From: Paramecium tetraurelia
Lineage: Eukaryota; Ciliophora; Oligohymenophorea; Peniculida; Parameciidae
Direction: 5' to 3'
Assembly: GCF_000165425.1 (NCBI RefSeq)
Contig: NW_001799177.1
Coordinates: 434,001-498,000 of the forward strand
Length of the DNA: 64,000 bases
Shown here piece by piece: positions 1 through 64,000 of the stretch; within the stretch, counting starts at the first letter, position 1; the number at the start of each line of letters is the position of its first letter. The notes under the pieces are model-generated. The model was not told where the DNA came from, did not search any database, and was given only the letters and a program-made list of their open reading frames with translations. A program made the position numbers and the translations under genes.

Positions 1-985
1 AAGAAAAGAATTTCAAAAATCTTGTGAACATTTACGATTATGAAGAATAACACAATCACACTTATATAGTGATGGAATATTGTTCTCATTCACTTTACGA
101 TCAAATTCAAACAAACACAATTAATCCAAAAGATACAAGATACGTATTCAAATAAATCTCAAATGGCTTATATGAGCTTCATTCATAGGGTTTGGCTCAT
201 AGAGATCTAAAACCAGCAAATATACTCATATGTCAACTCTAGGATCGTGGCCATGTGTAAGAAATGTATAAATTATGTGACTTCGGAACTTCTAAAAACT
301 CACAAAGATTAACAACAGCATGTGTTGGTACTCCTTATTATCTAGCTCCAGAATAATTATAATAATAAACGTATGATAAAAGTGTTGATATATGGGCTTT
401 AGGGGCTGTTATGTATGAATTATTTACAAATACTCCTCTTTTTTCAGGTATTTATATATTGATTATGAAGGTTCGACTGTTCTTCAAATTTATGATAAAA
501 TTAAAAATTATGAAATAAATGCATAAATTGATAATCTTAATGATCTAGATATTAAGTATAAGAATTTACTAAAGAGTATGCTAAAGAAAAACCCATAAGA
601 GAGAATTAGTATAGAAGAAATACGATAGAAAATAGAAGAACGGGTTTCCATGAGTGTTGAAAGAAAACCTTAAACTAATCCAGCTAATTGCTAATTTAAA
701 GAGTTAAAATCATTAAATCTATCTAAGCCAATTAATATCCCAGGCTAAATTCAAGGCTAAAAGCCTCCACTTAATTTAAATGTCTATCCTAAGAAATAAC
801 CTTAATTTTAATAACCAAATAACACTTAACCTCCTATATTGTAAAACCAACTTTAAAATTTCAACCAAAATACTTAAACATAGAACTAGAATTTAAAATA
901 ATTCCAAATTCCATCAGAATTTTAATGGTAATAACGTAGGTCTGTGCCAGAATTAGCTTAAAACAGTTCTAAGATAGGAAAATGA
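1..985 (+). CDS. Protein kinase, C-terminal part (5' end outside window)
   Basis: The frame is open from the window edge in frame 3 and ends at TGA 983-985. It holds a Ser/Thr protein kinase: catalytic loop HRDLKPAN near 193-216, DFG as CDFGTSK near 274-294, an APE-type motif (YLAPEQ) near 337-354, then DIWALGAVMYEL of subdomain IX. A 23-nt intron at 448-470 (GTATTT...GAAG) is needed to stay open. After the kinase lobe comes a Gln/Asn/Pro-rich tail of about 100 residues. HRD and DFG are intact, so it should be catalytically active. NEK- or ULK-like groups are possible but I cannot place the subfamily without the N-terminal lobe. Confidence 0.9.
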
Positions 986-1054
986 TAAAATTGTAAATGA
1001 TATTATATTTCTATAAAATGATAAAATTTTTTATCTTATGAGAATAAACTTAAA

Positions 1055-1387
1055 TCAAGAGATGGTGCATTTTTGACACCAACGACAGCTGGAATTCTAA
1101 TCTCCCTCGACTTGAACAACCTCAGGAATAGTGATTTCATAAACTAACACAAATTAGTATAACATTTTACAAACTTCCTCAATGTACTTTTTATCATAGG
1201 GTATTGCAAAATGCTTTTCTATTTCTTATAAAACATCTTCAATATGAATTATTAGTGTAACTATTTATTCTCTATTATTTGTGTCTGAATTATCTATGAA
1301 ATCTTTCATTTGTTGCATTTTAAATCCTAAAACTTCTGCATATATTTTGCTTTAATTTGATAATAAATTACTTAATAATGGGTTCAT
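1055..1387 (-). CDS. Small hypothetical protein (110 aa)
   Basis: ATG at 1387-1385, TGA at 1057-1055, no intron needed. The protein starts MNPLLSNLLSNQ and has an amphipathic, mostly helical look. It ends in a short Cys cluster, SCRWCQKC. It converges on the kinase gene with 69 bp between stops. I do not recognise a family. Residue use looks coding (alternating charged and hydrophobic residues, CAA/TAA/TAG all used for Gln), but the short length keeps confidence moderate. Confidence 0.55.
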
Positions 1388-1647
1388 ATTTGATAATAAC
1401 CTAATTCAAATGATTTCTCTCTTCGTATGCTTATTTAATTGAACTAATAAATGTTTTTGAACTCTTCTCTGCAAATTCCTATAAAAGACTTTGGGTTATA
1501 TTTTTTTATTGATTTTATAATTTATTGATATTCAATATTTTCATAATAATATTAAATATTATTAATATTAATATTCGTTTTTAATTAGAGCAACATCAAT
1601 ATTGTTTTTACTTCTGATAAATAATATTATTTGCACTAAATCAATAT

Positions 1648-2684
1648 ATGAAATATCATAGAATGAATATGGAAGAACAGTACTGTAAGCAATCTAATTA
1701 ACTTTCAATGAAGAACCAGCCTCATTTGAGAAGACTATTGATTATACTATAATAGTTAAAAAAGAAATCCAAAATGATTAAGATGAAGATACTGGACTTT
1801 TGTCTGAATAATTGGAAACATGCGAATCTCATATTTCTTCAAATTCATTAACGATCTCAAATTCACAAATCAATTTGGCATAAGCCTAAGAACAAGTAGG
1901 CCCACTAGAATAAAAGTTATTTGATAAAAGTCATCAGGCAGAGGATAAGGAAGGTGAGGAATAGAGAAACAAATGATATATTAATAAGTTGATTTAGTAA
2001 AGATAAGAATCTGGATAATAATTTGAAAGTAAAAGAGATGAATTAACATCAATTGTTGGAACATTTAGTGAAGCTAAAAAAATTATATCTTCCATTAAGG
2101 CAGATCCAACTGCTTTAATTTAATTGAAAAACCATAAGAATAATATATGTAATTATTGAGAAGGTAACATTAGTAAATTAGATATAAATATCATCCATAT
2201 TCTATACTTTGATTCATTCAACCTATCTCTAATTCAATAAGGAACAAGCCAAGAAAAGTCATTAGAATTATTGACGATTTAATCGATGAGGTTTATCAAG
2301 TTTAGAAATTAGAAATGATAGCTGATGATCAAAGAGAAGCTGATTTTGTTAAGACCAAGTAAACTACAATATATTAGCATTAGAACTTGTTTTGAATTTG
2401 CAAATACCAGATTAAGTACTAAAATTGCTGAATTAAGAGCTGATGTGCAATATTTATAATAATAATTATTAGAATTAAATAACAATATTGCAATTAATTA
2501 AGATTTAGTCAATCTTAAAACCAAAGAAAATTCAGATTGGCAATAATCTTGCAATGATGCTTAAAATAGTGATAATGGTTTGACTGATTACAGAAACCAA
2601 TAGATTGTAATTATTGATGAGTGCCTTTCATTATTATAAGGACATGACTCAGAAATCGTCTAATTCATTTAGAAATTTGTTTGA
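1648..2684 (+). pseudogene. Decayed gene resembling trichocyst matrix protein family
   Basis: First ATG is at 1648; a 29-nt intron fits at 1685-1713 and a 19-nt intron (GTAAACTACAATATATTAG) near 2361-2379. The predicted protein is a Glu/Gln-rich helical polypeptide with blocks such as EAKKIISSIKADPTALIQL, DDLIDEV and FANTRLSTKIAELRADVQYL. These resemble, from memory, the coiled-coil domains of Paramecium trichocyst matrix proteins. It does not read through: there is an in-frame TGA at 1974-1976 with coding-like sequence on both sides, and the frame changes between about 2155 and 2240 without an intron that reconciles it. No signal peptide is seen at the start. Final stop is TGA 2682-2684. Either a real pseudogene (duplicate lost after genome duplication) or a region with errors. 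Confidence 0.45.
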
Positions 2685-2732
2685 AAAATATTAATTATTG
2701 GTAAAGACACTAAAAGCAACATTTATCCATTT

Positions 2733-3216
2733 ATGAATCTCTTTAAGGAAAATAGAAATTCTTCAGAGATTTTGTCTACGTCCATATTTAAAGTAAAATA
2801 TGAAATCAAATATATAATAATACATATGAACTTTATGAATACTCATTCACAATTTAACTTTTCAAGAAAATCCATGCCCAGACCATTGATATCTAGACAG
2901 CTTACAAGGGAAAAGAGTTAACCAAACTTTAATCCAATAACTCCATCAGTAAGTTACCAATTAAAACTATTAGACCAAATTTCGCATTTCCACTACTAAT
3001 TAACAATTGAATCGAGAGAAGATTTAAAAAGCTAATGGCAATTATTTTAGTTAGCATGATGATACAAGTGGAAGTACTAAGATGTCAAAAGCACATACTT
3101 AATCTATATTGAAAAAACATGAAATAGAATTTAAGTAGTCTTTATTTAATCAAGAAGACAGAGAAGAAGAACTGTAATTTACATTACTTTGTTAAACTCT
3201 TGAAAAGCTATTGTGA
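2733..3216 (+). CDS. Hypothetical protein (152 aa)
   Basis: ATG at 2733, TGA at 3214-3216, one 25-nt intron at 2949-2973 (GTAAGT...ATTAG) whose removal joins two open frames. The N-terminal third contains a hydrophobic run (IKYIIIHMNF); the rest is polar, with many Ser, Gln and Arg. The end is acidic then hydrophobic (NQEDREEELQF, LEKLL). It starts only 48 bp after the stop of the decayed gene upstream and shares its frame, so it could be that gene's 3' end. I prefer a separate gene because of the ATG and normal spacing. Function unknown. Confidence 0.5.
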
Positions 3217-3287
3217 TTATTTAATATGAAATGATACAATGTTTTTGTTTTATTAGCTTTTTTTATAATAAATAATAATAAATATAT

Positions 3288-6200
3288 ATGTACCGATAAT
3301 ACGATTACCCATACTCCCCATCCAAATCATCAAATACTATAGATGATATGGAGCAAAGGCTGAATGCAGTAATTAATGCGAATGAAAAATTGGTACTTTT
3401 TTATAACTAAGATTTCATTATAGACTTTACTGTTAAAAGAAAAGATTTAAGAGAATGATTAGTTGAAAGAAAATATTGATATTCTTTACAATAATAATCA
3501 AGAACTATCTGAAATCAATATATAACTCTGTGAATAAATCAAAAGGTGTAAAAATTAGAAATGTGCTTCATTACATCAGAAAAACCACAATGAAATGGAG
3601 AGAGAACTCACATAATTAAAGGAACTCATAGTTTCAAAGGACAGAGAATTGGCAAATTATTAACAGCACTTCGAGGAAGAGTTGCAGTTAGAAATCACCT
3701 AAAAGGATTATGTAAATAATAAAAATAACGTATTAGATTGATAAAATCAAAGGTTTGGAAGAACAAAATTAATAATTAATTCACGAATTGGATTTAGTAA
3801 CAAAAAAGTTAATAGAGAGCCAAAGAGGATCATTAAATAACTACGATAATAATTACTAAACATAATAATATGAATAGATCATTGAGGATTTATAATAAAA
3901 AATTGAATAGTTGAGTAAGTTTTTATCTCAGAAGGATGAAGAATTGTAATAAAATAATAATAAATAATACCTAGTTCAAATAGAATAATTGTAAATAGAG
4001 AAGATAACTCAATCATTATAATTGGAAGAATATAAAAATAAAATTAACAAACTATAGTAAGAATAGGAAGAAAAAAATAACATAATTGATCAATTGAAAA
4101 AAAATTATAGTCTAAATTCATCTAGAAACGAAATTATACAAAAATAAAATATGATATAGAATAAACATCAATATATTAAAATAGATTAAAATGTTTTAGA
4201 ATTAAGTGATGATATCGAAACAACTGTGAAGAGAAGAACAAACTTTGATTATCAAGCAGGAAAATATAATTAATCGGGAAAAGGATTTCTAGAATAGAAA
4301 AGTCCACGTTCTTAATTTTCAGATTAAGATTCTTATTTATTTTTATGTGAAAAATTATAGTAAGATTTGTAAACCGAAGAGAAATAATATAATGACCTTG
4401 CTAATAAAAAATAAATGGCAGATATTGAAAATGATAGGCTTATTAATTTAATCAAGGAGTTAGAATACTCAATCTAAGAAAAATAATTATTAATTGAGCA
4501 TTAAGACAATGAGATTAAATCTAATTAAAGAAATATCAGGAAAAAAGAATCTGAACACAAGAAAACTATAATCTAGTAGCAAGATGATATGCAAATTTAT
4601 GAAGATAAATTAAATGCTCTTGAAAATCTTAGAAAAGAAGAACTCAGAATCTATGAATAATAAATTTCTCAAATCCAAAGTTAACTAAAGCAAAAAGACA
4701 TCGAACTGAAAAAATTGTAAGATTAAACTAAAGATAAGCACAAATTATAAGCCAAAATACAATCTCTGATTGAAGAAAATAAAGAAATATAATAAAATAT
4801 ATAAATAAAAGATTAAAAGGAAGAAGATTTAAAAACAAAGGTTGCCTTGCTTTAATAGTAACTCAAAACAAAGGAGTTAGATAAAAGTTAAAATTCAAAT
4901 AGAATTTATGACTTAGAGAGTTAGATAATATAACTAAAATTAGAATTAGAACAAAATATTATAAATGCTCAACTTTAAACTGAAATCAATTAAAAAAACG
5001 AGTAATAGATGAAATTGAAAGAATTTCAAATTAACAAACTATAAGATTAATTAAAAGAAGCAAGCAACAAATAAAAGGAAATAATTACAGAAAGAGAACT
5101 TGAAAACTAGAGAAATTATTAATAAATTGACGAGCAAAATGATTTATTAAGAAAGTAAGAGTATGAAATAAAGAGACTGCAAAATTTAATTTCTTAAAGA
5201 CCTTTAGAGAAAAATTTGAATATTTAATCTGAAAATTTAGTCTTAAAAGAATAAATTGAGGAATTATTAAATTAAGAAGCAAATTTAGAATAGAAAGTTA
5301 TAATATTAGAAACACAATTGAAAGGTAAAGATCAAGAAATAATTGTCACAAGCTAAAAGTAGATCTTATCAAATGCAGAATTGCAAACTAATATGAAAAA
5401 GTAAGAGGCAGATTTTAATGATAAGTTAATTGAAAAGGAATAATAAATATAGAAATTAATAAAAGAAAATTAATCATTAAATTAAGAGAATGAATAGTTA
5501 CTTCATAAAATTAAAAATCATGATTCTCGAAATGCTTAATTAGAAATGAAAGAATAATAAGAATTAGAATCCCATAGATTAGAAATATAAAAGAAAATTG
5601 ATCAAATTCCATTAAGTGATGATGGCACTACTTTGAGTGAATTAAATTCGTATCGTATGGATGAGTTAAAAACCTTTGCATCTTAATTGGAATCACAGAA
5701 TAAAAAGGATTTAATATAAACAGTATTAGATTAAAAAATTGAAATGGTTTAGAAGAATGATTAATTAAATAATTAAGTTTAAATAATCGAAGAATTAAAA
5801 TCAAAAATAAAAATGAATGAAGAAGAATTAAAAGATCAAAGAGAACTTGTGGAATCTAAACAAAAATAATTAGCAGAATTAAACAGTTTTAAATAATCAA
5901 TATCCTCTCTCGAAAATTAATTGAAGGTAAAAGAATAAAGTCTAAAGAAAGCTTAGGAAGAAAATAAAGAATTACAATAATAGAAACAAATAGTAATTTA
6001 GTAGAAAAAATAAAATGAAACCCAATAATAAGAATCCAAAAAACTTTAAGATGTTATCTAAAATTAAGAGTAATAAATGAAGACGAAAGATGAGAATTTA
6101 AAAAAGTTGTAAGATTAACTTAGAGAATTAGGCAAGAAGAATGAATAATTATCGAAAGATTTAAATTAAAATAAAGTCTTAAAAGATGAAGTTGAGAAAT

Positions 6201-7111
6201 ACAAGAATGCTCTTAACCAAAAGGAAGAAGAACAAAAGAACTTATAAAATTAAATTAGTAATCAGAAAAAGTAAGATGATCAAATTAAGAAATTATAGTA
6301 ACAGTTGGAAAAAGAAACAAAAACTAAAAAAGAAGAAATCGAAAAATTACAAAATGAAATAAATGAATTGAATTAAGAGTTATAGTAAGCCTAATAATTG
6401 AATTACAATTAAAAAAAATTAGAGGATTAAGTGAAGAAGCTTTAATAATAATTAGATTAATAAACTGAGAAAAGTAAAAAACAATTATAAGATTCTGAAA
6501 AGAAATAATAAAATTTACAAAATCAATTAAAGGAGACAGCTGAATAGTTATCAGAATGGGAAGAAAATGATCTTACAAAGGAAGAATAAATATAAAAACT
6601 TGTTCGATAAGTAGAAGAATATAAGAAGAAGGAGGAGATGTTTTAAAAACAAGGGAAAACTGTAAAGGAGCTCTAAGAATAATTAAAATAAGCAGAAAAA
6701 GTTAATATAGAATTATAGAAGGAAAAAAAAAATTCATAGGCTGAAAAAAATGGTTAAAAAGAAAATTTAGAATAAGAAATAAAAGAATTGAAAGAATAAA
6801 TAACCAAATTATAAAAATTGAATAATGAACTTGTTATTTATGAAAATATCATTTAAGTAGATGTTCGCAAAATGTAAGAATTGTAGAGAAAGATAGAATG
6901 CTTAGAAAATAATTAGTCATAATAAGGTTCAAAATAAAATATTGAGACAAAGAGCTAAGGCGTGACTCCAAGAAAATAAATTAGGGGAAGTTCAGTCATG
7001 AAATAAAATTAAGATTAGATTTCACAGATGACCCTTGAATAATTATAGTAGCATGTTAAAAAATTAGAATAAATAATAAAAGAAGCAGGATTAGGTCATA
7101 AAATAAACTGA
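3288..7111 (+). CDS. Very long coiled-coil protein (1255 aa)
   Basis: ATG 3288-3290, TGA 7109-7111. Introns: 3393-3423 (31 nt) and 3712-3736 (25 nt). After a short Tyr/Pro/Ser-rich head (MYRQYDYPYSPS), nearly the whole protein is heptad-like Leu/Ile plus Glu, Lys, Gln and Asn, typical of a rod-shaped structural protein. The Gln content is extreme because TAA and TAG are the commonest codons in the gene. There is no motor, EF-hand or membrane segment visible. Ciliates use such proteins in cortical, basal-body and ciliary-rootlet structures; that role here is inference. A short non-coil break with Ser/Thr/Pro lies around 4195-4330. Confidence 0.9.
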
Positions 7112-7151
7112 TAAATCCATATATTTTTATAAAATAAGTATGTTATTTTAT

Positions 7152-10003
7152 TCAATTTTTCATTTTATCAACAAACTACTTAATTTTGTCAAGGGCACTT
7201 TGAGGTATTTCAGTTTCAAATTCAGCTAATGGGACTGTAATTGTTTCTCTATTTGGGTAGGTTAGCATCTTGATTTTATAAATAAGAAATTCTTTTATTA
7301 TGTCATTTGCAACGGAAATATTATATTTAGATATGGTAGGTTCAATGCTAATATTCATAGAAGGTTCTCCTACAAAGGAAACCCAGCTACGGCCAATAAA
7401 ATTTGGTGTATAACACAACCTTAATCGGCCATTTAAAGATGTAATTTTAACTTTAATAGTTACAGGCAAATGCTTTTTAGCCCAGCTGATAGTAACAAAA
7501 GTTTCTAATTCCATATAAAAGAACCCTCTAAACGATAGTTCTAAATCAAATATGCATGAATCAGTGTTTTTTTATGGTATAAATTATAAAACCTCTGGGG
7601 GTTCACCTCCTATATCTATAAATGTAACATAAATTTCATCTAATTAAGATGGTCTCTTCTTATTTAAAGATCTATATAGTTCTGTCATAAATTTCTATCT
7701 GAAATAGATGGATTTAGTCCATTATAGAAATAATACTCTTATTAATTATTTTAATACAAATGTCTCTTTCATTGAATTTACTGTGTCATTTGGTTATCTA
7801 GTAAGTTAGCTATTAGATCTAGAACTAATTTTTGGAATAGTTGTTATATTATTATGGAGTAAACTTTAAGTTTGATTGATTTAGATTTCTTTTGGAGTGA
7901 ATGAGATGTTAGTTTAATGATCAAGTAGACTCTTTACTATTTAATCCTATTATTGATACGTTTGATCGACTAAGAATATTTTAGATAATTATTACATTCA
8001 TCAATCATTTTCATAGTATGATTAACTACACTCCTTGAAAGAGTGGCAAAAGATAAAATGAATTGAAATTTAGTCTTTGAGATGATTTCAAAATGTTAAT
8101 CAATGTATTGTTTATATTTATTTTCATATTAGCTTAATTTTGATTTGAGCTACTCTGCTTCCTATTGATATTAGAGATAATTCTATCTAAATTATTATTT
8201 CATCCTCTAATAATCTGTAAATCCATCCACTTTACCTGGATTAAATTTTTCAGAATCCTTCAAAATGCAATTGAATAAATACGTGATATTATTAATTCTC
8301 TCTTTAACTGATACTTAAGTTTCTTTATACTCTTTATATAGTTTAGTTCTGTCATCAATAAAATTGTTTGTAATCAATTTGATTTAAGCAAATAGATTTT
8401 AATAAAATTATTTATCCTTTGGAAAACTCTTTGTGAATAAATCAGTTATCCAAATATCCTTTAGTTAAACTAAATGAATTTTTATTTCATCTGATATCAT
8501 TTTCTTAATAACCTCTCCAATTTCTACAAAGAAGTCCAAACATTCTCCATCATACTTTTCAAATAAATGAATTTGATCTTCATAAAATTTGAATTTTTTT
8601 ATCAATTCTTAGAGTTCTTCTTTCTCATTCCTCATTAATCGAGGAGGGTCTATTTCATCCATTGATACTGTTCTTGATTATCGATGTAATAATAAATTTG
8701 GAGGATTTGTTTGACTCTAACTTAAATATGAATCATTTAAAGCATTCTATAATTTTAGAATATTTTTAAATGACTTCAGAAATTGTTCATAATTATCATA
8801 ATGGGTCTGTAAAAGTGATCTGATGACTGTTTGATACATAACAATAAATTATCTATCCCAATTATCTTTAAATTCATTTAATTATTAATTTGTTTTAGTT
8901 ATTGCAACTTATAATTCCTTTAATTCATATTTAGAACTTTATAATTTATGTTATATTGTAGATAATTATTAGGTCGACAATTTGATAGACATTTCCATTT
9001 TAATTAGTTTTTCTGGATTAGTTTTATTTTTTTTTAATTCTCTATACTAGGTGTTGTTAGACTCTAAATCTTTTTCAAGTAATTATTTTTATCCCTCATA
9101 ATTTTAATTTTTGCGGAACACTTCATCATATTGAGATTGGGTTTAGTTTTTGATTTTCTTAATATTTTTATATTCATCAAGATAAGTTTTCTAAATTGAT
9201 TGAATTTGAGGTTATGCTACTTTGAGAATTTAGTATCGTTACTATTAGAATATTTAATTGAGTTATTTGACTTACTATTTTATATTATTCCAATGAGGTA
9301 CTATAATGTTTCGGCCTTGAACTTATATAAAGGAGTTGAGTAATAATTATTATTCATTGGTCAGCTCTTAAAATAATATTTTATGTTATTGAGTTGTATC
9401 AATTTGATCTAAAGTTGATAAAGGTTCTTTTTTGGATAATTTACTTAATAGAGAAGCTTAATTTTAAAGGTCGAAACTCTTTTCTAGATTTGAATAGTAA
9501 GTTAATAGAGAATCTGTTAAATTCGTAACACATTAGTATTTTTAGAGTAATCCTTTTCTGTCCAATTTGATAAGGGGTAATTTTTAGGAACCGAAATAAT
9601 TCTTGATTTAATTAAGATAAAGATCTGCTTATTGGTGTATTCTGCTTTTCTATGCAGCAGGCAGATCATCAGTTTACTCAACTTATTCCATGATATCGAC
9701 TTGGCTTGGCTCATAAGCACTAAGTGATAGCGAGGAATCATTTAGTTTATCAGAGTCATCAGGTATATATGATTGAAAATTAGTAGAATGATTTATCATA
9801 GAAGCTATTTATTTGAATCCTATTGTCAATTTAGAGTTGTTAATTCTTTTCATCATGCGATAACGTAATATCCAAAAGAAAATGATTATTTCAATGTAAA
9901 TTGTATACAAGGTTCCATATAAAAAATAAATGTAATTGTTTTGGTCTAAAAGAGGAATTAAGAAGGCAATTGATATTATCAATAATGCAGTAATTAATTT
10001 CAT
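7152..10003 (-). CDS. ER-type SMP-domain (lipid-transfer) protein with N-terminal TM hairpin (941 aa)
   Basis: ATG 10003-10001, TGA 7154-7152, one 26-nt intron at 7970-7995 that joins the coil to the C-terminal domain. Residues about 4-18 and 24-46 are two hydrophobic segments (LITALLIISIAFLIPLL; YIYFLYGTLYTIYIEIIIFF), fitting an ER-anchored hairpin. Residues about 100-690 are coiled coil. Residues about 735-925 match the synaptotagmin-like mitochondrial-lipid-binding (SMP) fold of TEX2/PDZD8-type proteins: LNGRLRLCY, RSWVSFVGEP, then alternating strands ending in a helix. SMP domains move glycerolipids between membranes at contact sites. The very long coil between anchor and SMP is unusual. 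No C2 or PDZ domain is seen. Confidence 0.8.
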
Positions 10004-10013
10004 TATTTTATAT

Positions 10014-11749
10014 ATGTCAATTAAATAAAAACTATATTAAACTTGGCATAGATTCTTATAAACAAATTTCAATAGTTATTTAAGAAGTGCTCCTACCCCA
10101 GGCAAATAAAGGTTGTACAAACATGTTGATATATAAAATGAATTCGATAAGTATGAAAAAGAGAGAAGAAAGTAGAGATTGCAGTTGATTGAATATAAGA
10201 ATAAATTGAAGAAAAGAGTATTAGAAAAGGAAATAGCATTAATAAAATAATTTGAATCAAGTTAAATTGATTTTGTATCGACTAATGCTTCACTTGAAAA
10301 TAGCAATATAAGTAAAGATGTCACGATGGATGAATAAAGAAGACAATCCCTTCTTAAAGAATTAGAGGAAATCAATAATTAATTGACTTAGATTGATAAA
10401 GAGAAAGAAGAATTAAAGATTTTAGAGAATGATATTGCAGTTTTAGAGCCTAATATGGTAATTCTAAGAGGAATTGAGAAGAAAACTGTATTAACCATGA
10501 TTAATTATATTGAATTTCAACATAGACATGTTTCAGGTTTGGTATTGAATCCTGAAACAATGAAAAATATAGAGACTGTTCATTATCATGTTATGAATAA
10601 TCTACCAATTCAAAGAGAGAAACTCTATGAAGTTGTTCCAGAACTATTTTAGGAAGAAATCGGAGAATTGGATGAACATAAATAACGATTAATTTAAGAA
10701 AATAGACCAACCTTAGATGTATAGGAAACTAGTGTAATCTAAATTATTGAAAAGAGTAGAATACCTGAATCAGATGATCCCATAGTCACTTTATTGAATG
10801 AATAAAGAGAAATGATGATGTTTGTTTATAATAAATGTGTCATTTTTTGTAATAAATATGATGATTGGATAGAAATGGTATATATAAGTTTAAGTAAATT
10901 AGAAATTGAAATAAGGGTTTCCAGATATAGATGCTATTATTGAGAATTTGTTACTGAGAAAAGATTTGAGTGGGATTGATCTTGAGGTATATGAAGGATA
11001 TAAAGAATTAGAAAAAATAAACGATGACTATCATAATCTTTTAGAATTGAATAAAATTAAAATTAGGAAAGAATAAAATAAATTAGAAATGCCTCCTTTT
11101 GTTGAATCTCATGAATTATTAAGAAGGGTATGGACAGAAAAATGGGAAGCTCATGTTAAGAATTCTCTCGACTTCTCCGAATCAATTTTAATCCCTCATA
11201 ACACTTATGAATCAAAATTAGATAAAGTGTTGGCAGATTACAAAAAGCAAGATATCCAAGACTTGATTGAATAATGTATCATTATTATTTAAATTAAATA
11301 GCTAATCAAGCATTAAAAGAGAAATTAGGAGGAGATTAACCAGTTCAATATTATGATAGAAAAGAAAAGGATTTAAATTTAGTCAAATAAATATAAATTC
11401 TGGGAGATGTTATGCATTAAATTCCATCTCATGAAGAAGAATTAAAAGAATTGTAAAAGAAAGCTGAATAGTTTGATAAATTATAAATTGATGATAAAAC
11501 CTAGATATATAAAAGTGAAGAAGGCAGAATCTTATTAACAGAACTTCCGAAAGTATTACATCTAAATAATAAAGATCCAAAACAAGTAATTATTATTAAT
11601 AATCTTAGTATAATTTATTGTTTTGGGCTGAACACTTTAATATTGAACCCTAAAAATTGAGAAATATCTTCAACTTTATACATTACCCAATCCTAGAATA
11701 ATAAAATAAAGAAGAGAAGCAAAAGATTTTAAAATTTATATATTAATGA
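10014..11749 (+). CDS. Coiled-coil protein of unknown function (553 aa)
   Basis: ATG 10014-10016, TGA 11747-11749. Introns: 10878-10902 (25 nt), 11276-11301 (26 nt), 11586-11608 (23 nt). The first in-frame ATG lies only 10 bp from the ATG of the divergent SMP gene. N-terminus is basic (MSIKQKLYQTWHRFLQ). A coiled coil follows to about residue 150. A mixed alpha-helical region carries MPPFVESHELLRR and WTEKWEAHV near the middle, and the end holds NLLFWAEHFNIEPQ. It could be an axonemal or cytoskeletal component; I cannot name a family. All three introns are required to stay open, which supports the model. Confidence 0.85.
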
Positions 11750-11767
11750 ATAAGACAACACAGTAAT

Positions 11768-13174
<1,407 letters not shown>

Positions 13175-13384
13175 TGCTGAAGTTTTTAAAAAATAAAATA
13201 ATTTAATGATTCATTGCATAGAAATTGTGTAATTTAATAACTTAATTAAAGATTTATATAAATGATTATACTTAATTATTTATTACATATTTTACATCTA
13301 TCTTCTTAAATCAATGAACTCCAATAAAGAACTGCTTGACTTGCATATTATTTATATTTATTAAATCAATTAAGTAATATAATT

Positions 13385-15724
13385 ATGTTAAGTGACCAAT
13401 AAATTTTATAAATAGTCTTAGCAGCTGACAGTATAATGGTGCACTTTTAATATTACATTACCAATGAGATATTATACTTAATAATAGGTTTATCATCAGC
13501 ACTTTTTCATGCCATTATATTTATAATTGAACAAATGACAAGAAATCAACTATCGAAGTTGTTGCTCAATATACTTAAATTAGCATAAATACTTATTGTT
13601 TCCTAAATGCTATATGAATCTTGGAGAATTTACGTTGGAATTTAAATAGTTTGCATAATAAAATTTAACTAGAAACTAACAAGAATAATGATTTTTACTT
13701 TATTTTGCATTCATTCGACATCCCTTACTTTTGCAGATATAAATTATTTAGCAACTGGAATTGTTAGAAATTGCTTGTGTTATATTTTGCTTTTAAGTTT
13801 ATTTAAGAAACACAATTATACAAGCGATTAAATGGAAGAGATCATAAAATAATTGAGTTCGGATATCTTTGTTTTTCTTGATAATAATTTCAATCCAGAA
13901 AATGAATAAGAGAATTTTCAGATCATCATGAATGATCATGTATTTCGGAGTGGAGATGAAAGAAGCGATCGTATTACTACAAATAGGGACTAGAATACAA
14001 ATGGCATTCAGCCAAAATTGATCGATGAAAAGAATACTTTTGAATTCAAAACAATTTTCAATCACTTGAAAAATACTAAAGCTAATTGGTAAGATTAAAT
14101 CTATGAAACATAATCTGATTATTTAATAGTAGTTAAGAAAGTATTTTATAATCAAAACATCAGTTCATCTAATTTTCTTAAATGTTTAACTTCATAGTAA
14201 GATCATTTTTTCATTCTTCAAAAAAAGTAAAAGCCAGTTTTAATCAAAAAACAGCCTTAAGAAGATAATTCAAAAGATAACATGAGGATTTTGAGTAAGG
14301 TCTCACATGATATGAGGACTCCTCTAAATGCTATAATAAACATGTAATTGTGTTTGAAAGATTAGATAGATGAATCTTTGGCTGAGAGATACTTAAAACC
14401 TTCTCTTAATTCTTGCAGATTGCTCTTGAATTTAGTTAATGACATATTAGATTAAGCATAACTTTAAAATAGAAAAATTCGTTTAGTATTCAAAAAGTTT
14501 AATCTCAAAAAGTTAATCAATAAAACTATCTCAATTTTTGATATTTAGAAAGAGAAAAAAGAATTAATAATTTTGCTAAATTATGATGCTAACGTACCAT
14601 AATTTATCAATAGCGACAAAAATAGAATTAGATAAGTGATTATGAATCTCCTTAGTAATGCAGTCAAGTACTCGATGGCAAAAGGTAAAATAATAATATC
14701 ATGTGAATATATGTTGAAATTTTCAACTTTTATACTCTCAGTGAGTGATACTGGCTTAGGAATTAAACCTGAGAATCTAGAGAAGTTATTTTAAGAATTT
14801 GCAAGAGTTGAAGACAAAGAAAATCTCGACAAAAATCCTAATGGAATAGGCCTAGGGTTATTAATAAGCAACGAGTTGTCAAGGCTATTATCATCTAATA
14901 ATTAAGGGATATCTGTTCAATCTTAGTATCAGAAAGGGGCAACATTTTCCTTTCAAATCTTGAATCAAAAGTTACCTGATGAAGATCTTTCAGATTCCAA
15001 AATATCAGATGGTGCCATTTAGGAAGTAAACAATTTACCAGAATCACATTTCTTCTAGTAATATAGTTGCAGCTTTAAATCCAAAGAGTTTACTATGCCA
15101 ATCATTAAATAGTTATCATTTGATAGTTAATAAATCATTCCTGCGAATAATAATTAATCAATTAAGAAGTATAATTTGAGAGTGAATTCATCAAATTTAT
15201 TATCCTCAAATCGATTACTTCCATTTAACATTGATTGCGAGAAGTCTTACCAAAGAAAATCCACCAATCAATCCAATTAAATTATTGAGTAAACTAATAA
15301 TTGGTTAGATTAAACTTCTAAATAACCTCCAGTATTAATAGTAGATGATAATGAATTTAACATAATTGTCTTATAATATATATTGGAATAATTGTATCTA
15401 ACTTGTGATTCTGCTATTTCAGGATTGATAGCTTTAAAAAAATGTAAGGAACGAGCTTTGAGCTAATATAAACTTATATTTTTAGATATCGAAATGCCTG
15501 AAATGGATGGATTGGAAACAGCAAAAAAACTTTTAGAATAAGATGCATCACTTAAGATTATTGCCTGCACTGGGAATCGATAAACAAAAGCACAGTTAGA
15601 AACCTACAAATAAGTAGGAATGTTGGGAGCCATAGAAAAACCAGTAACCAAAGCAAACTTGAAAGAGCTACTTCTTAATCTAAATACCTAGAGAAATGAT
15701 GCATAATTTACTCATTACTTTTGA
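13385..15724 (+). CDS. Hybrid histidine kinase with receiver domain (779 aa)
   Basis: Single exon, ATG 13385 to TGA 15722-15724. The N-terminal third holds several hydrophobic segments (for example ILYLIIGLSSALFHAIIFI and LCYILLLSLF), so it is membrane-anchored. A HisKA H-box is VSHDMRTPLNAI with phospho-acceptor His about residue 308. HATPase motifs follow: N-box NLLSNAVKYS, G1 DTGLGI and G2 GIGLGL. The C-terminal receiver has acidic pocket VDDNEFN, LIFLDIEMPEMDG with acceptor Asp about residue 701, and EKP lysine. All catalytic residues are present, so autophosphorylation and internal phosphotransfer are expected. Ciliates carry many such kinases; the signal sensed is not shown by any recognisable sensor domain. 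Confidence 0.93.
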
Positions 15725-16190
15725 TAATTAGTCATTTTATAATAAAAGTTATACATCATTTATACATTATAATCTCAGATATTAAATAAGGTAAGGGATG
15801 TACTATGAGTTTAATAATTTGATTATGGTGGTTGGCAATTATATTTCGAAGATTTTAGGAAGTAATAAAAAGAAGCTTGTTTCTATAATTACCTTAATTC
15901 CCCTTAAGAATATTATTAATTTAATTCTCAATTTATACACAACTATAATATAATTTAGTTTTTGTAATTTTAAAGCACATTCATTTTTATTGCATTTCTT
16001 TTTTATGGATGAATGAGTACTATTGTATTATTTTTCTTTATACTTATTAACCATTCGAACCATATCCTTTATAACCTAATATTTACAATAATGTAAATTA
16101 TAATAATATTTTTATATATATTACTTTAACTATATAAGGGCATTAATTTTACAATTTTTAATTTATTTTCGCTCTTCTCCTAATCACTAT
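15725..16190. other. Intergenic stretch without a convincing gene
   Basis: AT-rich. A plus frame without TGA from about 15809 to 16012 has no ATG start and only weakly protein-like content. In a genome with one stop codon, open stretches of this size are common by chance. No RNA gene or repeat was recognised. Confidence 0.5.
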
Positions 16191-16537
16191 ATGAATATAA
16201 ATGAACATCTTACCAACACTAACCAGATGAGAGATCTTCATTTTGATCAAACATTGAAATAAAACAATACTATGGAAATATATAATGTAATATCAAAATA
16301 ATATTACTAATATTATGTTTTAATTAATTTAAATAAAAATAAAGACAATCTAAAAATATGAATCATTTATATTCTACTGATGTTCGAAAAAAAAAGCAGA
16401 CAATTCCTTTATTACGAGTTCGTTAACATCAAAATTTAAGAATTTTAAAGGGGCAATAAATAAATTAGGAAATTTTAACCTTTTAAAATTTGCGATATTA
16501 TAATGAAGGCATCATTTCTATTGAATTATAATGCTGA
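16191..16537 (+). CDS. Two tiny overlapping ORFs, possibly small genes
   Basis: ORF 1 is 16191-16361 (56 codons; starts MNINEHLTNTNQMRDLHF). ORF 2 is 16358-16537 (59 codons; starts MNHLYSTDVRKKKQTIPLL). They overlap as ATGA at 16358-16361. Both have polar, protein-like composition with no obvious low complexity, unlike the surrounding DNA. No standard intron joins them into one frame. They may be real microproteins, remnants of a lost gene, or chance. Function unknown. Confidence 0.3.
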
Positions 16538-16637
16538 AAGTAATAAGTATTAGTAAATTATTAATAAATATTTTTTTAACTGATATTAATATAAAAACGG
16601 GTTATTTCAAAAAGTGAAATAAGTTTTAATTAATTTT

Positions 16638-17689
16638 ATGAACAAAATTTTATTATCTTTACTTCTTGTTAGTATTTGTCTCTGTTAAGAGGGTACAAAT
16701 TATTAAGTATTATAGAAACCCTCATATAACTCGAAAATGGACTCAGTTTAACAAATCTGAATTAACTAATGACTATGGATTTTAACAAATTAACCTGTTA
16801 GACTAATTTTATCCAGGTGGGTCACTAATTAAAAATGTGGGCTGAACTATATAAGGACGAGAAAGTTATACATCATGAAATTCGGTTATTGTCCAAAGCT
16901 CATAAAATACTAAACTAATAAAGGTTTGATAGATTGAGAAATACAAGTAAGGTTAAATTTAATGATAGACACTTTGCATAGTGCAAAAAGAATACTTGCT
17001 GCCTTGAGACACAACACACATAAGAAAGAAAATACAATTTATTAGTAATGGAGAGTGAATGAAATCAAGTAATTGAAACATTCAATTTAATTGTTATAAA
17101 CATCTAAAAGTATGAATATAAGTAAATTTATAGCTGAGGATGGCAAAAAATAGTGTTGTGACAGGATTGAAAAGTTAATCAACAAATATTTGGATGAGAG
17201 AAAACATATCGCTAAATAATGTGGAAATTCCGATGTAATTAATATTCTTAAATTTAGATAACAATTAATATTATTAATGATGCAGAAGGCAAAATTGAAG
17301 TCGTCAATAGAAATTGCCAGGAAAGAGAATCTGATGTAAAAAGTGATAGAGTGGATTCTAATGAGAAAGTTATTGTTGGATAATCGTAACAATAGAAGAA
17401 GGAGGAACAAAATAGTATTACTGAAAAAAAATAAGAACAAGTTGTTGAAGAACATCACGAATCAACTGAAAGTGTCATAGAAGAAATTGCTGAGGAAGAG
17501 GAAGTAATTGGTGAAGAAGAAGTAGAAGAAGAAATAGAAATAGAGGAAACAATCATTGAGGAAACAGTTACTAAGACAACTTCAACTAAAGTTGTGGAAT
17601 TACCGAAAGATGATAGTAATGAAGTTGTAGAGGGTAAAATAGTCTCAGCTCAAGGTGTAGGAGCATGTGGAGAAGGTGGTAGAACTTGA
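16638..17689 (+). CDS. Secreted, acidic protein (326 aa)
   Basis: ATG 16638, TGA 17687-17689. Introns: 16693-16715 (23 nt), 17045-17069 (25 nt), 17235-17257 (23 nt), all needed. It begins with a clear signal peptide (MNKILLSLLLVSICLCQ). The middle region has several cysteines, including CKKNTCC and CCDRIEK, suggesting disulphides. The last 100 residues are strongly acidic (runs of EEE, EIEIEE), then a Gly-rich end (GACGEGGRT). A secreted or granule-stored protein fits; ciliates pack acidic proteins into dense-core granules, but I see no family match. Confidence 0.8.
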
Positions 17690-17775
17690 TTATATTAATA
17701 TTAGAAAAATATTTATATATTTTATAATCTTGTTACGTATAAAGAGGGATCTTAATAAATAAATTAATATTGAAT

Positions 17776-19376
17776 ATGTCATTAGAGGACAAATAGCAAT
17801 TTTTAGTTGATGAAATCATCAATAAGGGATACGATAGTGAGGACTTTACTAAATATATGGATAGAAAGAAAGAAAATGGCGGATAAGATTTGGATGTCTG
17901 GCTGATGGATGAATTGAAATAGGCAGTCTTAGATTATCAAAAAATGAAGAATGCAATGATGCAAATCGTTGATGATGATATTGGATTCAAGAAGAAGATA
18001 GATTGCTAAAAACTTATTGGCACTGAAATAGGAAACACAAATAATGTGCAAATTTTCATTGAAAAGTATAAATGATATCCAAATTAGCTTCGATAAGAAG
18101 GATACAGGGTTCTTTAGTCTCAGTAAATCATATGTAAATTATAGAATTGTTACACAACCATTATAATGGGCTGTCACAAGAAGATATTCAGATTTCGAAT
18201 GGTTAAGGGAAATCTTAACGAAATAATATCCTGGAGTATTTGTACCTCCTATTGCTAATAAAACTCCAACTAGATAATTCAGTGATGCTTACTTAGTAAA
18301 AAGAATGAAATTTTTAGAAGTAATTATTCAATTCCTAAATTTTTAGACATTCTTAAATCATATACTTAATTCAACAATTCTTACGAATGACAAATATTTT
18401 TGTGAATTCCTAAGAATGCAAGATGAAAAAGAATTCAAATCCCTCCAAAACGCCTCAGAGAAAGTCCAAAAAACAACGAAATTAGATAAAGTTTTTAGTG
18501 AAACAGGATAAATTGAAGTAGCTTTCAATCCTTAAACTGATAATTACATTAGAGCTGCTGGCAATTTAATGACAAGTTTAAATTTAGATTATGATGTGTA
18601 AAATTACTTCTTTATTGTTAGAATTATGAAATAATCTAAAAAAATGTTATAAGATTTTGAGGTGGTATCAACAACTATGTTTTAAATGGGTGAGTCTTTT
18701 GAAGTGCTTACCAATCATATTAATTAATTTAATTCTTCTGTGTAAGAACCAGAAAAGATCTTGAAATTCGAAGCAGTCACAATTACATTAAATAATATGA
18801 TGATGATATGGGGTAGAAATTTCTAGAATTACTTGAATTATATCTAAGATAACTTTAGAAATTTCTTCAAATATCATGACAAAGAGATTTCTCAATTGAA
18901 AGAACATCTATTGTTAAGACAATAAAGTCAAGCTGAATACTTAAAGTATAAGGAGCGTTTGGATTTGAAAAAGGAAAAGTTTTATTAATTAAAAGAATTT
19001 AATAAATGGGAAGTCTCTAAGGAAGTCTTGGATGAACTGAAACTAAATATTGATAATAAGAAATTTTGTTTGAGTGTCATGTTGCCTAAAGAAACATCAT
19101 AGTAAAATGATTTAAGGGATACATATGGCTATTATAATTTGTCTGCATATAATGAAATTAAGAGGGTCTTTGAATAGAATATTGATATTTATGCAAAGCA
19201 TTTTATTAAATTTGCTGATAGTCAGGCTAACAATCTGACCAAGGTTAAATCTTACTTTATATTTTTAGATGCATGTTACTTGGGCTGATATACAAGGTAA
19301 TTTACAAGGATTAGACTTAATTACATAACATGATTAAAAAGTCTAAATTATGCAGTAGCCAAAACCAAAGGTATGA
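17776..19376 (+). CDS. PX-domain sorting nexin (517 aa)
   Basis: ATG 17776, TGA 19374-19376. Introns: 18066-18087 (22 nt) and 19244-19268 (25 nt). Residues about 105-210 form a PX domain: YRIVTQP, VTRRYSDFEWLREIL (the RRYSDF motif contacts phosphatidylinositol 3-phosphate), FVPPIANK and RMKFLEVIIQFL. The C-terminal 300 residues are helical with FLEHL-type heptads, as expected for the BAR dimerisation region of SNX1/2/4-type proteins. It should bind PI3P-rich endosomal membrane and help form tubules. The N-terminal 90 residues are acidic and unmatched. Confidence 0.88.
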
Positions 19377-19425
19377 AATTTTATATGCTTTTCATAATTA
19401 ATAAAAATTCAATATTAATATTATT

Positions 19426-22400
19426 ATGTACCAACATTAAAAGTCTGTCATATTAGAATAAAATTCTACTTCAACGATATCCTACTCTAGCTATTCAAAA
19501 GGAAAAAATATAGAAAAAAAAATAGAATAACATTAATAGAATTATATAACTCAATATTTAATACTCTATCCTTTTTTATAAAATATAGTTGAAGAATAAG
19601 AAAATATAATCATTACCGAATAGGATTATTAGCAGCTCATTCGATATATATTAGACTACTAGCAATCCTTTAGTAATGAAGGAAAAAAGTTATTTATTGT
19701 AGAAAGAGGAGACTATCAGGACGATTTACTATAGTAAGATTAGGATCAGCCGATTGTTTAGATTTTAAAAAAAATAATTGAAAAAAATGTATAACGGATT
19801 AAATACTGTTCATATTCTATAAAATTGTTGTCTTTCAGGTATTCATCTTCTAGAATCAATAAACGAAATTTAAGAATAATATATTGATAAACTGGCAATA
19901 GAGGATGAAAATTATAGGATAACCTTATTTAATATTATTTCGAATAAAACTTAAAAGACTTTATTGTCACATCAAAAATTTAGTAGAATATTACAAAGTT
20001 TTAACATTTTAATTGATCAAAAAGATAATTTCGATTGTTCAGAGTTATTCATAGAAAAAAGATGTAAACCAAAATTAATACTCTTATAAGATTAGTATTT
20101 TTTACCTATTCATTTTAAAAACTAACAATAAACAATTAAGGTTACTTCTGAGATTTAGAATATTTATAAATATTTTTTAAAATAAAAAATCATTTAATTT
20201 AAGCCAAAGATAATCTTATTAGGAATAGAAATAGATAACAATTTTGAATTTGAAAGCTACTATCTTAAAAAAATCATACATCAATTAAATAAGTTATCTC
20301 AAAATTCATTGATAATTTTTCCTATTAAAATGAGTAATATAAATAAAGATAAATATTTTTAAACCCTAGTTTAATGTATGAATGCTCTAAATACTTATAA
20401 ATAAGCAAAAAAGAATCATATCTAAGATAATGATAGAGCGATGAAGTCAAAAAATTATCTTCCTTATATAGAGCGAATGAGTCAAACTAGTAGGGAAAAA
20501 TAATATTATAAACTTTAACTCTAAAGTTTAAATTCAATACATAAATTAGAATAAATAAATGATGATAAAAGTTAAGAAAGATTTAATTTTCCAGTTATAA
20601 CCCCAGAAAATGAAATAGTGTATGTGATTTTATAAGATTCGGAGAGGAAGGAGTTTATTGAAATTGATTCTAACACGAAATACTACGTTTCTTATATGCA
20701 AGAATATGTTGATAATAAATTAACTATGTCAATCATTTAAAATGAACAGCTTTATTGGGGTGAAATTAATTTGAATTAGATCCAGATCAAAAATGAAAAT
20801 GAAAGTAAAAACAAAATATATTTCCAAAAGATTGCTGTATTTTAAAATAATCCAAATTCATCTTTTCTGTTAGATTAATACAAGTTTTATTAAGTTACTT
20901 TAGGTGTGAATGAAATTGATTAATATATTGGAACTGTCATTATCTATAATTTTGAAAAAAATTAAATTAAAGTTGATTAGTTTTCAGTTCAAAATGAACA
21001 AAGAATGAAATGTCATATAAAAGGTTTTACTGTTATAAAACACTCAAAAACATCATTTTCAGTTCTAAGTGGATGTAAAGATGGAGATCTATATTAATAA
21101 ATTGGAATCAAATTAGATTTGGTCGAATTCAATTCCCTTAAACTTTATTAATTTTAAAAACAATAAAGCAGATTACCTAAAGGCTATGACAACCCATTAA
21201 TCGTAAAATTTGAACCAAATTCAGATTAAGGACAAAATTTCAACTAATTTTTATATTTTGAATCGTAAACAAAATATTTTGCTTCTCCTTTTTCACCTTA
21301 TATCTATAAAATTTTCTTTAGCGAATGCAATTCAATTTGTTAAAGTCAGCCATTCTCAGATATTATGAACGCTCATCTATTTTAAAAATATTCAAAGCTC
21401 TTTAGATCAGATTAGATAAACTTAAAATATTAGAATCCCATGTCAAATAGGAAGAAATTTGATTTGATAGTTTTTGACAAAACCTTTGAACGCACTAACT
21501 TTAAAGAGTTTAATGATAATAAAGATATTACTTTGCAGAAATACTCTTAATAGAACTATTTGCATTTTAAATTTTAGTACTCTCCAAATTCTTTATTAAA
21601 GATAGATTTAAAAATGGATTCGTTCCTTTTACAAAATAGTATTGCCGATTTAAATAAAATATGTCTATATAACAATGTAATATGATTTTTATACTTATAG
21701 TGGCTGGAGGATTAAAAATTTCAGTATGTCTTTTTGTATAATAGATTATAACACATCTATTTATTATATTATTAGAAAGACAAGTCAAGGTAATATTCTA
21801 AAAGGAAGTTTGTATTTTATAATCAAGAAAATCCAACAGATTACATTCCTTTTGATGAAGTTATGATAAATGATTATTATAATAGTATGATGTGGGTTGT
21901 TAGAAAATATTATGATAGAAGTGATCCATATCTTGTTGTTTATAGTTGGTAATGAATATTGTATTAATCTAGCCATTGGATGAGACTTTAAGATATCAAA
22001 GACGCAGATATAAATGCCTAAATAAAAGTAAAGATGGATAAACTTTTTGAAATCAACATCCAAAGTAAAGTTATTGATTTAATTGGTCTTGAAGTCCAAA
22101 AAAGCAATAATGTATAATTTCAATAAAATTAAGACACTTTTAATTTGTGCCTCAACATTTATTTGCAAAATTCAAATATCAGATATGCTAAACCATCAAG
22201 AAAGCATCTAAAATTAGATCTAAAAGGGAACGTTCTTGTATGAAATCTGTTAAGCCGAATTAAATATATGTCAAGACTCTCCAATGATTCTCTTAAATTT
22301 GAATGAAAATAAGATTGCTCTTTTTTATCAATATTGTATGGTTAATTGTTTAGATGAAAAACAAGGGCAATTTCAAATAGAAATAAAAGCTAAGATATGG

Positions 22401-22919
22401 TTTGAAAAAAGTGAGTATAAACAAAATGCGGATAATTATCTAATTTACAATAGTAGTTATGACTTTAAGGATTAAGATGATTTAGAACAGACCAAAGATC
22501 AATCTTTAATTAAATTTTCATTTAATTATGAAGCATCCGATACTTTAATTCTAGCAAAAATTCTTTTAGTATAATTAACAGGATCTTCATTCGAATTTTT
22601 AATTTTTTTTGAGCAAGAATTTGGTTATTTCTATGTTGGGTTATATCAATTTTGTCAAAATAAAAATTCTATTGATTGCATGAGGATGATAAAATTATCA
22701 AAGGATACAATTTAATTTCTGCAGAGCATATCTACAAATAAATACGAAACGCTGTTTATGTAAGATTAATTAACTTATCTAATACATTCAGAAAGTACGC
22801 TACAATTATTTTTTTTTAAATATGGAAACAATTAAAAGTAGGAAGAATCTAATTAGAAGTAGTAAGAATTTAGTTAAAAGTAGGAAGAATCTAATTAAAA
22901 GTAGCTTCTACTAAATTGA
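19426..22919 (+). CDS. Large protein of unknown function with C-terminal Q/E/S repeats (1130 aa)
   Basis: ATG 19426, TGA 22917-22919. Introns: 19808-19838 (31 nt), 21677-21700 (24 nt), 21949-21972 (24 nt), 22112-22133 (22 nt). With these the frame is open throughout. The protein is rich in beta-strand-like stretches (for example IGTVIIYNFEKN, FEINIQSKVIDLIGL) suggesting several C2-like or beta-sandwich domains, but no diagnostic motif was found. No TM segment or signal peptide. The last 27 residues come from a 21-nt tandem DNA repeat. Starts 49 bp after the sorting nexin gene; same strand but no sign of shared regulation. Confidence 0.75.
22831..22904 (+). repeat. 21-nt tandem repeat inside coding sequence
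   Basis: About 3.5 copies of a 21-nt unit beginning AAAAGTAGGAAGAATCTAAT. It encodes KQEESNQ, KQQEFSQ, KQEESNQ, KQ at the end of the 1130-residue protein. Copies 1 and 3 are nearly identical and copy 2 has diverged. Confidence 0.85.
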
Positions 22920-23004
22920 AATTTATTAATATCTATTATTCTCAATATTTATTTCATTGATATTTTTGAAATTAAACTATGTTTATATCAATTTATAATA
23001 TATA

Positions 23005-23262
23005 TCAATTTTGTATTTTATTCAAATTTGATTATATTATAACCAAATTAATAGTAAATTCATAATAATAATTTGAGTTGATAATTAATTAAGACAAATT
23101 CCTTTCTGAAATATCATATGGTTCATAAATAAGCGCAAAATCAAAAGAAGCTAATAATTTAACTTGCAAATTTTATGATATAATAAATAATGGAAAATTA
23201 ATCCCTGAACTAACATTTATTATATCTTGATTTAAAATAAATCTAATAGAATAATCAATCAT
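23005..23262 (-). CDS. Short ORF abutting the PARP stop codon (85 aa)
   Basis: ATG 23262-23260 overlaps the TGA of the PARP gene (23261-23259) as ATGA. TGA is at 23007-23005. The sequence looks coding: LLASFDFALIYEPYDISER followed by NSNYYYEFTINLVII. It starts inside the last codons of a well-formed PARP domain, so it is not a continuation of that protein. It could be a small gene, or the tail of a gene whose front was lost. No family recognised. Confidence 0.4.
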
Positions 23263-26200
23263 TAGTAAATTTGCACCAAATATCTCATCTTTACTCTGCT
23301 TTCATCATAGACAATATATTCTGAATTTTGAGTGTAAAAACTTATATTCTTAGTCCTCTCTTATATTTAATGAGGGATTGAATTAGAAACAATTTACCCG
23401 ATGGGAACTACACATCCATTAGGCATTTTTATTTAAGACATTGGATCAGGGCCTTTGGAGCCAACAGCTTTCAAAGTATATTCAGGTTCTAATAAATATA
23501 AATGAATTCGTACTTTAATATTCAAGACAATTTTTATGGGGCTCATTGTATGCATCAATTTAATTCATGCAACTTACTTCACATAATAATAAATATCGAT
23601 ATTTTTGGTACTGATTAGTATTATTTTGGTTCCCATAAAACTAATTATATCTATGATTGATTGAATAATCTTAAGTATAATTATAGCTCTTTGAAAATTG
23701 ATCTGCAAAATAGATACCTTTTCCAAACATCGCTCCTGTATTTACTGCCCAGGAAGGTGCAACTATAATAATTTAAATATTAATTACTTTTTAATCCTAA
23801 GGCTAGTAAACTCATGAAATTGGAAATCTTTGAACCATGCCATAAAAGAATTCTAGGTCCTTGATTAAATTTGTCAAATTTCTACGCCTCTCCTTTTCTT
23901 TCGATAGCAAAGATATTTGCAATTGTAACACTTTAAGTTCTTTAGATGTATGTTTATATCATCTTATATTCTAGATCCGACGTATTCAAAGTAAGCATTT
24001 TAATATTCAATGCATTAAAACAATAAGTTATAGGATGAATAGAATTTAAATTATAATTTGCTCCAAGTAATATCTTAATAGCTTGTTCAACGTTTAGTAG
24101 TAATTCTAAAAGTTGTAATTGTTCATTGATTATTTCTTAAGTTTCCAATAATGGTAAGAGATTTTATCTCATTTAAACTTTTGGAATTAATTCATAATAT
24201 CTAGCAGACTTGTCATTGATTTCTGAATAATATTATTACAATCTCTTTAGATCGACATCTATTTAATTCATATAGAGATTGACTTCTAAAACTATTTCTT
24301 TAAGTTCTAATAATATTTCCTTAGCTTTTAGTATTGTATTTTTGTCTAACTTTTCAATTGGTACAAATCCTGTATCAAATTGATGGCTTTGTAATTCTTA
24401 TTAATATAATTTAACCTAGGAGAATTGCTCAATAACTTTGTAAATGCTAGTATCTAACTTACATTTAGGATATGGCGATTACTCGCTTAAATCAAAAGGT
24501 TCTAAGAGAGATTTGTAGCTCTTGTTATTTTAACACTTAATAAGCTGATACTTTTCTGGCTTTTTATCGAATTCTTCTTCTCCTGATTTTATCAATTTCC
24601 AATTATTGCCACCTGTTTTGGCAGCAAATATTTTACAGAATTCCTTAATTGTGGTTTCCAAATTTTCAAAGGGAGTCATTTAAAATTGACCCTGTTCCCC
24701 GATTTGACCCCATTTTGTGAACAAAATATAATTATTTCTATTTTTATCAAATAAGATTTGCATCTTATAGAATACATTTTTATGAAAGTTTCTATTCACA
24801 ATATCAACCTTAGAGAGCAAACATTACCATAGGCCATAATCTTGATCATCATAAACACTCAAATCGCCCTTAGCAATTTTGGCCTATTAATCCACAATTT
24901 ACTTATTATCAATTTCAGCTTCTATTTAAATATTCTTTTTTTCTAAGAACTATAGAGCATCTTCTTCAAAATCTACTTCATGATCTGGCCATAGTGCTGT
25001 GGCTATTACAGAAGTAGCCATTCTTTGTTATCTCAAGCTTCTAGTGTGATGAGCATTATTAGCTAAGAGTTCATCCTTCATGAGTTAAGCATCAAATATT
25101 AAAGCGTAATCTAGTGGAGTCAATCCATTATTATCTTTAAGGTTGTAATCAAATATTGTCATTAAAATTTTCAACATTTCAACATTTTCATAGGATCCGA
25201 AATCTAATGGCAAGACAACATGATGAATAGGAGTTTTCCCCTCATTATCACGCATTTAAAGCTAAGTATTAAATGAGGGCTGCCTAATCAAAAATTTCAC
25301 AAATTCTAAATTGTTATTTTTAATAGCAATATTCAATGCTGTTTAGCCTTGATGATTCTATTCATTAATGTCAATTCCGTAATCCACAAATTTTTAGAGT
25401 TTCCAAGAGTCATAAATCTTTAAGTGATCAACTAAATACATGAAGGGTTTAATATACGAATTTGTATTTAAAATTTTGAATTTAACATCCATCTTTAACC
25501 CTAGTTGCATCATCCTATCAAAATTATAATTTTAGTTTCTTTGGAAAAGTAAAGTGAAAGCATTATTATCTGTATTGTCCATCAGATTAGGATCACATTT
25601 TCTATTATATAGGAAATATTCAACTAATAAATCATTATTCTTTGAGATTGCATCATGCAGAGGTAATTTTTGATTGTTATCTTAAACATAAGGACTGATA
25701 TTCTTTTATTCAAATTATTCTACTATTTCTGATAACAAGTCTGCAGGAACTTTAGCTGAATAAATTGCGAATAAATGAAATAGGTTTTACCCATTAGAAT
25801 TTAATTTGGATAAATCCTTCTCATTCTTCACTTTCATTAAGAGAGTGAGAACTAATTAAAATTAATTTGCATTAATGGCATCTTGAATTGCATTTACAAA
25901 TTCATATCCATCACTAATTAATAAGTAGGCGACACCTTGCCATCCAAATTTAATTGCTTAAGAGAAATAACTATATTCTCCAGTTTACAAATTATTATGT
26001 AGATGTTATGGGAGATCCAAATCTTAACTAATCTTTTATTGTATTTTTTATAATATCAATCTCTCTCTTTAAGTTATTTTATCAGACTAGCTTCTCTCAA
26101 ATTGAGGAAGTATCTTTTATTATTATTATTATAATTTCTATTTATCTCTTTTACGAGAATAAAATACATTCTTCTCTGAACCATCATCGCAGGAGTTTCC

Positions 26201-29200
26201 CTCTGAATATTCATCATCTTCTTAATAATCATCGTCAGACTCATCATCTATTTAGACTTATAGCTACTACTATTAATTTTAAGCCGCTTATTTTACTCTT
26301 TCATTCTCATCCTCAATGATCATCAGTTGATCAATTTCAGGATCAGTCTTTATTTCTTCTCTGTACATCTTCTCTTTTTGTTATCTCAAATCACTTAGAC
26401 TGACAATGTTGATAACCTTATTCACATCAACCTTATTGTCAATCAACATTGTACTGAAATTAGCATGTTTAAAGAAAGAATAGGCTATTGGTGTATTCTT
26501 ATAAATATCAGGAGTATCAACAGCTGCTCCCATCTTTATCATGTATCTACCTGAAATTGCACTTCCTCTTAAGGCTGCATAATGCAATGGAGATCTTTAA
26601 TATCGATCCAATACATTAACATCACATTCTTTGAAGGCTAATAAAGATGAGACTGATTCAAATGGATCTATCTCATTTGTTGAAGTAGGTTCATTAAATT
26701 TAGTGAAGGAATAAAATAATGGAGTTCTACCATAGATATCTTTTATATCACATTTAGCTCCGAATTTGATCAATTATTATTCCATCTAAAAACTTGCATT
26801 TGCATTTGGATTACTGAAATTTATAGCAAAATGTAGTGATGTCCTACCTTTCTGATCTTAATAGTTTGGATCTACTTTGAATTCTGACAAGAAAACCTTT
26901 ACAGTCTGTAAGTCTGTTTTCTCTACAAATTAATTTAGAGGCACTTAATTCTAATTATTAACATCATTTAATTAACCACCTAAACTTATAAGTTTAACTA
27001 AAAGAGCATGCCATGAGTAATTATACTTTAGTGCTATCATCAAGGTTGGAGTGTTTCCATGAGAGTTTCTATCATTAAAATCTAAACCTAACTTTATCAC
27101 ATAATCTAAAAATGAAAATGATGTTTCATCGTTTCTATGTAATATTACTAGATTATGGTTAAAGCATTTAAAGAAATAATGCAAAGGAGTACCAAATTGA
27201 TCTCTTTGAGTAAGCATCTCATTTGGGAATATTTATAACAATTCCTTGACAAAGGAGATACTTGGAAATGACTCGAAAATCAAATGGAATATATTTGTGT
27301 TATTTTAAACTGCAGTTTAGTTGTAACTTCTCTATGTCATTACATTCGAATTTATATTGGCTCCTTTTTAAATGAGATGCTTTAATTGTTTAAACATTTA
27401 ATTTTAGTAGAAATAACCATCCTCAATTCTTTTCATTTCTAATTAATTTTATTTCTTAACTGAAATTCCTACTTAAACTGAAATTACATCATATTAAAAA
27501 TATGATGCATAAAGCTTGCAATCTGCATTTTATAGTCTCTTCTGAATTTCATTCTAAAATTACTGCTAAGGTGTTTAATTGTAGTTTGAGTATCCTTAAT
27601 TGTTATTATAATTGCAGTTCGAAGTTCCAAAATTGTTATTCGAAAATCCGAAATTGCTACTCTAATTTTAAAAAACTGAACTCCCTTAATTAGAAGAAAA
27701 TAAATTATTGCTATTTCCAAAACCAAAAGTAGTTTGAGGTTATGGTTATGCAAATATATTTTATTGTTATTACTATGGTTATGCAAATCTATTTGATTGT
27801 TATTACTATTATCCATATCCAAATGTTGTTTGATTTTAAGGTCGACCAAATAAATTATTTTATTGAACCATAGTATTCATTGGAATGTTTAATCCTTATT
27901 ATTAAACTTATTGAATTTAACCAACTGTTTATTAGTTCTGAAACAAACCTCCTGATACATTGACTTAATTCTTAAATAAATTTTCTATTACTTTCTCTTA
28001 TTTATTAGGCATCATTATAGATTCTTAAGTAATTTATTCAGATAATCTCTCTTCAAATGTTTTCTGTGCTTGCTAACCTTCTTATAATAATTCTTTTTAA
28101 AACTTATATTTATACTCATTTTCAATGTCTTAAAATATTTCATTCTTGGCTTTCACAATATTAGATTAAAACTCTTATTCAATTTTTGATGCAATGGATG
28201 TTACAAAAATCTAAATGACCTTTAAATGAGGTACAAATCCTTGAATATCAGGTTGGTGAAGTAGAGATGGATTTATCTTATCTAAAATTATTTAGAATAG
28301 TTAAATTCCAAGGTCGTCATAAAAGTACTGATTTTCAATCATAATGTGTAATAATGTTTTATCTTCTCTATTTACTATATTTAAATCAATCTAATTCTCT
28401 TAAAGAAGTTCAAGGCAGAGCTTATAATTCTTTTTAGACAACAATAATGAAAATGGGGTTAATCCATTTTCTTTTTCCTATGAGTTAATATTAGCTCCAT
28501 TTGCAATTAATAATTTGATTAATTTATCTTATATTTTTGATTGTTAACCATTAATAGCATGCAACAAGCTAGATCTGCCATCCTTATCTTAACTATTTAT
28601 GTCTGCACCATGGTCTATCAATAATTGAATGAGATCAATTAATAAATCTGAGAAGGTGCATGATAAGGCATGTTACAAACAAGTTTTACCGAATTTATCT
28701 TATATGTTGATATCAGCCTTTTTTTCTGCAATAATATACTTAATGAATTCAAATTACTCAACTGATTAATCAAACTACTTGATTAGCCCAGCGACTAAAG
28801 TTAAGCCATCATCATCAATACAATTTACATCTGTACTTTCTAATTTCAACAATGCTTTAACAATACCTATATGATTTTTTGCTTAAGCTACATTCAAAGG
28901 TTTCAATTTCCAAGAGTTGAATTCATTCTAATCAGCTCCAGCCTCAATCAAAGTTTAAATACAATCTAAAAAGCCATATGCTGCAGCATGATGAATGGCA
29001 TTATTTTTTGAGGAATCACTAATTTTAAAGTCTGCCCCATAATATAGCAATTTAGACAAAATGGCCAAATTTCCATTTCTAGCAGCCATAATTAATGGTG
29101 TTCTTCCAAATTTATCCTTAGCATTGATTCTTGCCCCTTCATCTAACAAATATTCAACCAATTCTAAATGATTATAGGCAGCAGCATAATGCAAAGCTGT

Positions 29201-30953
29201 CATTCTGTTTCTTCCTGCAAAATTAATCAACAATCCGTTTTCAATTAATATTTTTACACATTCAACGTGACCATTTTAACTAGCAAAATGAATTGCAGAA
29301 TTGCCCTCCTTATTTTTTGCTTTCAAATTAGTATTTACTACTAATAATTTAACGTTATGGGAACGACCATATTTAGCTGCTAGCATCAAAGGAGTATCCA
29401 AAAATTTATTACCTTCTCTTGCATCAACACCATTTGCTAGCAAATATTCTAAGCAATTTGAGGTTTAGGAGACAGCAGCATAATGAATTGGCTTACTACC
29501 ATTTTCATCTTAGATATTGTATTCCATTGTCTACTCCATAAAATACTTTAGGAACTGTTCGGATGGATTTATACATGCACAATGAATAGGAGTAATGAGA
29601 AAATCATTCTAGGTTTTCTTAGTAATGGATATCTTTTTTATTTAATCTAATTTATAAGTGCTGAAATTATCATCTAATGCATCATGATGTAAATAATTAA
29701 AGCCATAACCATCGAGGTTGTTTGTTAATGCATATTTGATCAAGAATTTAGCAGACTTTATATTACCACATCTAACTGCAAAAGCAACATTCTCAATTAA
29801 ATAGTGATCATATTTTGATGATTTTAGATAAATGAATAATTATTCATACATTTCACAATTTGTTTCAATCTCTAATAACCTTCTACATACTTAATTGCTA
29901 TCAAAATGATAATTTAGATCATAAACAAATGCATTGTTTCCTTCTCTATTTCCTCTACCAAGAGCAACCTTTCTCAATTTTACCCCATAAGCTTGTTTAT
30001 TATTATAACCTGTGTCTATTTCTTTTAACTGGCAAGGTAAATCTGCATAAAATCTATTTCTTTTCGTTGCATTTTACAGAAAATGAGTCAATAATTGTTT
30101 ATCTTATCTTCTAAATAGGATATCAAATATTGAAATATCATATTCTGGTCCCCATCTATCATAATAATTAGATATTCTTTTGGCTTCAAATAAAATTTAA
30201 TCCATCAGAGCCTTATTCCCTGTATTTGCTGCTCTTATGATTTCTTTGTTATTCATTCTTGTGCTATCGTAATCAATAAAATGATCTTCAGTTCCTTCAA
30301 ATTGAGTACTAAAACTCTTTAGATTTTTAAGATTTTCATTCATTTTTCTTTTCCTCTTTTTTCCCTTTTTCTTGTCTTTTTCTTCGGTTTTTCTAGATTA
30401 TCTTTATTTTTTTGGGACAGGCTCAGCTTCTGCAGATGAACTTTGTTCACTTGATTCTTCTTCATATTGACTAAATTGAGATTCTACTTATGTTTTTTAT
30501 TAGGCTGATTTTCTGGCTTTTTTTTTAATTGGTTTATCATTAGACTCCTCCTCATCATCATCAAATTTTTTCTATGATTATTTGACTTTCTATTTCAAAT
30601 CCTTAATTAAGCTTCTCTGACTTTATTTATATATCTCCATGTCTACTACATAAATAGTTTCATCTGAATGAATGACTGATATTCCTTCGATATCAACCCT
30701 AAAATATATGTACTATTTACCATTTTGTCTGCGAAGGAATTGTTGTGTATCCATTACATTTATATTATTATTTACTTTTCTTTTTCTTTTCAAATGGTAC
30801 CAATTCGGTTACATGAAATTCTTCTTCATTCTCATTCCAATCCTAAAGTAGTTTGTATAAGGTGAATTCTGTTTCAACTTTACACAATATAACTTAGTCT
30901 TTTTTTAAAATCTATTCTTTTTTGGCGCGATTGCTTCTTAAATTTCTATTCAT
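23259..30953 (-). CDS. Giant ankyrin - FG/Q-rich - ankyrin - WGR - PARP protein (2540 aa)
   Basis: One open frame, ATG 30953-30951 to TGA 23261-23259, with three introns: 30699-30720 (22 nt), 23763-23787 (25 nt), 23489-23513 (25 nt). Order by approximate residue: basic N-terminus with nuclear-localisation-like KKKGKKRKRK near 195; ankyrin block 1 about 440-930 (TALHYAAAYNHLELVEYLL); a helical stretch; FG/Gln-rich linker about 990-1120 (NLFG, TTFGYG, TTFGFG, SNFGFS, NNFGTS); ankyrin block 2 about 1160-1980 (SPLHYAALRG); WGR domain about 2025-2125 (KWGQIGEQGQF); PARP regulatory helices; catalytic domain about 2340-2540. The H-Y-E triad is intact: LLWHGSK, GKGIYFAD, SEYIVYD. It should make ADP-ribose polymers in the nucleus. 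The linker resembles FG nucleoporins. Confidence 0.92.
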
Positions 30954-31142
30954 AAAATTTAATTTAAAATTATTTGAGAATATGCATAGTTAAGTTTCTG
31001 ATGATTTTTTATTAATTTCTGAATCGACATTATGATAGATTTATAAGAAGATATTATAAATCTATAATTCACTATTATAAATTAATTGTATTGATCTTAT
31101 TAATAGAAGATTATGTATTTATTAACCCTTACAAAAATTATT

Positions 31143-32969
31143 TCACAAAGCCTGTTGGATGATTTCGTCAATCGTTTTGTCTATTGTTCTAATATGGATT
31201 ATGAAGGATGCTGCCTTTGCTACTATATTTAAGTCTGGATCAAGAGTCTTTGCTAAACCCTCTAATACAATCATGTTTGTCAGCAGAGCTGCAAAATGAC
31301 CTTCAATGGACATTCCGTTTGCTCTCAAGATTTCCAACATAGATCTCAATACCTATCCTATATTCATTTAAGCTAAAGGTACTTTACAAACATTTGTGAA
31401 TAAATCTTACATTTCTTTCATAAATTTATCTTATACTTTTTGTTCGATTTATCTCTAGTTATATTATGCTAATTGCAACATTAGCTTTCCACATTCATAA
31501 GGTTTTCTCAAAGTTACAAACATAACTAATTTAATGAATGATGCGCGATCACTCTTATTTAAAATGGTTATCATCCCAGGGTCTAGAAAGATAATCTAAA
31601 CATCCTTTCTTGTTGAACCTTAACATCTCAAAAAGGTATGAAACAACCTTTCATCAGACTTTTTTTCTTATTTCAATTTTAACATCTATAAATAATATAA
31701 TAATCAATACATTTCCTTGATCCATCGTCTATGATGAAGTCTGATATTCTGCTATCTTTGTTAGCCCCTTCTCTATTAAGTCATCAACAATTTCATAGAC
31801 TGAATCTTGAAGAAACCATAATTGTTATTAAACCTTTTCATTAAAGGTTTTAGGAACAGGAAGGTCTTTAATTCTTATCATGATATTGCCTGCATGACAA
31901 TCTGCGTGAATAAAGTTATCATAGATCAACATTTTATAAAATGCTTTCAAACCTAAATTAGCTAGAGCATAATGCTCTTCTGTTCTTTCCTGCTTCAAGA
32001 ATTAGGTTAAAGGTATAGCATCTTCATAAGTTTCAGTGAGGATGTCTGCTGAAATATATTCTTCAATTGGCCTAGGAAATATGACATGGGGATTATTTTT
32101 AAACTTTTCACAAAAAACCTTAAGGTTTCTACCTTCAAATCTTAAATCGGTTTGATTCACAAGAGTTTTCTAAAATTCTTCAAATGTCACAGGCATCCCC
32201 AATTATTTGATTTTCAAAGTTTAACTAAAAAAATTTGCAATCTTATATAAAATTCTTATATCCATCACTAAATTATCTATGATGTCTGGATGCCTTACTT
32301 TAATAGCAACATATTCTCCATTTAATTTAGCTCTATGAACCTGGGCTATTGAGGCTGAGGCAATCGGTTTTTCCTCAAACTCATCAAAAACATCTTTGAT
32401 TTTCTTTTTAAAAGCTTATTCAAATTATTAGTTAGTCTTCTCCAAAGAATGAGGAGGAGTATCATCTCTCAATGATTCTAAAGCCTTAATTATCTCCTCT
32501 CCGAAAATATCCCCTCTATGACTGGCCCATTGTCCTAATTTTATCCATAAGGGACCTGCTGATTACAGAGTGTAAACCAAGTACTTAAGCCAATATGGAA
32601 ACAAGTAGGCCTTGAATATTAATGAAAATGGCAAAGCAATGGCCAAAGGTAAAAATTTTAATAGCAAATGCATAAATCTGATCTTTCTCCTTAAACTCTA
32701 GATCATTCTCTGAAACAAAGACAGTTGTTTTGAATTCTTCTCTCCAAAGTATTCTTATGTTAAAGCCTTGATTAAAAATGTGAATTTACTTCAGTGTCAG
32801 GAATCTGATTGTACATCGATGAAAAATGCATTTATTGATACCTTTCTCTGCCTTGCCTATATAAGATATATGAGAAACCCGCCCCCAGGCCAAGCCCTAT
32901 TTTGGTTTTGGTAAAAAAGGGCTATGATTTATTCAAATGTGTAAATGGATATTTAAGAATTTTTTACAT
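31143..32969 (-). CDS. ABC1/COQ8-type atypical kinase, likely mitochondrial (592 aa)
   Basis: ATG 32969-32967, TGA 31145-31143. Introns: 32767-32789 (23 nt) and 31686-31710 (25 nt). The start gives a basic, Ser/Thr-containing presequence (MQKILKYPFTHLNKSQ) followed by a Gly-rich hydrophobic segment, fitting mitochondrial import and inner-membrane anchoring. UbiB/ABC1 signatures: KxGQ motif as WIKLGQWASHRGD, Ala-rich loop as ASASIAQVHRA, VAIKVRHP lysine, HADCHAGNIM catalytic loop, and metal-binding motif FLDPGM. Members such as COQ8 support coenzyme Q synthesis; which subfamily this is cannot be told here. C-terminal helices are complete. It begins 17 bp downstream of the stop of the next gene on the same strand. 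Confidence 0.9.
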
Positions 32970-32986
32970 ATAAATTTATTTAACAA

Positions 32987-35874
32987 TCATTTAGTTAATT
33001 CAGAAACTGATTTCATATTAATATATTATTCCAATTTGCCTATTTGATTATCGAGTCTCTAAATATATAGTTACTTATCTTCATTCATATAAATGTGGTG
33101 TTCCAAAATAAACCATCCACATTATTATAGAATTTAAGATAAATAGTATTGACCAGCAACCTTGAACTCTTTATTGTACTTTTGCTATTTCTTCTTCTTG
33201 TCTTGCTATCAAAGTATAAAACCATTATTCATACCTTCATCTGTGTTATCACTGGTCTTATCCAATACTCCTCAGTAATATTTAGTAATATACAGTGTTA
33301 TTCGATTGATTCTTCATTATAAAGGTCTATTTTAACAAATTACGGGATGTCATTGGCACCAATTAACGAAAAATTTATTGGAATTTTATAGTTATTTGAA
33401 TCATAAAATATTTTGTTTGTTCCTCCAAAATTCAATTCTCTCAATAGAATGCCATTTGATTTGAACAATTCATCATCATCCTCATCAAATGGCTTTAAAA
33501 ATGTTTATAACGTGAATGATTCTAAGAGTTTCTCATAGAAATAGATTTTATCTTCATTCCTTAGTAAGTTATCGAAACTGATTCCATATCTCTATTTTAG
33601 GAATTCATTTGTAATTTCAAAACATCCATCAGCATTGATTTGTTTATTCTAGGGAGCATGACTTAAATAACAATTTCGTAGTCTCACCATACATTTTCCT
33701 TCTTCTAATAAGACCGCTTAAATCTACGACTTGTTTTCATTAAATTAAATAGAAATCTATTAAATTTAAACAGTTTTGTTAACTTTAATTTATTGAGTCG
33801 AATGTATATTCTATAAATTAAGAAATTATTCAATATATTTGATCTATTGATTGATTAGTTATATTAGTTTTTACTTATCTAAAATTTAAACACTTGGCAA
33901 ATAATAAGTATTATGAATTGAATTCTTAGAGGATTCTAATATTTATATTTATTGTGAATTGATCTTTGATAAATATTATAATATTTCCTCCTTTTCTTAC
34001 ATCTCATATTCATCTAGATTTTCTTATTTAAAATATGATTAAAAAGTAATCTAGTCATATCTTATATCTAATTATATGATAAAATCAGCTTGAGAATAAA
34101 TAGTGACTCTAAACCACATTAATCCTATGTTATGAATCCACCATTAACAATTATCATTAAGAAAAATGATTTATTATTCCAACAATAAACCTTAAGGTTA
34201 TGGCCAAATTGCAATTTTAGTTTCATTTTACTCAGACACAATCTGAACAAATGGTACTATCAAATATTGTATAAATGTCTTAAAATTATTCAAATATTTT
34301 ATTGGATAAGGTAGTGTATGTATATATTAAGTATATTGCAGAAAGTCCTGCAATTAAGAAATTTCAATGAATTCATTCAGTATTTTATCATTTATTTTTG
34401 CTGATAATTTCAACGTTTATTACAACTATTAAACTTCAATTTATATATTTTCTTATTTAAAAATAAAAGAAATATTCTATAATAAGGGAATATAGATCAT
34501 TTATCCAGTGAAATTATCAGTAAAAAAAAAGCATTAATGATCATCTATGCTATTATTATAGGTAGTATAGTTTTTATCTTGATGAAATGTCTTATTCATT
34601 TATAATTTGAGCTATTGGTTTTACTCATTTAAATGTTTAATCTATTCTAAATGTCGAAAATGCTATTCTTTTGCTTCCTTGATATGTACTTATTCATTAT
34701 CAATAATTTTAATTCTTAACTAGTTTATTTCTTCCTACAATAATTTGATCTACTATTTCCATTCGTAACCTTGCTTTTCAAAACCCTATTTTTCTTTTTC
34801 AATTTTATTAATTTCATTTTGCAAATGTAAATATTTCTAATCTAAATCAATTTTACTATTAGACATTTGATCTTCTTATTACTTTTTCTGGAAATGTAAT
34901 TGCACTTGTTATTCAACTTTATTTGTAATAATTTTTTCCAAATTTGAAATAGATGTCATTTTAAATGATTTTCTTTTCTTTTTTGTTTCAATTGTAGTTT
35001 CTTAATCATCCTCTATTTTACTAATTCGTTTAATTCTATAGAACTTTCCTTTGTTTATAGAATCTTCATTTGTAGTTTTCAACCTTGAAAATGCTTTCTA
35101 TGGAGTTTAAGAGTATATTTCTTAGAATTCAACAATTCTTGGTAAATCACTTTTAAGAGAATCCAATAATCTCATAATTCTGATAGTGGTTTATTTTCTA
35201 GAGGCGAACTAATTTTAATTCTATTCGTTCTGAAATATAAAGCTTCTCTATTGCAAAGCTGACTTTTGTGAAGACAGGCCTACAATTTGCTTATAAAAAG
35301 GATGAGTTATTCCAACATATTTTACTAGGAGTTTTTTAGAATTTTCATAGAATATTTAAGTGCTCTTAAATCTAAATTACTATATTTTAATACCCATTTT
35401 AAAGTAGTTTGCTTTTTCTGCGAATTTTAGCCAAATCTTCGAATGTAGCCATTTCGTAGGATTTAGCCAGTGTGATGTAACCATTTATCAACAATACAGC
35501 CTCGGATTAGTTTAGTTAAGAAAAGGCAAACTTCTCATAGAATTATAAAGCCATTTCTGCTTTCAAAAAGGCTTTGCTATGTAATCCCAGTTGGTTGTAA
35601 ATTTTTGCTGAATTTATAAAGATAATAAATTAAAGCGCATTTGGAAGTGTTTTGAGTAATTGCTATTTTACAAATCGTAAAATTGATTTGGATAAAAGCT
35701 CATTTCTAAATAAATGTGTTGATACTTATTTAATAATGCTGCAATATTGTTGAGACAAATTGCGATAACATTTATGGAATCAGGTTAGTTACGATACTCT
35801 TATATCAATATTTCATATTAATTCAACATTTATTCCTTATCAGATAGGTGAGTTATTAGAGATAATCTATTCAT
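32987..35874 (-). CDS. Large protein, helical N-terminus and coiled-coil middle, unknown function (938 aa)
   Basis: ATG 35874-35872, TGA 32989-32987. Introns: 35707-35726 (20 nt), 35372-35393 (22 nt), 33206-33234 (29 nt). The N-terminal 200 residues are TPR-like helices (HSKAFLKAEMALQFYEKFAF). Residues about 270-430 are coiled coil. The C-terminal half is mixed alpha/beta with no motif I know (IGLMWFRVTIYSQADFII; INADGCFEI). The whole 2.9 kb stays open across a stretch (33741-34560) that at first looked intergenic, so I treat it as one gene. The two ends could still be separate genes: an ATG at 33740 with a 26-nt GTC...TAG intron is an alternative start. Confidence 0.72.
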
Positions 35875-35920
35875 AATTTATATTTATAAATAAGTTTTTA
35901 AAGGTATTAAATTAACATCA

Positions 35921-36418
35921 TCAACCACAACCCAAAAATCTAAGAAACCAATTCTTTTATCCTTTGATTTCATCGATATCTTTGGTCTATTCTGGCTTGA
36001 TTGGGCTGTAGTTGTTTGTATAATCATAAGTAGATTTTCTTTTAGGTTTCCTTTCTTGAAATGTCACATGGACAAGAGAGAATACAGAATTTTAAGTCTC
36101 CTCCAATCTGAGGTCAATTTAATATGAAGGGAGATCGGTTTTAGGTCTTCCATTCTTTTTAGCTATATAAGCCTCATAATTTCTAGGATTTTAATCTATT
36201 GGGTAATCCTTGCTGGCTACTTATAAGACACGGCTAATTGCAATTACTAGGTCAGTATGAGATGGTAGATCTATTACTATATCAATGATTTATTCTTCAT
36301 TAGATATGTAGAATCTATATGATTTTGTAAGTTGGTTAAATGCTTCTTTCAAAGGACTGATTAAAGATTTCTTAACTTGTTATTAACCTGATGTTTTTGT
36401 ACTATCAGTGCGAGACAT
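35921..36418 (-). CDS. Hypothetical protein (165 aa)
   Basis: Single exon, ATG 36418-36416 to TGA 35923-35921. Starts MSRTDSTKTSGQQQ, then a compact mixed alpha/beta region (DIVIDLPSHTDLVIAISRVL; VFSLVHVTFQERKPKR) and a Trp/Phe-rich end (NWFLRFLGCG). No signal peptide or TM. The C-terminal cysteine context is not a CAAX box. Sits 46 bp from the next gene on the same strand. Family not recognised. Confidence 0.75.
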
Positions 36419-36565
36419 TAACTACTAAATGGAAAAATGTTTTTTATTTATTAGAGTTTTAAACTCAGTTAAGATTTTATTCTAATTTGTTCTAAGTATG
36501 CCATAATAATATGAGAGTATATTAAATAATATCCATTAAAAATTAATCACATTACACTTATTTTA

Positions 36566-37722
36566 TCACTTAAATATTCTGAACCTTTTCCTTATGCTCT
36601 TTTGTTCTCCAAGATATAAATTCTATCTTATAACATTTTATTCTTCTTTTCCAATTGCTCCATATTCTTCCCCATTTTTATTATACGATCCTTTGCTTTT
36701 TAAAATACCTGATAGCCATCTTTTTAAACTAACAGTTCCTTCTAGAGTTCCTATTCCTGTTTTATTTAATTAACTATACATATTATGCAGTAAATTACTT
36801 TTTTAATCGCGTTGTTTATCGACTCCAAAAGTCTTATCTACAAATTGTTTGAGTCCCAAAACTATTTGTGAATTCTGAGACTCATTTTCTAATTACGGGA
36901 TGATGTTGAATAGATTCTCTTTAATGGATGCCAAGGTAACTTTTAATTAATCTGTTTCTTAATAATTTTTTTTTAATTCTTCTTTTTTGTGAATTAACGT
37001 AATTTATAATTCGTTATAAAGTTACTATTGTTATTATATTTATTCTTTAAGTTATCTAATCTCATCATCTTATTCGTTCAATTATTATTTACACTCTTTT
37101 AGCTCTGACTCTTTGTTTATTATATTCTAATTTTGTTGCTAAACTTATTTTTCTAATTCTAGTTTAACTTTCTTCTCCTCTTCTATTTTTTCATTCTACA
37201 TTTTTATTTTGCATTCTAAATTCCCAATCTATTCTTAATAATTCTTTTCAATATTCTTAGTATTTTCTCTTGTCTCAAATAAGAGTTCATGAAGTCTTTA
37301 TAATTCATTCGACTTAATTTCTACTTCTTGTTAAAAAGCAAATAGCTTTTTTCTATACTCTTTAACTTCATCACTTCCAAAATTAAAAAATCCTTTTTTT
37401 GGTTCATTCATCTAAAGGGTTTTTACTATAGATTTACATTAAAAAAGTCTAACTTTTTCTGTAATTCATTGTATTTTTCTTCTTTTTCAAGTAATTCTTC
37501 GCATTTCCTTTTAAAAGCCTATTCGGTTTTAGCTAATTTCTGATCAAGTAATGTTTTTTAGTTATTTAATGTATGACATTTCTCTTCAAATTCAATTCGC
37601 TTCTATTCCTCTTCTGAAGCCCTTCTTTCCTCTATTTAAATTTTAGTTTTCATCTACTGGAAAGCCGTGTTAAGCTTTTTCTTGTTTTCCTCTGAATTTA
37701 AATCCATTTCATATATATTCAT
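36566..37722 (-). CDS. Coiled-coil protein (376 aa)
   Basis: ATG 37722-37720, TGA 36568-36566, one 26-nt intron at 37412-37437. Nearly the entire length is heptad-rich and Glu/Lys/Gln/Asn-dominated. There is a short Gly/Phe break after the intron (KKGFFNFGS) and a basic, Gly-containing tail. Only 13 bp separate its start codon from the stop of the gene upstream on the same strand, leaving almost no room for a 5' leader or the neighbour's 3' UTR. Structural role likely; no family assigned. Confidence 0.85.
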
Positions 37723-37735
37723 TGTATAATTATAA

Positions 37736-39801
37736 TCATTTCTTAGATTTCTTTTTCTTGCCTCTTATTTTCTTCCCTGTGTCAGGTATATTGGCTAACA
37801 AAACCCCAGGCTTAGGAAGTGGTACTTTTTGAGGATTCAAGTGTCCTTGAGGTATGACAATTGATTTTTGTAGGATAGTGATAGGCACGAACCTTTTTTC
37901 TGAAGCCAATCTATTTTTCAATACATTAATTTCACTAATCTAAGTTTATTTTACTTTTCAATACTTATTTATCAATATCTGATTTGATACTATTACTTTT
38001 GAATACAGTACTAAATTATTTCGAAGGTCTAGCACTTCTGAAACAGCTGGAAGACAAAGAACGATTGTTTTATATGTTATCAGCCTTAGGGTGATTAGAT
38101 ACACCTCCAGGCAACCAGCTCCCTCTCGCTTTTTTCAAGAAATCAAGTCTTTACGAATATATTCTTTGTTCCAAGTAAGCATTTTTAGATTAGAAATCCT
38201 CAGCCTCATCATCCACCTAAGTAGGTAAAACAGTATTTTCAATAATTTTAGTAACTGGAATGGCACTTTACACCATTCTGCCTTTAGGATAAGAGGTTTT
38301 ATTAAGATAATTTGCATAAGCTTTCTCTTCAGCAAGATCCATCTTTTTAGATTCATAGATATCCGAAACCTTGATACCCACATTCGAGAATTGAGATCCC
38401 ATAGATTATAGCTATGATTATCACACATTCTTATACATATTCAGATTAAAGTATTATCTCATCAATTCTACTTTTGTTCACTGCCCAGTCTTTCATAGAT
38501 TAAACCATTTCAATATCCTCCCTTTGCTCTTTTATTTCTTTGATTCTTTATTCCTAATAATATTGATTGAGCCGTGCTGCAGCCATTTTATCTTCTAAAT
38601 TAGTTGGATCATAATTGTGAAATGTTCCTTATAGCTCTCCAAGCCTTGAAGATTATCCAATCTAATAAGCTAGTTCAGTGTCTTTGTCAGCCTTAAAAGT
38701 CTTATTTTCAGGTGCGATACTAATATACTTATCTCCTCTTTCCTTCTTCTTCTTTTTTTTAGTTGGAGAAATATCCTTTTACGACTAGATTTCTTTTTAT
38801 GAACCGTAGACTTTATCAGGAGATTGCTCTTCATCTTCTTCCAATTCTTATTCAATGCCTTCTATTTTGTCTCTATCAGTAGGTTTATCCGCTTTGAGAG
38901 GAGACTCCTCCATTTGGAATTATCGTTTAGTACTTTTTTACTATTCTTCAAAAGTTTCGAAAACTGGTAAATTTGCATCGTACATCCAAGAAGACTATTG
39001 CTTAATAACAGAATATTATTAATTTGTCCTTGGTCTTGATAATTTATCAACTTAATCTACCATTTTATAAGTGGATTATGAAGTATAAGGTCTTGAATGC
39101 TGTGAAAAGCCCATTATTCCTGGAGTAGTGCCAGGTCTTGTACTTGTGTCAGACAAGAGATTTTTCCTGTGATAGCTTTTCACTCTGTCTTCAGGTGGAT
39201 CTATATCTGGATGCATCGATCTATATTTCGATTTGTAATCATCAATTCCAGATGCATACATGCTTTCATTATAAGAGATGGGTATATCTTAAAAAGTCTA
39301 TAGGATTAGAAATTATAGGTTACATAGTCTTTCTTTTCAATTAAAGATTATGTTAATTATTATTTTTATGATTTTGGTAATTAACGAAAGAACCAATTGG
39401 AGACTTTATTTAAAAATTCTAGTTACTACTACTTATTTCTAGTGCTAACAACTTCAAGTAAGGAATTCTTTAATTGTCTATAAAGGTTATCATACACAAA
39501 AGGATCTTTTAATTCTATTTATTATGATCGATGAAGTGTGACTCTTTCATTCCAAGTCATTATTTACTATTTCAGCATCTAAAATATTTGATTATTATTC
39601 AAGTATCCAGATGTTAGTCCATCTAACTCAATCTTGAAGAATTAGTTATATAACTACAATTTATAATGTAGGACGTTCGTTGAGTCTGTTAATATCTTCG
39701 ATCTTATATCCTGTTCTTGAGAGACGTTCGTTTAATTGTTGATCAATGGTTAATGGAGGCTAGACAAGAGGTTTACCATTTAGATAAAAAGAACTCTCCA
39801 T
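37736..39801 (-). CDS. Basic, low-complexity-rich protein with Lys-rich tail (654 aa)
   Basis: ATG 39801-39799, TGA 37738-37736. Introns: 39633-39657, 39298-39323, 38412-38436, 37940-37964 (25, 26, 25, 25 nt). Each one switches frame, so the model is well constrained. The N-terminus is MESSFYLNGKPLVQPP. The middle is acidic with KKKKKK; a helical AARLNQYYQEQR-type region follows; the end is GKKIRGKKKKSKK. Many Ser/Thr/Pro and Tyr residues suggest a phosphorylated scaffold, possibly of axoneme or cortex, but this is inference. No enzymatic motif. Confidence 0.82.
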
Positions 39802-39879
39802 TTTCATTTTAATTTATTAATTAATATTTCTTATTGTATTTTTATCTGATGGAAACCCTACAATACATGATATATAAAA

Positions 39880-40711
39880 TCATTTCTGTGGTTATTACCA
39901 TTGATAGTTTTGATACTGTTGATATTAAGGGTACTGCTGATATTGTTGATAATCATAATATTGATATTGATAATAAGGATAGTATTATTGTTGATTTCTT
40001 TGTTATTGCATCTAATATTTGTATTGTCTCAATGCTTATTCTCTTTCATCAATGACTGTGAAATCATTGAGAATACTCTTTTTGTCTGCAAACTCCTCAA
40101 AGATTTTCATCATTTCTTTTCCTGTTTCCCAGTTCAAAAACACCCCATCTCTTGATCGAGTTACTTCTACATTATCACTATTAATGAATTCTAATTAATT
40201 ACCTATTTTTCAGATGCTCAAAATGCTTGTTAGGCACATCCTTTACATACAACCATTAGACGTTGAAATGGCCCTTCCATTTCTTGATTTCCCACCAATA
40301 CTGAAAACTTTCTTCCTTATAGCCTGAAGTCAATTTGGCAACTCCCACAAATTATCCACTTCTAACAACGCTGAAAAACAAGTAAACTGTTTTGCCTTAT
40401 TCCTGAGCTTCCAAGAATTTGGCATTGAGTTTCTCATTATTTTCTTTGCTTGATGTCCAGATGCCATATTTTATTGACTAAAAATAAATAGTTATTGAAT
40501 CCTTTACTTTATGGATATCGTCATCATTATTACTACGAAGTATGTAAGCATATGCCTCTGTATCTGCTAAATTTCTATTCGCTTGATTAATTTGTTTCAA
40601 AGCAGGGATTAATTTAGATGCCTATTCTAAATTAGTATAATCTTGGCATGATATGTATGGCACTTTTAAATCTCTCTTATTTCTGACATATGGTTCATAA
40701 TGATTATTCAT
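39880..40711 (-). CDS. YTH-domain RNA-binding protein (268 aa)
   Basis: ATG 40711-40709, TGA 39882-39880, one 25-nt intron at 40178-40202. Residues about 75-215 form a YTH domain: YGIWTSSKENNEKLNAKF, VYLFFSVVRSGQFVGVAKL, WWEIKKWKGHFNVQWLYV, then RSRDG. The tryptophans of the cage that holds N6-methyladenosine are present (GIWTS; the YWW turn). The C-terminal 50 residues are Gln/Tyr-rich (YYPYYQYQYY), like the low-complexity regions of YTHDF-type proteins. Expected to bind m6A-containing RNA. The N-terminal flank is short, so this is a minimal reader. Confidence 0.9.
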
Positions 40712-40829
40712 TAATTTTTAATCAAATTTAAATAATCAATTAACAAATAAATACACCTTTCCATTTTCATTAATATAGATTTGCTATAGTTTTAAAATTA
40801 TTTTTGATAATTAAATTATACAATATTTT

Positions 40830-42059
40830 ATGAGAAATTCCAAAAAAACCCTTCTCGTCGTTGGTGGTGGTTTTGCAGGCATGACCATAATTACTTAGAC
40901 CTATAAACAATTCAACATCGTCTTATTGGATCAAAAATCATATTTCGAAGTACTAATCCTATGTCATCTCAAGTTCGTCCCCTCAGTCTTCAATGCTTTC
41001 ATTCATCCAGAATCCATTTTCGATCTAACCCTACAATTCAAATAGAGCAAATTTGGAGTCATCTTCATACAAGGCAGATTAGTATTCTATCAATAATAAC
41101 TCTAGACTCACATTGAAGAGAATATAGCATATTATGAAGGAGGCAAAATAGAATTTGATTATTGTGCCATCACTATTGGTTCCAACTACACATATCCTAT
41201 TAAGTCTGCGATACCTAAACTATCAGATAGATTTATTGAACTTAAGAAAACTCAATAAAAGATCATCGATTCCTAAACTATTCTTATAATTGGCGGAGGT
41301 ACTGTGGGAGTAGAATTGGCTTGTGAAATCAAAGCATCTTATAAACAGAAGACAGTGGCTCTAATTACAAGAGGGAAAATATTGTCGACCATGCCTAAAT
41401 CTGCTTCTGATTATACTAAAAAAAGAATGTTGGATCTAGGAGTTGAAATTTAAGAGAATTACAAAGGACCTTCCTTAGATTCGAATTTTGATTTAGTTTA
41501 TAATTGCAAAGGTAATACTTATGACAGTGTTCGTCTTAATGACAATTTTGAAATGTTTGATCCAAAAAAACAAATTTTAGTAGATGATTTCTAAAGAACT
41601 AGAACAAATTAAAACGTATATTGTGCTGGCGACATTTGCATAACGAGCCAAAATGAAACCAAAACAGCCTTTTCTGCTGAAATGTAAGGAGAAATTATCG
41701 CCTATAATTTGAAGCATCCAAATAAACAAATTAAATCATATTGGATACCCAATACCTATATTATATCTTTGGGTGGATGGAAAGCAGTCTTTGTATTTGA
41801 ATCTTTTAGTTTTGGTGGCTTTCTACCTTACCTTATGAAACTCTTCATTGAAGTTGTTGTAGTCAATGATTTCAGAGGAATCATTGGATTTAATACTCTT
41901 CATTAAATCATGAACTATTTTGTCTATGTGATGCTCTATATCTATATGATTTTGTAATTGTTGTTTGCTATTGCTCCCTTGGGAAGTAAAATTAAGTAGG
42001 ACCAAAGAGTTGAACTTAAAAGAATTTAATAAGAAATTGAAGAATTCAAAAAACAATGA
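40830..42059 (+). CDS. FSP1/AIFM2-like FAD-NAD(P)H oxidoreductase (409 aa)
   Basis: Single exon, ATG 40830 to TGA 42057-42059. N-terminal FAD-binding Rossmann motif LLVVGGGFAGM, second nucleotide motif ILIIGGGTVGVELACE near residue 155, and the FAD-binding CAGD motif (VYCAGDICI) near residue 265. Architecture and length match class-II pyridine-nucleotide oxidoreductases of the AIF2/NDH-2 type. The C-terminus has a hydrophobic helix (YFVYVMLYIYMILQLLFAI), so membrane association is likely. It has no disulphide pair next to the FAD, in line with quinone-reducing members. Substrate is inferred only. Confidence 0.88.
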
Positions 42060-42117
42060 TTATATATTTCTGTTTCTTTTAGATACATTATTAACATTAA
42101 TGTAATGTATAATTAAA

Positions 42118-43165
42118 TCAATAACTATTTGCAATTGACTATAAAGTGTTTAGCATATGTTCATATTAAGATTTAAGATCTCGAGAATTTAATAAAAATT
42201 ATTCACTATTGAGTTTCAGCTCTTCATATTTTCTTTCTAATTGTCTATATTTATCATCCTCTGATTATAATTATTCTTATTAAGATTTGATTATTTGTTC
42301 GTATCTAAATTACTAAATTTTATTCATACTTGTTCAGTATACTTGTGTTTGTCGAGTAAATTTAACTATTAATATTCTTTTGTTAATCTAATTCAGATGT
42401 TTGCAATTCCTTCTCTTGCTCATATTATTTTAATTTATATAATAGTTGTTAATTTAATTCTTAAAGTCTTTGAGTGTATTTTTTATTTTCTTTTAAACAA
42501 GCTTCACATTCTTGGTATTTCTTCTCCCATTCTTTACATTATTTCTTTATTTCTTAAAAGCTTTCATTGTTAAACTCACTTTTTACTGGGGTAGATGTAC
42601 AATTCTATTGTTTTGATAATAATTCAATTTGCTTTTACTTCTTTGCCAAATCAATTTAAAGAGTCTAAATTATTATGTTTTTTTCTTTGATTTCCTTTTC
42701 CATAGACTTTAAGGCTTCTCTAGTACCTGACAATCGCATTTCCAATGATTTTATTTATTTTGTTGTATTTTCAATATTTTTTTGTGAATTCCTATGACTC
42801 TAAATGTCAGCTATACTGCTACTTCGTTTCTCCATGTAATTATTAATGGAGTCCTATAAATTATCAATTATTGATTCCTAATGATTTTCAAATTTATAAG
42901 GACCTGGTTTGTATGGAGATTCCAACAATCGACGAGGTTCAATTCGATTTGGTTATTCCTCCTCTGTTTCCTCATCAATTTTACTCAGTATTCCTTTTTC
43001 ATTTCTAAAATTTGGATTTACATTTTCATTATCATTCTCATTATCCTCTTTTGATCGTTTTTAACTAAATGAAAATCTTACTGCCTCCTGCCTTAACAAT
43101 TATTATAATTCTTGTTCCAGAATCTTATTCTCTTCTTCTATCTATTTCAAAAAAGCAGAATTCAT
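42118..43165 (-). CDS. Coiled-coil protein (340 aa)
   Basis: ATG 43165-43163, TGA 42120-42118, one 25-nt intron at 42305-42329. Two coiled-coil stretches flank a Pro/Arg-containing linker (NRIEPRRLLESPYKPGP near residue 85). Very rich in Glu, Lys, Gln and Asn. Converges on the oxidoreductase gene with 58 bp between stops. No other domain visible. Confidence 0.85.
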
Positions 43166-43402
43166 TTAATTTTTAAATTTATAATACATATTTCAAGACT
43201 CATTCATAATTCATGCTTCACACATCAAAAAATGAAATCCCTGTTTATTGATGATACACAGAAGGTAATCATTTTAATAGAATATAGATACTATAGATAA
43301 TTAATACTTCTGATATTTTCTACTTATTTTTATGAGAAGTAGCAGTTTAGAATAGATTAACTATTAATTAATAAATTGTCAATAATGCAATATAAAATGA
43401 TA

Positions 43403-44111
43403 TCATGAAATAACTTATTTTTTAGGCAATTTGAATATAAATGGTTGATTGACAAATTTATAACTTTTAGTTAATAGACAACAGTTCATAAAAGTAACTC
43501 CATCTTACTCTGTTTATCCATATGCTTCATGAATATGACCAAAAAGATGGTATTTAGGTTTAATTTATAAATACTCTTTTTAACAATGCTTCATCTCCTA
43601 CATTCTTTAGTTATCCTTAAATATTAGCCTGATCGCCATGATTCAAAGGAGGGCCATGGGTAACAATAATATCACTATCTTCTTCGATTTAAGACCAAAA
43701 CACTTCAGCATCTTCACTCTTCAATTAAAAGGCCCAAGTATGAAACTCTAATGAATAAGGACTACCCCAAATCTTAATGCCCTCAATTACAACTGAAGAA
43801 TTTAATAGATATATGCAATTATCTTTTAGTGTCTATCGCAATTCTTCATCATTAAAATTCAAGCCTTTATGATGATATTCTTTTAGTTTTGATTGATAGG
43901 ATTCTTTATCCAATGATAGATCGTGATTACCAGCAATAACAATTTTATATTTAAATGGCTATTTAATCAACCATTAAATAAAAGCTAGAATTTCTTCTTT
44001 TGAACCTTTTTTAGTAAAGTCTCCACAGTGTATTAAGACATCTCCTGGAGGTAGTGGAACATTCTAACAATGAGTATCACTGATACAAACAAATGTTAAG
44101 TCATTCTCCAT
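43403..44111 (-). CDS. Small metallophosphoesterase (UPF0046/MPPED type), one-base frame slip
   Basis: ATG 44111-44109; the natural end is TGA 43405-43403, giving about 235 residues if one base is discounted. Metal-binding motifs are all present: DTH (CISDTHC), GD (IHCGDFT), GNHD (IAGNHDL), THGPPL-type (VTHGPPLNHGD) and GHIHEAYG. The reading frame shifts by one at a short A-run (43569-43571 on the plus strand), between LLKRV and IKPKYHLFGHIHE. The two halves align end to end with family members if one base is absent, so an intron there is unlikely. It is either a sequence error, a recent lesion, or a frameshift. Confidence 0.75.
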
Positions 44112-44643
44112 TTAAAAGAATTGAATTTTTTAATTATATATTACCAAGTAATATTGATATTACAAGTTGAGGATTTATTAAATTGAAAAATAAAATCTCT
44201 GATGAATTATATTCAATTTTATATAGGTTATCTGATAGATGCAATTGTCCAAATATTTAAGATTTACAATTTTATTCAATGGTTCCTTATCTCATACGCA
44301 GTTAAATCAAATAAAGCATGATTAAGATTACCTAATTTATAAAAATCAAAATAATTTATGTATTATTCGTTAAAAGGGATTAAATCAACTTTATTTACTT
44401 AATGCTTAATTTAATTGGATAAATAAGTTATGTTAATTAAGTATTAAATATCGTTTTACTAACTGCAATCAAATGTTAAGGATAATCTAATTAAGATATA
44501 AAAATGAGGGCCTTTTTCTTTATATTTAACAAATTTGTATTAATAATATCTTCAGATGATCATTTTAATCTTATTATATGTATTGTAATGTAAATGGATT
44601 GTAATTTAATAAAAATATTAATTAAAACGAATATCCAATATAA
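44112..44643. other. Intergenic stretch, nothing recognised
   Basis: About 530 bp, strongly AT-rich, between divergent genes. Short open stretches only; no start codon leads into a protein-like frame. It probably holds the promoters of the phosphoesterase and four-TM genes, but no motif stands out. Confidence 0.6.
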
Positions 44644-45189
44644 ATGGAAAGAAGAGAAGATGATGTACAATACTTTAAGGTTGATAAATCAAATGGTTAA
44701 CAAGACAAAATTATTTTAACTCTATTTTCAATATTCATGAATGCTTTAATTGGAAGTCTATTCTTTTATTTTTCAACTCATGAAAATAAGTATGGTACTT
44801 GAATTTAGTATTCAAAGGTGGTGATTAATGCAAATATTTAAGACCATGTGCATTTTGGTTTTCAATTTATTGTTTTTTTAGTCTATTTGCTTGGATGTAA
44901 AATGAAAAATAATAATTTAATTTATATTTAGAGTACTAAATCCATATGCAATTTATTATAAACACGATCAAATTTTTGATTATGCAAACATCGTTGAGGG
45001 ATCCATTAAACTAGTTTTCTTCATCGTATTTTGTGTAAAAATACGAATATTAATTAGATTTCATTCATAATTTCAAGTCATTGTGGGTAACTAGCAGTGT
45101 TAACAGCAACATACATTATTTTCAATGTAGTTGTGTTCCTGATATTATGTGGATTGACATATTTCATTAAACCTAAAATAGAAGAATGA
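44644..45189 (+). CDS. Small four-TM membrane protein (151 aa)
   Basis: ATG 44644, TGA 45187-45189. Introns: 44795-44817 (23 nt), 44897-44931 (35 nt), 45026-45057 (32 nt). Spliced, it gives four hydrophobic segments: IILTLFSIFMNALIGSLFF, CAFWFSIYCFFSLFAW, LVFFIISFIISS and YIIFNVVVFLILCGLTYFI, with short polar loops and a charged N-terminus (MERREDD). The unspliced frame is broken in each gap. Ends 26 bp before the MORN gene. Ciliates have many such small tetraspan proteins; function unknown. Confidence 0.8.
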
Positions 45190-45215
45190 ATTTGATAGTT
45201 AATTATATTTAATTT

Positions 45216-46660
45216 ATGCAATAATAATCAATATCAGATTTCGATAATCTTGAACAAGAACATTAGTTGATCGATTAAGTTAATCAGAAGTCAAAATCAG
45301 CAAAGTTTAAATAGTATAAATAGGGATAATATTATGGAGACATTCAAAACAATGTTCGACACGGATATGGTATATAGTTTAACTATTTATTATATTTTTA
45401 GGACTAATGACTTATCAGGATAGGTATTACATTGGGTTTTGGAATAATGATAGAAAGCATGGGTTCGGTAAGGAGGTATTAGACAAAGGGGATTAATATG
45501 AAGGTTAGTTTGAAGATGGAAAACCTCATGGTGAAGGTACCTTGGAAACTGCAAATGGGGTTTATTCAGGTTAGTGGGTCTAGGGAATTAAATAGGGTTA
45601 TGGGAGATGGAGAGGGAAAAACAAAGAGATTTATGCAGGAGAATGGAAATTCAATAAGGCAAACGGATATGGAAGATATGATTATTAAGATGGAGGGTGG
45701 TATGAAGGTGAGTTCAAGAATTATCTTAAATATGGTAAAGGAAAAGAAAGTTATGCCAATGGAGATTTTTATGATGGGGAATTTATTAATGATAAACCTG
45801 ATGGATTTGGAGTATATAGATGGGCTGATGGTTCTTCTTATCATGGTACATTTTGTAGTGGAGTCAGACATGGTAAAGGCTATTGGTTAAAGAATGGAGA
45901 TCCTCAGAATCACGAGAGTTATGATGGGGAATATGTTAACGATTTGAAATCAGGACATGGTGTATATAGATGGCCAAGTGGAAATGTGTATGAGGGGGAA
46001 TTCTTCAATGATCATAGACATGGATTAGGAGAAATGAGATGGGTGGATGGCTCCTTTTATAAAGGTTAATTTCACAATGGATAAATGTGTGGCCAGGGGG
46101 AATTGAAAAGAAACAATAAACCAATTATTTATGGTTACTTTGAAAACAACAAACTAGTTAGAGAATAAAAAAAGAAGTAAATTCCTAAAACCATGAATCA
46201 GAGTTAAAACAATAGTTATGATGGCAAAAGGAATTATTTTTCGCTTCATCAATCTTTTAATCAATTTTAGAATGCCTAACAAATTCAAAAATTTCATTTT
46301 AAATCTGAATCCATTGAACCCATTATTAGATAATTCAAAAGGGATTGCAATACTTCTATTGATGACATGCATAAGAGTGAAAATCAAGCCAATTAAAATA
46401 GTTTTAAAATTTCAATTGATTTAGATGATTCTTAAGGAATGAATAATTAACCCAAATTCAAATCATTAAATACTACAAGTCGTGCTTTTTAAAATCAACA
46501 GGAGAGTTTATTATCAGTTACAAATAGAACCTAAGCAACAAAGAAAGTTATCATTGATAGTGTTAAATTTAAGAGAAATTAAATCTCTTTTCGACTCTAA
46601 TCATTAAACCAATCTACTAGATAAACACAAAATTCTCTACCAAAATAAGGAGCGAACTGA
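45216..46660 (+). CDS. MORN-repeat protein (470 aa)
   Basis: ATG 45216, TGA 46658-46660, one 32-nt intron at 45370-45401. From about residue 45 to 310 there are roughly ten MORN repeats (YxGxWxxGxxxGxG pattern; for example GYGLMTYQDRYYIG, DGFGVYRWADGSSYHG, SGHGVYRWPSGNVYEG). MORN proteins bind membranes or act as flat scaffolds in cortex and cilia. The C-terminal 150 residues are Ser/Asn/Gln-rich and disordered. The middle repeats are regular and intact. Confidence 0.92.
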
Positions 46661-48071
46661 TTTGTAATATATATATTTTTCTAATCATTTTTTCCATAGT
46701 TATGAAATGAATTGAAAATAGACTTCACTAAATGTTAAGAATTAAAATTCAATTTTATTTAGGAATTATTTCGAGATCATATTGAAACTCCATTCTTACT
46801 AACTTAAATTCAAATTTAAAAGGAAAAAGGAGGGGAATATTCGAAGAAGATAATTTAATGATAGTAATTTTCAACCATCTCTCCTTTAAACAGATAAACC
46901 ATTCCTTGATTAAGTTGCACGAATTTCTTAAATGTCTAATGTAAAATTTTTCTTTTTATAAACATTTTTTAAATCTCCTTTAAACTTCCCTTTTTACGCT
47001 TGCATAACGTTTTGTAGTTTAATTCATAAACACATTCAGATCCTATAGGCAAAAAAGTTCATAAAATATGTTATTTTATAAACTCAAATGTTGTTTAAAT
47101 ATATTCTTTTTAAATAACCATTCTATTAAGGTCTTATTAGATGTGAGTTCACAAATTTATATAATAATACTCGATGGATAAATAACATAAGTCAAAATTT
47201 TTAATCTGAATCGTCAAAACCCTTGAATTTTGATCTTTAGTGTTCAATTATTCTAGTGGCCAAAACCTTCTTGTAATTTAAAAGCATAGTTGGGCTTTCT
47301 TGGAATGGAATAGACTCAATTATCCTTTTTTTATCCATTTATGTCACTAGCACGGTCTATGCATCAAAATTCATTGGATTATTAAATAATTATTTTCAAT
47401 CAACTTAGATATACACTTAATTAACGCGAATAAACCTACGCGAATATAATTATTCCAATTAATTTAAAATCTTAATAAATCAATTTGAAAAATTAAATTC
47501 TTATAATAAGGTATAATCTAGACCTAAAATGAGATTATGTAAGTTTGATTCATTAAATAGGATGGAAACCTAACATATCTTCATAATAAATTCATAAGTT
47601 TTTTCATTTTTGTTGGTAAGAATATAAATTATTTGAGAAGAATTAATTGAGATCTAGAATTAATTTTTAAGTCATTTGAATTATTGTATTAAGAATTACG
47701 TAAACCTAATTTTAGACAATAATTTTTAAAACAAATATATATTTTATATATCTATAAAATAAAATAAATAATTCTCAAAAACATAATTAAGGATATTAGA
47801 AATGAAATTAATTTTCTCGGAGTATTTAAAAGTTCAAATTCAAAATAATAAGAGAGATCATTAATTATATATTATTAATGCATTCCCCAGCCATATTGGA
47901 GGATGCAATAGTATATAATCAAAACTTAATTAAAGTGGAACAATTTCATCGGTTAATGTTGACTTTAATTTCAATCTATTGGCTTCTCAAATGATTCAAT
48001 ATTTCTATTCCTTCAAATTTTTGATATTTATTTAATTATTTTATTTTATTGAAATAAAATTATATTTAACG
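46661..48071. other. Long gap with decayed-looking frames
   Basis: A 1.4 kb gap, unusual in this compact region. On the minus strand at about 46810-47060 an ORF without clear start reads like protein (FVQLNQGMVYLFKGEMVENY; ends TGA 46812-46810). Overlapping frames in the same place are also open. The rest, 47375-48071, is AT-rich without a convincing frame. It may be the remains of a lost gene; I cannot assemble an intact one. Confidence 0.4.
47192..47374 (-). CDS. Possible small protein (60 aa)
   Basis: ATG 47374-47372, TGA 47194-47192, no intron. Reads MNFDAQTVLVTQMDKKRIIE and ends FKGFDDSDQKF. The composition is clearly protein-like (mixed charged and hydrophobic residues, acidic end). 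It lies inside the otherwise poor 46661-48071 gap, so it may be the last exon of a degraded gene rather than a working microprotein. Confidence 0.4.
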
Positions 48072-49315
48072 ATGAGTTCAACACTTAGAGCTGACTAGAT
48101 TATTTACTTTGGAACTTCAAATACTCCATAAATTCAATGTAGATTTCATGAGGACTATTATATTCAAAACTTTTGCAAGAAACAGTATAAAAATATATAT
48201 TAATTTAGAGAATGCAGTTTACCTTTGTGTCCTGAATGTATTAAAATTCATTCTGAAGAACATGAACAAGAAAGAGTAACGAGTGATATTGATTTGTTCT
48301 CTAATTGCCTCACTGAATAATATAATAAATCATTAGAATATCTTAACCTTTGGGCAGCCGATGTCTAAGAATCCAGCAATTTATCAGAAGAGGTTTAAAA
48401 AGCATAAGAAGTATGGCATCAATGTTATAAATTAATAGTTCTAAATCTAAAAGTATCAAGAAGCAAAGAAACAATTTTATAAGATTGTAGATGATTACTT
48501 TAAGATGCTTGAATAGTAAATAATCAATGAAACTTAAAAATCGACTCAGGATTTAATTAAATTGGTAAGATCAAGACATAGAATCGAGTATTTGGAATGG
48601 AAAAATTAACATGAAAATTTAATAAAACTCAATTCAGAAAAGGTATTGGATATCTTAATTGTAGTGTTTGCCTTTTTTAATCAAAATATATTCAGATCCA
48701 AAATAAACCCCTTAAGCAATTTATTAGAGGAATCATTAGGAACATGTTGAATAATTAAACAAATTAAAATTAAACATTAGACAAGTGGTTGTTAATGATA
48801 ATCTAAATTAAATCCTTGCCTTGTTGAAACAGTATATTTATTTAACCCAAGCTGTATAAGATTCATAAATTCAACAAATACAAATTACAAACACTGTTCA
48901 ACCTATTGTATAAGTTTAACCAATAGTATAAACTCAACCTATAGTGCAAACGTAACCAATTGTGAATTAAGCAATAAATTAAAACAAATACCAATCAAGA
49001 GTTTTATAACCTTTTAGTGCCATTAGAGAGTACACACCTTTATAACCAGTTTTATATCAATAACCTCCAATAATTCCCATTGACCCTCTCTAAATTTATC
49101 CATAGCAGTTTTATCATCCAAACCCAGTTTTATAAGAACCAATGCCAATGAATTGGCCAATTGTGCCTCTGTAGTAATCGACTCCCCCTTAAATCATAAG
49201 ATCCCCCTAAAAGCTTGTATCTTCAGTTGCAGAAGCAGGGATTTTGAATGGACAATAGAGAGAGACGATGGCATAACGATATTATGATACGATGTTAAAA
49301 AATGAAATAAAATGA
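48072..49315 (+). CDS. B-box-like zinc protein with coiled coil and QPIV repeats (397 aa)
   Basis: ATG 48072, TGA 49313-49315. Introns: 48411-48438 (28 nt) and 48643-48664 (22 nt). Residues about 22-72 carry spaced Cys/His as in B-box zinc fingers: QCRFHEDYY, FCKK, LCPECIKIHSEEH. A coiled coil follows (as in TRIM proteins), then a Gln/Pro-rich tail with four six-residue repeats (QPIVQT) and proline clusters (PPIIPIDP). There is no RING before the B-box, so ubiquitin ligase activity is not implied. B-box-only proteins usually act as scaffolds. Confidence 0.78.
48899..48969 (+). repeat. 18-nt coding tandem repeat (QPIVQT)
   Basis: Four copies of an 18-nt unit encode QPIVQV, QPIVQT, QPIVQT, QPIVNQ in the B-box protein tail. 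The glutamine codons differ between copies (CAA, TAA), so the repeat is not fresh. Confidence 0.8.
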
Positions 49316-49348
49316 TTTATAATATTAATTATTATTATTTACATCATA

Positions 49349-51105
49349 TCACATGATCTCTCTACTATTCATATTTATTGGAGAGAGTGATAGACAGGGA
49401 GTATTTGAGTTAATTCCTGTAGAAAAAGTGTGTTTATGTTTACTTTAACGATCCGAAATGACAGACTAATAATTAGTGATTGTTCTAGCTGTTAGAGGAG
49501 GAGTGTTCAAAATCATTTGTCTTCTTTTCTTCTTACACAATTTATAAAGATATTGCTATTTAAATGATGTCATTGCTATGTTATTTGGATGATCATATTT
49601 TGGTGTAAATCCAAGTTTTGGACTTTAATATAAATCAGTTCCAAACAAAGCTGATCCAGCATCTTTTTCTGGATCACTTTGATACTTTAATTTATAAATA
49701 AAGTTTTTTTCTTCAACTATTGTACCAATATCCATTTTATCTTCTCTTTCTTTGCTTCTAATTTTTTTTGGGTTGTATTTAACTTCAATATATTATTTAA
49801 CAGCTGTAAATTTAGGTTGATTGATTTTATTCACACTGATCATATTCGAGGTTTAAAAAATAGTTCTAAATTTAGTTTTCCTTACGTATTCTTATTGAAC
49901 CCACAATTTGCATTCTTCAGGGAATTTTAATAAAAATTCTTGTTTATGGATGACCATCAAAGTAGCCTCATTAGATAAGACTGTGGCATTATATTCACAA
50001 CAACCATCATCATTCATTGCTATTTCTTCTCCCAATAACTATCCCTTTGCTGCTCATATTATATATAATTGACTTAGAATGCATATCTTAGCCAATTAAT
50101 CATTTATTACTTTTTCTAATAAGATATCTCCAAATTGAATCAAGTAGAAACATTTCTTATATTGTCCATCTATAGTTAATACACAATTCTTCTAAAATTA
50201 TTCCACATCAAAACTATAAGCTAATTGTTCTAATTATTTTGATGAATAATCTCCTTAAACAGGAAACTTACCGAAAATTAAACTTTTCTTCTCCTTCATC
50301 TATTATATAAACTATTATCTAATTAAATCGAAGTCGTCTTTTTTTAAAATTAATAAGAACAAGTCTTCAGTCTATGCACATGCAGTCAATGCTCTTGGAA
50401 CATTCTCAAGTAAGGCTCTATCTCCAAAGCCATCCCCTCTTTTTAGTATTCTGACAGTTTCACCATATTTGTCACTCATCACTTGCATTTCTTGTTGTGA
50501 TATCTAGACTTTCTCATTTGTTTAACCTTACACTATGTTAGCCTTCATTTTGTCAGCAAACTTTTTTGAAACGGCAATTTACTTAAAGAAGTTAGTTCCT
50601 GAGGTTAAGGTTGTGATTTTGCTTAGGGTTTTACTAATGTAAAATTCATAATTCCAATAAATTACTCTGTTTTCAAGGGAACGGGTTTGATGAAAAAACT
50701 TTATTGTTGTTGCAATTACTTTTGATTTTCAGGAGGTTTTTAAGGGATTTGTTCTGGGGTCTGTTATTGTTATGGCCTTTACTTAATTAGAGCCACTTTA
50801 CCATTAAATATTATATATAACTTATCGTTTGACTTATCTCCTTCTTTGAAGATGACATCGCCTCCTTTAAAGTGCTCCATTTTGAATTTACCACATAACT
50901 AAGATTTCAAGGAATTATACATATAACAGACTCTCCCTTTGGGTTCCTTTTAGGTTTTTCTCAATGAAGGCATTAAAATATTATAATTGTTGTAATTTGG
51001 AATAGATCACTTAAAGATTGTCCATTGTCGGATTCAAATGGTTATTCAATAACTTTTGGAGGTTGAGATTCTAAAATTATTCTTCTCTATTTATACCTCA
51101 TTCAT
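49349..51105 (-). CDS. Protein with two cyclic-nucleotide-binding-like domains (about 561 aa), one-base frame slip
   Basis: ATG 51105-51103, TGA 49351-49349. Introns: 51071-51096 (26 nt), 50899-50920 (22 nt), 50050-50073 (24 nt). First CNB domain: strands MEHFKGGDVIFKEGD and KLYIIFNGKVALIK, then a long Gln/Pro insert, then the phosphate-binding cassette FGDRALLENVPRALTA, where Arg is kept but the usual FGE is FGD. The second CNB is degenerate (LGEEIAMNDDGCCEYNATV lacks the Arg). No kinase or channel domain, so it may be a regulatory or orphan sensor. The frame needs one extra base at the A6 run 50693-50698; no standard intron fits. Confidence 0.72.
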
Positions 51106-51132
51106 AATGATTTAATTATTTTTAATTATAAA

Positions 51133-53067
51133 ATGTTGGACTCTGTATCAACTTAATTGAAAACTGAAACAGATTCTGTAAAGGACAACCCTCCAAGCAA
51201 GTTTAAGCAAAACTTCATGCAAAATAATTAAAGATTTTTAAATACTAAAAAGTTAACATACTCCAACAAAAAAATAGCGATTTCCAATTAGAAAGATGCT
51301 TGGAAATAAATGTTTGGCAATTTTTTACACGATATTAATCTTAAATAGAAGAAGGATCATACCTCTAAGGAAGCCAAAGAGGTAATTATTGCTAATCTTA
51401 AGTTTAGCATCTTTAAGATCCTCTTGTGAACGAAGTGCCAATATTCCTCCCATGTTCAAATAAGCAGTTTAAACTCTAGTTCTATAAGTATTTAGAAGGG
51501 GAACAATCGATTAATGAATTATTGAAGGCCATAAGATTTCCACGCTTAGAAGCAGTAAGTAATATTTTTATTTTGTTAGATATAATTGGATGATTAAAAA
51601 AAATAAAGAAGAAAACTATCCATTGTTTAAAAAATTAAGAAAATGAAAGCAAATGAGTTGTCTAAAACAACTGATAAGGCCCCATAATTAGACGTTGGAG
51701 GTTCAACAAAACAATTGAAAGCCCAACAATTAAGATTGATTGATCAGCGAAGATTTACAGAGGCTGGGAAATTGATGGAATTATATCAAATTAAAATTAA
51801 TAATAAGGTTCAAGTTTTAAGGGATTTTATTTAGTAAAGAGTATTATTTATTTATTATTACAGATTAAATTGAGACAATAATTAAATAAAGAATAAAGGG
51901 AAGAGGAAATTAGAAATATTCATTTCATTAAGACATTTTTTGATATCACTAATGATTACAATTAACATATCTTGGATCAATAAGAAGAATTGCAGGATGA
52001 TGCTTAATATTATAAAAAATTAGTACCATGCCAAAAGAAATTAAAGTAACTGTTGGTCAATTACGATAATGTACAACCAATCATCAGACATTAAGAAAAG
52101 CATTTTGATAGATTTGATTATCCTTCCTTAGGCATGTTAAAAAATTAAATGAATTAATACTCCAAAGATTATTTAGTTGAACTAGAATAGCAGAAACAAA
52201 TTCAATTTAAAACTGCATTAAATTAGGTTCGGAAACTATTAGAATAGCAGAATATTAAATTTTAATCAGAATTGAGAAAATCTAAAATTAAAAGTAATCA
52301 AAATTCAAAATCCCAATCTCCTCTAAATCTACATAATTAAGATAGTTAAAATCTTATAAATTCATTAAGTGATTGTCCACTTGATGTTATTGTTACAAGT
52401 CCAAAAAGGAATATTAATTCATATAAATCCTACTCTTAATTGAAAAGTTCTATTGCAGATCCAATAAAGAGGAAGGATTACGTTATTACAAAAAAACCTT
52501 TTTATCTTTTTACTAAGTAAGCAGATGGAGATAAAAATTCAAAAAATACCAAGGGATTAATTACAAATTTCGATGTTAAATTATACGACTACATCCACAA
52601 TCGGAATATTTACACATTAAACAAACAGTACTAAATTTATTGATTCTAGAGTTTAATAAAACACTTAAAAATTTCACACCTTAATAGAAAGTTAATAGGA
52701 GTAATAGTTAAATGAACAACTTGATACTTAACTTAATCAATTAAGAAAAAAAAGACTAAAATTACGTTAGCATGGGTCATTAGAGGCTTAGAGAAGAATA
52801 AAAACTGAAAAATAACAGGATGAAATTTCGGATGATCAATCACTATAATCAATTTATGAAGTCAATTTGGATGTGTATTATGATCAATCAAATTAATTGA
52901 GTAAGAAACTAAGAGAAAAGGGCGATATTGGATTTGCAAAAAGAATCAAGTAACTCATTAGGTTAGAGGAAGTCAATACGTATTAATAATTTGATTATGC
53001 ATTTAGATAATGCTTAAGAACTAATATACAAAAATTGAATAAGTCCTAAAGTTCTCTCAACAAATGA
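51133..53067 (+). CDS. Charged, helical protein of unknown function (612 aa)
   Basis: ATG 51133, TGA 53065-53067. Introns: 51382-51407 (26 nt), 51555-51579 (25 nt), 51841-51863 (23 nt), 52628-52649 (22 nt). All are needed. Long helical stretches with Lys/Gln/Glu; a Ser/Asn-rich middle; a C-terminal helix (GFAKRIKQLIRLEEV). No catalytic or membrane motif. It is divergent from the CNB gene with only 27 bp between start codons. Confidence 0.82.
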
Positions 53068-53141
53068 ATACATTTAATATCTCCATTTATTTAATTGTAA
53101 GTTAGCTAAATAATATAAATTTTTAAATTATTTATATACCT

Positions 53142-53779
53142 ATGAAAAGTAAAGACATGGATGCTCCTCCACTTAGTGAAGATGAATTAAATGAAATTTA
53201 CAATTGGGTTGATACTGTACCATTATCCAGACCCAAAAAACACATAGGAAGAGATTTTGCAGATGGAGTTTTAATTGCGGAAATTATTTAACACTATGTC
53301 CCTTCCATAATTGATATTCACAACTATAGTTTAGCTCATTCTGTTTAATAAAAGTAATATAATTGGAACACTTTGAATGCCAAGGTACTATACATCCTGA
53401 TTTATAGGTGTTTAGAAAGATGGGATTCTAAATTACCTAGAAAGATATTGATGCAGTCATTTAAGTAATCCCTGAAGCAATAGAGCGAATCTTAAAAGTG
53501 ATCCAAGTGAAATTAGATATGTTTTTGGAACACTCAGAACAAAATTAAGTGTAAAAATAAGAAAAGCCAAATGAAATTTCAAAAAATTAAAATTAAGTTA
53601 ACCATTCAAAACCAGTTGTCAACAATAAATAAAATGATAAAGATTTAGTTATTTAAGATTAAAAGGAAACAATAGAAATACTTGAACTTAAAATATAGAA
53701 ATTAGAATAATTAGTGAAATTAAAAGACAGTAAAATATAATAGTTAACTTAAAAACTATAATAAGCAGGAATAAAATGA
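53142..53779 (+). CDS. SPEF1: SPEF1/CLAMP-like calponin-homology protein (204 aa)
   Basis: ATG 53142, TGA 53777-53779, one 23-nt intron at 53385-53407. Residues about 10-110 form the CH domain typical of sperm flagellar protein 1: NWVDTVPLSRPKKHIGRDF, ADGVLIAEII, HYVPSIIDIHNYSLAHSV, NWNTLNAK, VFRKMGF. The tail is a short coiled coil, as in SPEF1. This family binds and bundles microtubules and marks the central pair and planar cell polarity structures; in ciliates a role in cilia or cortical microtubules is expected. Length is a little short but complete. Confidence 0.88.
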
Positions 53780-53795
53780 TATAGTTACTCATATA

Positions 53796-54470
53796 TCATC
53801 CACATAAATTTTAGAAATAATTTTTCTCTGTGTCACTTTTACTACTATCTGTCTCACTTTTTTAAAGACCATTTTCTTAATCAATAATTTATTACTAATT
53901 TCTTTTTATATTGTTTTGTAGTTCTTCTTCATCTGGAGTTAGATCCTAAGGCTGATTTTACATTTTCTGAAAAATTGACATCCTTTATTTTTTTATTGGT
54001 TCTTGTTATTCTGAATTTTTTGTAATTAATGGAGAACTTTAAGGAGTTGTATTAGGTGTTCGCCTTTATTTTATTGAATTCATTTCTATACTCATTTTTT
54101 GGAGTATTCCATTACATTTATCATCTTCCTAATTGGATTGATCAACATTTGAGGTAGTATTGAATGTCATGGTGCTGGATTTATTTGGTCGCCTCTTGGG
54201 TTTTTGATAAAAATGTTCTAATTTTTCTAAAGGATCTGTTTTCATCTTTAGACCCAATTATTTGAGATAAGAAACAATAATTTGCTCCTTTTTTATCCAT
54301 TCATTTTCAGGATGCTAATTACTCATTATTACCATTTCGAAAGAATCATCATTCTGTTGATTTGAAGTATATAGATTTTATCCATCATTATAGTTTGAAT
54401 TCTCTTAATGAACCTCTTTTTCAGCCATAATTGCGTTTTCTGACGAATTAATTGTTGTTTCACATGACAT
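53796..54470 (-). CDS. Polar, disordered protein (224 aa)
   Basis: Single exon, ATG 54470-54468 to TGA 53798-53796. Starts MSCETTINSSENAIMAEKE. One ordered-looking stretch (NEWIKKEQIIVSYLKQLGLK), then Arg/Lys/Thr/Pro-rich sequence with possible phosphosites (QRRTPNTTPQSSP) and an acidic tail. Converges on the SPEF1-like gene with 16 bp between stops. No family recognised. Confidence 0.75.
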
Positions 54471-54837
54471 ATATTAACCTATATTCATACAATGTAAAAA
54501 CTCTTGAATGATGAATGAATTTTAATATATTTATTAATATCAATAAACCTTACACAAACAATGCTGAAAATTACTGCAAAATTCAGAGCTTTAGTGATTG
54601 AGATGCAAATTCAACTTGAGTGAAAATAATATTGGATTTAAACACTAATTTTATATATATGATGTCTCCTAAAAGTAAGAGATTTGCCGTAACCGAGACT
54701 CAACCTACTTACTAATAATAATTGAGATTGTCAAGAGTGTCAATATTATTATTTTAAAAATTACATTAATTGAAATAATTAAAATTACAAATAATATGGT
54801 AATTTTCGAAGGTTTCAAAGAGATGTATTAGAAAAAC
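54471..54837. other. Intergenic, with a short coding-like plus-strand start
   Basis: A plus-strand ORF begins ATGATG at 54659-54664 (MMSPKSKRFAVTETQPTYQQ). It looks like the start of a real protein for about 26 codons, then degenerates. It remains open to TGA 55022-55024, but there it is antisense to the better gene at 54838-55389. Possibly a lost gene's first exon. Confidence 0.35.
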
Positions 54838-55389
54838 TCATAGGTCATCTGACGGTTCCACTTCCCATCCAGTCGCTCCAAATCTCTCTTATATGGCGAT
54901 AAGGGACTTGACCTTTATTTTTGCATTGTTGGGACTAGGTTAATTAATTGAACTATTAATTGTATATTAAGTCTCAGCTCTTTGCTTTCTTACGAGTTTC
55001 CTTTATGGATAAATAGATCTTTGAAAAGGGAAAATCAGAGTATCGCTCTACTCCTTCTAAGAACAAGCCGATTGAAAGATCTAAGGATTGCCATAATTAA
55101 TATTGTCTAATTGTTTCGAGTATTTTTAGAACACCAATTTAGTTGGCATTTGATTATTGTCATCAGCAATCGAGCTACATCTAGTTTTAATGGTGTCGAA
55201 AAATTTGCTTTTAGAGGGAGAGGGTTTCTTTTCTGATTCCAATTAACTTTTTGCAAAGATTAAGCTTCGTTTTCTCATTTTAATTCGATCTGATTCTTCA
55301 GGCATTTAGTATTTCATCTTGAGCAAGGCCATTCGAGTTGACTTTTTAAGCAGTTCTAAATTGATAGCACAATTAAATCTAAATCCCAT
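54838..55389 (-). CDS. Basic hypothetical protein (183 aa)
   Basis: Single exon, ATG 55389-55387 to TGA 54840-54838. Starts MGFRFNCAINLELLKKST, then Lys/Arg/Ser-rich sequence (EKKPSPSKSKFFDTIKTR), Gln-rich stretches and an end with GATGWEVEPSDDL. Probably disordered and phosphorylated. The plus strand is also open across this gene's 3' part, but the minus reading has better residue balance. No family recognised. Confidence 0.65.
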
Positions 55390-55520
55390 TGTTTTCTAAT
55401 TTGGAGAAACCTTATTGCTTTTCTAATTCATTGTTGAATAATATTTATTTATTTCTTATTGTATTATTATTATAATAAAAATAAAAAACATATTTATGAA
55501 TCAAATTCTAATAAATCTTA

Positions 55521-57152
55521 TCATTTCATTGACACATTCACTTTCCTAAACTTAGTCTTTGCAACCTATTCCTCTGCTATATTGCGCAAAATAGATTTAT
55601 TGTGCAACAATTCCAAATTTGTCATTTTCTCATGAGCACTCTTATTTCTACTCTATTCAATTTATTTCTTTATATCCTCTTAGTTTTATTTATAATTATT
55701 TTTGATATACTATTATAAATTACAATACATACAAGTTATTTTGCTTTTTCTTTTTATGTGTAATTCATAAGTTCTAATTTTTGTTGTAGCAATAACAATT
55801 TTTATTCTTCCTCTTCTGATAACTTCTTTTATTATTTCTGTTGAATTTACAATTACAATTATTGTTTCACTAGATCCATTTTTTCTTTTTCTTTTTATTT
55901 CTTATATTACTATTATTATCTATCTTATTCCTCTTGTTTTTTTAATTACTCCAACATATACTTTCCTTCATTCTCTTCATTTTCCTTTTACTTAGTCAAT
56001 ACCTAATGACTGTAATTACTCATGAACTATTTAATTTTGTCATCCCTCTCCCTCTTTTATTATTCTCTCCTTTCATCATCTTATATCAGTTTCTATAATT
56101 ATTATTATTACAATTTAGTATCATTTTCTTTCTAGAGTTTAAGTTCCTCTTATGCCTTTAATTATTATTTTTGTAATTTACTTTTTGACGTAATTATTCA
56201 TTTTCTTTCAAAATCTACTAAAATTTATCCTTTTATTGTTATCTTTTTTTATTTAATTCTTGGGATTCTCTACTTATTTCAAACTTTAGCTATTAAAGCA
56301 TCTCATCATCTTACAATTTTGATTACTTGTAATTTTCCCTTCTAATCTAATAAATATAAGAATTACTTCTTATGCTTTTCTTATTAAACTTACTCATCCC
56401 TTAACTTTTTTTCTTCTAATTGCTTAAGTTTGATCAATTCTTTCTTCTATTTTTCAAATTACTCAAACTCCTATTTCCTTTATTGATTCAATTGTGTAAA
56501 TTTGGCTTCTTTCATTTCTTCTTCCTTTTTTAACTCTGCCTTCTCTTTTAATTGTTTATCTAAATCATCCTTTAACTTCTATCTCAATTAGAGTTCTCTC
56601 TATTTTCTTTCTTCCTATTCCTTTTAATATAAAGCTGTATCATATTTAATAATCGCTGCCCATTCATCTTATTCATCATCATCCAATTGATAAACAGATT
56701 TCTATTTATTATCAGATGTTAATGAGTCTAACCTTGCAATTTCTATAGGGTTATTCCTTCTCTAAGTATTTTATTGTTCTAGTCCCTAAGTTAGAGCTTT
56801 TGTATTTTATTTAGAGTTATTTTCATTTTTTTGTTTATCATCCATATTTTGTAACTATTGACTATTAGACTGTTATTTTAAGGTTTTTATTATAGCTTCC
56901 TTTTCTATCTATTGCTTCTTGACTGCCTCTTGTATCTCTGCTTTCAAAGCTCTTACACCACTTTCATTAAACGAAGAGTATTTGGAATTATAATCACGCA
57001 CATAGCAAGTAATTAACTTATTTACATTTATTTATTACTTCCTTATCTATTGGCTTTTAACCAAATTCACTTAAGAGTTTATTGAGAATGAAATCAGAAA
57101 TATTGGAAGATTGCTTCTGCTTGTCCTACTTTTTTAATTATCTTGGATACAT
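55521..57152 (-). CDS. Coiled-coil protein (511 aa)
   Basis: ATG 57152-57150, TGA 55523-55521. Introns: 57017-57038 (22 nt), 56342-56366 (25 nt), 56156-56181 (26 nt), 55710-55732 (23 nt). Each fixes a frame change. A short N-terminal domain (SNISDFILNKLLSEFGQKP) precedes a long acidic/basic coil, with a less coiled spot around DDDEQDEWAAIIKYD. The C-terminus is globular (ELLHNKSILRNIAEEQVAK). Likely structural. Confidence 0.85.
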
Positions 57153-57220
57153 GTATATTATTATGTAAATTATTGAAAGAATTTTACGTATAAAACTATG
57201 AAATGTAAATAATACAAAAC

Positions 57221-59162
57221 TCATTACTAAATCATTAAATTTTCGATGAGATTTACAAAATTTCTTTATACACTTTCTAGAACTTTATTCTAATCCACAA
57301 CATAATGTCTTTTTTCATTCTCAATGTTTCTGTGTGTAATCTTCATTAAATTAAATGACTACCAGAATTTTATTCTTCATTTATGTCTTTATATGATATT
57401 TATAGTCCATTAATTTTTTTAATTTTGATTATATGTCCACATAGGTCTTCTTCTTTAATCTGATATCAATTTACTGATCTAAAGGCAATTTATATATTTA
57501 AGGATTCTCAATAGGGTTTTCATCATTCTAACCACTTATCACTCCAAGATCAGACAAAATAAAGGGATTGGTTTTATATTTAATATCATGAAAGATATCT
57601 TAAGGATGTATTTTTTTATTTCTTATAAAATCAAAGCATTTACTTTCTGATTTAACTTTTATATTATTATCATAGATTTATACATGAATGTTTTGGAGTG
57701 TAAATTTCAACTTCAAATTCTTACGTCGATAAAATTTCCTATTAAATTTTTAGTCCGTCCACTTACATTGCAGAAAACATTTTCACATGTGGATTTGATT
57801 CAAAGACTGAGCTTCTTCTGGTAGATGAAACCTTGGATTCATTAATTGTCCTGGGATTGCTCATAGTAGGAGATTCATTCTAGATTTCTTATTATGAAAT
57901 TGACAATATATCTTAAGGAAGGGGCAGATTTAATCTATTCAAAAGTGGAGTATTTATAGTTTCAGCATAATTTCTGGTGAAATTTTTACTTAAGAAGATT
58001 TTGAGAGTATCTGAACTCATTTGACGTAAGGGAGAACTCTCTATCTCATAGTCATAGGTTATGGCTCTTTCATGATAGAATTTAGTCTTGATAAGTTGAA
58101 ATAGTACTTTTTCGATGTCTCCAAGATAATAATAGCAAACTCCCAGTTTCGAATAAACTTCATTTTCATAATCTAAGTCATTATTTAACCATGAATATTG
58201 TAGACATTTCTTAAAGAATTTGATTCCAATCTCATACTATTGCATTTTGATTGAGCAATTCCCAAGTCCAATCAAAGATTTCATTTTATATTTATCCATT
58301 GTTTATTTTGCATAATTGGCCATGATTCTGGTTTAATTATGATAGAAGATGGCCCAATCAAGCTATGATGTTGATTCAAGCATGGAGGCAGAAAAACTAA
58401 GAGTTTCAATTAACGCAATAGGTGATAGAGTTCCTATGGAGAACGTTAAAATTTGTTATGAAAAATCAATTAGCTAATTGAAATAGGATTATTACTTGGG
58501 TTTCTGCTTTGGATTTGATCAGGTCAATCAAATATTTTTGTTACTTGTAAAGGTAAAATAGATAATTTTTTAATCCGATATTGGATATATTCAATATTTT
58601 AAAATAGATAACTTATTGCTTGACTTGAGGATCGAATTTCATTCTTCTTTTCACTTCTTAAGAATCAATATTCTCTTGAGTAACAATTAATTATTTCTAT
58701 TGGGATCTGCTCCCCTATTGAAAGAGTCTGTTTTATAAGGCTGGGATGGCGTTTCTATTGGTTTCTTAAGGAGACTAGTCTTATCTGTTATCTAGACTAA
58801 ATTGAGAGTCTACTCTCCTTATCAGATCGTTTTTGTTTGAATGAAAGGTCGATCTCACTTTAATTTGACCTCTGAAAGCCGAGCTTGAACCTGAGTCATA
58901 TTCTGCTTCATTCATTCTATGAGTAAAATATCCAGTGCGTTGTGATGTGTTACAGGTTGTTCCACTTTGTAGTCTCGATTATTGGGATAGTGACTATTGG
59001 GATTTTTGCGATTGTTTTATGAGGACATTCTTTAATCTATCCGAGATTATTCAGCAATTCATACTTTTAAGAGTCTGCTAATTTGAATTAGACTGCACTC
59101 CTGAGACGTTTTTCTGAACTATCATTGGTTTTTAATTTTAGAGCAGACGAAATTGGTCTCAT
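57221..59162 (-). CDS. TPR-like protein with disordered N-terminus (about 608 aa), one-base frame slip
   Basis: ATG 59162-59160, TGA 57223-57221. Introns: 59037-59064 (28 nt), 58507-58544 (38 nt), 57739-57766 (28 nt), 57341-57362 (22 nt). N-terminal part is Ser/Arg/Gln-rich. From about residue 240 helical pairs resemble TPR repeats (DWAIFYHNQTRIMANYAKQ; LIGLGNCSIKMQQYEIGIKF; LGVCYYYLGDIEKVL). The C-terminal part is Lys-rich with IDIRLKKKTYVDI. Near the T4 run at 58648-58651 the frame needs one extra base; no standard intron fits there. Alternatively two adjacent genes are merged here. Confidence 0.62.
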
Positions 59163-59211
59163 CCCTTTTATTATATTATATTATTAGGTCAATTATTTAT
59201 TATTCGTGATT

Positions 59212-59923
59212 ATGATTTCCAAGAGAGCTTTAAATAAAGGGCCTCAAAGTTTCAAAGTGCACATAAGAAGATTGCCTCCACTTTTAAGAGAAGAAGAATT
59301 CTATGCAACTATCTAAGAATATTTGAATGACATTGTGATGAAATATTATGTGAAAGGCAAATTGAAGTAACAATTCCATCCATTATAAGAGAGTAAGAAA
59401 AAATAGATTCGAGGTGCTATTTATTTTTCAACTGTGATGCTGCCATGAGTCGATTCATCCAAGGATACAAGAAGGTATTCTGCGATGAAAAAGGCATCTA
59501 TTATTAACCAGACATAGGAAAGGCTTTGCTTCAGAATCAATAGGATCATCTGAGAAATAAACCCAAACCATTGGAAGGCGAATATTAGAAAACAGAACTC
59601 TACAAGAGATTTTTGAAGTTTTTAGAGGAGGAATAACTCTAATAATAAGAAATGGAAAACGCATAGACTCAATAATTAAAGGAAGAGCCAATTAATCCAG
59701 AAGATAAACCAAAGAAATTTGAGAAAGTTAAAACTCATATCATTATGGAATTAGAGAAAGAATACTAGAAAAAGAAGGAATTGAAGACTTAAATAGACAA
59801 TTTGACAACCACAAAAAACATCATCAAATTAAAATGCGAAGAGGATGGGAGAATCATTGAAAGAACGTTTGTAATTAAATAGATTATTAATTATAGATTT
59901 TCGTACCTAAGGCAAAAAATTGA
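59212..59923 (+). CDS. UPF3: UPF3-like nonsense-mediated-decay factor (220 aa)
   Basis: ATG 59212, TGA 59921-59923. Introns: 59367-59389 (23 nt) and 59871-59896 (26 nt). The N-terminus matches the Smg4/UPF3 RNP-like domain: KVHIRRLPPLLREEEFYATI, then CYLFFNCDAAMSRFIQGY and VFCDEKG. UPF3 bridges exon-junction complexes to UPF2/UPF1 in nonsense-mediated decay. In Paramecium this pathway removes transcripts that retain introns with a premature UGA, which fits the intron-rich genes around it. The C-terminal part is Lys/Glu-rich and ends IIERTFIFVPKAKN. Starts 49 bp from the divergent TPR-like gene. Confidence 0.78.
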
Positions 59924-59995
59924 ATGTGAATTAAATTAACAATCAAATATTAGTAAATAATTGAATGATCATTATATAAAACAAAGTCATATTAA

Positions 59996-61534
59996 TCATT
60001 CATTTCTTTCTTAGATAACCATCAATCCATTTTAATTTTACTATTTGTATTCCCCCTTTTTTAAGACTTAATTTTCTGGATTATTAGGCTTCTCTTATTC
60101 TGCAAACTTTTCTAATGCTTACTCGTTCAAATCCTCTCTACACATCGGGCAAGTCTCATGCTTCTTCTCCACCATCCATTAATGCAAACAATCGGCATGG
60201 AATACATGAACACAAGGAGTTACTCTACAAATTGCCCCTTCATCATATTCTATTAAGCAAACAGTGCAAGCTTCAAATTGCTTAGGGTCTATCCTCCTCT
60301 CCTTAATCTTTGGATGATGACTTAAATTCTTCCATAGAATCTTCCTCATATAATGATCAAGCTATTATGAATTTATGCCATTCTTTTATCCTCTCCTTTG
60401 TTATTATGATAATTATTATTAATTTAACTGAATCTCATTTTAAACTCTATTCCTCTGTCTATATCTTATTAATGTAACTATAATCCAAGTAAGCACTAAG
60501 ACCACAGCTAGAGAAACTAAGAAGTAAATCAGCATTAAGTTTGTATTCAACGATGAATCATCGGGTGGAATACTGATATTAAAATAAAATTGGCAGGTAT
60601 CGGGAGCTACAATTGTTATTAAAAGACGCTCAAACCTAAATAGATTATAACAAAATTATACCTATTTAAATCTGGATTCTTATTCAATTCAGAAAGAGGA
60701 ACATTGGCGTATTTAGATTTTTAATCTGAAGAAAATGAGGTCTTATAATTATTTATATTTGGAGTGGGTACTCCAAATTTAAAGTTTTCATACATGAGAT
60801 ATACAATGATTGAAGAATAATCTGAAATTAGCGTATTTTAAATTCCTACTTCTAATATAATACCTTCTAATTGTATTGTTTATTCAAAGTAAAGATATCC
60901 TGTTCCACTTATTGTGACGTTTTCCAACTTTATATCTTCTGGTATTTTTATTGCCTTTTTGGAACAATCCAAATCGATACTGTCTTAATTGCAATCACAT
61001 GTACCTGAATTACAGAAGCCATTTAAAGGGTAATTGCAATTTTTAGGACATGGAATAGTATCACTCTTCTTTATTCCAATAAAATATTAATAAGTTGTTT
61101 CATTCTCCATTTTTAAATTAGTTATATAAAATTTATCACCTGATCTAAATGAATTAGCTGGTATTATTATGTTGTGATAATTCTTTTTTAGAGAATAACC
61201 ATTAGCATCTATATATGCCGCACTTATTGTTTTGTTTTAGATTGTAGTAAGATTGTTTTTACTTATAGCAAATACCAAGTTGACTTCACCATCTCCAGGA
61301 GCTGTGATATACAACCTTTAATTGAACATAAAATTACTCTACTTAAATATATTTCTAAGTGTCAACAGATGTAACTTAAAAGAACATTGTTCCATTTTCT
61401 ATTTCCTATATCACATCATATAATTGAGAACTTTCCAATTCAAATAATTCTCCATTTTGCAAGTAATCCTAGTTGATATTTATCGTTTATTATCCTAAAG
61501 TAGTTATAAAAAAGTAAAATAAAATGAGAATCAT
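59996..61534 (-). CDS. Single-pass membrane RING-H2 protein with signal peptide (495 aa)
   Basis: ATG 61534-61532, TGA 59998-59996. Introns: 61342-61366 (25 nt) and 60636-60661 (26 nt). Signal peptide MILILFYFFITTLGQQ; a luminal beta-rich region; a small Cys cluster like an EGF module (CPKNCNY, GFCNSGTCDC); a TM helix around residue 350 (LMLIYFLVSLAVVLVLTW); then a cytosolic RING-H2 near residues 420-465: CTVC, CVHVFHADCLHQW, CPMC. This is the layout of transmembrane E3 ubiquitin ligases of endosome or lysosome, with a luminal ligand or cargo domain. All eight zinc ligands are present. Confidence 0.9.
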
Positions 61535-62288
61535 TCCTTTTATTAATAATTTATTATCAATATAATTATGAGTTATTTCAAGTATTTCTAATTGAATTCC
61601 CTATTCCATTTGATCAATCGTCACCATCCTAAAATCCAATAGACCATCCAAACCTATAAAATCAACTCCATCTTACATTTCTATAAATAGTTTTATTGAA
61701 TTTGTCAAATCATAAAAAAAGATGATTAAAAATATTAAGGAATTTTAATTAACTATTAAAATTAATTAATCCAATTACTCAATTATTAATATCTCAATTT
61801 ATTAATTAATCTGATTTCTAAAATTAAAACCCTAGATAAGCTTCCTGAGTTTATTAGGTCTCTATGAAAAGCCCAATACAATTAATCTTACTTAACTCAT
61901 AAGGTTATGATGCCCTTATTGAAAAAAAAGCAGAAAGAATAGTTCAAATCTTACTGAATTTTAGTTAAAATTAGAATATTTTGGAATATAGTTCAACAAT
62001 CAAATTAACATAATTAAAATAACGACAATGGTAAAAAAAAACCGCGAAAAATAATTTAATGAGTAAGTGTTTATTTTATTCCAATTTAAAGAAACTCATA
62101 TTGTTTACTACTCTCCTGTCTGTTAAAATACTTGTGAATCCAAAAAAATTGGATAAATATTTTATTAGATATTTTAGTATAATAATTATATTTCAGTCAT
62201 CAAAATTTACAACTAAGTTTTAGTTAAAAAATTTTGTTAGTATTTAAGATGAGACAGAGCATGGAAATATTAATTAATTTGTTTGTAA
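61535..62288. other. Intergenic stretch with one tiny ORF
   Basis: About 750 bp between divergent genes. An ORF at 61568-61699 (+, 43 aa, starts MSYFKYFQLNSLFHLINRHH) looks mildly coding but has no support. The rest is AT-rich with a few less AT-rich islands (61840-61900). A weak C/D-box-like pair was seen and not accepted. Confidence 0.45.
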
Positions 62289-64000
62289 ATGAATCAAAGA
62301 ACACAAGAAATATAACTTAAAACTAACTATCATGAAATTAGCTTACTTGCAGGAAGACCAATCTATGAGTATGAATTAGAGATTATAAACTCAACTCCAG
62401 AATTAATCCAAGCAGCTTTTAGATAATATAGACCATAAATTTTATAATTGTTAACGAACTATATGAGTATTGATAATAAAATCTACTCGCCTAAAATAAT
62501 TGATGGAATTGAAAAAACAAGATCAAACCATTTGGGAACTTTACAAAATCAGGAAGAAGCTGAGTAAATAGTATCAATTAAGTTTATTAATCGATTAAGT
62601 GAGAATCATATAAGCAAGAACTAAATAATAGCTAGATTAATAAAGTAAGTAGTGAGAAATCAATTCTAAATGGTTTCTATAGGAAAAACTGGGAGTAAAT
62701 TATTTTGGAATTCAAAAACTATAAAATAATAAGAGAACAACTTAGAAGTATAATATGTTTATAGTTTTAGATTTGGCCAGGAGTCGAATGCATTTATTAA
62801 CCAAGTGCCTTTTAAAATTTTAAGCCTAAACTAATAATCGATTGTGCATTTAAAATTCTAAGATACAGAACTGCCTTAGAGGAATTAGACTCATTAAAAC
62901 CACATACTGAATTGATTATTGGTTAGATTGTGATGACGACCTATAATAAAAAATTTTACTAAATTTCTGGTTTAGAAATAGGAATGAATCCCAAATCAAC
63001 ATTTCAAAATTAAAATGGCGAAGCTATCACTTTTGAGAGTTATTATAGTACAAAGTATAATTAAAAAATCATTCCAAATTAACCTTTATTAAAAGCAATT
63101 GTGACTGGAAAAAAGGATGAAAGTCAAAAGGAGATATATTTAATTCCTTCTCTTTGCTAAATGACTGGGTTGACTGATGAAATGAGAAATGTAATTTGAT
63201 CATATAATTTTTAGAACTTCAATGCAATGAAAAAAATATCAGAAATAACTAAACCATCAGCTGACACTAGAATGAGAACTGCATAAGATTTTATTTAATA
63301 ACTTCAAGCCACAAAAATTATTAATAAAAAGGAAAATACCTCAAAGGAAGTTTTAAAAGAATGGGGATTAGAGATTAAAAAAGACTGCATTTAAGTCTAA
63401 GCTCAAAGGCTTGACCCTGGAAATATGTTGATGGGCAGAGATTTAAAATTAAATTTAAGAGATAGCAATACAAATTTAGAAAGACAAACACAAACTTAAA
63501 TGTTTTACACCCCTCCATAAAAACTGATTACAGGAATTATTTACAATTCAAAATTTGGCTAATAAAATTTAAAATCCTTTTTATAACATTTTAAATCGGC
63601 TTGTTAGGAATTTCAATTTGATGCGTTTTTAACACCAAAAGCCAAAGAGATGTAAAATGATAAAGAAGATGAATTGTCACGACAATTACGAGATCTTAAG
63701 TTGGAGGCTGATTAAAATTAATCACGAGTTAACTTTTTAATATTTTTGTTACCAGGTTAAAAGAAAAAGGCAAGGTTGTATAAGGCTTGTAAAGTAATCT
63801 CTATGGCTACTTTTGGTTGTGCATCTTAAGTAATTGTCGAAAAAACCTTATAAAGAAATACAAGATCAATTGTAAATAAGATTTTAATTTAATTAAATGC
63901 AAAGATTGGAGGAACTCCATGGGCATTGGATGGCATGCCAGATATGTTTACAAATTAACCTACAATGATTTGTGGAGTTGATATTTTTACAAAGGCTGGA
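62289..64000 (+). CDS. Piwi/Argonaute protein, N-terminal 556 codons (3' end outside window)
   Basis: ATG 62289; open to the window end after removing introns 62805-62824 (20 nt) and 63191-63214 (24 nt). N domain, then PAZ (FESYYSTKYNQKIIPNQPLL, the YY...QPLL pocket that holds the 3' end of the guide), MID (LFLLPG-type VNFLIFLLPG) and the start of the PIWI domain: KIGGTPWALDG and MICGVDIFTKAG, whose Asp is the first catalytic residue of the DEDH set. Paramecium Piwi proteins (Ptiwi) carry scnRNAs, iesRNAs or siRNAs; which class this one serves cannot be told without the C-terminus. Confidence 0.93.

Follow-up and report, generated by a model that had tools for sequence, protein, structure and literature searches.

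A stretch of 64,000 nucleotides of Paramecium tetraurelia DNA (the window) carries on its minus strand a gene for a 2540-residue protein (W), which combines ankyrin repeats with a WGR domain, a PARP regulatory domain (PRD) and a PARP catalytic domain. It is quite probable that this gene belongs to a set of six PARP genes of ankyrin-type Clade 1 (Clade 1A) in the genome, that its product works by the mechanism proposed below, and that a phenylalanine-rich linker between its ankyrin blocks is a spacer. Two observations made here are new: the window copy and its sister have W-G-Q instead of W-G-R as the signature of the WGR domain, and a histone H3 tail lies within the paralogue L009.

Gene structure, domain layout and family

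The coding sequence spans 23259..30953 of the minus strand (TGA stop at 23259-23261), was translated with genetic code table 6 and contains three introns of 22, 25 and 25 nt; in a preliminary description of this DNA, coordinates, protein length and introns had been given correctly. Intron 1 (30699..30720, minus strand, 22 nt) reads GTA..TAG, and introns 2 (23763..23787, minus strand, 25 nt) and 3 (23489..23513, minus strand, 25 nt) lie inside the catalytic domain. An intron matching intron 2 was modelled in all five paralogues and one matching intron 3 in four of them, the model of L014 being without it. All three were recovered by splice-aware self-alignment; as this was guided by the gene's own protein, the agreement shows consistency without being independent evidence.

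Comparison with Pfam recovered, each over the cut-off, the four domain types that had been proposed, namely ankyrin repeats (Ank_2, E 8.7e-102), WGR (PF05406, E 4.9e-20; residues 2035-2115, 24587..24829), PARP_reg, the regulatory (helical) domain (PF02877, E 3.9e-18; residues 2157-2305, 24017..24463), and PARP (PF00644, E 5.9e-39; residues 2321-2538, 23268..23971), all encoded on the minus strand. The catalytic H-Y-E is intact (H2365, Y2399, E2521), again as described. Ankyrin blocks are indeed present, but there are three of them rather than two: block 1 within residues 445-922 (28166..29599, minus strand), block 2 within 1177-1539 (26315..27403, minus strand) and block 3 within the scanned residues 1540-2000, where its limits were set by eye at about 1650-1960 (25052..25984, minus strand). 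Between blocks 1 and 2 lies linker 1, rich in Phe and N/Q (residues 985-1130, 27542..27979, minus strand), and before block 3 lies linker 2, acidic and Gln-rich (residues 1541-1640, 26012..26311, minus strand). A basic stretch at residues 174-196 (30344..30412, minus strand), read by eye from the sequence, is a putative nuclear-localisation signal. For residues 205-470, structure prediction without an alignment was uninformative (mean pLDDT 34).

The joining of ankyrin repeats to WGR and PARP, put forward as a novelty, has already been published. Excerpts of PMC2964712 give Clade 1A as ankyrin, WGR, PRD and PARP and include P. tetraurelia in it, and the 'Clade 1-ank' of PMC4245714, also in excerpt, is the same group; its members come from Dictyostelium, fungi and P. 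tetraurelia, and C. elegans PME-5 was compared with them (PMC2964712; PMC4245714). The window protein has every domain of this clade, with N-terminal ankyrins, WGR, the PARP regulatory domain and a catalytic domain with H-Y-E; the placement is by domain content, and the tree covered the paralogues of this genome. It differs from Clade 1A in the Phe-rich N/Q linker that separates the first two ankyrin blocks and in W-G-Q in place of W-G-R; linkers of published members go unmentioned in the excerpts of PMC2964712 and PMC4245714. Over WGR-PRD-CAT (the C-terminal 518 residues), the best solved relatives were PARP1 (E 2.7e-47) and PARP2; PARP3 matched less strongly (2.8e-21). In contrast to these three, the window protein has a large ankyrin N-terminus and Gln for the signature Arg; neither a zinc finger nor BRCT was among its Pfam matches.

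Five paralogues in the same genome (L009, L010, L011, L012 and L014), 41-63% identical to W, have the same order ankyrin-linker-ankyrin-linker-ankyrin-WGR-PRD-PARP. The closest pairs are W/L011 (63% identity), L009/L014 (76%) and L010/L012 (82%). Dating of the pairs by neighbours failed: the ORFs flanking the window gene were unmatched in the paralogue loci, where little flanking sequence was covered and most of that was 5' of the gene; a single relative of the upstream neighbour lies on a contig (C213) carrying none of these loci, and the downstream ORF matched only itself. It is therefore the pairing by itself from which we infer an origin in whole-genome duplication.

The W-G-Q signature and the proposed mechanism

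In the alignment, W-G-Q of the window protein stands opposite W-G-R of PARP2 and PARP3, with Gln2076 encoded at 24704-24706. The Gln is shared with the sister L011, and the four other ankyrin copies have Arg, which is also present in four of the five non-ankyrin WGR PARPs of the genome (for the fifth, L019, no such motif could be located in the gene model). Its occurrence in two sister copies amounts to one event. Because the equivalent Arg of PARP2, R140, is needed for DNA binding, which is lost in R140A (PMC9023293, in excerpt), DNA-break sensing may be weakened in the W-G-Q pair. The effect of Gln is extrapolated here from an Arg-to-Ala change, and compensation by neighbouring residues is possible.

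In the mechanism that we propose, the enzyme would be nuclear, partner proteins would dock on its three ankyrin blocks, and the regulatory domain would restrain the catalytic domain until the WGR side is engaged, whereupon ADP-ribose would be added to the enzyme itself and to its partners. Since the signature Arg is Gln, the W-G-Q pair would be expected to react weakly to bare DNA breaks and, compared with the W-G-R copies, to rely more heavily on partners bound to the ankyrins. As for linker 1, it would be a disordered spacer that differs between copies; in the window copy, drift or selection would have turned it into an N/Q sequence rich in F, which could interact with transport factors or form condensates with sequences of its kind, and no conserved role would be needed to explain it. 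Two further points weigh against this explanation: the frame of L009 changes within its regulatory domain, and the paralogue gene models were built with the window protein as guide.

Linkers and Nup98-type repeats

The FG motifs quoted in the preliminary description are real: linker 1 has six FG at residues 1028-1102, together with NIFAQ, NLFSS and SVFQN, where shuffling of residues 985-1130 gives an expectation of 1.2 (p ~2.5e-4). With 13 Phe per 120 residues, it tied for third among 16 ORFs having windows of at least 30% N+Q, and on this measure the genome's NIF-type Nup98 proteins reached 14, 13, 10 and 9. The FG/NQ linker equals the NIF-type Nup98 repeats of this genome in Phe and N/Q richness, a likeness stronger than a plain spacer requires. 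Tandem duplication accounts for part of linker 1 only: TRF found two arrays of about two copies each with a period of 33, and the NRFAQP/NIFAQP stretch is covered by one of these.

Linker 1 could be a functional nucleoporin-like module, through whose FG/NIF Phe motifs the PARP would attach to importins or Nup98-type repeats and be kept at the pores of one of the two ciliate nuclei. Besides the Phe density and the FG excess over composition, this is favoured by the PF04096 loci of the genome, four of five with NIF[NQS]-type and one with LFG/GLG repeats, which resembles the MIC/MAC split known from Tetrahymena (PMC5450191, in excerpt), and by L012, which carries a separate FG run of its own in the same place, its FGNQ run being a 12-nt tandem repeat. 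We nevertheless consider such a pore module unlikely. Ciliate Nup98 proteins, whether NIF-type or LFG/GLFG-type, share with linker 1 a Phe-rich N/Q low complexity and the NIFAQ, NLFSS and FG motifs, but the window protein has no PF04096 match and few repeats, the FG numbering only six, and its sister copies do not conserve them. The preliminary description had tied its pore link to conservation of the FG motifs in orthologues; among the paralogues this holds for L012 (six FG) and otherwise largely fails, with one in L010 and none in L009, L011 and L014. Most of linker 1 is missing from the closest paralogue, L011, and L009 and L014 are acidic at its position. Over linker 1, 5-11 of 46-66 residues in the four more distant copies are identical to W, and for L011 the figure is 9 of 22; over the WGR domain the paralogues reach 45-73 of 81. 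Pfam nucleoporin families gave no match in residues 923-1176 at E<=10, although the FG model, PF13634, was silent in the whole genome and in control genomes as well. In addition, an unrelated ORF in L018 equals linker 1 in FG count and exceeds it in Phe; its FG part matches no Pfam family and follows closely on a FAIM1 match below the cut-off. Neither 'PARP' nor 'ankyrin' occurs in the main text of PMC5450191, on the pores of Tetrahymena.

At the equivalent of linker 2, L009 encodes ARTKQTARKSYGGKAP, a near-exact histone H3 tail in which the Lys-Ser acceptor site is kept. ARTKQTARK is encoded at 12 places genome-wide, 11 H3 genes and the PARP L009. It is followed by STAGNKKP in the organism's own H3s (STTGNKKP in L030) and by SYGGKAP in L009; these differing residues and an ungapped DNA identity to the H3 genes of 39-43 of 93 do not support a recent copy of an own H3. 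A 19-nt 'intron' of the L009 model was dismissed, as the stretch reads as coding and is conserved in L014. At this stretch, which lies downstream of the H3 tail and in the regulatory domain, L009 changes frame and the H3-bearing frame soon meets a TGA, so that L009 may be a broken copy or carry a sequence error. H3 Ser10 is a primary target of PARP1/2:HPF1 (PMC8683085); a profile search for HPF1 (PF10228) matched nowhere and is uninformative.

A further and unlikely reading is that the disordered linkers of all six ankyrin-PARPs label each copy with an address or a substrate of its own, having diverged since duplication. The Nup98-like Phe repeat of the window copy would direct it to pores or importins; while the developing macronucleus undergoes its programmed DNA cutting, the H3 tail of L009 (ARTKQTARKSYGGKAP) would be a built-in ADP-ribosylation substrate or a bait for readers and writers of H3; and partners rather than DNA ends would recruit the W-G-Q copy. 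Its probability is lowered because L009 changes frame in the regulatory domain.

Tankyrase likeness, gene boundaries and implications

Ankyrin repeats and PARP are also common to the tankyrases (Clade 4). Membership in that group was ruled out: at E<=0.001 Pfam found no SAM domain in the window protein, WGR and PARP_reg occupying the interval between ankyrins and PARP, and the 50 PDB sequence matches at E<=1e-3 were PARP1, 2, 3 and 4, with no tankyrase chain among them. Action in the manner of a tankyrase, in which substrates bearing a peptide tag would be brought in by ankyrin clusters and poly(ADP-ribosyl)ated whether or not DNA is damaged, agrees with three ankyrin blocks and with a DNA-binding WGR domain that has lost its signature Arg; set against WGR and PARP_reg where SAM would stand, and a catalytic half that matches PARP1/2/3, it appears improbable.

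That the gene is single across position 27870, as first described, follows from five paralogues of the same layout that are each open across this place, the linker being crossed by one main exon of 6271-6697 nt in all five models. Exon 2 of the window gene alone is free of TGA for about 2304 codons, and in 200 simulations with a Markov-1 model of this gene the longest such run reached 391 codons. Two adjacent genes, an ankyrin protein and an ankyrin-PARP, merged because a Q/N-rich linker happens to be open, can be dismissed as very improbable on this long frame and these exons, even though the linker is also open in two further minus-strand frames (147 and 162 aa).

The window gene is one more member of a PARP subfamily whose presence in P. 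tetraurelia had been published before. What goes beyond the routine is the W-G-Q pair with an intact triad and the H3 tail in a paralogue. With the Arg changed yet the catalytic triad kept, a single organism may have this giant enzyme both in a form that senses breaks and in a form blind to them. If L009 is expressed and intact, it would be a testable case of a PARP bearing its own histone substrate or mimic.

Gene model, domains and paralogues of the ankyrin-WGR-PARP protein

Translation of the minus-strand frame with the ciliate code (table 6) joined the exons 30953-30721, 30698-23788, 23762-23514 and 23488-23259 into a protein of 2540 residues followed by TGA, and a splice-aware alignment guided by this same 2540-aa protein recovered the same three introns. 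In exon 2, about 2304 codons are free of TGA, whereas none of 200 Markov-1 simulations gave a TGA-free run longer than 391. The ciliate code, introns of 22-26 nt, a 69-Mb genome and paralogues in pairs point to a Paramecium as the source. The continuous frame with three small introns proposed in the preliminary description was thus upheld. A Pfam search gave matches over cut-off to ankyrin, WGR (residues 2035-2115), PARP_reg (2157-2305) and PARP (2321-2538), and the catalytic H-Y-E residues are all present (H2365, Y2399, E2521). The number of ankyrin blocks, described as two, did not hold, since among the six segments covering residues 1-2000 ankyrin matches fell in three (445-922, 1177-1539 and 1540-2000); residues 1-208, 209-444 and 923-1176 gave no Pfam family above cut-off.

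A subfamily with ankyrin repeats, Clade 1A, was described in a paper attributed to Citarelli and others. The relevant passages of PMC2964712 report it from Dictyostelium, fungi and Paramecium tetraurelia, present its combination of ankyrin repeats with WGR, PRD and PARP as unique within Clade 1, and state that such protozoan proteins are not tankyrases; ankyrin-type Clade 1 PARPs are mentioned in other groups in a passage of PMC4245714. Because Clade 1A had already been described with P. tetraurelia included, an ankyrin-WGR-PARP fusion is expected in the Paramecium lineage. The best solved relatives of the C-terminal 518 residues were PARP1 and PARP2, and no tankyrase was among the 50 solved matches at E≤1e-3.

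A PF00644 profile search of the genome gave 30 exon matches, and 14 places were taken for closer comparison. Five of these resemble the window protein along most of its length: L011 (contig C200), 63% identical to it, and L009 (C44), L010 (C190), L012 (C180) and L014 (C149), each 41-42% identical. The closest remaining pairs are L010/L012 (82%) and L009/L014 (76%). These models were guided by the window protein rather than by transcripts; the N-termini of L009, L010 and L012 are incomplete and the L014 model has two doubtful introns near its start. Eleven WGR matches were found in the genome, six in ankyrin-PARP genes and five in other PARP genes, which resemble the window protein in the C-terminal part only. 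When the WGR-CAT parts of all eleven were placed in an unrooted tree, the result was compatible with a single ankyrin group, with the window protein and L011 set against the other four.

Composition of the phenylalanine-rich linker

The preliminary description had also named an FG-nucleoporin-like linker. In linker 1 (residues 985-1130), six FG were observed against 1.2 from composition (p ~2.5e-4). The window and the 14 loci together hold 431 ORFs that are 150 aa or longer, and three of them contained at least six FG per 80 aa: the window protein, L012 and an unrelated ORF of L018. A second set, 85 ORFs 300 aa or longer, came from the window, L009-L022 and five Nup98-type loci, and 16 of these contained a 120-aa segment with at least 30% N+Q; in these, Phe counts were highest in the L018 ORF (17) and one Nup98-type protein (14), followed by linker 1 and another Nup98-type protein (13 each), an unrelated L015 ORF (11) and two further Nup98-type proteins (10 and 9). 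This ranking favours the nucleoporin-like reading of the preliminary description. The L018 ORF (L018:1098-2498, + strand; 6 FG in 80 aa) carries DFGDFG/NPFGDF motifs, gave no Pfam family, and lies directly downstream of a FAIM1-like match below cut-off.

In Tetrahymena, Nup98 with GLFG repeats is macronuclear and that with NIFN repeats micronuclear, according to a passage of PMC5450191. As read from sequence, this split is paralleled here by NIF[NQS]-type repeats in four of the five PF04096 loci (L023, L024, L025 and L027; in L023 in a neighbouring frame, upstream of the PF04096 domain) versus LFG/GLG repeats in L026 alone. Linker 1 of the window protein mixes both kinds (NIFAQ, NLFSS, TTFGFG).

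The stretch that holds linker 1, measured from an anchor at residue 935 to one at residue 1160, comprises 225 residues in the window protein (six FG), 149 in L009 (none), 134 in L010 (one), 63 in L011 (none), 151 in L012 (six) and 128 in L014 (none). The linker is nearly absent from L011, the nearest copy, is acidic in L009 and L014, and contains an FGNQ tandem in L012. The Nup98-like composition is thus real, yet evolutionarily unstable. A pore function of linker 1 is possible. In L010, L012 and L014, linker 2 (residues 1541-1640 of the window protein) holds more FG/F motifs (FFGN, SAFGQ, NAFGRSF, GLFSGQSLFQ).

A histone H3 tail in the paralogue L009

Linker 2 of L009 reads LYGGARTKQTARKSYGGKAPIKRMAAVAARPYYG and contains a near-exact histone H3 N-terminal tail (ARTKQTARKSYGGKAP), located on the minus strand at G000:C44:154772-154798 and in the residues downstream. 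The segment belongs to a 2311-aa open frame together with the ankyrin and WGR parts, and 16 of 20 positions agree with the peptide that PMC8683085 prints for H3 1-20. A search by exact pattern located ARTKQTARK at 12 genome places, namely 11 H3 genes and L009, and the reversed control pattern at none. The tail is absent from all five other ankyrin-PARP copies, including the pair partner L014.

The core tails of the 11 H3 genes (L028-L038, G000) read ARTKQTARKSTAGNKKPTKHLATKAARK, L030 having STTGNKKP, and so differ from the printed peptide with its GGKAP form. Because the organism's own core H3s read ARTKQTARKSTAGNKKP, again excepting L030, the GGKAP part of L009 is nearer to that peptide than to them. 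Three histone-fold loci (L039, L040 and L041) with divergent tails beginning MARTKEGKE or MARTKQGKP are possible H3 variants.

H3S10 is given as a primary PARP1/2:HPF1 target in the passage of PMC8683085, and L009 retains the Lys-Ser pair. The HPF1 profile PF10228 matched nowhere, neither in this genome nor in the control genomes. The L009 frame changes in the regulatory domain between WGR and PARP, where a 19-nt 'intron' of the model proved false, and the upstream frame, which carries the H3 tail, then soon meets TGA, still within the regulatory domain and ahead of the catalytic one. L009 may therefore be a broken copy or contain a sequence error, and this TGA counts against a functional H3 tail. 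A title-level literature search on histone mimics, H3 tails and ciliates returned no title describing such a protein; one title cited in PMC5844071 concerns a histone mimic in G9a.

The WGR signature and a putative role of the family

The window gene and L011 read KWGQIG, with Gln2076 of the window protein (24704-24706) matched by Gln at the equivalent place in L011, and L009, L010, L012 and L014 read WGRIG. WGRVG occurs in four of the five non-ankyrin WGR PARPs; the modelled protein of the fifth, L019, yielded no such motif. Gln2076 aligns with the Arg of the PARP2 and PARP3 signature. Passages of the PARP2 literature place R140 within the WGR motif (PMC7608914) and report that R140A abolishes DNA binding and PARP1-independent foci (PMC9023293). 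Extrapolating from this one substitution, we predict that the W-G-Q copies would respond more weakly to DNA ends. For the ankyrin-WGR-PARP family as a whole, programmed DNA rearrangement is a reasonable putative role.
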